Below, piece after piece: positions 1-64,000 of a stretch of DNA of 64,000 nucleotides. Source of the DNA: Eopsaltria australis (Eukaryota; Chordata; Aves; Passeriformes; Petroicidae); the NCBI GenBank assembly GCA_034509425.1, contig JAVTVJ010001154.1, positions 124,001 through 188,000 of the forward strand, written 5' to 3'. The notes beneath the pieces were generated by a model. The model saw nothing but the letters and a program-made list of their open reading frames with translations. It was not told the DNA's origin and searched no databases. Made by a program: the position numbers and the translations under genes. How positions within the stretch are numbered: the first letter of the stretch is position 1; every line of letters begins with the position of its first letter.

Positions 1-1253
1 ATCATATTCTAGTCATGTTTTGCAGTGGAGAAGTGCATAATGTGTTCATGGTTTGCAATTCCTTGTTGTGTAAGAGGTAAATAGTTCACAGCATTGTGTT
101 GCTGGGGATGACTTGTATGTCAGTGGAAGAGAAAAAAAATCTATCCAGATTGCTCTTTGTCTTTAATTAAAAAAAAAACACCCAGAATGTTATATGTCTC
201 TCACTTCATAAGGGAAGTGTCACACAGTGCAAATTATTTTAAAATTTTCTTGCACTTTGTGCAAGCAATTATTGTTTGAATGTATTCCTTTGTAAAGGAG
301 AAAAGAAGCAAAGTGTACTTTACTTCTTAGAGACTTGCTTATATTATCCTAGAGCCCACCAAACACATGTTAAGGCTGCTTCTCTATTTTTACTATTACA
401 GTCAGAATTTTGGTCAGAGAGAACTACATAAAGTCTATATAGCTGGAGGAATGTAATCAGGTTGTTGGTCTATGTATAAGGTGACTCTAAAGGAGTCATA
501 GGGCCATACATATAATCCTCAATGGTAGCTTTTTATGTGCATCTTTAAACTAGCTGGAAGATCCAAAGCCAGGAATGGGTTTCAGTGGCTACTTTGATGA
601 GTGCTCTGTGTTTTGCCTGTCTGAAAGAACCTGGGCAGTGGGCTGTGTGCATGGCAAGGACTGCTCCTGAGCTGCTCTCAGAGGTGTCTCTGTGAACCAC
701 TTAGTTACTGCTCAGTTACACTGAGAACATCCTTTGTCTTAGGAATTCCAAGGTGAGGATATACTAAAACAGTGGTGGTGTAACTGAACAGATGAATAAC
801 TAGATGATGGGATAAGTTTGGGTTAGAAGCTCTTTTGCACCCGTTACATTCAGATTTTGTGAATTTCTCATACATAGCTTGTCTGCTGTGGAAATGCACA
901 TCTGAGGACATGTACAAGATGTGCTTGCTATTATCCTACTTTGTTCTTGTTTGAGAGAAGGAAGGTCTGTGTTCTTATCACACTTTTGATGTCCTGTTGT
1001 CGGCTTCTGTCCCTCTGGTTTTCAGTCTGTGAAATGAAAAAGGCTTCATTGAGCCCCAATCTTGACAAGTAGTCAGAAATTTTCTAATTAGCCCTGAAAG
1101 TTTGGCTTTGTTGTCATCTATTATCTCCAGTCTGAGTTTTTGCTCTGCAGTAGAAAACAAATCTCAGACATATGAAGGAGGGGTTTTTTATGGTTTTTTA
1201 TGGGTTCCTTTTCTGCAGGTATCAAGAGGATAGGCTCTTAGTCAAACAAAATC

Positions 1254-1271
1254 TATATATATATATATATA
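1254..1271. repeat. (TA)9 microsatellite
   Basis: Uninterrupted TA dinucleotide run. Confidence 0.9.
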
Positions 1272-2315
1272 CCAATCTCATTAACTGTAACAAGTATTAA
1301 AAACTGCAAATAACAGAGGACACAGGCAGACATCTTCAAAATATAATCCTTTGTCAACTTCTTTTTAAAAGAAATTGCAACAAATCCTGCATTGTGTGAG
1401 AAAATGTCTGAATCTGAACTAAAGAAAATCCTTGCTTATGCCCTTGGGAATCAATACTGCCAGGTATCATGCAGCTCCAATTAAAATACAGCTCACAGGG
1501 GATGCTCAGGCCCCAAATCCACAAATTTGATTTCAGTACTGGTGCAGTACCTTATTCATCCTTCAGGATTCTCATCTAGATTCTCATCTAGAATCCAACA
1601 TTCAAATGTAGTTGTAGAGGCAATATTTCCATGTATTTTTTCTTTGGCAGTCAAGAAAATGGTGTCAATTATCTTCTGTCCATCTCTTGTTAAGCTTACA
1701 TGTACACTTTCTGCCTGCATGCCATAAAGTCAGAAGAAATATATTAAAATGGATCTTGGAAATAAGTTTTGTCTCCTTTTCTCATTGAACTGTCCATAAA
1801 AGCGTTAGTGAAGCTGTGTGTGCTGTTATTAAATCACTTATATATTGGTTTAGCCTACAAATTTGGGATAATAAAGCAAGATTACTTTTTCAGAAACTCG
1901 TTAAACTTTACTGAGTTGTATTATACATGCAATAATTCTAAGTCTTCTACTGCAGAAGTGGAGAGGAGCAGTTTGTTCCTCTATGGTTTAACAGTTTATT
2001 TCGACATCTCTGGTTTAGCAGCTGAGAAAGGAAGCTGCACATAATGCCTCTGGGGCTCCTGAAAACCTGGAGTTTGCAGAAGATACACTTCCAAAGTGAA
2101 ACGAGGGAATGACTGGGTAAGGAAACTGAGCCAGCATGGGCAGCAGTGTCAGGATACTGAGATGCAAGACAGGGATAATTCTGGTGCATGGCAGCAATTA
2201 CATAGGAAACCCTGTTCTCCAAAGTCTGTGCCTACCAGTACCTCGTGTCTGTGTCTGTTCACTGTCAGCCTCTCACATACAGACAGGGGCAGCACCCGCA
2301 GCCACACGGCGCAGT

Positions 2316-2800
2316 CCATGGGCACAGTCACCCACTGGCACCATCATCCGTGGGCACAATCCATCGGCACAATCCACTGGCACCATCATCCATGGGCACA
2401 ATCACCATCATCCATGGCACAATCCACTGGCACCATCATCCATTGGCACAATCCATTGGCACAATCCACTGGCACCGTCATCCATGGGCATAATCACCAT
2501 CATCCATGGCACAATCCACTGGCACCATCATCCATGGGCACAATCACCATCATCCATGGCACAATCCATTGGCACCATCATCCATTGGCACAATCCACTG
2601 GCACCATCATCCATGGGCACAATCACCATCATCCATTGGCACAATCCACTGGCACCATCATCCATTGGCACAATCCACTGGCACCATCATCCATGGGCAC
2701 AATCACCATCATCCATGGGCACAATCCATGGCACAATCCATCAGCACAATCATCCATCAGCACAATCCATTGGCACAATCATCCATTGGCGGAAACCATT
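2316..2800. repeat. Minisatellite of GGCACMATC-type units
   Basis: About 485 bp of imperfect tandem units of 13 (GGCACAATCCACT), 15 (GGCACCATCATCCAT) and 22 bp (GGGCACAATCACCATCATCC plus AT). These are often ordered 13+15+22 to give a 50-bp higher-order unit. The motif has no TAA, TAG or TGA on the + strand, so all three + frames stay open and read as His/Pro/Ile/Thr-rich peptides. Those frames have no start context or splice support and are not taken as genes. Confidence 0.93.
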
Positions 2801-3139
2801 GGGCCCAGCCTCAGTGTGCCATGTAGAAAGGCTTACCACTGAAAATTTAGGGCCCCTGAAGTTAGAGCTGCTTTGTGAGTGCAGAACTCCTCCAAGTTTT
2901 GCCCTGTAATCCTTTGGGCTTTAATTTTGTTTGATGGGGTTAATGATGTTTTTTTAACCCAGATTTTGAATTATTTCTTGTGGCAGGGACTACCTTTGAC
3001 AGAGTTGCACTGTTAGCAAAAATGTTGAGATGCCTCTTGATTAGATGTGATGAGCAACATACATACAATGCAAATAAAATTTTCAAAATTTCTTTCCCCT
3101 TCAGCCAAGGGAGAGCATTCTCTCCCATGTTTTTTGATC

Positions 3140-3192
3140 TTTTCATAGAATGTGCTGAGTTAGAAGGGATCTGTCAGGATCATAGCAATAAA
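3140..3192 (-). mobile_element. Short CR1 3'-end fragment
   Basis: CATAGAATGTGCTGAGTTAG followed by AAGGGATCTGTCAGGATCAT is the reverse complement of a CR1 terminus. Confidence 0.5.
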
Positions 3193-4563
3193 AAGTTAAA
3201 AGTCTGCGTGGTAATTGAAAAGTTTGGCACATAAAGAGCTGCATGAAATTATTCTTGCAAATGTCATTCAAAAAATGAGACTGTACCCTTTCTTCAAATA
3301 TACCTTATTTTCAAAAATCATTGTATTAAAATTATACCAAAAAATAATGCCGTGACATATTATTAAAAAGTGACTTATTTTCATAAGAAGCTGGAAATTA
3401 ATTTTATAGGACATTATGGTTGGTTTTGGTCTGATGCAAACAGGGTTATTGTACCTTTATGTGTCTGTTATATGCAGCAGAATTTAACTTTACAAGAAAC
3501 AAACATCTTGTGTTCTAATTGAATTGAACAAGTATATACAAGAAACATTCATTTCTTTATTATTGCTTTTTCCAACCGTAGTTGTCATATACAGGCATAA
3601 CTTTTATTTCCTTTTCTCTGACAATTTTAGCTCCCTGTCTCTGGGGAAATAAATCAGCAGAACATTGTCTTTGCTTTTTAGAAGCTCAAGACTGGGAGAA
3701 GAGAAGGAAGTGCAGTATTGTTTCTGCTGGCTGAGCTGACCAAATCTAATTATTTCAGTAATTTTTTTTTCTGATTCTCTAAAGATACCTGTTGACCTGT
3801 TGTTCCTCCAGCTTTCAGGCACAGAACAGACACAGAGCACAGGACAGTGGGGTTAAAATGCTGCTCTGTAGAGGACTTTTTTGTTTCTGTTCTTGTCTGG
3901 CCTGCAGGGTCTCATCTTACATAAAGTTTAGAGTTTTCTCCTCTTGGAGACAGGTAATATCAGTATTTCCTGGTTTTTAATATGGATCTTATTCAGCCAT
4001 CCATTGTGATACAGCTTTTGCTAAACTTCCATGTGTTCATGCAAAATTTTCTGAGGTGAGAAATACTGATTATAGTTAATCTGTGTTACTTTATGTTGCT
4101 GAATTTTTGTTCTTGAATGTATACAAAAATTAGGACCATGATGTCTGGAGATGGACTCACTACTGAGCTAACTTGCTTTAACAGCTTTTTTTTAACACGC
4201 TTACATAGAATTACATTTATGGGGTTTCTTGTTTTCTAGTAGAGGTTTGTCTTCATTCATGACAACATGATGCAAAATATCAAAAGTCATTATTCAACCC
4301 TTGCCGAAACCTTCTGAGAGGTCACTGGTCCAAAGCAGCCATGCAAGAAAACACACAAGCATGTTGTCACTAAGCTTTAGGGAATAAAGTGCTAAAGGAA
4401 TCTACAATGTCCACACAGCCTATTTGACTGTACGTAAGCACTACCTTTCAGTGGCCTCAATTCCGTTGAATCTGTTTGCTCCATGATTTTAGTCTTCTAG
4501 ACTTAAGAGTTTTGCCCTTCTCCTTTACTAATGAGTTGTTTTAAGCAATCTCAATGCTAAAGC

Positions 4564-4592
4564 TTTTTTTTTTTTTTTTTTGTGTGTGTGTG
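4564..4592. repeat. T18 followed by (GT) microsatellite
   Basis: A run of 18 T then alternating GT. Confidence 0.9.
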
Positions 4593-7500
4593 TTTTTCTT
4601 GAAGAATGTACTTTTGCTGCATGGGATGAAAGCATTCCTAGAGCAAATCAATGCATGTGCAAGTCTAAACTTTGGCTTCTGTGATTGTTCATACCACTGA
4701 CATTTCATTCTGTTTGACTTCCGAGAAATTCTATTCTGAATACAAAAGGAGAGTTAGAAAATTAATTTCTAAAATAAAATATGATAGTCTTAGTGCATAA
4801 CACATTAATATTGTCAGTAACAATAATCCTAACAACAATGTTATTGCACAATTAGATTCCAAATTTCCTGATTTTAAAGCAGTTACATAGCTGAAAGTCA
4901 AGGATGTACAAAATTGCTGGGGAGTTTTCTCTCAGCCCGGATGAAATTAGGCAGGTTACTCTTGAGAGCTGGTTGAAACCGTAAGTTTAATTAATAAATG
5001 GTTAAGGGCACAAGACTTCTGATAAAGCAGACTCTTTGTAAAAAGAAAAAAATAATAATAAAATTAATTTTCAGTTTCCCAAGAAAATTAATTGAGTCCT
5101 GGTTGCTTTTAATGGGTTTTGCCCCTGCTGCCATGCCCACCCTTACCTGATTTCCTAATTAGACTACATGTCATCAAGAGATGATCAAGACTCCTTGTAC
5201 AAGGAGTCCCTGCAGAGTCTGACTGCCTTAGGCTGGAAGTTTTCAAAACCAGTTAGAAATAGTGCAGTAAAATAAACTGGAGCTCAGGAGAAAACAAAAT
5301 TCATGAGCACAAAAGGAACATGGATTTTCAAGCAGTTCAGGTACTAAGATGTGGTTATAATTGTAATATTTTATTAACCTTCTTACTATACAGTGAACTT
5401 TCTTCATCATCTTTAAAGATATCTGTCTAGGTTCATTAAAGTCAACAGACAGGCCTTTTACATGCCAGATTTTTAAAGTTTGATGAAACCAAGAAAGGTT
5501 TGGCTGATTTGAATCAAGCACAGAACATACGTAATTTAGATGGCACAAAAATATAGTGAGAGTGAAAAGGAGAAAAGGAAAATCCAAAACATCACCCTGG
5601 GACTCCAAATCCCAAGATGTCCTGCTTAATCAGTTCAGCTGTGGTGTTTACTTGGACAATATACAGTGAGACTTTGCAGAGTCTCTTCTTGCTTTTAAAC
5701 TTGCTCAAGTTTGTTTAGGTGCAGTGGTAAAAAACTGGGTTAGAATTAACGTGATCCATAGAGATCCAGCAGCTGCTGTGGGTGCCAGGCAAGCTCCAGG
5801 CTGCAGCAGAAATTTGTGGGCAAAGCAGTGGCTGGGGGGCAAAGGAAGGCTCCAAGGGTGGGGTGGTGATTCCAGCAACTTCCTTTCTTTCATGAGCTAA
5901 ATGCTTAAGGACACTACTGAAGTTAGTGAGAAATGAGTGTTCAAATAAGCCCTTGTAAGCTCATAAAGAGTTGTGGTGTGAGCTGGAGCCTGGTCCTGTG
6001 CTGGGTGTTTTCTGCCTCAGACATTGGACAGCACCATAGCCCTAAGGAAGAAAATGGGAACAGTGCAAAAGTACGAGTTCATCTGAATACTCTGCCACCC
6101 TGCAGAAATGTGCAAATTTAGGAGTTCTTGAACTGGAGACAATACTTTTTTGCTTAATGACTCTTGATGTATGGTTTCTTTTTGCTTGCCACAGATTTTT
6201 GCTGTTCCTGTCAGCCTGCACAGCCCGCTGTCCTGCACCGTGGTCAGGGATAATCTGCCACAGGCTGATCTTTGTGACAGCTACTGAAAGCAGATTCTAT
6301 ATAAGTATTAGACTTGATCACCTTCTAGACAAATGAAATTAAAACATTATTGAAACTCCCTGGAAGGGAAGATTAAACTTTTTCTATTAAATTGAACTCT
6401 TTGGTCAAAGAAGTGGAAGATTCAAAGCAGACATTAGTGGTTAGAGAAGATAATTACCCTTGAGGTACTGAGAGAGAAATCACAGCAATTGAAAACTTTT
6501 ACCCCCGAGAACAAAACTTTTTCTATTAGAAAATCTTTTAGAAGAGCCTTAGGGATTAGAAAAATGAAGTTCAAATAGAGAATAAAGATGATCATGTGTT
6601 TCTGTGCACTTTGCACTGTGTGATCTTGTAATACATTAATTATTTTACTTTTTTAAATCATGCCTTAAACAATGTCGCAAGCAGGTTTTTTCTTGTCTAG
6701 ATCTCCACCAACAAGGTGTGTTATTGACCTATGAAGTGTTTGTTTTTTATTGACCTCTGTTTGTTTCGTAACATGCTTCTGTACCAGGACTTATTACCAG
6801 GAAATATTCCAGCTGGGCTATGTGGACATTTTGTTTAGATCCAGAACTTTAGAGCCCTTTTAGGAGAATCCTGTCCTTTTATGGACCCATACCAAGCTTC
6901 AGGGATCTGCTAACTGAGAGTGTCTGCCATGTGCATTAAATAGTGTGGATTAGTTGCAGTGTCTTCAGAGAACTACTGACCAATCTTAATGTTTGGTTGT
7001 CATGGAAAAATGCAAAATAAAAAAACAATAATTTCATTTTCATACCAGAGATAAGTAGGAAGGAAAAATATCATCTTGCTACTTAGTGATACGGTGAAGT
7101 TGTCTGCAAGGTGCAATTTTCCCTCTCAAAATAAGTAGCTCCAAGTAATGCATAATAAATATGAGTGTGAGCTGTGAAAGCGATGAGAGCACTTCTGAAT
7201 ATGCTTTGCCTGTAAATTTGTTTCTCTCATGATTTCATTCTTTCACTTATAAATCATGGGATGTTTGTTAGATATTCTCATATTCAAGCACAAGTAGCTT
7301 ATCAAATACCATACATAATGTGCCCATAAGCTGCCTGTGGTCTTTTCTGCATCTGAGGCTTAACATAAGAAATGTCAGAAGAAAAAATGCTTTACATTAA
7401 ACTTGGGGCTAGAAATATAACAGGCTTTCAGTAATGATATATGATCAGAATTATGCAAAGATGATGAAAAGATCCCGGTGGAATTCTGTTCAAAGATGTT

Positions 7501-10142
7501 TCCCTTTTGGGAGCATCCTATGAAACCAATTGAAAATAAACCCAAGAGGATTCTATTGAATTTGTTTCAAAGAGATACTGTATGTAATAAAGAGAAATTG
7601 CTCTTTTTGTAGGGTTTTCTTTTCTTAATCATCCTTCAGAAGATCATGAATAATTATACCTCTACTAGCAAATCTCAGAGGCTGGTTTTAAAAATCTGCA
7701 AGAATTTCCCAGAGGAATTAATTTTTTTTCAGTATGATCATATTCTTTAGGACAATTACTCATTTCTTTTGTGATACTTTTGAGGATTGAGTATTTTTAC
7801 AGAGGCTCACCAAACCTTGAGGTAGAAGAGCCATATTTTGGTTCCTTCAGAAATCCCCTTTATGTCTACACTTGAAAAATCCTCTCAACTATAATCTATC
7901 CAAAGTTTCCTGGTTAATAGCCGTGATGGTGATAGGTTACAATTTTTCTTCAATTGCTAAGACTACCTAGAATATCCCAAAAGTTGTTTGTAGTTATCTT
8001 ACTTAGTTTTCTGATATAAGCAGTGTTCTCTGTCTGCTCTTTAATCAGGATTTTGGCCAGTGCAGTTCAAATCTGTGCACAAGTAAGAGAGATGTGTTAA
8101 TTAGCCCTGTGGTGGAAGTGTTGTGGAGATAACCTGGTTGTTCCTCTATCTCCCCACCGAGCTGAGCCGTGGAGACACAGACAGGGAGATGAGTCCTGGC
8201 TTGATTTCCATGGGCCATCACGTGGACTTGGCTGCTAGCTAATGGCACCCGCTTCCTCTAAAATGGTGTCAGAGGGTAGAGTGGAGGCCAGACCCAGTAA
8301 GATGAATAGCTACATTTTAAAGAATATTTTGGCTTTAAACTATACAGAAAAATGTCCCTGTACTATGTCTAATGATTCTCTACTCCTCATGGAAAAAAAA
8401 AAGGTTTTATAGGGTAAAAGGATTACATGTTTTTTTTCCGAAGGTTAACAGTTCCTATCTGGAAATTCAGCAGTTGGAAGCAGTTGTTTAAGAACTAGTA
8501 GCTCCCTGGGGAGGAGAAAGGAGACTTTTCAGAGGTGAGCTGTCCTTTAGGAAGACAGGGCCTCTCCTACCATCAGCTCCTGCTTATTTTCCCAACTGAT
8601 TCTATTTCTTTGTATTCTACAGATCTTTCAATGTTTGCAGCTTATGAGTTCTGGTTCATGTCTGTTAATGATAATTTCTATGTTTCTTGTAAAATCTGTT
8701 CTTGATATAACCTGATTTAGATAAAATACACTATTAGGGGACTGTCAGGCTTTGCCACAGAGTACCTGGGACTTTGAGCAACCTTTATAGTAATGTTCTC
8801 TTTCAGGTTACTTATCTGGAAAGCCCAGGTAACTGTGGATTTAACATCGGAGGGCTCTAGAAAGGAGTGAATGAATGGAAGGCTTAATAGAATAAAGAGC
8901 TTCTGGGATGAATAAAATACTATCATTACAAGACTCAAAAAATTGAAACTTGAAATATTTCTGGACTACTTGCCTTGCTGCTGTACAATGGGCAGAATAG
9001 GCTGCCTTAAAGTATTTATGTAGCCAAGGAGCGTGACTGGAGATACAGGTGGCATCTGTCTAATGAGAAACGAAGGATTCAAGCAGTCACGATCATAACA
9101 AATGTGTGATAGAAGAAAGGCAAAATTAGCCTCAGGTGTTAGGATCTGGTACACAACAATGGAGCTATTTGGAAGCAAAGTACCTACAGAGTGAGCCAGG
9201 GGATACTGGGCTTTGAGCCATTAAGGGCCAACAATCCATTTACAGACCCAGTAAAGTGGGAATGCTGTAAGTATTCTATTGAAATAGAAAATAAATCTTT
9301 TCTTGGCTTGCAAGAAGGACAAGGCTAGGTATGACTCAGAGACACAGTTTGCTCACATTTGTGAAAGCTGAGTAACTGAAGCAGACCTGGCATTTGAAAA
9401 GCCTCTTCTTGTAACTCCTTAAAAGCCAATCATAACTAACTCCTGTAATCTGAAGTTGCACAAAATGAATGCAGTTGAACAATTGTTGATGCCTTCCAAC
9501 CCTTATCAAGACTGGATCAGTCTTACACTGCTGTAGTTACACAGCCAGTCCTTGCCACTGGCCTCACAGACCCAGTGTGCATAATCTCCTTTTACCCAGC
9601 TTCTCCCTCTCCCTCCTCTCCCTCGCTATCCAAACTTCTTTTGTCTCAGATCTCTGTTGTTCTGTAAACTGCCTCCTTTTCACTAAAATCTCATTCTTTG
9701 TATGCTCTTATGGATTCAGGGTAACGGTGGAGAGAAGTGTTCCCCTTGTCCTACTGGGCGTGTGAGCTCTGAACTGCCAGGCAAGGAGCCATTCTGTGGT
9801 AACTTGCAGAGTTACTTTTGAGCACCATACCCTTATAGAGACCTAGACCTGACCCCATTTGGTTTTGCTTTGGAATAAGGGGAGATGTGAAACCAAAATC
9901 AAGGCTCACACTTTGTCCTGCGTCTTCCTGTGAACCGTTTTTTCCCTGTGACAAGCCCATGACTGCTCTCAGTTCCAGCCAAACCTTCTTTTAGCTGTAC
10001 AAAAGCAATCACTATCAAGGACCCAATGAACCAGAGCTGCCTTCCCATCGGTAACTTAATTGCTTGTCAATTAGTAGCCTCTGCAGGGAGCGTATTTGTG
10101 AGAGGATGTGACACCTGCAGTGTCCTTGAGAGAGCAGGCCAG

Positions 10143-10197
10143 GCCGAGGTGCGGCCGGCTCACTGACCCGCGGCCGAGCGTCCGCGTGGCCACGGAA
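10143..10197. other. Isolated CpG-dense patch
   Basis: About ten CpG dinucleotides in 55 bp (GGTGCGGCCGGC, CCCGCGGCCGAGCGTCCGCG) within an otherwise CpG-poor intergenic region. Too short for a classical CpG island. No exon or promoter element was recognised next to it. Confidence 0.6.
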
Positions 10198-11431
10198 TGT
10201 GGCAGCACAGCTGCTTACAGGGTGGGCTGCGGGGCAGGACACAGCTCTTCTGGCACGTCTGGCTGGTATCAGGAACCCTAACAGATTGCAGGAGAGCACG
10301 GAGCATTTGGCAGCAGGCAAAGCTGCCCCGCTGTAGTGAAGGTGCCTCAGCTGCACCTGGCAGTGCAGGGCAGATTGGAAGAACTTCTTCTTTTAACCAG
10401 AAAGTTGTATGCTATCAACTTGTGAAAAAACATTGAGTCTGAGAATAAATATGTATTTGAAATCAGTATTCATCTATCTTTTGCCTAAGCTTGAAGCAAA
10501 ATAAGTTTTATTTAAAGGGGAAAAAATCAAATCTGTGAGGGAATTAGCTTTCTAAAAGAGCCACCTGTTTCTGAGGTGAATCTACAGTGGAAACAAATGT
10601 TCTTCTCTGTCTTGCTGACACTTCTAGGAATAAAAATATTTGTTCTGTTTGTCCTCCAGCACTTTATTGAACTTCAGAATCCAGATCACTTTGAATTCAT
10701 GCTTAATGAAGCATAATTCGTATTAGTAGCAGCTATGAAATCTAAATAGTGTAATAGAAATTTCAGCTGGACACTGAAATTTGACTCAAGTAGCAAAGAC
10801 TGGCAAAGCCCAGTTGCAATGCACTCCAGAGATTTTAATTCACTTCCTAATGACACTGCCCATGAATCACTGCCCACGTAAACAGAAGCCTGTTTCTGGA
10901 TAAGAAAACCCCTTTACATGAGCCAAAGGATGACCTAACAACAGTATCACTGAGGCACAATGCACAAATACTTTCAGACAAGCATGCTACAGAAAATTGG
11001 AAGAAAAAATCCAGTACTAGAAGTCAGCCTGACTGCTTTGGAAAGCTAGGAGAGTATTTTTAATAGTCAACTCTTCCTTTGTGAAGCTGTTAGAGGGACT
11101 TTTGATATCTTGGCTATCCTGTAATAGAAATGTTCATCCTCAAAAGAGTACCTCAGCAACCATCATATGCACACTGTAGTAGTCCTGGGAAAACTACTAA
11201 AGTGGGAGGGATTTTCCAAAACAAGCAGATCTTTTTCTTCCAGGTGGCTGTTTGTATTGGGGCTGAAAACCATAAGAAGTGTATTTCCTATGGGAATCAA
11301 CATGGTAAAGCAAGAGAAAACTTCTCTTCCTACATGAACTGAGAAAAGGACTATTCCAGAAGTGGTAAACCAGGTAAAAGTCAAAGTGTTGTCTTTTTGT
11401 ATATGGTGAGTGGGAAAGAAATTGAGAGGTT

Positions 11432-11460
11432 GGGGTGGGGGGGGGGGGGTGTGTGTGTGT
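11432..11460. repeat. G13 followed by (GT)6
   Basis: Homopolymer G at 11437-11449 running into a GT dinucleotide repeat. Could form G-quadruplex or Z-DNA. Confidence 0.9.
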
Positions 11461-12289
11461 AGAAGGGTGTTCTAAAGGTTTTGTTCTGATTCCTGATTGT
11501 TACTATTCCTTTTTTAAGTCTGTTAATAAATTCTCTTTATATTCCTTAAAGTCTGAACCTACTTTGCCTACTATTAATCCTTATCTCACAACAAGAATCA
11601 GGTAAATTTTAGTAAGTGTGCTGGCGTTTAGCCAGAAATTCAAATAGGCAAATTAAAACCACCCCAACCAGCTGAGGCTCAGCAGCCTTGACGAGCCTGT
11701 CCTGTGCTCTGCAAACACATCTGCTGGGTTTCCTGGCAGAGCAGGGAGGGAGTGCACCTGCTTTCCCTTGGCAGCACACCCGAGGTGCTCAGCCCTTCCC
11801 AGTGCATCTGCGTTGGTATCTTGGGAGCTGCTTCACCTGTGGTTCTGTTTATTCACAGATAAATTGCTAAAGTGTTGTGCTTGTCAATCAGACAGGTTGA
11901 GTGCCTTGCATTCCCATCTCATCCTCTGTTCCAGAAGAACCAAAACACTTTACAGAGTTAACTAATCAATATATGAAGTGCATTAGACAAGTAACGTGTG
12001 TTTTGTTTCATCTAGTTATTGATCTTTGCTTGTTGACTGAATGAGAGCCTTAGTTTAGGACTAAATACTTACTGAGAACTATGGGAGAAGAAGGGATGAA
12101 TAGTATATAAAGAGATACAGATTCTACTAAGGTAGGTAAATCTGATACAGTGCCTAATTTAGATCCTTCAGGTTTTAATAGGTGAAATTTAGACACTAGG
12201 GAAACAGTGTGAGTTCTGTCATTCAAGGGGTTCATGAGGGATCTTATCAAAGTGTGTAAGTATCTCAAGAGACGGTATAGAGGAGTGTT

Positions 12290-12597
12290 GGGTCTTTGCA
12301 GTAGTGCCCAGTGACAGGACAAAAGGCAAGGAGTACAATGTGAAACACAGGAGGTTCCCTCTGAACTTTGGGAAGCACTTTTTTACTGTCAGGGTGTTGA
12401 ACAGTGGCAGAGGCCACCCAGAGAGCTGTGGAGTCTGTATCCTTGGAGGTATTCCCAGACCATCTGAACAGCTCTGGGCTCTGTGGCTCTGGGCAGCCTG
12501 CTCGAGGTGTGGGGACCCTGCCGGAGCAGGGCCTTGGTCAAACTGGCCCCCAGTGGCACCCTCCACACTCAGCCATTCTGAGATTCTGTGACACAGC
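12290..12597 (+). mobile_element. CR1 LINE 3' end
   Basis: Typical CR1 3' tail text: GACAGGACAAAAGGCAAGG, ACACAGGAGGTTCCCTCTGA, GGAAGCACTTTTTTACTGTC, CCCAGAGAGCTGTGGAGTCT, and a terminal ATTCTGAGATTCTGTGA. It is 5' truncated, as is usual for CR1. Confidence 0.9.
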
Positions 12598-12911
12598 ATC
12601 ACCTCCACATTACCAGGCCAACAGTAAAAAGATTTATCTTTCAAACTGCAGTGTCTCACCTGAGGTAGTAATCATTGTGGGTCTTGAGGAATCTCTGTGT
12701 CTCTCAAATTCCCAGCCATGCCATCAATCTCCTGGTGTAGTTTGGTCTATGATTTTCAGGCTTCCTTGGATTAAACAGTGATCAAGGTTATTCCTGATCT
12801 CTAGTGATGCCCATACCACAAGTCTCTTTAATATTTTTGCAGGTTAAATGTTGCCTTTAAGAAATCTCCAGATCTGTTTTTCCCAAAGAAACTACCCTGG
12901 CATTTATTTTT

Positions 12912-12957
12912 AAAAGAAAAAAAAAAAGAAAAAAAAAGAAAAAAAAATAAAAAAAAA
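12912..12957. repeat. A-rich low-complexity tract
   Basis: Runs of A interrupted by single G or T. Confidence 0.9.
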
Positions 12958-14483
12958 TCTGTGATCAATATAATACTTTTCTGTATATAAATGTCACATA
13001 AAGTGGTGTCAGTTGCCACACGTGTGGCTTTAGTGTTGCTGCACTAACATAAACCAACCATGTCTCTTGCTCCATGTATAGATTTGCACTGCAAGTTCCA
13101 ATTCTCCCAGTGTAATTGAACACAGAATTGCCTTGACTGTGCAGATGAGAAAAACCTGTTTACTGAAATGCTACATCTGAGGACTGTAACTGAATGCCGA
13201 ATAATTGTATTTTAAATTGTAGAAAACTATTTGTTACTGTAACCCAATCGCCACAAAAACAAGTATAAAAGAATGCAGCAGTCCCTGTATTTAAGAGCTT
13301 TTTTTTCCTCTGTGATTCCACAGGGGCCAGAGAATTGGAGGATTTCCCAATACTGAGGCCAACTAGCAAAGTTACTCTTTAACCTTTATTGTTTTTAAAA
13401 CCTTTATTAATAGTCATGTCCAGTGTCCAGACAAGGCCGAATCTTGTTCAGTAGCACTCCAGTGAGTAATTCCTTCTCTTTCCCCCTCAAGATTCTGAGT
13501 AATTTTTTGTTTCTCCCTTCAGTTCTCCCTTATCCATCTCTGTATTGCAGTCACGTAGTCACTGGTGCTGAACCTTCCCTCCTCAGCTCACACTGCTGCC
13601 AGTGCTGGGATGGCAGTGCTGAAGCTGTCTGAGTGTTCATTCCTTTTCCCACCTCTAGGATTTGGGAGCTTCCCAAGAAACTCACAGTAAAGATTCCTCC
13701 AGCACTCGCTGTGTTCAGCCTGGCACAGCAGAATTGGAGGCAGATTTGCATGCTCAGGTTTGGCTTTTGCTTGTCAATGAGACTTGCGAGGTGGGAGATG
13801 CACCCTTCTGAAAATTGGAAGGGACTGAATTGCATCTTAGGCCACACTCTGTGTGGCTAAAGAGGTGTGCATGGTGTGTTTGTGATGTGCAGATCAGACC
13901 TGAGGTAAGCAGTGGAACACTCTGGAAAAGAATGAGATGGAGTCTGAGGAGCTGACAAGGAGGGGAACTCCAGACAGAGCAGAAGGCAAAGAGAAGTCAG
14001 GTACATTCCTGTGTGTGATGAGATCACATACATCACTTACATGTGCTAATGCAATTCATAGGCTGATGACTCACAATTAGGTTTTTCCCCTTGTACTATT
14101 TCACATTTTATGTGGTAAATTCATTTTTCTTTTTAATATTTTATCATCTTTTATCACACAAAAATGAAGGGGGAAAATAGATGGCTATTAAATGTAAATC
14201 CCAACAGCTCTTCAAAAAGTTCCCTTTCCCTTGCTTCCCTTTCTCAGCAGCAGGATGAAAAGTGGTGTAGATGCTGTAAAACTGGACTGAGTCTTTTGAC
14301 ATGTGGCATATTCCTCCCTAGGAATTAGCAAGAGAAGTAACAGACATGGGCCAGATATTTAACCTTTGCCACCAGAGGTGTGTTAGTGTTTAAGGGTTAT
14401 GGTTCAGGAAATGAGAAAATCTCAATAATCAGTGAAATAAAGATTACAGAACATTACATTTTATGTGAAATTCTAAAATTATA

Positions 14484-14489
14484 TTTATT
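14484..14489 (-). promoter_or_regulatory. Distal poly(A) signal candidate (AATAAA)
   Basis: On the minus strand AATAAA is preceded, about 45 to 70 nt upstream, by several TGTA motifs (the CFIm-type upstream element). It is followed by a T/GT-rich stretch around 14420-14455. This combination is better than at other hexamers between here and the stop codon. Cleavage is inferred near 14465. Confidence 0.4.
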
Positions 14490-16719
14490 GGGCAATTCAC
14501 AGAAAGTGCCATAGTGACCACAAAAATGACTCTGGCTTTATACATGTACAGATGTACAGAACAAATTGTAAAATAACAGATCTATTTAGAATATGCATTT
14601 AATCAGTCCTATGGAAAACATACGGATACTAACAATGTCAAATTCATAAATGACTGTGCAGATTGACATGGCTTTTATGAAATACACCACTGTGCCATGG
14701 AGGAGGTTTTGTACAACTTCTTACTCCATGTAAAGTTAGGGTTTGTGTACTGTACTGTCAAAATTTACTGTACATTTTCATTAAGAAAGGGTTGGTTTTT
14801 TTTTTTTTTAAACAGCTGATTCATATCTATTTAAAAATCATTTCTTATTCATCTTTTTAATTGCATATAGTAATTTAATTAATTTTACTGCATAAATTGT
14901 ATAGAGTCATGCTTTCAGAAATGCATTTAGCATCTGCAACAAGACATTTCAAGATATAGTTTATGGCTGGTTCACATCAACAATAAGACATTTCATGTAA
15001 GAGCATCTTTCCTCAGACATCTGACCAGTCTGATGGTTTCAGACACATTTATGGAGTACAACCATCGTATGTACAACCATATAGTATATTTTAATCCCCT
15101 CTCTGGTATATTTTTATTATCCATAGAAGTGGCCACAACTACACAGAATTTGGACAGCTAAGAAGCAATCCCAAGCTTCAAAATACATGCTACCAACTGC
15201 AGGTACTGCTCCTCAACAAGAATCAATGCACTAACATGGAAGCAATCTGGGAAATTATGTGTGTGAAAAATTTTACATTTTTGCAGGTAGATAAAATACC
15301 ATTTTTACTGTCAAGAGATGATGAAACATGAAATAGAATTGTCCCAGCCAATTAGAGCACAGCTGTTACATTCAACATGATTATTTCTAAGCCCTTCAAA
15401 ATTCAACACTCTCAGTAATATATAAAATATTTAAAAACTATATAGTTAATTCTAACTAGAACAACCCCTTTCACCAAACTGCCATAATATTCAGGGTGCA
15501 TGTCCGATTCCTGCTCTGCTGCTCATCACAAGTTGTGTTTTACAGCTTCTTGCTCTGCAACTCCTCGTCTTTTTCCTCTCCTTTGTGTTGCAACCTCACC
15601 TTCAAAGGCTCATTCATCTTCCCCTGGTTCTCCTCTTGCCATGGCTCATTTTGGGAGGGTGGGCAGGAAACAGCCAACGCCAGGGCAGTCACTGTTTGCT
15701 CATGTGACCTAAACCCACTCCTGGCAAGTCATCATTTCCCACAATATGGTTTGCACATTTTACACCCACCAGGGACAGAGATGTGCTGAGAGTTCCCTAA
15801 AGTCACCCCTGGAATCCTCAGTGCTCCTGCTCTCCCCTTTACACAAATCCTTGCAGGTAGAGCAAATTAAGAAGAAATGAAATTCTATCCCTAATCCCTT
15901 GGGTCTCAGTGATGCCACGGCTCTTCAAGCACAAGGATTTCCGTTCTGGTTTGGTGTTCAGGTACAGAAGGCAGGAGCAGATGAAGGAAACACATCAGTG
16001 GAAAGACCCAAGCTGACTTTGCACATCTTCCCTGTTTGCCTGTGCAACTTCTGAGCCAGAAAAACAGCTTTGCTCGGGGCATGCTTGAATACGAACTACA
16101 CAGTCATCATACCAGCCAGAGACCAGAAATGCATCACGAATTTGCAATACAAAGGTAGGCATGGCACTAATCAGAAGAGTTGGCACAATTCTATTTCTTT
16201 GCAGCAATTAGTGCCTGGCTGGAAATCTTGATAATTTGTTTTCGAAAGTAGGTGCATTCCATTGAGATTTGAGGAGAAGCAGTATTACCTGTCTTAAATG
16301 AAAGTACTGGTTAATAGTTGCTGTTTAGTGTAGGGACACTTAAAAACATGGGCACACGAATGACAGTATCTGTTTTCACATTAATGACAACAATCTAATT
16401 TTTAACAAATTGTACTTTGTATTACTGTTTGGTTGGTTCCAGCCTTTATTGGTTGGCTTTGTTAAATCATACCCATGTAAAAGACACTATCAAATTCATA
16501 TCATACGAGAACTTATCCACAGATTACAGAAAAGATTTTTATAAAATAAAGTTCCGATTTAAATTTGTTTAACTTTTGACAACTTATGCAGTGACACACA
16601 CCAACAAAGAGCACCTTAACAGAGTGAACTGACCGTGACACATTTAAGGAAATACCAGAAGATTTAGTTTGTGTATAAAAGACATTTCATGAAAAGCTAA
16701 GAAATACAAGGCTGAAGGA

Positions 16720-17075
16720 ATGAATTGGGATGAGCAGAGATTCACAGTTACTCTGGTAAATGACCAAAGGCAATGAACTTGATAACTATCTAAAAAGTAT
16801 TCAAAGGATATAAATCATGGTTAGAGGAACTATTTAGAGTAGTGCAAAAGGGTATAACTGGGACTAATGAGATAAAAATTACAAAAAGGATTATTTAAAT
16901 TAATTTCCAAGAAAAGCTTTCTAATGGTGAATTCTAATAGACTCTAGAACAATCTCCCAGGGGTAGCAGTAGAAGCCCCAGGCTTAGAAACATTTAAGTA
17001 GGTTGAAGCACTCCCACCCCTAACACTAAAAAATATATTCTATGAAAGAATGCTGGACTGTTAGAATACTACTCT
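16720..17075 (+). mobile_element. Ancient CR1/L3-like LINE fragment
   Basis: The order CCAAGAAAAGCTTTCTAATG, AGACTCTAGAACAATCTCCC, AGTAGAAGCCCCAGGCTTAG and AAACATTTAAGTAGGTTGAA resembles old amniote CR1/L3 3' regions, strongly diverged. Inside the inferred 3' UTR. Confidence 0.55.
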
Positions 17076-17952
17076 ACTTGCACTACTTTTTCCTTTTGTC
17101 TACTGATATTTATTTCTAGGATTTGATAAGTCTAGTATGAACTTCTAAACACACTGAAATTGAGATGAAACAGTTCTTAGGAAGCCTACCCGTAGTGTGT
17201 ATTACCCTGCAAAGCAATAATCCTCTCTGGTGTGTCTTCCCATCCCTGATGTGATGACCCTTTGAACAGAACTGCTGTTAACCACAACCAAAATTTCACT
17301 CAGCTGGTGATGCAGCATTTTTAACAGAATACATACAAAAACCCCACCTTTTTTCAGATGCACCTCACACTTTACATCAGTTTGTGGAGAGGCCAACAAT
17401 AGATGTGCCAGTAGTTGATTCTCAGAATGGAGGCAATAACTTCAGCTCTCAGAGTGGTTCAGGGATGGTCGTTATCCTTGAAAAGTTTTCTATTATGTAT
17501 ATTTTCAAAAATCAGGAGTCCTAACTATGTGGCCACTTAGGAGATTGTATCACTACAAAAAGTTTACTTGAGGGCCTTTTTAGTCTGCCTTGGGTGTCTC
17601 CAGCTCCTCATCAACCCATGGAGTATGTTTGTTGTAGAAAATCTCTAAAACTAATTAACACAGCTGTTACCCCTAATTAAACTGTGTGGTAACTACTCTC
17701 AAACTCGAGTCACAGCAGACAGAATGTTTGCCCCAAGTCCCCGTGGGCTGGCCTTGCCTCTCAATTTTTCCATTTAATGCACGCACAGTGTAGCAATGCC
17801 TCTCATGGCCCTGCTCCCTTCCCAGCTCTGCTGGGGCTGCTGGAACTGGAACTAAAGGAGGCAACTTCAGCATCAGCCAGGCTAAAAACCTGCAAGTTCT
17901 CCTTCATCACCACAGCCACCACCTCCCCAAGAGAACCATTCTGAGACGTTCT

Positions 17953-17998
17953 TGCACACACACATATATGTATGCACACACATGTGTGTGCATGCATC
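17953..17998. repeat. CA/TG mixed alternating tract
   Basis: Alternating purine/pyrimidine with CACACACA, TATATG, ACACACATGTGTGTG and a central near-palindrome. Confidence 0.85.
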
Positions 17999-19884
17999 CA
18001 TGCCTGGTCATCTCAGAACCCTTCAACATCCTGTATTCATTCTCCTTCTTGTTCATTGTGACAGTGACAGTTTTGGTGTGAAAAAAGAAAACGTTTCAAT
18101 TTTCTTACTATTTGACACTCAGGCTTTTATGTCTCTTTCTTTTCTCCAAGATTAAATTTCAACCTTTTTCACATCGCTGTAAACCTTAACTCTTTCTGTT
18201 ATTCATGCGGTATTGTCTTCTGCCTTCCTGTTCACTCTTCCTTAAATAATAACTTGATTTTCTAAAAGGAACTGACTCTATTTGATCCATTCCACATTCC
18301 AAAGAGCATGCCCAATTAAAACAACCATCCCCCTTCTCATCTACCGCACATTAAGCAGTTTGCAGACAAGGATTTACTGCCAACTTCAGTACTAGTTTGA
18401 AATATCATTGTAGTCACAGACTTGGTCAGGGTTGTCTGATCAAGTCTTTTGTATTTGTTTATATATTTAGGGGAAGCAGGAGTAGAAGTAAGGGCATTAT
18501 AATTTTAAGAACTTTTTGCTTTTTCCCCCCCTTAATATCCTGAAACCTTCAGCCAAAAATAGTTTTATGGGTTAGTACACCAAAAGACACCTGAAAGAAC
18601 TTTATACCCATTTGGGAAGTTAAATGCCTCTGAAAACCCAAGACTGTATCCAGATTTAAACAAAAGGAGTAGCTAGGGCTGCAGAAGACCCTTCTACTCC
18701 CATGAAATTTTCTGGGTTTCTGAAGTATAAGGATGGAATACCATTGTGAAATCTTTGTTCCCTATTTGGAGACAGCTTCTCTTTGTGTTTGGCAAGCTTT
18801 GCGCACCTTGCTCAGGGAAAGCTGAATTCTTTTACTGTACAACATACTTAACTGGGAAAAAAAATTCTGCTGCTCCTTTGTTCTCAGCACAGACATAGTG
18901 ACAATACACAGCCATGGAGCTTCAACAGCTGATGAATGCACAGTTTCCCCATGAGTTAGAACTGAAAGTAAGAATGAGGGCTTTTCTGGAACTCCATTTC
19001 ACGTTTGCAGTGCTCCACGCTGCTGCGAGTGTTTCTTTATAGGCAATAACTAATAAAGCACCAGCCCAAGACTCTGCCCTGTAACCACTGTGTCATCCCC
19101 TGTGCACGTGTTTGGAGTGCTCCACCATGGAGGGCTGTGAGCAGAACTGCAGGAGAATTACTGAACCAGAGCCCCAGCAGGCTCTTTACCAGGGCTGCTC
19201 ATCAGCAGCACTCACAGCCCTTTCCAAAGGATGCCAGCAGAGACATGGAACCATAAAGAGCAAACCACTGGCAAAATCTACTCCAAAGGCAGCAAAATGC
19301 CTCCAGGGTACCTGGTCTGGTGCCTGCCTTTTCATCACCAGGAATGAAATTATGGACATACAAAACTTCCTGGGTTCACTTGATTCTAAGTTTCAATAAT
19401 GAGGGCTACAGCTGTTTATTATTTTAAACCCCTATGTTAGACAGAGGCTTATGAAATTAAAGTCCTTACTCCCCTTTCATTTTTGCACTGTTCAAGTGTT
19501 GTTTAATTTATGATCACATCTTTTTCAGAGAAAAGAAAAACTAAAAAGAATATACCAGGCTTGAACCTTGCTAATCCTACAAAGGTGATGAATTGTAATT
19601 ACTTTCTGAGATATCACTTGAGAAATTCTCCCAATATATTTAGCAGAAATATTTCTTGAGATTGGGTGTGTTAAGAGAGTTTGAATTTTGCTCTGCTTTA
19701 GCTTTAGAGTTTATCTCTATTCTTTGTGTCTTTATGCTCCATGCTAACAAAAATGAAGTTGGATTCCAGGAGAGTCCAGTAAATCTGATCAATGGATGCA
19801 CAATCTGAGACATGCAGCTTTAGGGAACCTGATCCATTCCATTTCAGTTTACATCACTCCCCACATTGCTTGTTATGCTTTTAT

Positions 19885-19888
<4 letters not shown>

Positions 19889-19915
<27 letters not shown>
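19889..19915. repeat. A27 homopolymer
   Basis: Uninterrupted A run on the + strand, so a U run in a CLSTN2 3' UTR if that extends here. No retroposon body was recognised upstream. Confidence 0.9.
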
Positions 19916-19918
<3 letters not shown>

Positions 19919-21537
19919 AAAAGGAGAGGGAGCCTAATGCCATTCTATGGTTGGTGATACTGGTTGGAGCATGAGGGAGATTCTATTCTATTTATACAGC
20001 ACAGAATTATGTACAATCAACATGAATAAATTTAGTGACTTAGAAGGTGATTTGATTTCCTTGACAATGTTTTTGATATTTATGTTTTGTCATTTGGGGT
20101 TTTTTTTCTCATCTCCTTAGATTTGCTCACTTGGTGTAGAACTACTTTAAGCAGTTGCTCCATAAAGGTCAGCAGCTACAGGGATCACCCAGGAGGGGCA
20201 TTAATCCCAGGACCTGCTGTCCAAAGCCTAGATGAGGCTACTGCATCATCCATAATCCTCCCAGTATTTCCACTATTTTTATTCAGTAATTTTATCAGGG
20301 CAGAACCTGATGAAACCTGATATCCCCCCTGAGACTAGGGATAGCCTAGTTTTGTGCTATTTATTCTGGTCAGCATGTGTGAGTTAAGGGAAGAGGAAGC
20401 CCCTTAGAGGAGATGTAGTCAGTTTTATTTCCTCTCCCTCTCTCAGTATCCATATGTTTTTGCAAACATCTTAATTTTGGTATCACAATTTCTATTCCAG
20501 GATACCAGGAGCAGCTGCATCCCACCAGACCTTTACCTGCTGTCATCTTTCCTTGTGCTGGTCTATGGAGATGGAGTTCTGTGTGTGCTGGCACCAAAAC
20601 TTTGGGAAGAGGCAGTGTTGTGTTCCAGTCCACTGGGACCCCTGCCAGGGAAAAGATGAAAGCTGCCTCTGAGGTTAGAGCTGGGGAAAGGGACAGCTGA
20701 GACACAAATCATGTGCAGGGCTCAAAAGGCTTTGCCACAGCGAAGTAAGGGCTGCTACTGCACTACCCTCTGACCATCCTCCACCTGCGGCTGCTCATCT
20801 CCCAATGCCGTTATTTTCAATTTAGGGTCAGGCAGGGACAGCTCCTGCAATGGATACAGTGGATTTCATCTCCACAGGAGGAACTTTAGAACCCTCTGAT
20901 CCTTCCTGAGCCTTATTTTGTTCCAGAATGGAGTAAGGATGGTGCACAGGTGCTCAGCAAATGCAGCACCACCACATGCCAGACAGGAAAATAAACTGCT
21001 CCCTCCCATTGGTCTCTGGTGAGGGAGATCAACACCAGGTAAAATGCAGTCTCACCAGCAGTGCAAGGTGCTACCTGCAGGAATGAACAAATAGCAACAG
21101 TTTATTTTAATTAGTATTGAAGATACCACAAACCCTACATGTCTATTTCTAATTTGAACTGATGTCAGCCAATGCAGTAAATACTGAAATTAATCTCTAC
21201 TGTGCATTTTAAGGTTTACTTGCAAAAGACAGAACACCTGTGGAGGGGGTAGAAGTGACAGAGAAATGAAAGCTATTAATCACAAACAGTGAGTTAGGCA
21301 GTTATATTAATTCAGATAGTATCTTCAGTTTGCATTTGTAGGTTTTGCAGGTTTTCCCAGCCTTAGATTAAAACTTCAAAAATTTAAAGGCATCACTGAT
21401 GTGTTGTCATTTTAGACCTCTGTTGTCACCTCTGGATTCCTGATGCCATGGATTGTGGGTACCTCTTCAGAACTGCTTTCTTTGGATACACTTGTTTACT
21501 GCAGGTGTAAAAAAGCCACCTTACCACAAGACAGACC

Positions 21538-21975
21538 CTGAGGGGCTGCAGTGAGTGCAGGGAAGGGAGCAGAGCTGGGGAAGGGTCTGGAGCAAAGGCT
21601 AGTGAGGAGCAGCTGAGGGACCTGGGGGGGGTTCAGCTGGCAGAAAAGGAGGCTCAGGAAGGGCCTTTTCACTCTCTCCCACTCCCTGAGAGGAGGTTGC
21701 AGCCAGGTGGGGTTGGTTTCTCTTCTCAAGTAACAAGTGATAGGACAAGGGGAAACAGCCTGGAGTTGTGGTGGGGAGGTTTAGATGGAATATTGGGGGG
21801 AATTCCCTCATTGAAAGGATGGTCAGGCATTGGAAGAGGCTGTCCAGGGCATCACCATCCCTGGGGGAATTCCAAGTCACATGAATGGGGGACTTGGGGA
21901 CAAGTTAATGGTGGGTTTGGCAGTGCTCAATGATCTTAGAGGTCTTTTCCAACCTGAATGGTTTTACAGTTCTTA
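21538..21975 (+). mobile_element. CR1 LINE 3' end
   Basis: Motifs in order: GGGAAGGGTCTGGAGCA, GGCTCAGGAAGGGCCTTTTC, GATAGGACAAGGGGAAACAG, and a degenerate end AGAGGTCTTTTCCAACCTGA. It is 5' truncated and lies antisense in the inferred CLSTN2 3' UTR. Confidence 0.9.
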
Positions 21976-22652
21976 ACACTTTTTTCAGGGAGGAAAGGAG
22001 AGAATTTTGGTTTTTGATTAGGGGCAAAAACCCTCCACGTGTGTACCTTTATGCAGGTATGTGTGTATATGTTCTGGTTGGTTTTTAAGCAAGTAGGTTT
22101 TATAAAAAATTAATTTCTGGAGAGGAGGAAATAGTGTTGGGATTGTTTTGGAAGAAGTGATATTTCTCTGATTTTCTAGTAGTGGTTTTGCTCAGGAAGC
22201 CACTGCTGTCAGTGCTGTACAAGTATTCTAGGGCCCATTTTGTGAAGAAATATCTCATTCTCACTGCCATTTTGTGAAAGGATATTTCTATTTATTTGAA
22301 TGAAAAATGCTGCATAATGCATTCCAATGAGTAATCTAAAATAAGTACAGTGATACATTATAGTTTGCTGAGTATCTTACTGCAAACCAAGTTTTAGTGA
22401 TAACACACATGCCTGTATTACTTCACTTAAGTTTAAAAATGTAGGTTTATTTACAGTAGAGAAAATACTTTGTTTGCTTATTGTGTAATGTACGAGTACA
22501 ACCTAAAAAGATCTGCTTCCAGTGACAGAAAGATAAAAGTCTGTTAGATGGAGAAATACACTGATGAATTCACAAACATAGAAAAGAATTAAAGGCTGTC
22601 AATAAGGTTGTAAATCGCTGTTTTCAAGTTGCCCTAATGTTTGCTATGATAA

Positions 22653-22698
22653 CACCACCACCACCACCACTAATAATAATAATAATAATAATAATAAT
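22653..22698. repeat. (CAC)6(TAA)9 compound microsatellite
   Basis: Two adjacent trinucleotide repeats with an abrupt switch at 22670/22671. Confidence 0.95.
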
Positions 22699-24358
22699 CA
22701 GGACTAACAGAAACTTTAAAATAATTTAAGTTCAGTTTTAAATCTGAAATTAACTTTTAAATATCTACATTTAATTTTAAATCTTCTTTTTCTGAGCAGA
22801 AAGATTTGCTGATATGTGCTGATGACAAGCATAATGAAGAGCCTGCTTCATGTCACTAAAAAAATTAAAACTAGGAAATTATCTAGGATACTAGGATGCT
22901 AGGAACTGATCTAACAAAATATTTTTGTTCAAGATATTCAGAAATATTAATATTAATTTTGTATTAAACAGAAATTGTGGACATTTTTTGCAGTTGTTTC
23001 TCCTGCACATAAAACATACTTATGTGGCCTTGATTCTGCAAATATTCTTCTAGGTTTAATACGTGTGAGAGAATAAAATGAAACAGGATTGATAACAAAA
23101 GAAAACTGCTGTATTGCCAATTGTAACAACCATGTGACAACATGATTGCTGGCACAACAAATAAAAGCATGAATATCTCTAATTTGAAAATTAATGAAGA
23201 TTTTTCTTTCATTTACTTTCTAGTTATTCAACTATAAGGCCTAGCTGCTGTCAGTATTTCCCTTCACCTATCAAATATAGAGACTGGAATTACAAGAACC
23301 CCCAAACACACCATATATTTCCTCTATCCCACGACATTCAGAAGCTGTTAATAATTCAGTACTGAGGGAGGTGGATACCCTCAAGATTGCTCCAAGTGCT
23401 CTTTGCAACATCAGCCACCACTCAGGGTGCTCAGGAAGGTCCTATTGTGGCAAGACTGGCTGGGAGAGTGGAGAAGAGGAAGTAGCTCATCTGAAACAGC
23501 AAATTACAAAAGCAAAAGTCAAAGATGAAGTTGCAAAGAAAAGGAAGTACTTGGGAAAAGAACCCAGACAAGCCACTAAACAGCATTCTCTTCCATGCTG
23601 TTTTCTTTCTGTGCATCAGAGCAGCCACCCTAGCAAGTGCTGCAGCATTTGGGAGGCAGAGCAGCTGAAGATGCAAAGGTACTTAAGGAAAGGGGACAAA
23701 AACCACACCACACAGACTTATTAACACATTGTATACGTAGCTCTGCTTTTTCCTTTTTTTTCCTTTTTAAACAGTGTTTAAGAAAAATATGCTGTGTTAC
23801 CATAACAAACGAAAATACTCTCTCAACCTCTTAAGGGTTTAGTTTTTGTTTTCAACTATTTTGGTTCCATGTAGGTTTTATTTTTCCTTGTCTACTTTAT
23901 AAAACCTTCTCTCAACATTAATGGCTTCAGGAAGAAGAAATAAGGGAGAATTATGAGCACAGAAGAGAGCTCACAGTGTTATTCCTTTCTCTTGTGCACT
24001 ACAGGCAGGCAGAGGTACAGAAGAAATAGGGCATCATGTTTTTATAGAACACAGTCAGGAATTCCAGCTGGCATTCACTAAGCAAAAGGGAACATTTTCC
24101 TCATCTAAAGTAATTGTTTAAATCCCAGCCATACATAGCTATGGAATAATGGGGTCACTTATTTTCCACAAGTTCAGTGAGATGCTGCAGCAAGCTAATG
24201 ATTCCATGAGACAGACGGTTTAAAGCATTGATTTGCTGCAAATTGCTCAATCCATAACTAATGAGCAGCTCTACAGATTTCCAGTGAATCAATCCCATTA
24301 GAATTTACAGTTTGCATAAGATCATATTACTCAATCTGTGGACACAGAATGAGCTGGG

Positions 24359-24385
24359 TTTTTTTTTGTTTTTTTTTTTTTTTTT
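24359..24385. repeat. T-rich run, one G interruption
   Basis: T9 G T16-type tract on the + strand. Confidence 0.85.
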
Positions 24386-24883
24386 GTAACCTTCAGCAGC
24401 CCCTTCTTGTTGCTGTTTCTTTTTAAAAACTTGTTTTAATTTCTATTGGTAGGTTGGATAAAAAATCCCTCTCTGGAGGGTCTGACAGCATGCCTGAAAA
24501 AATACACTGTTCATGTCTACATGGGCATACATGCATCCCCTGTCAAGTCCCAGATACTCCCTTGCAGAAGACAGTTAACATCCAAAAGGCAGGATGAGAT
24601 AACAGATGGGATTCAGCCTCTGTCCCCTGCAGCACTAAAGCCCTGCCCCCATTTGGAGGTGGATTATGTTTTTGACACCTGTAAGAATGTGAAGTTAGAT
24701 AGCAACTGGTATTTGAACCCACAGAAGTAATTCTTTGTAACAAGCTGAAATCTCTCCCATGTGAAAAAAGTAGCAAAGGCAAAAACTTCTATGGATTGAA
24801 TGACAGGACTTTTGTCACACATCTGCAGGGCAGAAACAGGAAATTGAGAACTACGCTTGCTAACAGATCAAGTTCTGGATTGC

Positions 24884-24889
24884 TTTATT
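24884..24889 (-). promoter_or_regulatory. Proximal poly(A) signal candidate (AATAAA)
   Basis: This is the first canonical AATAAA after the CLSTN2 stop codon, about 210 nt downstream. The hexamer alone is weak evidence. Confidence 0.3.
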
Positions 24890-25097
24890 ACCACGTGTCC
24901 CAGGAAGTTTGTACCATGTTTTCCCCAGACTTTGTAAGAAAAGGGTCAGTTCTATCATTATCAATTACTACAACAAGATCATTTTAGGCAAAACAGTTAC
25001 AGGCAAGCAGAAGTTCAAATCCTGTCAATGAATTCACAGACTCTGAAAAAGCATTGTATTGGTTGTTACAAAAGAGCCGTGGCTGGAGGGCTGTTTG

Positions 25098-25307
25098 TTA
25101 GTACGGGAGTGTTGAATCATCCCACTCCAACTGCTCTTGCCTGGTGGCATTCTGTTTGTCTCCCTTTTGGACAATCACTTCCTCCTCCTCTTCGTCCTCT
25201 TCCTCCTCTTCACTGTCATCTGATTCAGCACTAGTTGTGTCTTCCTCTTCATTGTCTATGTCTTCTTCCTCACTCTCCTCCTCTGTCTGGTGTGGCTTTT
25301 CATATTT
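25098..25307 (-). CDS. CLSTN2: CLSTN2 terminal coding exon: acidic tail and second WDD motif
   Basis: The coding part is 210 nt, entered in phase 0 after attgtag. It encodes 69 residues and TAA. Order: KYEKPHQ, an acidic block (TEEESEEEDIDNEEED), TTSAESDDS, a second acidic block (EEEEEDEEEEE), VIVQKGDKQNATRQEQ, and LEWDDSTLPY at the C terminus. The acidic region is the trait of calsyntenins, credited with calcium binding, and the terminal LEWDDSTLPY is the second kinesin-light-chain site. The exon continues into the 3' UTR. GAA/GAG microsatellite-like coding makes length variation plausible. Confidence 0.95.
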   Translation of the reverse strand, partial: KYEKPHQTEEESEEEDIDNEEEDTTSAESDDSEEEEEDEEEEEVIVQKGDKQNATRQEQLEWDDSTLPY

Positions 25308-28300
25308 CTACAATACATTTAAAGAAATGAAAGAGAGACAGTAGCAGAAAGGTGCCTTCTTGCCAGCCCGTGGCTGTCTCAAATGAGCATTTAGAAATGC
25401 TAACATGCTGGGGAAATCTGCTTTCCATCATTATGTGATTGTTAGGCATCATATTCATACAAATTGGTAGCAAACATTCAAAAACTACTATAAGAAGAAG
25501 GGAATGTCAATAAGCAATCTCTTTGTTAGCCACAGTGCCAAAATTTAAACCTTCAACATCAGCTTCTTTAAACTGCTGATGATTTCCCCTCTTTTTAGTG
25601 TTTAAGTGCTTACATTATAAGGTTAAAACCAAAGCAACTACATCATCTTGGGTACCTACAAACAGAGATGGATGGAGTGGAAGTGATGCTGTATGTGATA
25701 GTTCTTCACCAGGGGAAATACAGGTTGGATATTAGGAAAAAAAAGTTTTTTATGGAAAGAGTGGTAAAATACTGGAACTGCCTGCCCAGGGAGGTGTGGA
25801 GTCACCATCCCTGGATGTGTTTATAAAAAGATTGGATGTGGCACTCGGTGTCATGGTTTAGTGGAGGTGTTGGGGCATAGGCTGGACTTGATGATCTTGA
25901 AGGTCTCTTCCAACCCAGTGACTGATTCTGTGATCTTCTTTAGTAATTACATATGACAACAAACCCGAAGTCCTCAAGTATATCTTATCAAGGTGTGCAG
26001 AGCTGAGAACTAGCCTGGGGTCCTGAGTGTGCACACACACGCAAAACTGAACTGCACCCCGAGAGAGGCTCAAAGCCCCTCCTGGCAGGCCCAGGCCCAG
26101 TGCTGTGTCAGTACCTCCATGGGGTTGACGGTGATGGTGAGGGCAGAGTCGTCCCAGTCCATGTCGCTGTCCTTGGCGGGGCCGTGGCCAGCGGGGCTGA
26201 GCTGCTGCGCCGAGCGGAGCCGGAGCACGCCCAGCGTCACCACCAGCACCAGGATGCTCACACAGGTGAGGATAACGAGCGTGGCCACGCTGGGGACAAC
26301 TGGGACACGGGGGCAAAGGGAGTGCAGTTACACTTGTGCTACAAACCCCTGAGCCGCACTGAGTACCTTGCTAGTTTTGAACCCGCAGCACCCCCTGCTC
26401 TGGACTGAGAGTCAGGACAGACACCTGCCACGTGCCTGGGACCACAGAAAGTGCCCACCCACTCAGGTGGAGCACACACAAATGGTGCTCACAGATATCT
26501 TATCCTGAGTATGCTCAATCCTAACTAAGAAGTGAGCATACCCACCTTTGCTCTTTGAGCCACTGAACTACAGAAGATAAGTAGCTAATAAGTGCAGAAT
26601 CAATCAGTTTAGAACAAGTGCTTTTGCAGTAAATTCTGTTATCTCACCTGCATGTTGACCCCTTCTGATCACAGCTGAGACCTCAACCTTACTTGAGACA
26701 AAAGCTTATATTTTCAAAGGTTTCAAACGCTTGTGATTTGAATCTCAAGCTCCCAGATATAAAATAAAGCATTGCCACCCTGTTTTCCTGTGTTACAACC
26801 TTCCTGGGAGACTTTAGAGGACTCAAGACAGTTTTCCTCACTGTCTGGTTGCACACCTGTCTCCACCTAGTCACAGGTAGAAATCTCTCTGAACTACTCC
26901 ATGTAATCAGCTCCATGCTTAGGTTAGTGGGGAAATGCTGCCACTTTCTATGTACCTTGAGGTACTGCAGCTCCAGGAGCTATAGTATAACCCAGTCCAT
27001 AACCCATTTTATTGCCTTGCCCTCCCGTAAGAAAGCAACTCTGAAATCAAAACAATATTTAGGAACAAAAAAACCTAGTTTGCAATAGTTTATCCATTAA
27101 ACATTCAGTTTCATTTTAGTGAACTGTCTGTTCAATGTAAAAAACAAAATACAGTAATTTTCTAAGCATACCTGTATATAGCTACGTATAACTGCCTACA
27201 CTTTACATCAGCTTTACTTCTTTACATATGTGTCATTCAGCTAAAAGGATTTCAGGATCCAACATTTAAACAGGTATCTTTGCCCTGGATTTAACTTCAC
27301 TGAAAAGGTTTCAGATTTGGGTATATAATTTTAACTCATATAGCCTAAAAATTAAATTAAAATATATCCTATTGTATTATCTCCACAGAACCCAGACTGA
27401 GGCCTTGACAGCAGCTAACAGAGGCACTGCAGCAATTATAAATTTTAAAAATAATACAATTTCTTCCTTTTGTTTAGAAAGGAGTGGGTAGAAATTAATA
27501 TGCTACAGAACTACAAATGCATAAGGACAATACGAGCGTAAGTATTACTCTTTGTACCATGCAATACAAGAAACAAGACCGTGGGTGGTCAGAGTGCAAA
27601 ACCATAATGAAGACTTTAAGAAAAGGATATCAGGTTTTAATTACAAAGTACATTCTGAGACAGAACAGAATTCAATGTTACCTTGTATCACACCTGTGCA
27701 ATGATCTCTGAGAGGTTTTAGAGGCTGAAAGAATGGATCTCAGGGCTTTAGTCTATGGAGCAGGCCCCCAAGGGAAACACTGACACACCAGAGTAATTGA
27801 GAGCAGTCTCAGTGAAGGGGTCACATACCTGAGCTGGGAACTGCACTTACACTCCCCTCAGGCTGCTGAACAGACTGGAGAAACTGGGGCTGGGCTATCA
27901 TGTGATTTACATGGTCCATGAAGTTGGAGTTGGAACTGTGTAGAATATTAACCTGGGAGAAGAGGAAAATAAGAGACCAGATACTAAAAAGCATTTTATA
28001 CTTCAAGCCTGCTGGTTCCATATATTCCACTGGACTATGAAGTTCATCAGCAGACAGGAACACTACTACATAGATCCTAAAGGCCAAATTAACTCCTTTT
28101 TTAATGCCAGTGGAAAATGCACAGCTTAATAAATTTCTAGCATGAAAAATGCATTCTAACCTTTCTGGCTGTTGACTCTGAAGTGGCACAGACCAGGACT
28201 CTGGATTTACCTGTTTGGATAAGTAGCGACTTTTTCTTCTCTCTGTATTAATCAGCTTTTAGGTGTTATCTAAACACTGTGAAGCAACTTAATTTTATTA

Positions 28301-31300
28301 ACCATTATTATGCTGTTAATTGTTTTTTATAAACAATTATTAATTTTGACCATATTGCTAAGTAGGTCCTGCAGTTTCCTGGAGCTGATACCAGGGCTCT
28401 AGGCCTCGGTCAGAAAACACAGCTCAGTGATTGCTCACCTCCAGGCTGAATTCACTGCTCACCTCCAGGCTGAATTCACTGCCCACCTCCAAGCTGAACT
28501 CATTGCTCACCTCCAGGCTGAATTCACTGCTTATCTCCAGACTGAAGTCATTGCTCACCTCCAGGTTGAACTCATTGCTGGTGTAGCGCCCGTTGAGCTC
28601 GGAGCACTTGACCCTGAATTTCCTGTCTGAGGTGGCCGCCGTGCCCCAGTTGCGGTAGCGGAGCTGCCGCAGCACCTGCTCGTAGCTGAACATGCTGTCC
28701 ACGCCTGTGGGGTGGGAGGGCAGGGACAGCTCAGGGACAGCCAAGGGGACACTGCTCTGGCAACACAGAACAAACCAACTGCTCACAGAAAGCATGGAAC
28801 TCGGCAGAATGGTCTGGAAAAGACAGGGTGTCAACTATTCCCTGATACTCGGTTATGTTGGGAATAGTTTTTGGAATTAAATGTGGAATTAAATTCTCCC
28901 TCATGGAGAGGGAGAATTACAACAACAAAGGTACAGAATAAACTACTTAGTGATCAGAAAAAGATGGCCAACGCACCAGCATTGTACAGGAATGCTGAGG
29001 AATCCCCTCACTCCCCCTGTGATGGTCCACAAGAACCCCACATTGAAGGAAAGCAGGGATGCCATTTTCTGTACTTGGGGAGTAGCAGGAAGGATGCTGA
29101 GAACCCAAAGGGCAAATACAGCACATCCAGAGATCAAGAAGCAACTGTGTTTTTTAAGATACAGTCATTCCTGGGATATTTTCATGGCTAGAAAATCACA
29201 CATTTCTGTCCGATTTCTTACACATTAGTGCTTTCATTTCAATATAGAACTGATGGGACAAAATAAGGGAAAACAAATTTCATGAACTCACCATAGATTG
29301 AATATCCTGCAGTGGAATTGGTGGCATCTAGATGTTTTCCTTGAAGCTCCCCATGATCTAGTTCTAAACACTCTTGTTCAGGGTCTAGTTCTGCACCAAT
29401 GACCAAAACATCACAGAAATCCAAGTTGTGGAGCATTTCCTCAACTACCACTTGCTTATTGACTGTGAACCCATGGCATAGACCATGAAAAAAAAGAAGG
29501 AAATGAAGATAAACGATCACAGAACAGCTCAGTCATTTTATGTGCTTTGCATCAGGGCTTTCAATTTTTGCCAAGATGGCTGAACTGTTTTTGCTGATAT
29601 TAAATCTGGCACACTTGAAACAAATCAAGAGAAGTGTCCTGTCTGTTCAGGTGCCGTGATGATGAAGGCCTACAAACACCCAGTGAGATAGAAAATATAT
29701 TGCTCTGTAATAAATGATATTCAAGAACATTACTGGAAGCAGAAAACTGAAATTTGATCTTGGAAATAAATTAATGTAAAAAATCCCAGGTTTCAATGCT
29801 GTATTGATACCAGCTTTCTCAAGGAAAACCAAGCCGGAAAAATCCACATCCAACATATTTATGCTTGGATGATTCTCTCAGTTACTCTGTGCCCCATAAA
29901 CAATTTGCATTACAAAGACCTGGCCATCTATCCAAGAGCAGAGCATTATCATAAATAGCAAGACCCTGTGCTGTGTGACTTAAAAAAAATAAGTTAAAAA
30001 CTGACTATTGTTCAATATGTACAAGTAAAAAAAATAATTCTGTCACTGGAAAAAGAGTAGCATATGAAATTAATATTTAAATTCTCTGATCACCTTAGCT
30101 CAGAGTGTACGGCAAAACTACTTAAGCAGCTCCCTGAGGGCACAGAAACTGCAGGCCTGGAGCTTCCTGCCTATTTTGTGAATTTTATGTCAGAGAGTGT
30201 ATTGGAAGGAAGGCAGAGCCAGGAAAGCTTCATGCCCAGATTCCCAACTCCTAGTGCAGTGAATTTGGGTACCTAAGCTCTAGGCGTAGCTGTAACATAA
30301 CCAAAAATGTAGACCAAGTCAAATTTGGAGGCTTCAAGGAATCCACGCCCCTAAACTTGCATATCATTACCCATTTTTCTTTTCTCCAGAGACATATATC
30401 TAGTTGCTGCTTATTCTAGTCCAACAAACAGTGTTTAGAATGATTCCTCAAATTACCAGACATTTCATCTGCCTTGCATTCAAACATCCAAAAGGAAGAT
30501 TTCTTTATAGACAACGATTTTAAATTTGATTTATACCTTTGAACATTCACCCAGTGTTGAATAATAATACTCACATTGTTCAGCATTAGAATAAACTGTC
30601 ATCACTGAAAATAAGTATTTTAAAATGATTATATAAACATTTTATAGGTGGGAAATTAAGGCATGAGATTACTTTCTCAAGTATCACTCACAAGCTGGTA
30701 GCAGAGCTGGAAACATGAGCAGACTTCAACTTTTGTTCCATTACTGCTTTTCACTTTATCAGCACAATTAACAAAACTCAGTTACAAGTAGAGACATTCT
30801 AATGAAAACACCCTATGTAACAGAATATGAAAGGAAGAGTAGAAAGGAATTATTCTGAAGTATACTAAATGGACACTACATGGAAAATCTGCTTTTTTAG
30901 GAGCACCTTCTGATCTGCCACCATTTAACACATTTTTCAATGTGTTGAATTTCTTCAGTACAGCATTACTGTGGTCTAATTAATCTGGGTGAAGTGACTT
31001 CCTTTGCATTACTTGTTTGCACCATCCTTTAAAAATATGAGGAGACAATACAAAATATTCAAAAGAAAGACACAAACCTCTGTCAGATTCTCTTAAGTCC
31101 ACTGGATGCTCCATTTTAGTGACTGTGCTGACAATCCTGATGTCAGGTAACAAAATAACGCCTCTTTCACTTTCAAACTGTGCAGCTGGTCTAGCAAAGT
31201 GGTCCATCCCAGTTATTGTAATCTTGGGCTCATTGGCCTGGAGCACCATTACATAGGCATCTATGTCTGGGATACTAATGCAGACATCTTCACCAAAACA

Positions 31301-34300
31301 TCTGAAAAAATATGTATTAGTCATTAACTTCATGTAACACATTGCACATCAGAGGAGTGTGGCACTGGCACTGCCCCAAACCCAGCTGGTGGTTCTCGAA
31401 TGAGTCCAATTCACCCTTGGGCACTGCCACACATCAGGACATATCCCTGTACCCCTGTGCCACTGTGCCACAGGCCAGCACTGGCCTCTCATCCCTTCCC
31501 ACCTTCTGAGATACTCACTCTGAGGGACAAACTCAGTCTTCCCTAAGGTCACTGTCAGAATAGTATTTTCATGTTTAACTGACATTTAACAGAGCAGTAA
31601 ATGGCTAAAGAAGTTAACTAGGTAATAACTAACTTTAGTAAACCTACTAGTAAATTTGGGAAGTGCTAGCTAATGAATGGTTATCTTGGCATGTGTGATT
31701 AAAGGGGCCTTATTTCGTATTTAAATTGGTCCTATCATGAACTCTATTTGGCACCCTCCAATATTTGCAGGGGACAAAAGGTGCCTTTATTTCCATGGTC
31801 TTCTGAACCAGCAGTGTGCTGCAGTGACAGCACAGACATAGGAGGGGACAGAGACACACAGGCTGTTTCAAACACACCCACAGATATTGCTCCTGCAGAT
31901 ATGCCCTCTGTTACATGAAACAAGCCTGCTTTAAAAACTCACGGCTCTGGCTATCTCAGAAGGGACTATAAATGTTTAAAGTTAAAAGCAAATAAGATTG
32001 CAGTAAATGCACTGTTCAGTCCAGACTGTATGCCCTGAATTCTAAAGAGAATGCAAGTGCATTGCATAAAAAAGAAAAGGTTCCTTAAGAAGATAATATC
32101 AAAAGAAAACCACCGTGTAAATTTACATAAAATTAAACGGAATTAATCCTTTAGGTTCAAAAACAAAGCAGTATGATTTATCAATTTAGTTGAGCAAAAA
32201 TTATTATTTTTACATGGCCAAAGAAAAAAGTAATTGATTAAAAATGTTCCTAATCTATTCAATTCAGCTGAAGTATAACTTACTGGACTTTAGATGAGAC
32301 TTTGAGACGCCGTACGCCTGCAGTAGGAAACTGTCTGGAATTGATGTACGAGACCTTTCGGAGGGCTTGATTTATATTCTCAATGTCATCTCCTTCCATG
32401 ACAAGGACTGACTGGGAAGGGTTGAAGTGATACTAGGAGAAATGCAAATAATTAGTATTTAAGGGACCGCGTACAGAGTAAAAATAATTATTTTTAAAGA
32501 AATGTTGCACAGATGTAAGTTAAAAATTTAATGGTTCTTAAAAAAAGAAATAAAAAAAAGACAAAAAAATCTTAGTCGTTAGCATTGGCTGAATAGACAC
32601 GTTCTCTAAAACATGTACTTGTATCAGTCACCTAAGTTCAAAACCTTAACTCACCACCATGATTATTATTCCTATGTAAACTTTTTAGGTTACACACATT
32701 CCCCATATAAAAGCATTGCCTTGCACCAGCCTATCATGCAGAAGCATTTTTTGGCTGCTTTCTGTGTGGTTTTATCCTGGTTTTACCTTTCTGAGATATA
32801 CTTCAACACGAGCGAACAAAGCAATTACAACATTTGCCTCCTACATCTTCATTAACGTCAGACACACTAAAGGGGGCTCTCCATCGTGTCTCATGATCAA
32901 TAAAGGTGTCACGGTGGAAGATGGAGCTGCTCGCTCAGGCCAGCAAACCCTGCAAAGTCGCTGCCTGCTCCTGGAGCCCTGAGCCTTCTCCATGCATTGC
33001 ACTGAACACAGATCAGTCCTGCTGACCAAGACACTTTGTCACTGTTGCGACACAACCAATGACTGATTTTTACCTTCATCGTAATTAATCCTAATTCCAC
33101 GTTTTGTCTGTTAATTGGTTCAGTAAACCACCTGCATTGCAGAGGAAACCTTGATGTTTCCTACTACTGTCAGCACAGAACGCAAACGCAGCTTTCTCTC
33201 CTGTGTAGTCCCTCCCCAAAGCTGGGCATTGATTGTGTGCAGACATTAAATACAGACAGTGGCTGTCCACACTTCCTTACAGCCAGGAAGGCTGAAAAGC
33301 AGAACACATCAAACAGACTGTGAAGAACAGGAGGTCCTCTGTTAAACAGAACATGGAGGACTGGGTTTAAAGCTTGTGCAGGAAGGTCATACACACCGCA
33401 GGGTATTTTTTAACAAAGAGGAGGATTAACATGAATCCCAGCCTGTGTTCACCTCTTCTTCCTCTCTTTAAGCTAGCAGCAGTAGAGAAAAAAATTAGCA
33501 AAAGGAGACTCTGGATACCCAATTAATAGCTCAGCTGTCAAAACAGCTGGAATGCTGCCAAAGGGACTGGAGAAAGCCCCAGTCTGAGCCATTTTTGTCT
33601 TTCTCATTAAAAAACGCTAAAAATAGCAACAGTTTAGACAGTGTCTCAGAGAGCTGTTACAGATATCTGAAAATTAGGCTGCAGCCCAAAAACGTCCAAC
33701 ACTATCATGTCAGAAACTGCTGCTGCACTGCTCTTTCTTAGGTAGTTAAAGGTGAATCTCCACGATCCAAAGTGCCCAGCAAAGACCTTCCAGCACCAGT
33801 CTGCCAGCACTGAATCTGCAGAGCACCACATAAACAGCCCCCCAGAACCCATGGTCTGTGCAGCTGTGCCTGTCTGGGACCAGCTGTGTTTGATTTTCAC
33901 ACCACATTTTCTCTTCAAGGTCAGGCAACTGTTCTGCTTTCAGCTGAGCTTCCTTCTGTCAGCCCTCCAAAGAAACCCTTCCACAATCTCTCTCTGGCTG
34001 CTCCTTTCATTTTTGCCTCCTGCTGCCGCTCTCACTGTTGGCTTGCTGAGGCAGTAAAGCAACATCAGTAACTTAAAAAACCCCACTATGCCTCATCTGT
34101 ATTTCAAAAAATGAAGACGTTTTGAAGGTTTGCAGAAGCATGAAAAGGCAGAAAACAATCCCTTGTCTTCCTTTTTCCTTCTGCACTGCCAGTACACTAA
34201 GGAAGCCAGTCACAAATGCTGGAGTAGCAGTGGCTGGTAGAACAGAGATTTTCCCAAGGCCATGAAACTGGGATGACTCAAATATTGTCAGGTTTCAGAG

Positions 34301-37300
34301 GGCAACAATAGGGGAGGAATTATTATGCATTTAAGTACCACAGACCAAGTGTACAGTGCTTTAATTCCTGGAAAATCCCAGCAAAGAACTTACTATTAGG
34401 CATACACACATGGGTTCCAGAAATCCCTACCTGCTCTTTGCATGCACTGCCTTTTAAAAACAGCTTTGATCTACCCCTGTGTCATGTTGCTATGAGAAGC
34501 AGCCATGTGAAATTCTTAATGATGTTGGTAGGATGGTAGAAGAATTCTTTGGGGTCTTTCCTTGTATGCAAAAGTTAGAGCTAGCAAAATTCCTCCTTAC
34601 CTTGCACTTTCAATTTTCATTTTTACCCTTGTTTTCAGAAAATCTGTCAGTTATACTACACCACTGCAAGCTATCATCACCTGGACAGACATCTGTGCAC
34701 ATTTCAGCTCAGTCTGTACCATGGAAAGGTTTAGGTAAGAAAATGCAGTCCATGCCATTCCCACTGCATGTTCCAGATGAAGTGTGACAGCACCATCCCC
34801 CTGCCCCCTGAAAACCCCACACCAAAACACCCCTGTTCAGTTTCTCAGGGTGCACTGTCTGCACCCAAAGGAACCTCCTGGGTTGGAAGTCAAGCTCAGC
34901 TCCTTTGGAAGTGGTATTTATGTGCTAGGAAACAGCTTCACAAGTGCATTTACACTAAGCACAAGAACACTGTCACCAAATAATGGTGTCAGTAAAGGAA
35001 GACTGACAACGCAGCTCCTGTGAGCATTGGAATAGCCAAGATCCTACATTTGTATCCGAAGAACAGAACTGCAGAATGATCCGAATGAATGCAAAGCCGT
35101 CTGGCCATAAGGTCAACTGAAATGGGATTTCCCTGTCTGTTTTTCTCCAATCTTAGAAAAAGCTCTACATTACCAGTAGTCACATGCATAATGAACATAG
35201 ATAATGACTTATATTCAAATATAAAAATTTAATTTCTTGATTTTAGGGGTTTTTATTGTTCAGTTTTCATGTACCGTGAAGTTTTTCTCTTTGAACATAC
35301 TGAATTTTAGAATGCTATTGCATTAGGACTTATGTATTCCACTGCTTTAGAACTACTTGAGATAAAAATTCAGTAAATCTTTGGAATCACATCTATTTCT
35401 GTAGAAGTAACAAAATAAGCATGAAAACACAACCTGGCAATTCATACAGACTCTGAAATACTAGCAGTGCCTTACTTTCTGATCATCTAGCTCTACAATA
35501 ATGGAAACATTTTTCTTTGCAGTGTCACAGCTCTTCTACTGTTCTGTTTTATCTTTGCATGAGTTTATGGGAAATTACATTGCTTCTGGGAGTACATTTG
35601 TACTGTGTGTATTCTACCTTGGGCTCTCCATTTCATAAATCAGATCTAAATTTTTATCAAAGATGATGGCAGTTCATCTCTCACCTTTATTCCTGGGCCA
35701 AGACTCTCAAGAGAATTAATATCGAGACCTTCCTTGCAGGCCTGCAAACAGGAAATCACTTTCTGACTCTCAATTTTCCCTGGCCGGATTGTCAGACTGG
35801 CCAGGCTGCCATGGAAATACTGAGCAAACCTGGGCTTGGCGACTTCACCTCCTGTAAGACAGGGAATGCAAAATGGTTATTGGTACCAACACACAGACTA
35901 CACATGTAATAAAGCACTTTATGTTTTAACACATTCAAAGAATCTCTATCCATCTTAGCCATGTGTATTTGAGATCCCATTTATTGTGGTACAGTGGAAT
36001 GTCTTTGTGGGTTGTTGGGTGATACTTGGTTTTTCCAGGATTGTATGTAGGTGTTTATAAAGCTGTGGCAGCAAACCCAGAGATGAAACATGGCTTCTCA
36101 AATGTGTACAAGGAAGCACGTGATTTTTAAAAATGAACTTATTTACATACTCAAACACCAATTTAATAAATGTTTAAGTCCAATATTTATTTAGAGAGAA
36201 ACTGTATTTGCAAGTGTTTCATGCCAAGATCAGCTGCCTCTGCCCTTCTCTTCCCAAGAACACAGTACCAGATGAGCTGGGAGTGGTGGCTCTGTGTACA
36301 AAGTGCCACTCTCCCTGGGCTGTGTCTGAGGACACGCTGGGAATTGCAGCAGTGAACCTGTGCACAGCCCTTCTCTGAAAGGCTGAGAGTGCTGTCCCTC
36401 ACCCAAAGGGCATCATTTGGGGCCAGCTCTGGTGCTGTCACTCTGTGCTGCCTCCAGACATCCCTGGTTTGGTTCCATCCCGGCAGCTCCCAAGGAACAC
36501 TGATCTTTAGGAGCTGTCAATAAAACCTGATTACAGACTGCCTGCTCCAGTGATCATGGCATCTCAATTACTCTGGGGACAGTTAGTGATTTACTCATCC
36601 TCCTTTAGGAGAGTTTTCAGAGCTAGTCTTTCCTGCAGTGTTATCTCTCGCAGAGCATGTGAGTTACTGCCTACGAGAGCCTGGGAGGACCAAGGGAGCC
36701 ACACAGCAGGAGCCATGCAGACTAATTGGATTAGCAGCTGATAAGCTGTTGATAAGGTGTTGTAATTGGTAGATAACTCATCTCTACAGTGTTTGTAGCT
36801 TTAGCGTCAAACAACTTGTTTTTCCTGGCAAGATAGCTCAAGCTTGAACTTTAACTTGTGTGAGCATTGGAGCTGGATAGGGATGAAGTGGCAAATTTTC
36901 TTTAGGCTGCTGTTGTTACCTAAAAGCCCAAAAACCCTCACTTCCAGTCTCTGTAGGATGAGCATTATGAAGAAGACTCGAGCTATTTTATATAGTGAAG
37001 AAAATACACACTAGTGTACTGGCAGAAAAGCGTTGTCCAAGCAGGCTGTCTCTTCAGAGAAGTAGGCAGGTTTTGTTCTTTTTTTTCCTTCACATTACAG
37101 CATAAACTGCTTCTCTTTTTCTTACCCCAAAGGAAGGTTCCCAAGGGGAACACAAAAGATTTCCTTTGGGCAGAATTTTGTTGAGATTTCCTAGAAACTT
37201 TCACGTATAAAACAGCTAAAGTTCAGCCTTTTTAATACTTACCAAGACAATTATTTGGTAATTATTTGGTAAATCAATAGTGCATTATGGGGACATTGGC

Positions 37301-40300
37301 TTTTCAGCCAAAATGCTGTTACATTTATCTGCCTACATTGTCTTTAAAAGTGCATACTGCCACTAATACAGCAGTAATGTGACTGGACACAAAAAGGTAA
37401 GCCAAATTAAAAGGGAGACAAGGAGAGAAAACCATTTAAGAGCTTACAGAAGGAAAAGGAAGAAGAAGGAATCACATTTTGTTTGAAGCTTCACATTCTC
37501 ATATCACCACAGAACTGTGAAGACAGCAAGTTCCAAGGCTAAAATACCAACACTAATCCTGGAGCTTTGAAATTTAGAAACCTACAGTAAGTCTGCCAGT
37601 ACATCTTAATAGTTCTGAGGAGATACAAAATAAGAAGCAGGTTCAGATCAGTGAATACATTTAAATGTGAAATGCAATCATTAAAATGTATATAAAAGAC
37701 CAGACAAGAAACCAGAACAAAGAACTTAGTGCTGTGGCTTTGGCTGACAGAAACAAGTAGGATAAACCAGAAGATCCATGAACAGATACTGGTTGTTCTT
37801 CCACTTTGGACTTGTTCTTCTCTGGTATTCTTGCACTTACAATTACATTGCTAGCTCATTGGTAGTGATATAGAAATTGCCCATAAATCATTAAATATAC
37901 AGGGTATTCACTGTGCCCAAGTCACACTTTTAAAAATGCTGGTGCACAAGGAGGTATTACCATCTTGGAGATGTGTAATTCTTGTTAAAAATCATCTGTC
38001 CAGCACCCAACATAAAAGCATGGAAGGGAATATGAGTGTTTCCAGGAATATGCTTTTAAAATACTCTGAAAATACAGGCACAACAAAAACATTGAGCATT
38101 TAAAGAATAAAGCTTACACACCCTGTTCCCAGGAATAAGGATGGGGTTTGTGCAGGTGCAGAGATCGAGACTGGACTGTGAAGGAGGTGATGCAATCTTT
38201 GCTTGGGAAAGGCTACCAACTGTTATTGAAACAAAAATCCTCAAGTATTTCAAGAAAATGTGAGAAATAGCTGTGAGTAGCCAGTGTCATACCGTGTGAG
38301 CAAAGAAAATCTGCAGAACCATGGCCCTGCTGAGGACAGGGTGACTGTCCCAGGTGTCCCAGGCTGGGACAATGCATGTGACAAGCTGAGAGCAAAGGCT
38401 GCAGGGACACAGAGGGACGAGGCAATCTGCCCCCAGCCCCAAGACAAACACAGCTGTACTTTATCTATTCTTGAGACTACTGCCTGAGCCTTCTAAACTC
38501 TTCTGAAGACAGAGGCTCCCCAGGCAATCCACTCTACTGACCACTGACCCTCGAGGTGGACGTTTATTCCCAGCAGGGAGTGTGAGCTGTCAAAATACAG
38601 CTACATCATTTTCCTTTGCCACCTAAACAAGGACTTCTCTTCACATCTTCCACCTAGCACTGTAGACTGTGAACATCCCTGTTGCTCCTCCTGGGACTTA
38701 CCTTGCTGAAGGACTAACCCCAATGTAGTTCTCTTGTCACTGTATGTGTTAAACAGGATGTGCCTGTTCATCCAGGGCAGTGAGAACACCAGCTTTTAAT
38801 CACATGAAAAAACAAGAACACCTAAAGACAGAATACTACCTTATACCAGACTGCTAAATAAGCCTTCCAGTGTTAAAGACAAAGTTATATACCTGCCAAT
38901 TTTGAACTTGAAGGGGAACAGAAGTCATTATATCTGACTCTTCTTACAGCTGCTTGTAATTGCAGCATGCTGCCATTTTGATATTCTTGTGTCTCAGCAT
39001 TTCAGAATCTTCTCAGCACAGCGGGGTATGTTAGCTGCTGATGTTCCCATCGCCAGTAATTATCAGATTGCAAATGGACAAAATCAAATGCAATAAAACT
39101 GGGAAGCAAAAACCAAAACTCTCACCAAAATTAAAGGAATGGCCTAAAGTCAGTTTCCTACAATCCTGCTTTCTACCTTCAATAAAATGTTTTATTCATA
39201 CTTGCTTTTACTGGATTAGTGTGTTTGAAAGCTTCTGCTTCTGCAATCTGATATTCTTTGAGTGTTTGATTTCAGCTTCTCAGTGGTTGGAAATTTAGCC
39301 CAGGATGGCCAATCTCCAAAACCTCGTCACTCTACAGTTCTGAGCTCCCAATACTAGATGGGTATAAATATATTTAATCCAGCATGAACATGATCATTCC
39401 ATTGCATGTTTAAGCACCATGGATAACTACCTAATGCTGATAGTAACATTTTACAGAATATTATCCAAGTACTAAATACTACTTTTTCAAATAGAGATCC
39501 TTTGACACTGAGCAGGATTCATTTCATGCTCCCCATGTAGCTGACAGGCAGCTCAGTCAATGGCTTTGCTGGGCAGGAGGATGCTCAGTTCCACTGCCTG
39601 GATTTGACTCAGCACTGATGTTACCATCTGCAAAGAAACCACTGAGAAAAGATATTAGCTGCTCCCAGCAGCCCTTACTGCTTTAAGGCACTTTGAACTC
39701 TTGATTCTGACACCAAACAGCCTAAGCAACAACATTTTTGGGATAATGAAGAAGATCTAAATCCATCTCGTCTAAGTACACTAAAATTTGTAATAGTTCT
39801 GTAACACAGCATCTCCAGTTTCTCTCCAGAGCTCAGCACATCCAGTTAACCTAGACTGCCTCAGCAAGGTTCGTGGGACTTCTTTGCTGTCAGGGTCTTT
39901 TTGCCCTTTCCTGTGAGTGAAATACTGCTCAGATACAGCTCACACCTCCATGAAGATGTTGGTAAGTTCTGAGAGAATGAGAAAACAGAGTCCTCAACTG
40001 TGTTGTATCTTGTCTTTCACTCAGCACTATGCTTATTTATTGCTATGGATTAATATGCTGTGAGTGCTAATTCTTGGGGGGCAGTTAAGTAGTTAAGGCT
40101 GATGAATGACAGGGCCAAGAGAGGAGAACAGAACCTCCCCTGCTGTCAGGGAATCAAGGTAATGTCTGTAACACAAAAAACACTGAAACTACACCATAGT
40201 TTAGTCACCAGCTATTCTTACTACAATTCCTTCCATGAAAAATTTTTCAAGCTTCTGATGTTTTCCTCTTCCTTAAATGGAAATGTCGTGGTTGCCATCA

Positions 40301-43300
40301 CAGCTGTGAGGGAACACAGGCCACAGGGTTGTTTGGACCTTGCTGACAAATTGTGCATTGCTTTTTAAACCTGACCCAGCATGCACCAACACTCCCAAAG
40401 TCTGGCAGATACAGGAGGATGGATGGTGGCTTTTGGCATTAATTCAACCCTTGTAAAGGGAAGATGGTGCCAACAGACTGTGGAGGCATCCAGAGGAGCC
40501 ATGACATCCATAATTATTCACTGTAATGCTGTTCATTCCTTAGGCATGCATCACATCTTCCACTTGCTAAAATAATAACTGTTTTCTGGATTGAGATTCT
40601 TCTGTGCTGGTTCTGATCTCTTTTGCTGCTGGAATTATCTAGATAACTCGACCTATCAGGGCATGCTGAGGGGTAGTGTCCCATGGTATCAGCTGCAGTC
40701 TAGAGGCACCTCCTACACTGGAGCCAGGCTGTTCCCCTTCCACAAGAAGCCTCTGAGCCCTTGTGAGTGTTGGTTCCCTCCTGTGCCATGCACAGCCGGT
40801 GGCTGAGTTCACAGCAAGCCCAGCAGGGAGCACAGCCAGGGACAGACTCACCCAGCAGGACACACAGGAGACCCCACAGACCCCTCAGTGGGGAATGATC
40901 AGGCTGCCAATGCAAGCAAGACTTCACAATACCAGTGCTTAGCACAGACCTAAATAGTCACAGGCACAGTTACAGCTGCTGCCTGAAATTTCAAACACAC
41001 CACATCAAATGGAGAAGAGCAACCTCCTTAATGTTAACGGAGTATGTTGCAGATGCTTGTCTGTCTTGGGGGCAGCTCAGTGGAGATGACTCCTTATACA
41101 CATGGAGGAAAACAAATGTTTTGTTATGAACAGCTGAAGACTGCCAGATGAACAACAATCTAGGGGGTTAAGAACTGTTACCTGGCAATCACCTCTGACT
41201 GCAGCCATGAAGAGGTTCTAACATGTTATATCTGTTTGATATAACAATGGAGAGTCCAGGGGAAACTGAAGAGTCTCAGGGCTTGGACTTCATGGGGTTA
41301 AAATGCTTTCATTAAAGAAGCAGAGTCTGTTTCCATGACACTTCCGTTTTTCATTTCGCAATGCGTTGATATAAAGTGTGACAGAATTTGATTAGCATTG
41401 AATTTTACAGTTGTTGGTTTCAGTATACAGATGTAAAGTGCTGTTTGCATTCCTTACCAATCTCCGAAGAACAATCAGGCACATCAAAACAAGCGACTTT
41501 ATTGAGCTCATAGATTTTTCAGACTTTTTGCCCTGTCCTAACAATGAGCAAGTAATTATCAAGGCAGTCAAAGCACAATGAGGTTTTCAAGGGAAATGGT
41601 GAAATCAAGAGAATTTCCAACTGAGATGTGATTCTTTTAAGATATTCTAGACTCTGGTTACACTGAGCCAGATAATTAAAGAACAATTGATTATTCAGGG
41701 TCCCAACATAAAGATTGGATGAATCTGGGAGAAGGCACAAGACATGCTGACTCTGAAGTCCCTAGGTCCAAGCCTGCAAATTTATCCCATCTTTTTATTA
41801 CGGCCGTTTAGGGAGCTGGGCTTAATTCCCTGACAAGTAGATTGGCTGTCAAACAGGATGAAACTTAACATAGATTTCAGGAGTAGCCCCAATTAGTGAG
41901 ATGACATTTTATACTCCTGGAGCTTCTGAGCACAGAAAGGTTTTAGTGGGCTTTTTTATATCACTCAGATAAAAATTAATCAGAAATTGGTCATCACACA
42001 TGGCCCATGTAAAGTCTGCCCCTGCTCTGGGTAGATATCATAACCCAACAACCTCACTCAGACAGCTTTAGCCTTTAAAGCTTTATCTGAAGTACAAGTT
42101 CAGAGAATACTAAGGTCTCCCTGCCCTTAAGTGTCCAAATACCAACCAATCTCTGTGCAATACATCCTTAAACCACGTGTGGGTATAACTTAACACTATT
42201 GAGGATGATTTTTTTTCAGGATAATAAAAACACTCTATAATTTCTCACAATTAAGCCAATACATAAATGTTGCTCAAAAAACCTATACCCTATTCTCATA
42301 AAAATATATCTGTGCTGCTGCGTAGTGCTCTCTGCAGAAATTCAGTTAAAAATGGGACAAATATCTCAGGTGAAAGATTTGAATGCAAATTCAGCTCTCC
42401 AAGAAAACACCCTCCTAAACTAAACCTTCCACGTGTGTTTGTATTTCTACTACAGCTGAAATCCAGCAAAGATCTGTGAAGTGCACTGAAATCTGCCCCA
42501 TCTTTCTCTTGATAAGAAGGACAATGTAGCTACACTGCCCACACTGTCTCTCCTTTTTCTGACCCCTCTCCAACTTTTAACTCTTGTGGTACTTCTTGCC
42601 TTGAATCATCAGTCAGTTCTCTTATTGCACTGAGTGGTTTCTGTGTCAGCAGAGGGCTGGCATGTGAGGATAATAAGGTTATTCCACAGAAGGACATTAT
42701 AGAAAACCTGATCTCTCCATCATAGGTTAAGGAAAGAGGAAAATGACAGGGGAATACAAAAGAAAAATAGAACAGAAAACAGCAATTCCTTAGAAAACAG
42801 GGACTACAGTAGCCTTCTGCTGTAACCATGATAATGAAGTTGCTGTTGACAGGCTTCTCCTGAGGACCCTCTCTATGCAGTGTCCAGCATCACTGCACTG
42901 GGAGGCTCCAACACTGCTGAAGGGCTGGCACTGTTAGGAACATGGTCAGCCACAGCATAACCTTGTGACAAGTCATTCACTTGAGTCACTGCTTTCCTGA
43001 CAGAGCTGCTCCTTCCCTCCCAAAATGCCTTGTATGAGCTCTTATTTTTTCAGAGAAACCATGAGGAAGTCTGTCTTCTGCCTCTGGTACAAACAATTAT
43101 TAGACTACCAAATCACGTAACTTGCTCCCTTCCTCTGTCTGCTCTTGCCACTGAACGTATAGCAATAAAGGGATCAGAGTGGGAACCCATAAACCTTGGT
43201 TTAATGGAAGAAGTTTCTCACTCTGTAAAAGGGCCCATTTGCTGTGTCCTCAGATAAACTGAATCAGAAATAATGAACTCAGAGGAGAACGTCCTGGGGT

Positions 43301-46300
43301 AAGCTCTTGTAAAACGTGCTCCAGGACAAGCTAACAATTTGTTTGCATTGCTCAGGAGAATGAAACAGGACGTTAAAACCTAAAAGGGAGAATAGGAACA
43401 GAAGATCATGAAGTCTGGTTCTATTCTTTCAGTGATGCACATTTTTTTAAGTGATCTGAGGAAAAATCGTCCACCCTCTGGGTACTGCACTTTATCCCCA
43501 CAGAGTACGGGTGACTCTCCCACCTTGCTGCACCTCTTTATCATTTGAAAAGATCTTGAGACTCTTAAGGTAAAAGGGCAAATCTAAAAATATTTTTATG
43601 CTGAAGAAGAAAAAGAGTAGTAATGAGAACCAAAGCTGAGCCTTGAGGAGTTCTCTCCTATCCCACTGGATCATGTCTGCTTTAATATCCATTCAGGGAA
43701 GAGGGGGTTCAGAGACAGAGCCCCTTCCCTCCTGCTCTCTTTGGTGTCTCTTTTGTTCTAGGAGGCAGACATGCAAGCAAGGCAATTTTGTCCTTTAGAT
43801 ACCCTGAGAGAGTAATTCTGCCTGAAAACTTCTTTCACCATTAGAGACAGAGCAGCACTTTGGCCTTAAATAACTTGACCTACATCAAAATCACACCCTT
43901 GACAATCATCGGTGAGACCAGTGATGTGAACAAAATTTTAAGGATGTTAAGATTAAGTTATATAATTAACCCTATGTACCTGCAGAGAAAGCTGTCAAAC
44001 TTTCCCAGGGTACAGAAAGGGCTAATTCCAGGAACAGCTGTACCAGGAGTTTGTTTCTGCCCTTACTTAGAGCCCAATTTGCTCAGCTCTGCGGTCAGCA
44101 TTACCTTTTCCCAGGCCTGACATGACTGAAATCACAGCTAAGGATTGTAAATTGGGATTTGCCATGCATGAAGGCTGGGGTTAGAGGTGCCACCTGCCAC
44201 TGCTCCTGGGTCACATGTAACCAAAACCACATGAACACTTTAGCCTAAAGAAAATGCTTAAACTCCCACCTGCAAAAAAACCACCACCACTCAAGAACAG
44301 CAGCACTGAACATCAACAGCACAAAAAATAATTCACTCTGGGCTAACCATCATGAAGGACCCTCAATCAGTGAGGTGGCTCTGCTTAGACTGTCCTTTTA
44401 ATAAGATCCCTGAAGAAAGGACCAAGGTTTTTAAATTAAAAAAGGAAAATTATACCAAAGTAACATACAGAATACCTAATTTTAAGTAGATAAAGTTCAT
44501 ATTGATTATGCCAGAACGAATCATGCAACTTTCCTTATGTGCAGAGTGTCATCAGAGCTGGGAACTATTCCCCAGGCTTGGTTTTAAGTAACTGGGCCAC
44601 TTCCTGGGCTGCAGTAAACTTGATCTAGTGCCTGACAGACCCTGGGAAGGGTCTCTTCTATCACTTTTAAAGGCTGACTTTCTGCTCTTCCAACCAACTT
44701 CACTCCCTGCTTGTCTGCAAGAACCTGCCCTTCAGGAAAAGGATAATTTTCCCTCCTTTTTGGACAGTCCTAGCACTCAACTCACATTATTTAAAGAAAT
44801 TTTGCATAAAATGAGGAACAAACCAGGCAACATTTTTACACTGCTAGGGAAAGGGTAAAGGCATAGGAGACATTTGCTTATTCCACAGACAAACCAAGGC
44901 ACAGTGGGCACATCACAGGCTAAAGTTTAAATTTGTCACATAAGCCTGAGAAATTGCACATTTGGTTTGTTTTCATGTTATGGCCAGGAGAACAGCACTG
45001 ATCTTAAACAGCTCTTGTATTTCACTTGAGCAGCTGAAAGTATAAATAAAAAAATAACTTTTCATAATGGATGCTATAAACAAGGCTATAAAAGCCAGAA
45101 AACAGTTACTCAGGCATTAAAATATAAATAATAGGCAATCTTAGAATTTTCCGTGTCCAAGATTCCTGCAGGACACAACTCTGAGAAAGACAAGGAGGAG
45201 GTGCAGGCATGATGCTTCTACAGAAGCCCAGGATGAGGACGAGTCAGTGATGGGAAGATCAGGGCTCAAAGAGTCACTTGTGTCCCAGGGGACACTCAGG
45301 CTCCTAAAGAAGCACCAGAACAATCCCCAGTTTCCAGACCAGAACTAAACATTTTCATCTGTGAGAGGGAAAATCCCTCAGAGCACCAGATTTGGTACTC
45401 TCAGATCTGGTACAGATCTGGTACCCTCAGTACCAGATTTTCCTGTTAGTGCTAACAGGGCAAATTGCAATCCTTGTCCTTGATTTTTCACTGCCCTCTA
45501 CATAAACTCTTCCTGCTCCCTGCCAGTCCTTCAGCTGCCCCACAGCCACAATGACTTTTGGCTGCCACCAAATCCGTGTGGGAAGAAAAAAAGAATGTTA
45601 TTTCTTCTGATTCATTTACTTGTCTGAGTTGGGACTGTTTTTCAAATAATTTGACTTTGACAAATGGATGCTGTGTACTCAGAACTGTAAAATGGTTTAG
45701 TAAAGACAGAAAAGAAGGTCTTGTCCTTTCTGAAGAGGTTGGAGCAGTGTTCCTTTGCCAGTGCTTTGATGAAAAGAAAGGAAGTAGTCTTAGCAAACCA
45801 GAGCTGGAAACTCTTCATATCCTCTTAACAAGGACACTCTTGAATGGTTTATGACACCAAAATCACTTCATATTTTACTGAAATACATCACAGAATGTTG
45901 TAAAGCAGCTTTATAATGCTTTGAAAATGTAGAGGTTTAGACCATTGTTACTGGCCAAAATGTGTCAGCCTAAGTAGACTTATTAAAAGTTTCACAGAAA
46001 GTATTTATAGTTAAAATATTTATTTGATAGAGCCTCTTTCTCTTGAAATATACAAACTTTGAAAATTAATGATTTCTCCAGAATAGATTGGTTTTCTATG
46101 TTGAATAATTACTATTTCACAGACTGAAATACAGCGCTGCATCTTATTAACAAAGTGACTTTCCATACCATTCATTTAAAATAGTTTAAGGTGATCTAAA
46201 CAAATGTACCAAATGATAAGCTTTGTCAAAAGCAGTATCTTGAAATCTTGTTTCACATAACCATTAAAAGTTTATCTTTTTGCCATGACATGCAATAGTT

Positions 46301-48982
46301 TATCAGAATCTTTAGCACACTGTCTTACTAAATCTTAGCATTTTCATGAGGTGGAAAATTTGTTTCTACTTTTGAGCAGCTCCAATTCTTTCTCTAATAA
46401 AAGAACAATAACATAATATTGCAGTAAATATTAATGGCAGTTACAGGTACGATTTCAGTAGTTTAAATCAGCTTCACCTAAAAGGAAGAAGAATCTCATT
46501 CTGAATGGTTATTAATTAAGCCATCAAATTATCCCAGGCAAAATTAAAAATGTTTGAAAACAATTTCAACTTTTTATTTGTTTAACAGCTAAAATATGAA
46601 ATATAGCCTGTGATCTGAATGTATTGTGAGCCTATGTGAGCAGTTTTGCCTTAATTCCTTCTCTTCCCAGTTTGAGAAAAGGAGCCAGAGGTGCAAAGGG
46701 AACCAGATTATGGCTGTTGTTCTCAGCTGCCCTGGGAGCAGATGAACCCCACGGGTGCAGGGTGTGGCAAAGCTGGCACAGCTCCTGCTTAGGCAGGGCT
46801 TGTTCCACAGACACCAGAACTGCTCCACAGGCCCCCAGACATGGCACCTGCAGCACCATTAACAAGAGGTCCAGGTGAATACCCAGCAATACTGAGACTT
46901 TTAGGAAAAAAATCCCCAAAACACTAAAGACTGCTTTTAGAGAGTAACAAAAACACTGAGTGTGAATGAAAGAAGGTAAGGGGCAGAAGCAGTACAAATA
47001 ATGCACAAAAACATTTATGTTGACCTATGCAGAAGAACCTCATATAAATATGAAATAAGGGATTAAATTTTCTTTTTTTTTAACACAGCTACTGAGAAAT
47101 GCTGATTTTTCAGAAGGCAGTACTCCATGATTATTTACAGCCTCTATGGCATTTACTCATGTCTGGAAAGAACTAAATTTACAAATGACATTTGCATTTG
47201 ATAACTCTGGAACTCTGATCTAAAAGTACTGCACCAATACTACACAGCAAAAAAAATCAACCCATGCAAACACCAGCTAGAGAAGAAACAGTCTGTACTT
47301 TTCCAAATATATGGGATTAGTGCAATGCCAGCTTATCACACCTCCCTCAGAGATCAATATTGTAAACTTACCACATCTTATTTTAGGATTAGTGTGGCTT
47401 CATTCTGCATGTTGTCATCAAAGTAAAGATTGCATCTTCACCCCACTCATAATCTAACAGCTGGATTTGCTTCAAGTACTATTTACACTGAATAGCTCTG
47501 CCAAGCATAAAATGTCCAAATTTTGCAAATAAGCAAAGATCAAATTGGCAAACAAGGTGATAATGGAGAAAGTGAGAGCACATGAAAGAGTGGGGAAGAA
47601 ACACAAGCTATGTTAAAGCATTTTTTCCTCATTATAGTTTCCTTCACTTCATACTTTAAGTGGAAAAAGACAGTTAAAATAGAAAATCAATGTGGAGGGG
47701 TAGTGGAGACACCTTTACGAAAACAGACGAGCAGAGAAAGAGGAGCACTTCAGGTGTAAGGCAGAGAAAAGAGAAAGAAAGTGGTGTAAGGACCAGGTAA
47801 AAAGAATGAGAAGAATGGGATTCTCAGGAAAAGGTAATATTTAAGCAAAGGCCCATGCAGGTATGGCTCAGGAGTTTGGACTTTTGGATTTATTTTACTC
47901 TCTCTTTTACCTCTGGTGTGTAACAGGGTGAATCAAGTAAATTACTGGAATTGCTGGTGAGATACATCCAATGTGAAGAGCACAGGACTGGGCCATGAGT
48001 TGTAAAAGAAATCTGAGGCAGGGACTGAAAAGAAATAGCTGTATTTCTTTAATAGCTAGATAGTTTTCTTAAGGCTGGAGAACAAGGGAAACAAATAAAA
48101 GTGAAGACAAAAGATAAAGAAGGCAATCTTTCACACTGAATAGACAAACTGTATCCAATACTTCCTCAGGTCATGAGAATGCAAAGCCTGTTAATGTCCT
48201 GCCCATTTTATCCTTGGACTTGATTCATCAACTGCTCTGGATTTACATCTGATTTTACACCATCAATCTTTTAGCAGGTTATTTCCTGTGCAATCAGCGA
48301 CACAAGTAAGATTCCTTTTTGGCCTGAACCCTGGTTCTGTTGTCTGTTTGATTCCATGATGATTTTTTGCCTTTTCTTTTACATACCTTTTATATACCTT
48401 TTATGTATCCTCAGTGCTCTTAGTATGCATATTTGTAATTCCTTAAAACTGATAACTTAGCATTGTCCTGGTATTCTGTTGAGCCAGGAGACCAAACACC
48501 CCAAGGCCCTCTCAGAAACACATCCTGTAAACCAAGATTAGGCCCATCCAGGGGGAATTCCTTGGGATGGGGGGATACCACACTATTCATTCAAGCCTCT
48601 CATTGGGAATCTTTGTTAGAGATGCTAATTTGCAAGGTCTATAAATTGTATACACGATCTATAGCAAGCGTGCATTTTGGTGCATCCACCTTGGTGAGGT
48701 GGTGCACCAGGAGGATCCTTAATAAACACTGGGGTAAAAAACCTTTATCCCTTAACTATGTCGAGCTCTCAATTTTTAGGACCCAGGGAAAGGCACCATG
48801 TCAACTGCAGGGGTTTTACCTTGCCAGCAGGCCCCCACGGTGAGCTGCATGGCGATGTGGGAGGGGTGGATGGGCCAGTCGTTGGTCACCAGGTAGGGCT
48901 CGTACGTGGTCCCGTCCATGTACAGCGTCACCACGGGGAACTCCACATTCACCACGTAGTAGTGCCACTCCTTGTCACAGAT
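25098..48982 (-). CDS. CLSTN2: Calsyntenin-2, 3' half (nine joined exons)
   Basis: The nine exons join as complement(25098..25307, 26115..26299, 27829..27952, 28559..28704, 29292..29462, 31078..31301, 32284..32432, 35685..35851, 48820..48982). They give 512 codons plus TAA with every phase compatible and GT/AG at every junction. Human CLSTN2 is about 955 aa, so this is the C-terminal half; the start lies outside the window. The order is: end of the LNS (laminin-G-like) domain, calsyntenin ectodomain, transmembrane helix, and a tail with MDWDDSAL and LEWDDSTLPY (kinesin-light-chain-binding WDD motifs). I chose CLSTN2 over CLSTN1/3 because the run from WHYYV through NDWPIHPSHIAMQ to GACWQ matches my memory of CLSTN2. 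The family is type I neuronal membrane proteins of synapses and kinesin-1 vesicles. Known from the family: shedding and release of the tail. Inferred: the same here. Confidence 0.93.
25706..25936 (+). mobile_element. CR1 LINE 3' end
   Basis: Motifs: TACAGGTTGGATATTAGGAA, GTCACCATCCCTGGATGTGT, CTTGATGATCTTGAAGGTCT, and TTCCAACCCAGTGACTGATT with a terminal CTGTGAT. It sits antisense in the intron before the last CLSTN2 coding exon. Confidence 0.9.
26115..26299 (-). CDS. CLSTN2: CLSTN2 exon: transmembrane helix and first WDD motif
   Basis: This 185-nt exon enters in phase 1 after gtcccag and ends in phase 0 at ATGGAG|gtactg. The hydrophobic helix VATLVILTCVSILVLVVTLG is followed by the stop-transfer residues RLRSAQQ, then a short Gly/Pro-rich linker (SPAGHGPAKDSD) and MDWDDSALTITVNPME. 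MDWDDSAL is the first kinesin-light-chain-binding motif, and NPME plus the next exon's KY gives a Mint/X11-type NPMEKY. The linker is GC-rich and CpG-rich, and differs from the mammalian IAHQHF...EAAKESE linker. Confidence 0.94.
27829..27952 (-). CDS. CLSTN2: CLSTN2 exon: juxtamembrane ectodomain (VNILHSSNS...)
   Basis: This 124-nt exon enters in phase 0 after a pyrimidine tract and tcccag, and ends in phase 1 at CTCAG|gtatgt. It encodes 41 full codons: VNILHSSNSNFMDHVNHMIA, then QPQFLQSVQQPEG and SVSAVPSS. It forms the stalk just outside the membrane, where family members are shed by metalloproteases. DHVNHMIAQPQFLQSV aligns with human EHVNHLIVQPPFLQSV. The HSSNSNF portion differs from the mammalian charged stretch. 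Confidence 0.92.
28433..28576 (-). repeat. Six 24-bp tandem copies of an exon end plus its 5' splice site
   Basis: There are six contiguous units with minus-strand consensus ARTGARTTCAGCCTGGAG followed by GTGAGC. First intron bases of the six donors are 28558, 28534, 28510, 28486, 28462 and 28438. The first is the canonical donor. The second is disabled (ATAAGC), the fourth is GTGGGC, and the third, fifth and sixth keep GTGAGC. Unit length is divisible by three, so the frame stays open across the array (repeating [V/I][S/G][N/S][E/D]FSLE) until TGA at 28424-28426. Confidence 0.95.
28559..28704 (-). CDS. CLSTN2: CLSTN2 exon: ectodomain ending NEFNLE; donor is amplified
   Basis: This 146-nt exon enters in phase 1 after ccccacag and ends in phase 0 at CTGGAG|gtgagc. 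It encodes 48 full codons from VDSMFSYEQVLRQLRYRNWG to CSELNGRYTSNEFNLE. The boundary was set by continuity with the next exon (VNILH) and by the known NLEVSILH order in mammalian CLSTN2. Its last 18 nt plus the first 6 intron nt are the first of six tandem 24-bp copies, so several in-frame downstream donors compete (28510, 28486, 28462, 28438). If any is used, the exon is longer than given here. Confidence 0.9.
29292..29462 (-). CDS. CLSTN2: CLSTN2 exon: ectodomain (EEMLHNLDFCDVLVIG...)
   Basis: This 171-nt exon enters in phase 1 after gttcacag and ends in phase 1 at TATG|gtgagt. It encodes 56 full codons, including EEMLHNLDFCDVLVIGAELD, then ECLELDHGELQ and DATNSTAGYSIY. NST is an N-glycosylation sequon and is also present in the mammalian protein. 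It is the only internal exon of the nine whose length is a multiple of three with equal phases, so it could be skipped without a frameshift; nothing here shows that it is. Confidence 0.93.
29463..31077 (-). other. CLSTN2: CLSTN2 intron with an ancient MIR-like fragment
   Basis: This is a 1615-bp intron. Apart from the MIR-like piece at about 30640-30725 it is unremarkable. Neighbouring introns at 31302-32283 (982 bp), 28705-29291 (587 bp) and 27953-28558 (606 bp, beginning with the amplified donor array) hold nothing else recognised. Confidence 0.8.
30640..30725 (-). mobile_element. MIR-like (CORE-SINE) fragment
   Basis: TTATAGGTGGGAAATTAAGG, CATGAGATTACTTTCTCAAG, and CAAGCTGGTAGCAGAGCTGG follow the order of the MIR core in reverse complement (TGAGGAAACTGAGGCA, AAGTAACTTGCCCAAG, CACAGCTAGTAAGTGGCAGA). 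Ancient and diverged. Confidence 0.6.
31078..31301 (-). CDS. CLSTN2: CLSTN2 exon: ectodomain (CFGEDVCISIPDIDAYV...)
   Basis: This is the largest internal exon here, 224 nt. It enters in phase 2 after tttttcag and ends in phase 1 at AGAG|gtttgt, a somewhat weak donor (GTTTGT rather than GTRAGT). It encodes 74 full codons from CFGEDVCISIPDIDAYVMVL through RPAAQFESERGVILLPDI to DLRESDR. The paired cysteines in CFGEDVC are conserved in the family. The C-terminal part (VTKMEHPVDLRESDR) is the region most diverged from the mammalian sequence I remember. Confidence 0.92.
32284..32432 (-). CDS. CLSTN2: CLSTN2 exon: ectodomain (YHFNPSQSVLVMEGDD...)
   Basis: This 149-nt exon enters in phase 0 after ttctcctag and ends in phase 2 at CCA|gtaagt. 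It encodes 49 full codons starting YHFNPSQSVLVMEGDDIENI and running through a KVSYINSRQFPTAG segment to KVSSKV. The following glutamine is split across the junction (CA|A). It belongs to the calsyntenin-specific membrane-proximal ectodomain. The residues correspond to the conserved IKYHFNPSQS region of CLSTN2. Confidence 0.92.
32433..35684 (-). other. CLSTN2: CLSTN2 intron, unique sequence
   Basis: This is a 3252-bp intron. I recognised no repeat family or exon in it. Open frames here are short and lack family features. Confidence 0.85.
35685..35851 (-). CDS. CLSTN2: CLSTN2 exon: end of LNS domain (GGEVAKPRFAQYFHG...)
   Basis: This 167-nt exon enters in phase 1 after ttacag, so the split codon G|GA gives glycine, and ends in phase 0 at AAAG|gtgaga. 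It encodes 55 full codons, including GEVAKPRFAQYFHGSLASL, then a TIRPGK stretch and CLQACKEGLDI. The last beta strands of the LNS domain are followed by a cysteine-containing linker (CLQAC), which is also present in mammalian CLSTN2. It is preceded by a 13 kb intron. Confidence 0.92.
45385..45459. repeat. Cluster of direct and inverted short repeats
   Basis: AGATCTGGTAC occurs twice back-to-back (45403-45413, 45414-45424), flanked by inverse copies ACCAGATTTGGTA (45385-45397) and GTACCAGAT (45430-45438). A perfect palindrome CCTGTTAGTGCTAACAGG follows (45442-45459). Confidence 0.9.
48464..48784 (+). mobile_element. Solo LTR-like element of an avian endogenous retrovirus
   Basis: It starts TGTCCTGG and carries a TATA-like CTATAAATT (48639-48647) and a poly(A) signal AATAAA (48721-48726) near its 3' end, the order of an LTR U3-R. 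It shares blocks with the segment at 62455-62793: AGACCAAACAC, CTGTAAAC followed by a TTAG-CCCA-CCAG series, and GGATCCT. No internal retroviral genes flank it. I could not define target-site duplications, so the ends are approximate. It is antisense to CLSTN2. Confidence 0.6.
48820..48982 (-). CDS. CLSTN2: CLSTN2 exon: LNS domain (ICDKEWHYYV...GACWQ)
   Basis: This 163-nt exon enters in phase 0 after a tcccag acceptor and leaves in phase 1 at CAAG|gtaaaac. It encodes 54 residues beginning ICDKEWHYYV and ending VGACWQ. It is the core of the LNS/laminin-G-like beta sandwich between the cadherin repeats and the membrane-proximal ectodomain. The motif EFPVVTLYMDG is the typical beta-hairpin of this domain. 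The exon is more CpG- and GC-rich than the flanking introns. An LTR-like segment lies about 35 bp past the donor in antisense orientation. The preceding exon was not found in the remaining 15 kb of the window. Confidence 0.93.
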
Positions 48983-51116
48983 CTGGGACACAGCAGAATG
49001 TTAGTGAACTCTCATGGTGGCTGATTTTTATATCCCATATGGTTTGTTAAATTGTGTTGCTTCCAAAATTCACTTACAGGAAATGATGTTATTGCAATTT
49101 CTACATCTCTAACATTAATGAAAGCCAAAACAATGTTGATAAATACTCTTGGCACATTTGCAAAATACACGTAAAAAATAGAGGCTTCTTAAAACACACT
49201 CTTTGAAAACAAGACATGGATAAAAACCAGAAAAATCAGACAATTTGGTATTTGGTCTGTATTTTCACATTTGCTAATACATAATACTCGTTTCTTAATG
49301 TTTGTATCTACTGTTGAAAACACAGCATTTCATGTAAGATACACATGGGATGTACTGGCACAGTTACTGGGGATCCCTATTAGGTTCAGATTAAGAAAAT
49401 ACACAGCCCTTAGTCACTACATTGATGAGTTATTACTAATGATTGCCATTATTAGAAAGTCCTGTGCAACCTGCCAGGACCTTGACAGTGCTAAAAGGAC
49501 CTGGGCCGTGCCCTGTGTAACACAGAAGGACCTGCAGTCTGTGACCCACTGGTTTGGGCAGGGAACTCACATCTTCTCCACTCTTCATCTCCTGGCCTGG
49601 AGCTCTTTCCCAGATGGTGGGAAAAATGAGGATCTTTATGGTTTCCCTGATATCCACCAGCTTTGAAAAGCAACGGCCACAATTACATTTCAGGATGACA
49701 ACATTAATGCCAAATCACACATGAATTTCCAAGCTAGACAACCAGGGATTACTGCAGGAGGGCCAAATTCAGCTTCAGTTCAGAAATGTACAGCTGGATG
49801 AACCCGTGTCTCCAGAGACAAAAGTCTGGAGTGCAAATACCAATATCTGCCCAATTATTTTTTCTGTTGTTGTTTCTTTCAGATTTAAAAGTTCAAAGGA
49901 ATAAATAACAGCAAACTGGTAGGATGGGTGGGCTGTTTTAAAAACAAAGCAATAGTTACAACAATGGTATTTTCAGTTCTGGGGAGATGCTTGTTGTGAT
50001 GTATTAAGAAATGGAAATGCTAGAATGCAGATACCCTTGCTGTTTCACAGAAGCCCAAAGTGATGTTTAAACAGAACACTTTGTCCTTGGCCAGGTTAAG
50101 TGCTATCTGCTGCAATATCTGCCCTTTGAAAGCAAAAGCTAATGTATTGTTCCAGAAGACATTTCAACAAGCACTTAATCACTTCTATTTCAAACGGATA
50201 CGTGTATTACTGCAGACATTGTAGCTGCACAGCAAGAGATAAATGCAGCAAGGGGCTGCTGGAGGAAGCCTTCCTTTTGTAAGCAGCAGACATCACAAAT
50301 GTTTTCTGAAGGTTAAATGAACTGAAACCAAAATTGAAGGTAAATAAATTGGAAGACTGAAAATGTTATTGAACAAACAGCAACCACCAACAGTATTATG
50401 CAGCCCTGCCTTCCAGGGAAAAGCAGCTTGCCAAGCCCCCGACCTGCTCATTAGCATGGGATGCATCACAGCCACGTGCAGCTGACACTTCATAGAAAAA
50501 AAAACCTGGCTTTGTTTGGCCTTGCATGGCCAAACCTACAGGATGAATACCTGGCCCTTTGTGGAGAGCTGTCCCACACTACTTCTGTTTTGCAGCCCTG
50601 AACTGCATCAGGGATGCCCCAGGTGCACACCCATGAGGGAGCAATCCTCACGTTTAACTAAAGCAAGAGCACTTTGATAGAGCAAACCCAAACATTTTGG
50701 GGCATTACACACACAAAACACAATAACAGTGCAATTACACCATTAGGCAGTTCCATTTTTCAAAGAAAATGCTTCCTGGAAACAACATTTCATAAATTCC
50801 ACATTCAAGTCTCCTGCATCTGGGCTCAAGTGCTTCCAGAAAAAATGCAGATGTCCAACTGTGGATGTCCACACGAAGTACTTAGTAACTTTTATTTTTT
50901 CTTATACATTCTGGAACATGAGACAATGCAAGTGCAGACAGCTTGGTAAAGTCCTTGAACCCTCACTTACATGCATTTCCTTAAATTCCAAGACATAAAC
51001 ACATCAGGAGTTTTGAAGTGAAGTTACACACCTAAAATCTCAGCTTGGTGGTTCCTGAGATGTCAACAGCACTTGTTGGTCATCCTAATCATCACACAAT
51101 TCCAATTCAGCTTAGG

Positions 51117-51466
51117 GACACGGACACAGCTCTGCCCATCCCAGGGAGCTCCAGCAGGAGCACAGCTCTGCCCATCCCAGGGAGCTCCAGCAGGAGCACA
51201 GCTCTGCCCATCCCAGGGAGCTCCAGCAGGGACACAGCTCTGCCCATCCCAGGGAGCTCCAGCAGGAGCACAGCTCTGCCCATCCCAGGGAGCTCCAGCA
51301 GGAGCACAGCTCTGCCCATCCCAGGGAGCTCCAGCAGGGACACAGCTCTGCCCATCCCAGGGAGCTCCAGCAGGACACAGCTCTGCCCATCCCAGGGAGC
51401 TCCAGCAGGGACACAGCTCTGCCCATCCCAGGGAGCTCCAGCAGGAGCACAGCTCTGCCCATCCCC
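51117..51466. repeat. 36-bp minisatellite, about 10 copies
   Basis: The unit is AGCACAGCTCTGCCCATCCC followed by AGGGAGCTCCAGCAGG. Ten starts of CAGCTCTGCCCATCCC are visible, the last unit partial. Variants are GGGACAC, GGAGCAC and GGACAC at the unit junction. One junction lacks two bases, which shifts the reading frame of the array. Open frames on both strands here are repeat artefacts. Confidence 0.95.
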
Positions 51467-51683
51467 TCAGTGCTGCTCAGATCACACCTGAGAGTGTCCC
51501 CTCAAGGCTCAGAAAGGCATGTGTGGCTTCCATCTTCTGCTTCTTAGGACTTTGCTGAGGAAGTGCTCTCAGAACACACTCCAACATTCTCAACAAAAGC
51601 AGGGAGAAGGAAAGTAAAGAAAGCCCTCTGCTCACTGCCAATAGCACCACTTACTGCAGCTATGAGACAAAAACCCTTCTGCC

Positions 51684-51737
51684 TGAGTGGTCTGAACCAC
51701 TCACTCAGCTGACAGAAGTGGTCTGACTGAACCACTT
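51684..51737. repeat. Two related hairpin repeats
   Basis: TGAGTGGT-CTGA-ACCACTCA (51684-51703) and AAGTGGT-CTGACTGA-ACCACTT (51716-51737) are perfect stems with a shared GTGGTCTGA core. Confidence 0.85.
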
Positions 51738-51917
51738 GTGTGAACAACGCATCTTAATCCAAATTTAGAACACAAAGCATGTCACTGTACCCACTTCTCG
51801 ATGCCTTTTGTAGCATGTTAACAGGCTCTGAATCCACCACCCCATCCTCAGCCATCATTTATTAGAGCACGTCTAAAACACTCTGCCTGCTTTGGGCCCC
51901 TAAATACAAGGAAAATT

Positions 51918-52045
51918 TCAATAAACTGGAGTGAGTTGGGTGCAGAACCAGCAGAAGGGAAACCTGTGGCCACATGAGGAGAGACTGAGGGAACTGGGCT
52001 TGTTTGGCCTGGGGGAAGGCAGCGTTTGGGAGAAACAGCAGCCCT
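51918..52045 (+). mobile_element. Diverged CR1 fragment
   Basis: GAGAGACTGAGGGAACTGGG and CTTGTTTGGCCTGGGGGAAG match the CR1 part just upstream of the usual 3' tail. The tail itself is missing. Confidence 0.5.
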
Positions 52046-55000
52046 GCAGTGCCCAGGGACAAATGACCATGGGCAGGCTTCTCAAAGTGGACAACTCTGC
52101 AGTTTTATATCCCCTCCCTAAAGAAGGCAAAAAATGCAGGGCAGCTTATGCTTAATGGCAGGAGCATTATTCACTCAGGCCCCTGGTCAACCCTCCTGCC
52201 TTGTTCTGAAAGCAGCCAAATGCTCTGTGCCTCTGCTTCAAAGCCTGGCCACCACCACCCTGGTTCAGAGCACTGGAAATTGATAATTGGATGGGGAGAA
52301 GGGTGATGCTTTGAGTTTAAAAATATAGCACTTTTTTCTCTCCATCTCTAAAAAAATCCTTCTGAAAGAGCTTTTTAAAAATGTACTGTTTGTCATTGTT
52401 CTTTTTCTGTTGATTCCAATAATTTTGGTAGATGTGTTATATATTTTGAGACAACAAAGTATTTTCATTATGTATTTTGGACATGTTTTTATAGTATTGA
52501 GAGAAAGCACTGCATTGCTTACAAACAGGGAGCTAAAAGGAAGGTTCTGAAAGACTTTCATTATACTTTGAATCAGAACCTAAGGAATAGTGCCACTGCA
52601 ACAAGAAAGCCCAAAAAAGATAATAATTTGGAATTGCTTGGCAGTGGATTTCGTATCAAATTGAAAAAGTTACATATATTTGCAATTTTTCAAAGAAAAG
52701 TGTATATTTACATACGTAAATTCAAAAAAATTTAAGCCTTTTAGGCAGTTGAGTCATTCTGCCCCAGACTGCTGAGTTTTGCATGAAGGCAATTCACAGG
52801 TGAGCACAGAGAGCCTTTCTCCTCTCCCACTCTGGGGTTTCACATGGTTGTCTCTGAAATGGGATCTATAAAGACACTGAATGAGCTTTTATCTGCTACT
52901 TTATAAACTCATTTATTATCTTAATTGTTTTCCTAATGTCAGTTCTCATCCACAGACTGCAATTAAGGCACATTAGTTTAAAAGAAGAAAAGGAGATACC
53001 TTGGGGCATTGCTGTTGCTATAACTGCTGCTTCCTTTTGATTTCTTCTCATGAACCTTTGCCTCAAATTTCAGTAGCTGAGCTACCTGCAAAGTTGATTA
53101 AGTGGTATAGGAAAGTAAGTTACACAGTTGGCTTTTTGAGTTCTTTTTCTCATTGTCTATAAACACTTCTAATTTTTTAAAATTATCCCTACACCACCAG
53201 GACTAGAAGAAAACACTGCTAAAAATATCCTGGTGTAGATGTCAAGTGTGTAATTCAGTATGCAGATATTCAGTGTGAAGGATGGCATTGCTTCACTGGG
53301 TACCTGGGTGACCTGGTGCCTTTCTGTTTTCTAATACAATGAACAAAAATCTGTTTCTGCTGTGAATAAAAGTGAAAGTAAAAGTCTGCTTTTGTGGAAA
53401 TCATCAGATATGCACTTGAAATTGGCTTTGTGCTACAGTACAGTCTGTCAGCATATTCATTTTGGGGAAGAGCTTTTGGAAATAAACAATAGCAAAGTGC
53501 AAACACGACTAATCAGATCCATTCAGTCACACAAATTTCTGTGTCTTGTGGCATTATTTATTCTACCTCAGTAATAGGCTCTGCATTAGGACATATTTGC
53601 CAAGGGAGTTGGCTTTACTCAACCTAAGCATTGCTTCAGTAGCAGTGATTAAAACAACTCTGGGAAGGGGCTGATATTCCTGACCACTAAGTGAAGGTGT
53701 GCAGATTGCAAATAGGTCTCCAATATCTCCACAACCTCTTCAGAAAACTTTAAATATCTAAAATATTCATATTATGTACCAGGGCTTTTTTTTTTAGATA
53801 CTCTCTCTGTGTTTTGTGTTCTACATTTATCCTTCAGCAGCTCCTTCACATGACATCTTTTCCCCCGTCTGTAAAATCAATATACCCTGTCTCTGCAGTG
53901 CCAAAGAAAGTAGTAATTAAGGCAGGATGGAAGGAAAATATACTGCATATGGGAAAAGGAGGCATTGATACACACTGCCACAGTTAAATTTACAGGTGAT
54001 GCACTGAAAAGCATCACCACAATCTACCACAGCAGTGTTTTGTCTGTAAGAACACTGCTGCACATGTAACCCCCACACAAATCTCGTAGCTTGAACCTCA
54101 GCCTGCACAGCCCTGCTCACAAGTGATCAGAGTGTCCCTGAGAAAGCTGCAGAATTCTGACAGCTGGTGGCTGGCAGAGAAGGAAAAATCCCAGGCAGCC
54201 AGACTGGCTTGCTCTGGACCAGCTTTTCTGCTATGGAGGCTGGGGCATCATCACTCTGCCAAGTGACAGCAGCAGTGGCTTCAGGATGGACTCATTTGTA
54301 CTCCTTGGTGAGGAAGCTTCTCCACAGCTATGAGAGCTGTGTCAGAACTTGGATGTCTCTAGTACAGATGCTGGTGTGCAGGGCGTTAATTTGGAAAATG
54401 AAATAACCATTCCTCTATAGCTGCATTTGTAAATGACTGCGTGTGATCAGCCCTGGAATAAAGGAGATGAGCACTGTGCAAATGAATCCTTTCCTTCTGG
54501 AACCTCAGCTAGGGATCAGAAGAACATTACCCAGGAGAAGGCAGCAAAACAGACTTCCCTGCTCCTTATGGAGGTCTCAAGCAAGTGATTGCTCCACTGG
54601 AGGTGGAGGACTGGGAAGCACCTCCTTGCCCTTATAATCTCACTAATTGAAAGGATAATGCAGCCTCATGCTGACTGATTTAAAACAGTTTGTGTTACCT
54701 TAAAAAACAATTGTTTCTTCAATGTGAACTATCGGGCTGGATAGTTTAGAAAACTGTCCACTAGAAAAACCTGCTGGAATTTCTTGTGTAGGTGCTCAAG
54801 TAAAAGTTTTATGCAAATAAACATGTATCTAATCAGTCTTTCCAAACTGGTATTTTCAACCCTTTTCTCACTGTCTAGTACATATTTTTTTCTTCTGCTT
54901 AATGTTTATATGACTTAGACATTTTCTTTCATTTAAAAAACAGATTTTGACAGACTGTTCAGGAAACAGCCCTATGATTTGATATTTTTAAGAAAACATG

Positions 55001-58000
55001 GATAGAATATTTTGTTATAATACCTTGAGCCCTGCAATTTATCACGCAATATGGTTTATTTAACATGTCAAACAGGAAGTGTGGATGTTCATTAAACCAG
55101 TCAGAAAATTTGGTGAGGAAAGTTCTATCTTTTAACTATTTTTTTCTCTTGAGAAATACCCCAACAATACCAATTCACCCAAACTAATTCCTGAAATACA
55201 TTTATATAGCAAGTTTGCCAAGTATCTTTCTTTATAGCTACTGACGTTCCCATAGGAAATGCCTTGTTGTGTTTTATCAGAAATTCTTCTTTACTTTGTA
55301 GTGACAAATAAAAGTAATTACTTTTCCCCTCCTCAGCCATTTCCTCTCCACGTCCATTCAAATGAATGCAGAAGGAACAGCAAGCCCCTAAAAGAGGTGA
55401 GTCTGTGTTCAGCACCAGACTTCCAGATGTGAGACATGTTTTGATCTTTGATTTTCCTGACATTAAAAAACCTGAATCTCGCAGAACTGCAGTGTGTTTC
55501 TTGTTGGAGGTTGACTGACACAGCCAATGTCTTTCATCTCAAAAAAGAAGGTGAACACAGACACTGCAAGTCACCCTGTCACAGCTGGGGAAAATTTCTC
55601 ATTCCTGTGAGTTAGTTTGATTCTGGTCTGTGTCTCATCCTCGGTTTAAAAGAGCTAAGTATACAAATCTGACCGTGAGTTTTCCAAGATTTATTATTTG
55701 TGTTTGTCTGGACTTTCTGCCCCATATTCTAGAGAGAGGATGCTAATTGTGGCACTGACCTCCCTGCTGGTCAGTGTCCTCCCCTCCCCGTGCTGCCAGG
55801 CACAGCAGATCCCTGCCCTGCACCTCAGCATCCCCTGCCCCTGCTGGAGTCACAACAGCCACTGTAACTGCAGCATTTAATGATTCATTCCCACCACTCA
55901 GGACATTTCAGTCATCTGCAAATGAACCTGCAGTGTGTGAAAACAGAAAGGATTTAAGAAATCTCAGGGTAAACCTCTATTCACTAACTGTAGAATAACA
56001 AAGGACAGGGAATGAAATAATAATCAAAGACATCTCTGATTTTCTCATTCTGCAGTCCCCTGATGAGATCTTGCATGCCCCCAGTGCTGGCTTGTTTGAA
56101 ATTTATCTGGCTGTTCACCTGCACAGATTTGTCTCCTGTCTCACTCTTAGGAGAGACTTGACGACTCTATCCCATACCTGAAGACTTCTACGTTACTGTA
56201 AGATGGAGAGATGGTAAAAACAATTCACTGGTGCAGTCCCTTACAGCTTTTAGTGGTACACATATACATATGAATGTATCAGCTATATAAATACCTATAT
56301 GCATACATACACACATACTGTGGGGTTTTTAATTACAAATTAGAGTGAAACCTTTGAAAACTATAGAATAGTTCTATATTTCTAAAGCTTTAAAGTAAAA
56401 AGGGAACATTGTTTTTAGAAAGTCAGCATGGTGCAATCACTGAAATGAATAAACTCCAAACAGCTCCTATCAATGTGAGTATTTTCCTAGACCAATTTGT
56501 ACTATTCGAGTTGTAAATGTTCTAGTTGTAAAGGTTTCAGGGTACTTTCAACAGCTCCTATCAGAACAAATTGATTTTAAAACTGTTAAAGAAAGAGAAA
56601 TTATCAGAGCATACAAAGATGAAAAACATTTTCAGAAATGAAGTATTTAATAACTGCATTGGCTGAAATTGAAACTAAACCATGGAAGTGATACACAGCT
56701 AATGAAAACTGATACCTGTTAACTCCACAATTAAAGTTATTATTGATATTCCTTAAGCTACCGAGTAACAATGTCTGGGTAGGTAACAGAAGGGAAAGTA
56801 ATTTATACAGACTGTTATAATGGTCCCATTAAGAAATTTCCATGGGATTAGGATGAACACTGGTTATTCTTCACCAGTAAGGACATTTCTCCTGGCCATT
56901 AATGTCTCTCTTCCTCTCGCTGCCTCACGTAAATAAGCCCAGTTAACATTATTTGGATGTGGTGCTCTGGATTGGGCCATCCCTCTTCCCAGGCTTTCCC
57001 GGCTGAGGGCTGGTCTCCAAAGGAGAGTTCAGATGGGAGCAGGGCAGTGGCCCCCTGTTCCAGATTAAATACTCCCTTCTGAAGCTGCCAGAAGCTGATA
57101 CCCAGTGGAGGGAGCAGCACTGCTGCCAGCAGAAGTGAGACAGTCACAAGGAGAGCAGAACACTTAAAACATTTTCCAGGTTTCTCTACTGTTGTTCACA
57201 AAAGTAAATGACAAACCAAATAATTTCTATTTTATCTGCTCTTTGTTCTTATAATGTTTCACTACCTGTAACAGGAAGCTTTACTGAACAGTAACTCATC
57301 CTGGAGTATTATTTCCCTTTTTTAAAAATTCCCTATATTTTTCTATTAATTAACACCAATCAATCACGAATTAACAAAAGGCAGAAAAGTCCCCTGATGA
57401 CAGGGTATAAAAAGAATAAATAAATAAAATTAAAATTAAGGATAATGCAAAGCACTTTGCTTCAGTGATGCAGCAAGGCCCCTGCCAGCTTGGATTTGCC
57501 CTTGGAAATGCCCAGATGAGGAGAGCAGGAGAAGCAAGTCAAGAGAGGCACTGCTTCCCCCACCACGGATGCTGCTGCTTGTCAGGCTCAATAAAATATT
57601 GCCTTGCTCCTATCAGGGTGGAAAACTGCTCCTATCTAAATGGAAAGAATGATCAATATTCTGAGATGAATGCACTTTCTACCTAGTAATGAAACACAGG
57701 GACATTTTTTAGATCAACTTGAATCAACTCAATCTGAGGAATAAAAAGATCAACCAAAGTCTTAGCCAGAATAAACACTACAAGTTTAATTTCCTGCCTC
57801 CCAATTTAAGGGGCTTCTATGATTATTTCATTTATATGCGAGATATTGATCTGCACTGTGATTTGTCAGTATAAATTTTCTCCTAAATATCTCTTTAAAC
57901 TAAAGAAGCTACTATAAATGTTATCTACCCAAATGTATATATATGATCAGAGCTGAAAAAATGCAAAGACTTGGGGAGATTAAGTCTTTGGGAAAAACAG

Positions 58001-61000
58001 AACACATTTACTACTTAGCAAATAAGAATAATATTGAGAACTATGAAACCCACCAGCTCCTTCAAGCTCCCACCTGAAACTGCCCAAATACCTCCTCTGT
58101 TTCCTAATCTGAGACCTGATATCTGATTTACATTATGTACTGAAATGTTCAATTAATTTTTTTTTAATTTTGACTATTATTGCATTTATAAAGCATGAAA
58201 CTATTTTATTTCCAAAGGGTACCCATTATGTTCCTGAATGCATCACTGGGAAGGGAGCACAGAGATTAGGGATGTTTTCATATATATTGAGGCCCAAATT
58301 GTGTCAGTCTTGTTTTCTTGCATTATTAATGTCCTCTCCAAAACTGAAAAGGTGTGGGCTTTTGAACAACCTGACTTCAAAGAGAGCTGAAATGAGCTTT
58401 TGGTCTGTGGGTTTGTTCTCTCCTCAAGACAGCACACACAGAATTCTACTTCATTTCACTCAGAAGGCCTCATCATTCATCTTTGAATCTTATCTGGAAT
58501 TTAAATCACTTTCTCTCATCTCCAGGATCTGCCTTCTTAGACGACATACACAGGGACTCTGCCTGTTAAATATTTCTATTGAGAGATTTGCAATGAACTT
58601 ATTTTTCACTCTTTGGAGGGCTCTGTCTGCAAGTGGAATTGTAGTCATAAACTAAATTAAATGCCCATTTAACACGCCTCCTGAAACACACATTATTTGC
58701 TAGAAAACCAAGCAAATAATTTTCAGTTTATTAATAATACTTCATCAAAACATACACTTAATTTAAAAAAAAAGACACTGTGAGTGTTCATATAAAACAA
58801 GCCCTGCTATTCTTTGCCATTACCTCTCAAATATTGATATACAGGAGTTTTATTCAGTTTGCTTTCTAGAAACCTGGCTGAAATGCTATACTCAAATGTT
58901 TAAAGGTTACATTTGAGTCAGGCATCTTGACTGCCTGTTGCTCCAAGGACTGAGACAACTGAGAGGTCTGGCCACACTCCTGAAGGCTCCTCAGGAACTG
59001 AGGATTCTTTTCTCTCTGAGCATCAGGAGGTTGCATGAAGAAAAAGGAGGCTGTCACTGCTCAAAGCAGGATGATACATCCCTCCCTTGCTGCTGGTGTC
59101 TGAACAAACACAACACTTGGCTCAGGCAGCTTTTAGGATGTTATAAAGGTACAAGGAGTGGGATTAATGCAAACTAGACCCCAGAGACAAAGAAAACAGG
59201 GTAACTGGGGCTTGTTTGCTTTGGAGGGCAAACACTTGCGCTCAGCTCTGAAAACAGCTCCTGAAGAGAGCTCCTGTCTCCTCCCTCTCCCAGTGCCACC
59301 CACACACATCACTCACTGTCAGACCAAAGGACCACACTCCCTTATCCATCCACATCCCACAAGAAGTGTCAAATGCTGACATTAATTCATTAAATAAACA
59401 TCCAGACTTGGTGCCTCAGCTCTCAGCTCCCATCTGGGAAACACTGGGGTTCCCAGGCTGGCCTGCACACAGCAGAAAGCCCATCTGGATACTGCCTGGG
59501 GCTGCAGACCTGTCCTTTGCTGGCTTTCTGAAGGCTCCCCATCACCTGGAAAATCCCTCTTCAAAGGCTCTGATCTCTGAGGAAGTGCTGAGGCTGCTTG
59601 CAAGGGCTGCTGTAAACGTGCTCAGCAAAGGCAGACAGAGCTGACACGAGTGTTAAACACTCCTCACAACCTCCACCTTTTGGGAGAGGTGATTCACTTG
59701 AAAGATCATTTGCTCTGTTGAAAGTGCACAGTGCAAATCGGGGATGAGAGAGTCCCTGCTCTTACACAAGTCTCACACTGGATTGAGAGGATCTCTCCAG
59801 GGAGCCAGGGGGAATCTCGTGCAGCGCAGAGCCCACTCTCTGGCAGCTCTGGATGCTGCAGCAGCCACACAAAGGCACAGCACAAATAGCTGCTCCCTCC
59901 CCATACAGATTAGTCTGGGATTTACTTGCGTTCCAGCAGGCAATTAGGACATCATGCAGGGGAAAGCAAATGCTATTTTGTTTTTCATGCAGCTAAAAGG
60001 TGGCAATGAGTCATTCTTGGCTACCTTAATAATTCCTGTAAAGTGAAGAATGGTTGTGTGTCCATGCTGCTGTATTTATACACAGAGATAAGTCAGGAAA
60101 TTATACAACCCAAATATTATGCATAGTCTCTTTAGTGAAATGGGTACTGCTGGGACTTTAATTACAGAGCTGGCATTTGCAGACAGGCTGATTATATGTT
60201 GTATACCGTAGGAAGGTAATTACTTATCAGCTGTATTTGTGACTTTGCCAGAGAATGCTGTTATTTAGTGAATATGCAGCTTGCTTTTAGCACTAATCAT
60301 GATCATGTTCTTAGTGTTTTTATGGGAGGAAACAAGTCAGCATTGAGGGTCTGCATCCCACAACAGTTCTGGGTTGAGGTAAGGGACATGAAACAAACAG
60401 ACTGTGGCAAGACATTTTCAATATCAGAGTTGCACAAGCCCTTAAAGTTTTATGGATCTCATTAAAGTAATTGTTTAAAGGTTCAAACATTTATTCACAA
60501 TTGAGCTGTCTGAAATTTGCCCAGTGAAACACTGTTTTGCTGATTGGTAAATGGGGGCTGAAATTACTGCTGTTAGAAATGGGACAACAGGTTCTTCCTG
60601 TAAAAAAAAAAAAACATTCAAAAATATGCCTTTTTAGTTTAGCCAAACAGGTCAGGTGTTTGCATTCAAAATTCTAAATAACTTAACAAAAATATTCTGA
60701 ATATTCAGGACGAAAATTCCAACATGCTCCCCTAAAGTATGTAAAAAAACCAGAGCCAGACCAAGTCTTAGGGAAGTCTTGCATGACATGAAACAACTGT
60801 AACTGCAGAAATAAAGACAACAGGTGAACTGTCTGCCAGCTGGGAGCTATGTATTTCTGAAATCCAAACACAATTATTCCATTTGGGCTGGAAAGTGACA
60901 GTCAAGGAAAGCAAGAGCAGTTCTGCTCTTGCAGGAAGGTCTCCAAGTGTGACATTTGGCAATGTCTCTTATTACCTGAAGGAAACTGGACGCTCCTGTC

Positions 61001-62454
61001 ACCTCTGCACACACAGGACTGTGGTCTCCTGTTGCACATACTCCGGAGTCAGATCAAGAACATCATTTTATGTTTGAATTGTAATACACTCAACTGTGAT
61101 CCCAGCTCTCCTCCTGTTTACCTTAGATGAGCACTGGGTGAAGAGTTACCACAAGAATTTTCATTAAATCAGCCACTTTTGGTTAAATGTTCATCATAGG
61201 GAAAATGAAGGCTAAATTCAGAATCAGAGTCTCTGTGCTGGCCATGGAATTACAGCAAATCCCACTTGGGGGTGCATCCAAATGCAGGGGTGGTGGCAGA
61301 GGTGCCTCAGGGACAGAGGGCATGAGGGAAGAATAAAAAGTGCCACGCAGGCCATGAGTGCAATTACAGCAACAGTAAATTCCTCTGAACAGGTTAATTG
61401 GAATAAACAAACTGGAAGGGAAAAGACTGAATCAGTAATAAAAGAATCACTGTAAGACTGGAAAAGAACTTAGTGGGACCCTGGACTCCGAGTAGCTGCT
61501 TGAAAAAGTGCAGTAGAATACTGGAGTGTCTGGAATACCATTAATTGTCCATTTGGAAGAACACTGGAGCAGGGATAGGAAGATCTGTGCAATATCAGTC
61601 TGCAGCTTTTTGTCTGTTTTCAAGCAGTTGTAAGTAAATTAGAAATAGGAACTTCACTGGCTGCTGTGAGAATATTTTAAAATTGGAAGGTTTGTTATAA
61701 TACACTACCAGAACTCTGTGCAGCTTCTGTGGCACAGTGATGCTTCTTTTGGGAAATTTTCTTGCTGATGGAGATTTGTTATGACTTTAATATGCAATTA
61801 CTTTAGAAACCCCTAATACCAAAAAGCATCACAACTATCAATAATACCAAAGAATGCCAAGACCTTTCCTGAAATTATGATTCAATAAACTTGCAATTTC
61901 TAACATTAAAGTTACATGTAGAATTTCATTTGAAAACAACTTCTGCTAATGGAAAATTCAGGTGAGGATCCTGCATTTGCCTGCCTAGGAAGTTTCTGTT
62001 GGCTTCATTGCCTGCTTATAAAGAATATGCAACTCTGAAGTAGAAAAAACTTTCAAGACATGGAATTTTTCATAAGGATTTCCATTTTCTAGCCAGCACT
62101 AGTACTGCTACAAAACTATAAATGGATTCACAATTATTTGTAACATAATCAGGTCGTAATTGCTACTGAGAGAATGGTTAATGTTAAAGTTTGAAGTTAT
62201 CCTGGCTCTGGCAAAGCTCACAGATCCAAGCACAGCTTGAGGACTGCATTTTTAACTGGTGGCATTGAACTGAAAGCCTGCACAGTTACCCTGCTCTTGT
62301 TTAACAGCTGCTGGTTCTCCTTTATTCTGACAGAGAATATCCATTGGTGATGATGCCTGAGGGATTTTTTTCTGCTTTTCTCCTGAATATTTCTTACACT
62401 GTTCCCTACATTCACAAGTATCAGCATGCACACTTGTGATGCCTTAGGTGATAG

Positions 62455-62793
62455 TTTAGCCTGGTTTCATGGTGTTTAGCAGGCCAGTAGACTGAACACC
62501 CCTGAAATCACGGAGAGTTAGAGACCAAACACTCTGTTTTCGTGAGCCCTCAAGGTCTCCTAGTAGGACAGATTCTGTAAACTAGAAGTTAGCCCACCCA
62601 GACCCCTTCTTGGGCCCTCCTGGTAGATCTGCTAATGTATAGAGTCTTTAATTGTACCCTCGATTGGGGTACGGGGCTTTTGCGGCGCGTTCTACCTGGA
62701 CGGCAGAAGCCATGGAACGGGATCCTATTAAAATACCGAGGGAAACAACCCCCAACCCTTTCACTGTGTCTGAGCCTTTATTTCCTAAGACCA
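62455..62793 (+). mobile_element. Second solo LTR-like element, related to that at 48.5 kb
   Basis: It shares AGACCAAACAC, TTCTGTAAACTAGAAGTTAG with a following CCCACCCAG, GGATCCTATTAA, and a C-rich tail (CAACCCCCAACCCTTTCACT) with the other LTR-like element. It contains a CpG-rich piece (TTTTGCGGCGCGTTC), unusual in this window. No gag, pol or env remnant is adjacent. The boundaries are approximate. Confidence 0.5.
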
Positions 62794-63349
62794 GAAAAAG
62801 GCATCAGTGAGGAAGCAGAGGTTTGGAGACTGGGCCAGTGCAGATTCACACCAGTGGAAGCTCTGGCTCAGCAGCTCCGCAGATGCCTAATGCAGCCCTC
62901 AGGAATATTTTACTTTCTGCAGCACATAAACACACTAATAACATCAAAGTTCAATATGGCCAAAAGATATAAATTCTTCTGAAAGCCTGGTGAATGCAAA
63001 AAAGTGCTTTTTAAATCTATGTCTTACGACAGTCAATATCTTTAGAAAAGCAGAGCTCTTTATGAAAAGTGAAATTGATCTTTCTTCAAATTCATGTAAA
63101 TCACACATTTGGTTTACCCACCACAGTCACTCCTAATACATCCCAGGAGCTCTGTAAATAAGAATATTGATTTTGATGACCTAGGGAGGTGGTGCAGTGA
63201 GAACTGAGAAATCCATAGTACAGCTAAATGACTCCTACAGTCCTAGGTGGGGAGTTGTTTATATGGCTACTTTCACATGACAAATGACTGATACAAGTTT
63301 TATCAAAGCAGTAGCAACCGTAATAATATATTTTTAGAATAATAGGCAT

Positions 63350-63440
63350 TACTTAGAGAGTCATAGGTAAAGCTGGAAGGAGTTTTAAGGGGATACATAA
63401 AGTGCATCTCTCACTGTGCCAAGGTAGCACCACATACACC
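63350..63440 (-). mobile_element. Ancient CR1-like fragment
   Basis: AGTCATAGGTAAAGCTGGAA, then CATCTCTCACTGTGCCAAGG, resembles a decayed reverse-complement CR1 end. Weak match. Confidence 0.35.
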
Positions 63441-64000
63441 CACTACAATTTCAATAATAAATATAAAAAAATAAAATTTAGTGGGTAAAGTACAGAAAGG
63501 GAAGATTAGGAGATCAAGTTCTTATTTGGTGCAGGTAAATAATGGCATTAGAAAATGCAGCTTTCAAATAAGAACCTTTCTGTTTAAGGTGCATTCACTC
63601 GTGGCAGTGGCACAGGACGCTTCCCTGCACTGTCAGGAAGAGTTTGCAAACTGATTTGCATGCAAGCTGTGAGCTGCTCCTGTAGCCTTGAAACTCGGAA
63701 TGTGTAATACTGATTTTCACAATGGGCCTCAAAAATACGGATGGCTTAATTACAACTTTAAATAATGAAATTGCTTCATCATACTGACAGATAAAGCACC
63801 TGAAAAGCCTGATTATGTACTGTAGCTGCAGCATGTCTTTGTGCTGTCATGCTGTAACTTCCAGGTGTCTTAGTAAATTAGATCAATAGTTCATTTATGA
63901 TGAAATAATTCTATTATAACCCACCTTTCTTGTTGCTAAATTGCATCAAGAAAATATGTCAGTTCAGTAGCACTTGCTGACTGCAGTTAGGCAGCACCCT

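Follow-up and report, generated by a model that had tools for sequence, protein, structure and literature searches.

Human introns have reportedly arisen from tandem arrays, an observation credited to Zhuo et al. in 2007. Minisatellites at exon-intron boundaries create alternative splicing in human duplicated genes, with units that average 30 bp and are repeated 4 times, according to De Grassi and Ciccarelli (2009; PMC2812944). The array that we describe here in songbird CLSTN2 is likewise a minisatellite across an exon-intron boundary with a copy number that seems to vary between homologues, and the human transcripts keep or drop the repeat as paired CLSTN2 gene models do in three songbird species. 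The human genes lie in segmental duplications and acquired new introns, whereas at CLSTN2 the intron is kept and the donor alone has been multiplied, six-fold and in frame. Tandem or competing alternative 5' splice sites (A5E; Bortfeldt et al., 2008; PMC2423196) also combine one acceptor with several donors and frame-preserving extensions; the focus of that work is on overlapping donors 3-6 nt apart, while CLSTN2 has near-identical donors in 24-nt steps that derive from repeat expansion. Intron gain by duplication, as described for potato RdRp (PMC4974935), is similar in that duplication of a splice boundary copies splicing signals, but it gave a new intron there, and no new intron or acceptor was found at the CLSTN2 array. 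Stalk splicing that governs shedding of CADM1 (PMC5385562) is comparable in that a short alternative insert is placed close to the membrane in a shed adhesion protein; in CADM1 this is an alternative exon with a measured effect, whereas the alternative donor of CLSTN2 is known from sequence and gene models. The generation of alternative 5' splice sites from a boundary minisatellite is thus an already known kind of event, and the songbird locus is a case with the donor itself multiplied. Searches of the open-access literature by title and start of abstract, including CLSTN2 with songbird and calsyntenin-2 with zebra finch, gave no report of the array among the matches listed. CLSTN2 is located in a hapFLK region of blackcaps (PMC7173969) and shows a methylation change in house sparrows (PMC9702581); the passages concerned do not bear on the array.

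The reading that we prefer, with a probability of roughly 0.75, is a largely tolerated minisatellite that arose from the duplicated end of a CLSTN2 exon together with its donor and that gives in-frame alternative 5' splice sites. The founding event would have been the duplication, in an early songbird ancestor, probably of Passerida, of a 24-bp segment comprising the final 18-21 nt of the exon and the 5' splice site, and the array may then have grown, shrunk and been partly homogenised as a minisatellite. Since the intact copies are full in-frame donors, the exon can end either at the canonical donor or at one farther along the array; the spliceosome, facing several equal donors, would sometimes pick a later one, and the linker would become longer in steps of eight residues. 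As the linker that would receive the extra residues is predicted to be disordered, their effect is probably small and they are probably tolerated. Use of the downstream donors is indicated by gene models of other songbirds and is presumed for the species studied here.

The window (the whole stretch of DNA that was analysed, 64,000 nucleotides from Eopsaltria australis) contains the array within a gene that, by homology, is CLSTN2, since residues 435-950 of zebra finch CLSTN2 map onto nine minus-strand stretches from 49000 to 25104. The gene had been so named in the preliminary description. The mapped residues include the CLSTN_C part (Pfam, zebra finch protein), the membrane helix and the acidic tail, and the cadherin exons are outside the window. 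Besides the exons listed in Table 1, further CLSTN2 exons are found at 48982, 32432 and 29462. The frame is open through all array units and the alternative ends keep the reading frame. Because the VNILH acceptor at 27952 is in phase 0, live downstream donors would add 16, 24, 32 or 40 residues, as had been calculated earlier. Residues private to the window amount to 8 of the 512 compared with 34 other proteins. The transmembrane exon looks GC-rich and diverged (RLRSAQQLSPAGHGPAKDSDMDW).

Table 1. Positions of the CLSTN2 exons, repeat units, splice donors and neighbouring features in the window.
Feature	Positions	Strand	Remarks
CLSTN2 exon ending ...TSNEFNLE	28559..28704	-	canonical exon end 28559; zebra finch match
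24-bp minisatellite, 6.2 copies	28432..28579	-	spans CLSTN2 exon end (21 nt) and first 127 nt of intron; TRF
Donor 0 (canonical), GTGAGC	28553..28558	-	U1 duplex -9.7 kcal/mol
Unit U1, SNDFSLEI	28532..28555	-	most diverged, 5-6/24 differences from other units
Donor 1, destroyed, ATAAGC	28529..28534	-	GT lost; U1 duplex -2.9 kcal/mol
Unit U2, SSEFSLEV	28508..28531	-	identical to U5
Donor 2, GTGAGC	28505..28510	-	would add 16 residues; U1 duplex -9.7 kcal/mol
Unit U3, SNEFSLEV	28484..28507	-	nearest to exon copy
Donor 3, GTGGGC	28481..28486	-	differs at +4, slightly weaker; would add 24 residues; U1 duplex -8.9 kcal/mol
Unit U4, GSEFSLEV	28460..28483	-	unit comparison
Donor 4, GTGAGC	28457..28462	-	would add 32 residues; U1 duplex -9.7 kcal/mol
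Unit U5, SSEFSLEV	28436..28459	-	identical to U2
Donor 5, GTGAGC	28433..28438	-	would add 40 residues; U1 duplex -9.7 kcal/mol
In-frame TGA on read-through	28424..28426	-	after GTG AGC AAT CAC (VSNH); four codons past last donor; before membrane exon
Intron stretch just past array	28326..28409	-	matches read-through tail of Agelaius models
Next CLSTN2 exon, VNILHSSNSNFMDHVNHMIAQPQFLQ...	27829..27952	-	acceptor CCCAG; opens with VNILH, phase 0; holds presumed shedding site NH/MI by homology
Transmembrane exon	26115..26299	-	zebra finch match; helix in AlphaFold model of zebra finch protein

TRF called the array with a period of 24 (85% matches, score 212) and also in a 72-bp register (score 244), and a second repeat search gave units spaced 24 start to start, in agreement with TRF. 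The 18-base probe TTCAGCCTGGAGGTGAGC, with up to 3 mismatches, had 6 matches in the 64-kb window, all inside the array; shuffled controls gave a mean of 0.02 matches, and 0 of 100 shuffles reached 6. The six 24-bp units reported earlier at the CLSTN2 exon end were recovered in both ways, although the upper end of the array, 28579, is slightly past the limits first quoted. The exonic repeat copy matches over 21 nt (28579-28559), and a unit boundary of 18 + 6 is therefore one of several choices: the repeat unit can be read as the final 18 exonic nucleotides followed by the 6-nt donor, or in any other register. The identity of U2 and U5, the closeness of U3 to the exon copy, the divergence of U1 and the higher TRF score of the 72-bp register suggest a past duplication of a three-unit block. 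Among the intronic units, 3 changes are synonymous (4.3 sites) and 6 are nonsynonymous (19.7 sites), too few for a firm word on selection. RNA folding of 28400-28620 (MFE -73, z -0.13) gave no more structure than in shuffles. No Rfam family reached its gathering score in the window, and the exon-boundary sequence had 0 matches in viral contigs.

The donor sequences and positions of the preliminary description (four GTGAGC, one GTGGGC and one ATAAGC) were all found as listed there. The donors at 28558, 28510, 28462 and 28438 are identical from -3 to +6 (GAG/GTGAGC). Donor strength was expressed as the RNA duplex energy with the U1 5' end; on this scale the other seven CLSTN2 donors in the window range from -5.6 to -9.6 kcal/mol, i.e., the four of the array are as strong or stronger. 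Scored with a donor table, the four identical donors rank first among the 44 GT sites from the exon start to the acceptor. The weakest CLSTN2 donors in the window by the same table are at 31077 (+1; GAG/GTTTGT, 4.6) and 26114 (+1; GAG/GTACTG, 3.0), and the remaining six score 7.0 to 10.7.

Birds were compared at the protein level, using 251 different homologous proteins from three protein searches that gave the best 120 of 165, the best 120 of 462 and the best 120 of 406 matches, with 90% clusters represented by one member. The junction pattern matched 165 of the 251 proteins, to which our counts refer; the 86 off-pattern and uncounted ones include the five read-through models, a few birds, and many fish and CLSTN1 rows in which other residues stand at this place. 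Inserts of 1-6 octapeptides were present exactly at the junction in 11 of the 165 proteins, all from songbirds (eight genera; lengths of 1, 2, 3 or 6 octapeptides), and 154 were without an insert, which in a gene model does not show absence of the array. The inserts measure 8 residues in Hirundo, Agelaius, Ammospiza, Acridotheres and Haemorhous (three records), 16 in Turdus, 24 in Taeniopygia (two records) and 48 in Lamprotornis. The Ammospiza insert ends in WK rather than LE, with an unusual donor context. In three species (zebra finch, house finch and common myna), five pairs of models differ by the insert block alone (Taeniopygia 974/950 and 962/938, Haemorhous 920/912 and 877/869, Acridotheres 957/949 residues), and the canonical donor is still used in these models. 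Alternative ends in NCBI models are usually backed by transcripts; such models may also be partly predictions, and reads can be placed wrongly in repeats. The earlier proposal that downstream donors get used agrees with these models, which suggest that the array donors are sometimes chosen in songbirds and give a slightly longer protein. No insert was found among the corvid models (4 Cyanocitta isoforms, 5 Aphelocoma isoforms and one partial Aphelocoma model), nor in the Hirundo rustica NCBI isoforms P0164, P0171 and P0174; another Hirundo record, P0009, has one.

One unit of the zebra finch array starts with M, which means that ATG replaces GTG, the same kind of dead donor as in the window, and the long zebra finch model continues past that unit. 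The dead copies are in different places in the two species, as drift would give. It is conceivable that the array is plain intron and that splicing here uses the donor at 28558 alone, a situation that the large majority of models without insert would fit and that exon definition may favour by selecting the first 5' splice site. This we consider unlikely: the four identical donors pair equally with U1, and models of eight genera have the insert, three of the species offering model pairs that differ in nothing else.

Five models continue into the array, or all the way through it, and then stop without a membrane helix (Anomalospiza X6, Zonotrichia X2, Agelaius phoeniceus X5, and A. tricolor X5 and X6; records P0020, P0021, P0122, P0123, and P0124), and they would yield a soluble calsyntenin-2 ectodomain. 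The array might accordingly mark, in the main, transcripts that keep the start of the intron and end at or soon after the nearby stop, with a product devoid of the membrane anchor; the TGA past the last donor of the window (Table 1) would provide for this. Incompletely spliced RNA can give such models, however, and the full-length model pairs need true alternative donors, which makes this explanation rather improbable. In Anomalospiza imberbis X6 (P0020), L follows the canonical NLE, which would mean that there is no GT at the canonical donor, whereas X1-X4 (P0152, P0153, P0154 and P0156) end at that very site. The conflict could reflect heterozygosity, model error or a different exon.

The position of the insert was studied on the zebra finch protein. 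Pfam CLSTN_C covers the form without insert in a single stretch and, once the 24-residue insert is present, is interrupted at profile position 246. An AlphaFold model of moderate quality (P0128; 52-row alignment, mean pLDDT 67.6, pTM 0.51) has the last ectodomain strand at 777-782, the insert at 781-804, pLDDT below 50 for 786-848 and a helix at 850-881. The predicted strand ends two residues into the insert and pLDDT falls below 50 from 786, which places the insert where the predicted disordered stalk of calsyntenin-2 begins, in line with the stalk location originally proposed. A PDB query with a 52-residue fragment gave no match at E values up to 1. For human CLSTN2 (Alcadein gamma), the p3 fragment is described as 31 residues long and ending at Thr834 (PMC3637299). 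Counted back on a camel protein, p3 would start at SH/LIVQ, and the bird counterpart is NH/MIAQ, 17 residues after the junction. By this homology the insert would leave with the shed ectodomain; being on the ectodomain side of the presumed cleavage site, it would alter the linker above the cut and leave the cleavage site itself as it is.

The octapeptides themselves were compared in 27 units (5 from the window and 22 from eleven model entries), and positions 2, 5 and 7 are constant in 26 of them. The exon copy reads FNLE; S stands in place of N in 23 of the 27 inserted units, with S-x-E formed there in 21, and the 40-residue insert possible in the window would contain 8 S-x-E motifs when those at positions 2-4 are counted. 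S-x-E is the consensus of the secretory-pathway kinase Fam20C, and the insert could therefore act as a phosphorylated spacer. Carried further, songbirds might possess a length ladder in which donor choice and inherited copy number set the number of acidic octapeptides between the calsyntenin-2 ectodomain and the sheddase site, the phosphorylated spacer tuning shedding in neurons, an idea that we regard as highly doubtful. Stated more generally, donor choice or inherited copy number would tune the shedding or the reach of calsyntenin-2, by analogy with the 33-bp exon of CADM1, for which a precedent is given in PMC5385562. The location at the start of the predicted stalk, shortly before the presumed cleavage site, and the constant unit positions are compatible with such a switch. 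Array length and models vary among related species, however, the similarity of the units may be homogenisation, and the insert is away from the cut site; a functional role of this sort appears quite improbable to us.

Copy number, and with it array length, seems to vary from one songbird species to another. There are 5 intronic units in the window and at least 6 in the Lamprotornis model, and the read-through models have at least 3 in Agelaius and at least 1 in Zonotrichia; outside the window these counts are what the protein models show, with lower bounds from the read-through models. The tail of the Agelaius read-through models matches the intron of the window beyond the array (77% of 30 and 85% of 27 aligned residues, with PGNCRTYLAIWSKLI identical). 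This match is in another frame than the array, which calls for an indel in between, and both arrays are at the same place. The arrays of the window and Agelaius probably represent one locus. An independent origin of the array in each species is not favoured, because the window and Agelaius, the genus compared, share the intron past the array. A faulty assembly of the array, or faulty annotation as the source of the inserts elsewhere, is barely credible: tandem repeats are error-prone and the window comes from a single assembly, but the octapeptide recurs at the same junction in records of eight genera and Agelaius shares the intron beyond it.

We infer that the array probably originated near the base of Passerida. 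A midpoint-rooted tree of the window and 55 passerine proteins (chosen from 234) grouped the window with songbirds outside Passerida and with suboscines, in a set of 13 rows (99/96). A residue comparison with 16 Passerida, 11 other oscines and 7 outgroups, chosen and assigned to groups by hand, disagrees with the tree on the placement of the lineage: the window shares Passerida states around the membrane helix (S380, L400, L409 and G419) and has the states of other oscines elsewhere (P226, S416 and A418). From these residue states we read the lineage as being near the base of Passerida. If the tree placement is right instead, the array would be older than Passerida.

The array is of moderate interest because the gene models of songbirds point to a genuine series of splice forms, beyond a sequence curiosity. 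It offers an unusually clean natural series of near-identical 5' splice sites in 24-nt steps and in frame, the length and dead copies of which seemingly vary between species. It is a ready test of spliceosome choice among equal donors, and of minisatellites feeding new protein sequence into a conserved synaptic gene. Should donor choice be regulated, songbirds would also have a lineage-specific change in one of their neuronal adhesion proteins.

Two other minisatellites were observed in the window. A 36-bp minisatellite at 51125-51465 (9.5 copies, 96% matches in TRF) is far more uniform than the 24-bp array; it is upstream of the CLSTN2 exon at 48982, presumably in the preceding intron. A complex minisatellite at 2315-2802, with TRF periods from 13 to 129, is built around ATCCATTGGCACAATC and is located downstream of the last CLSTN2 exon.
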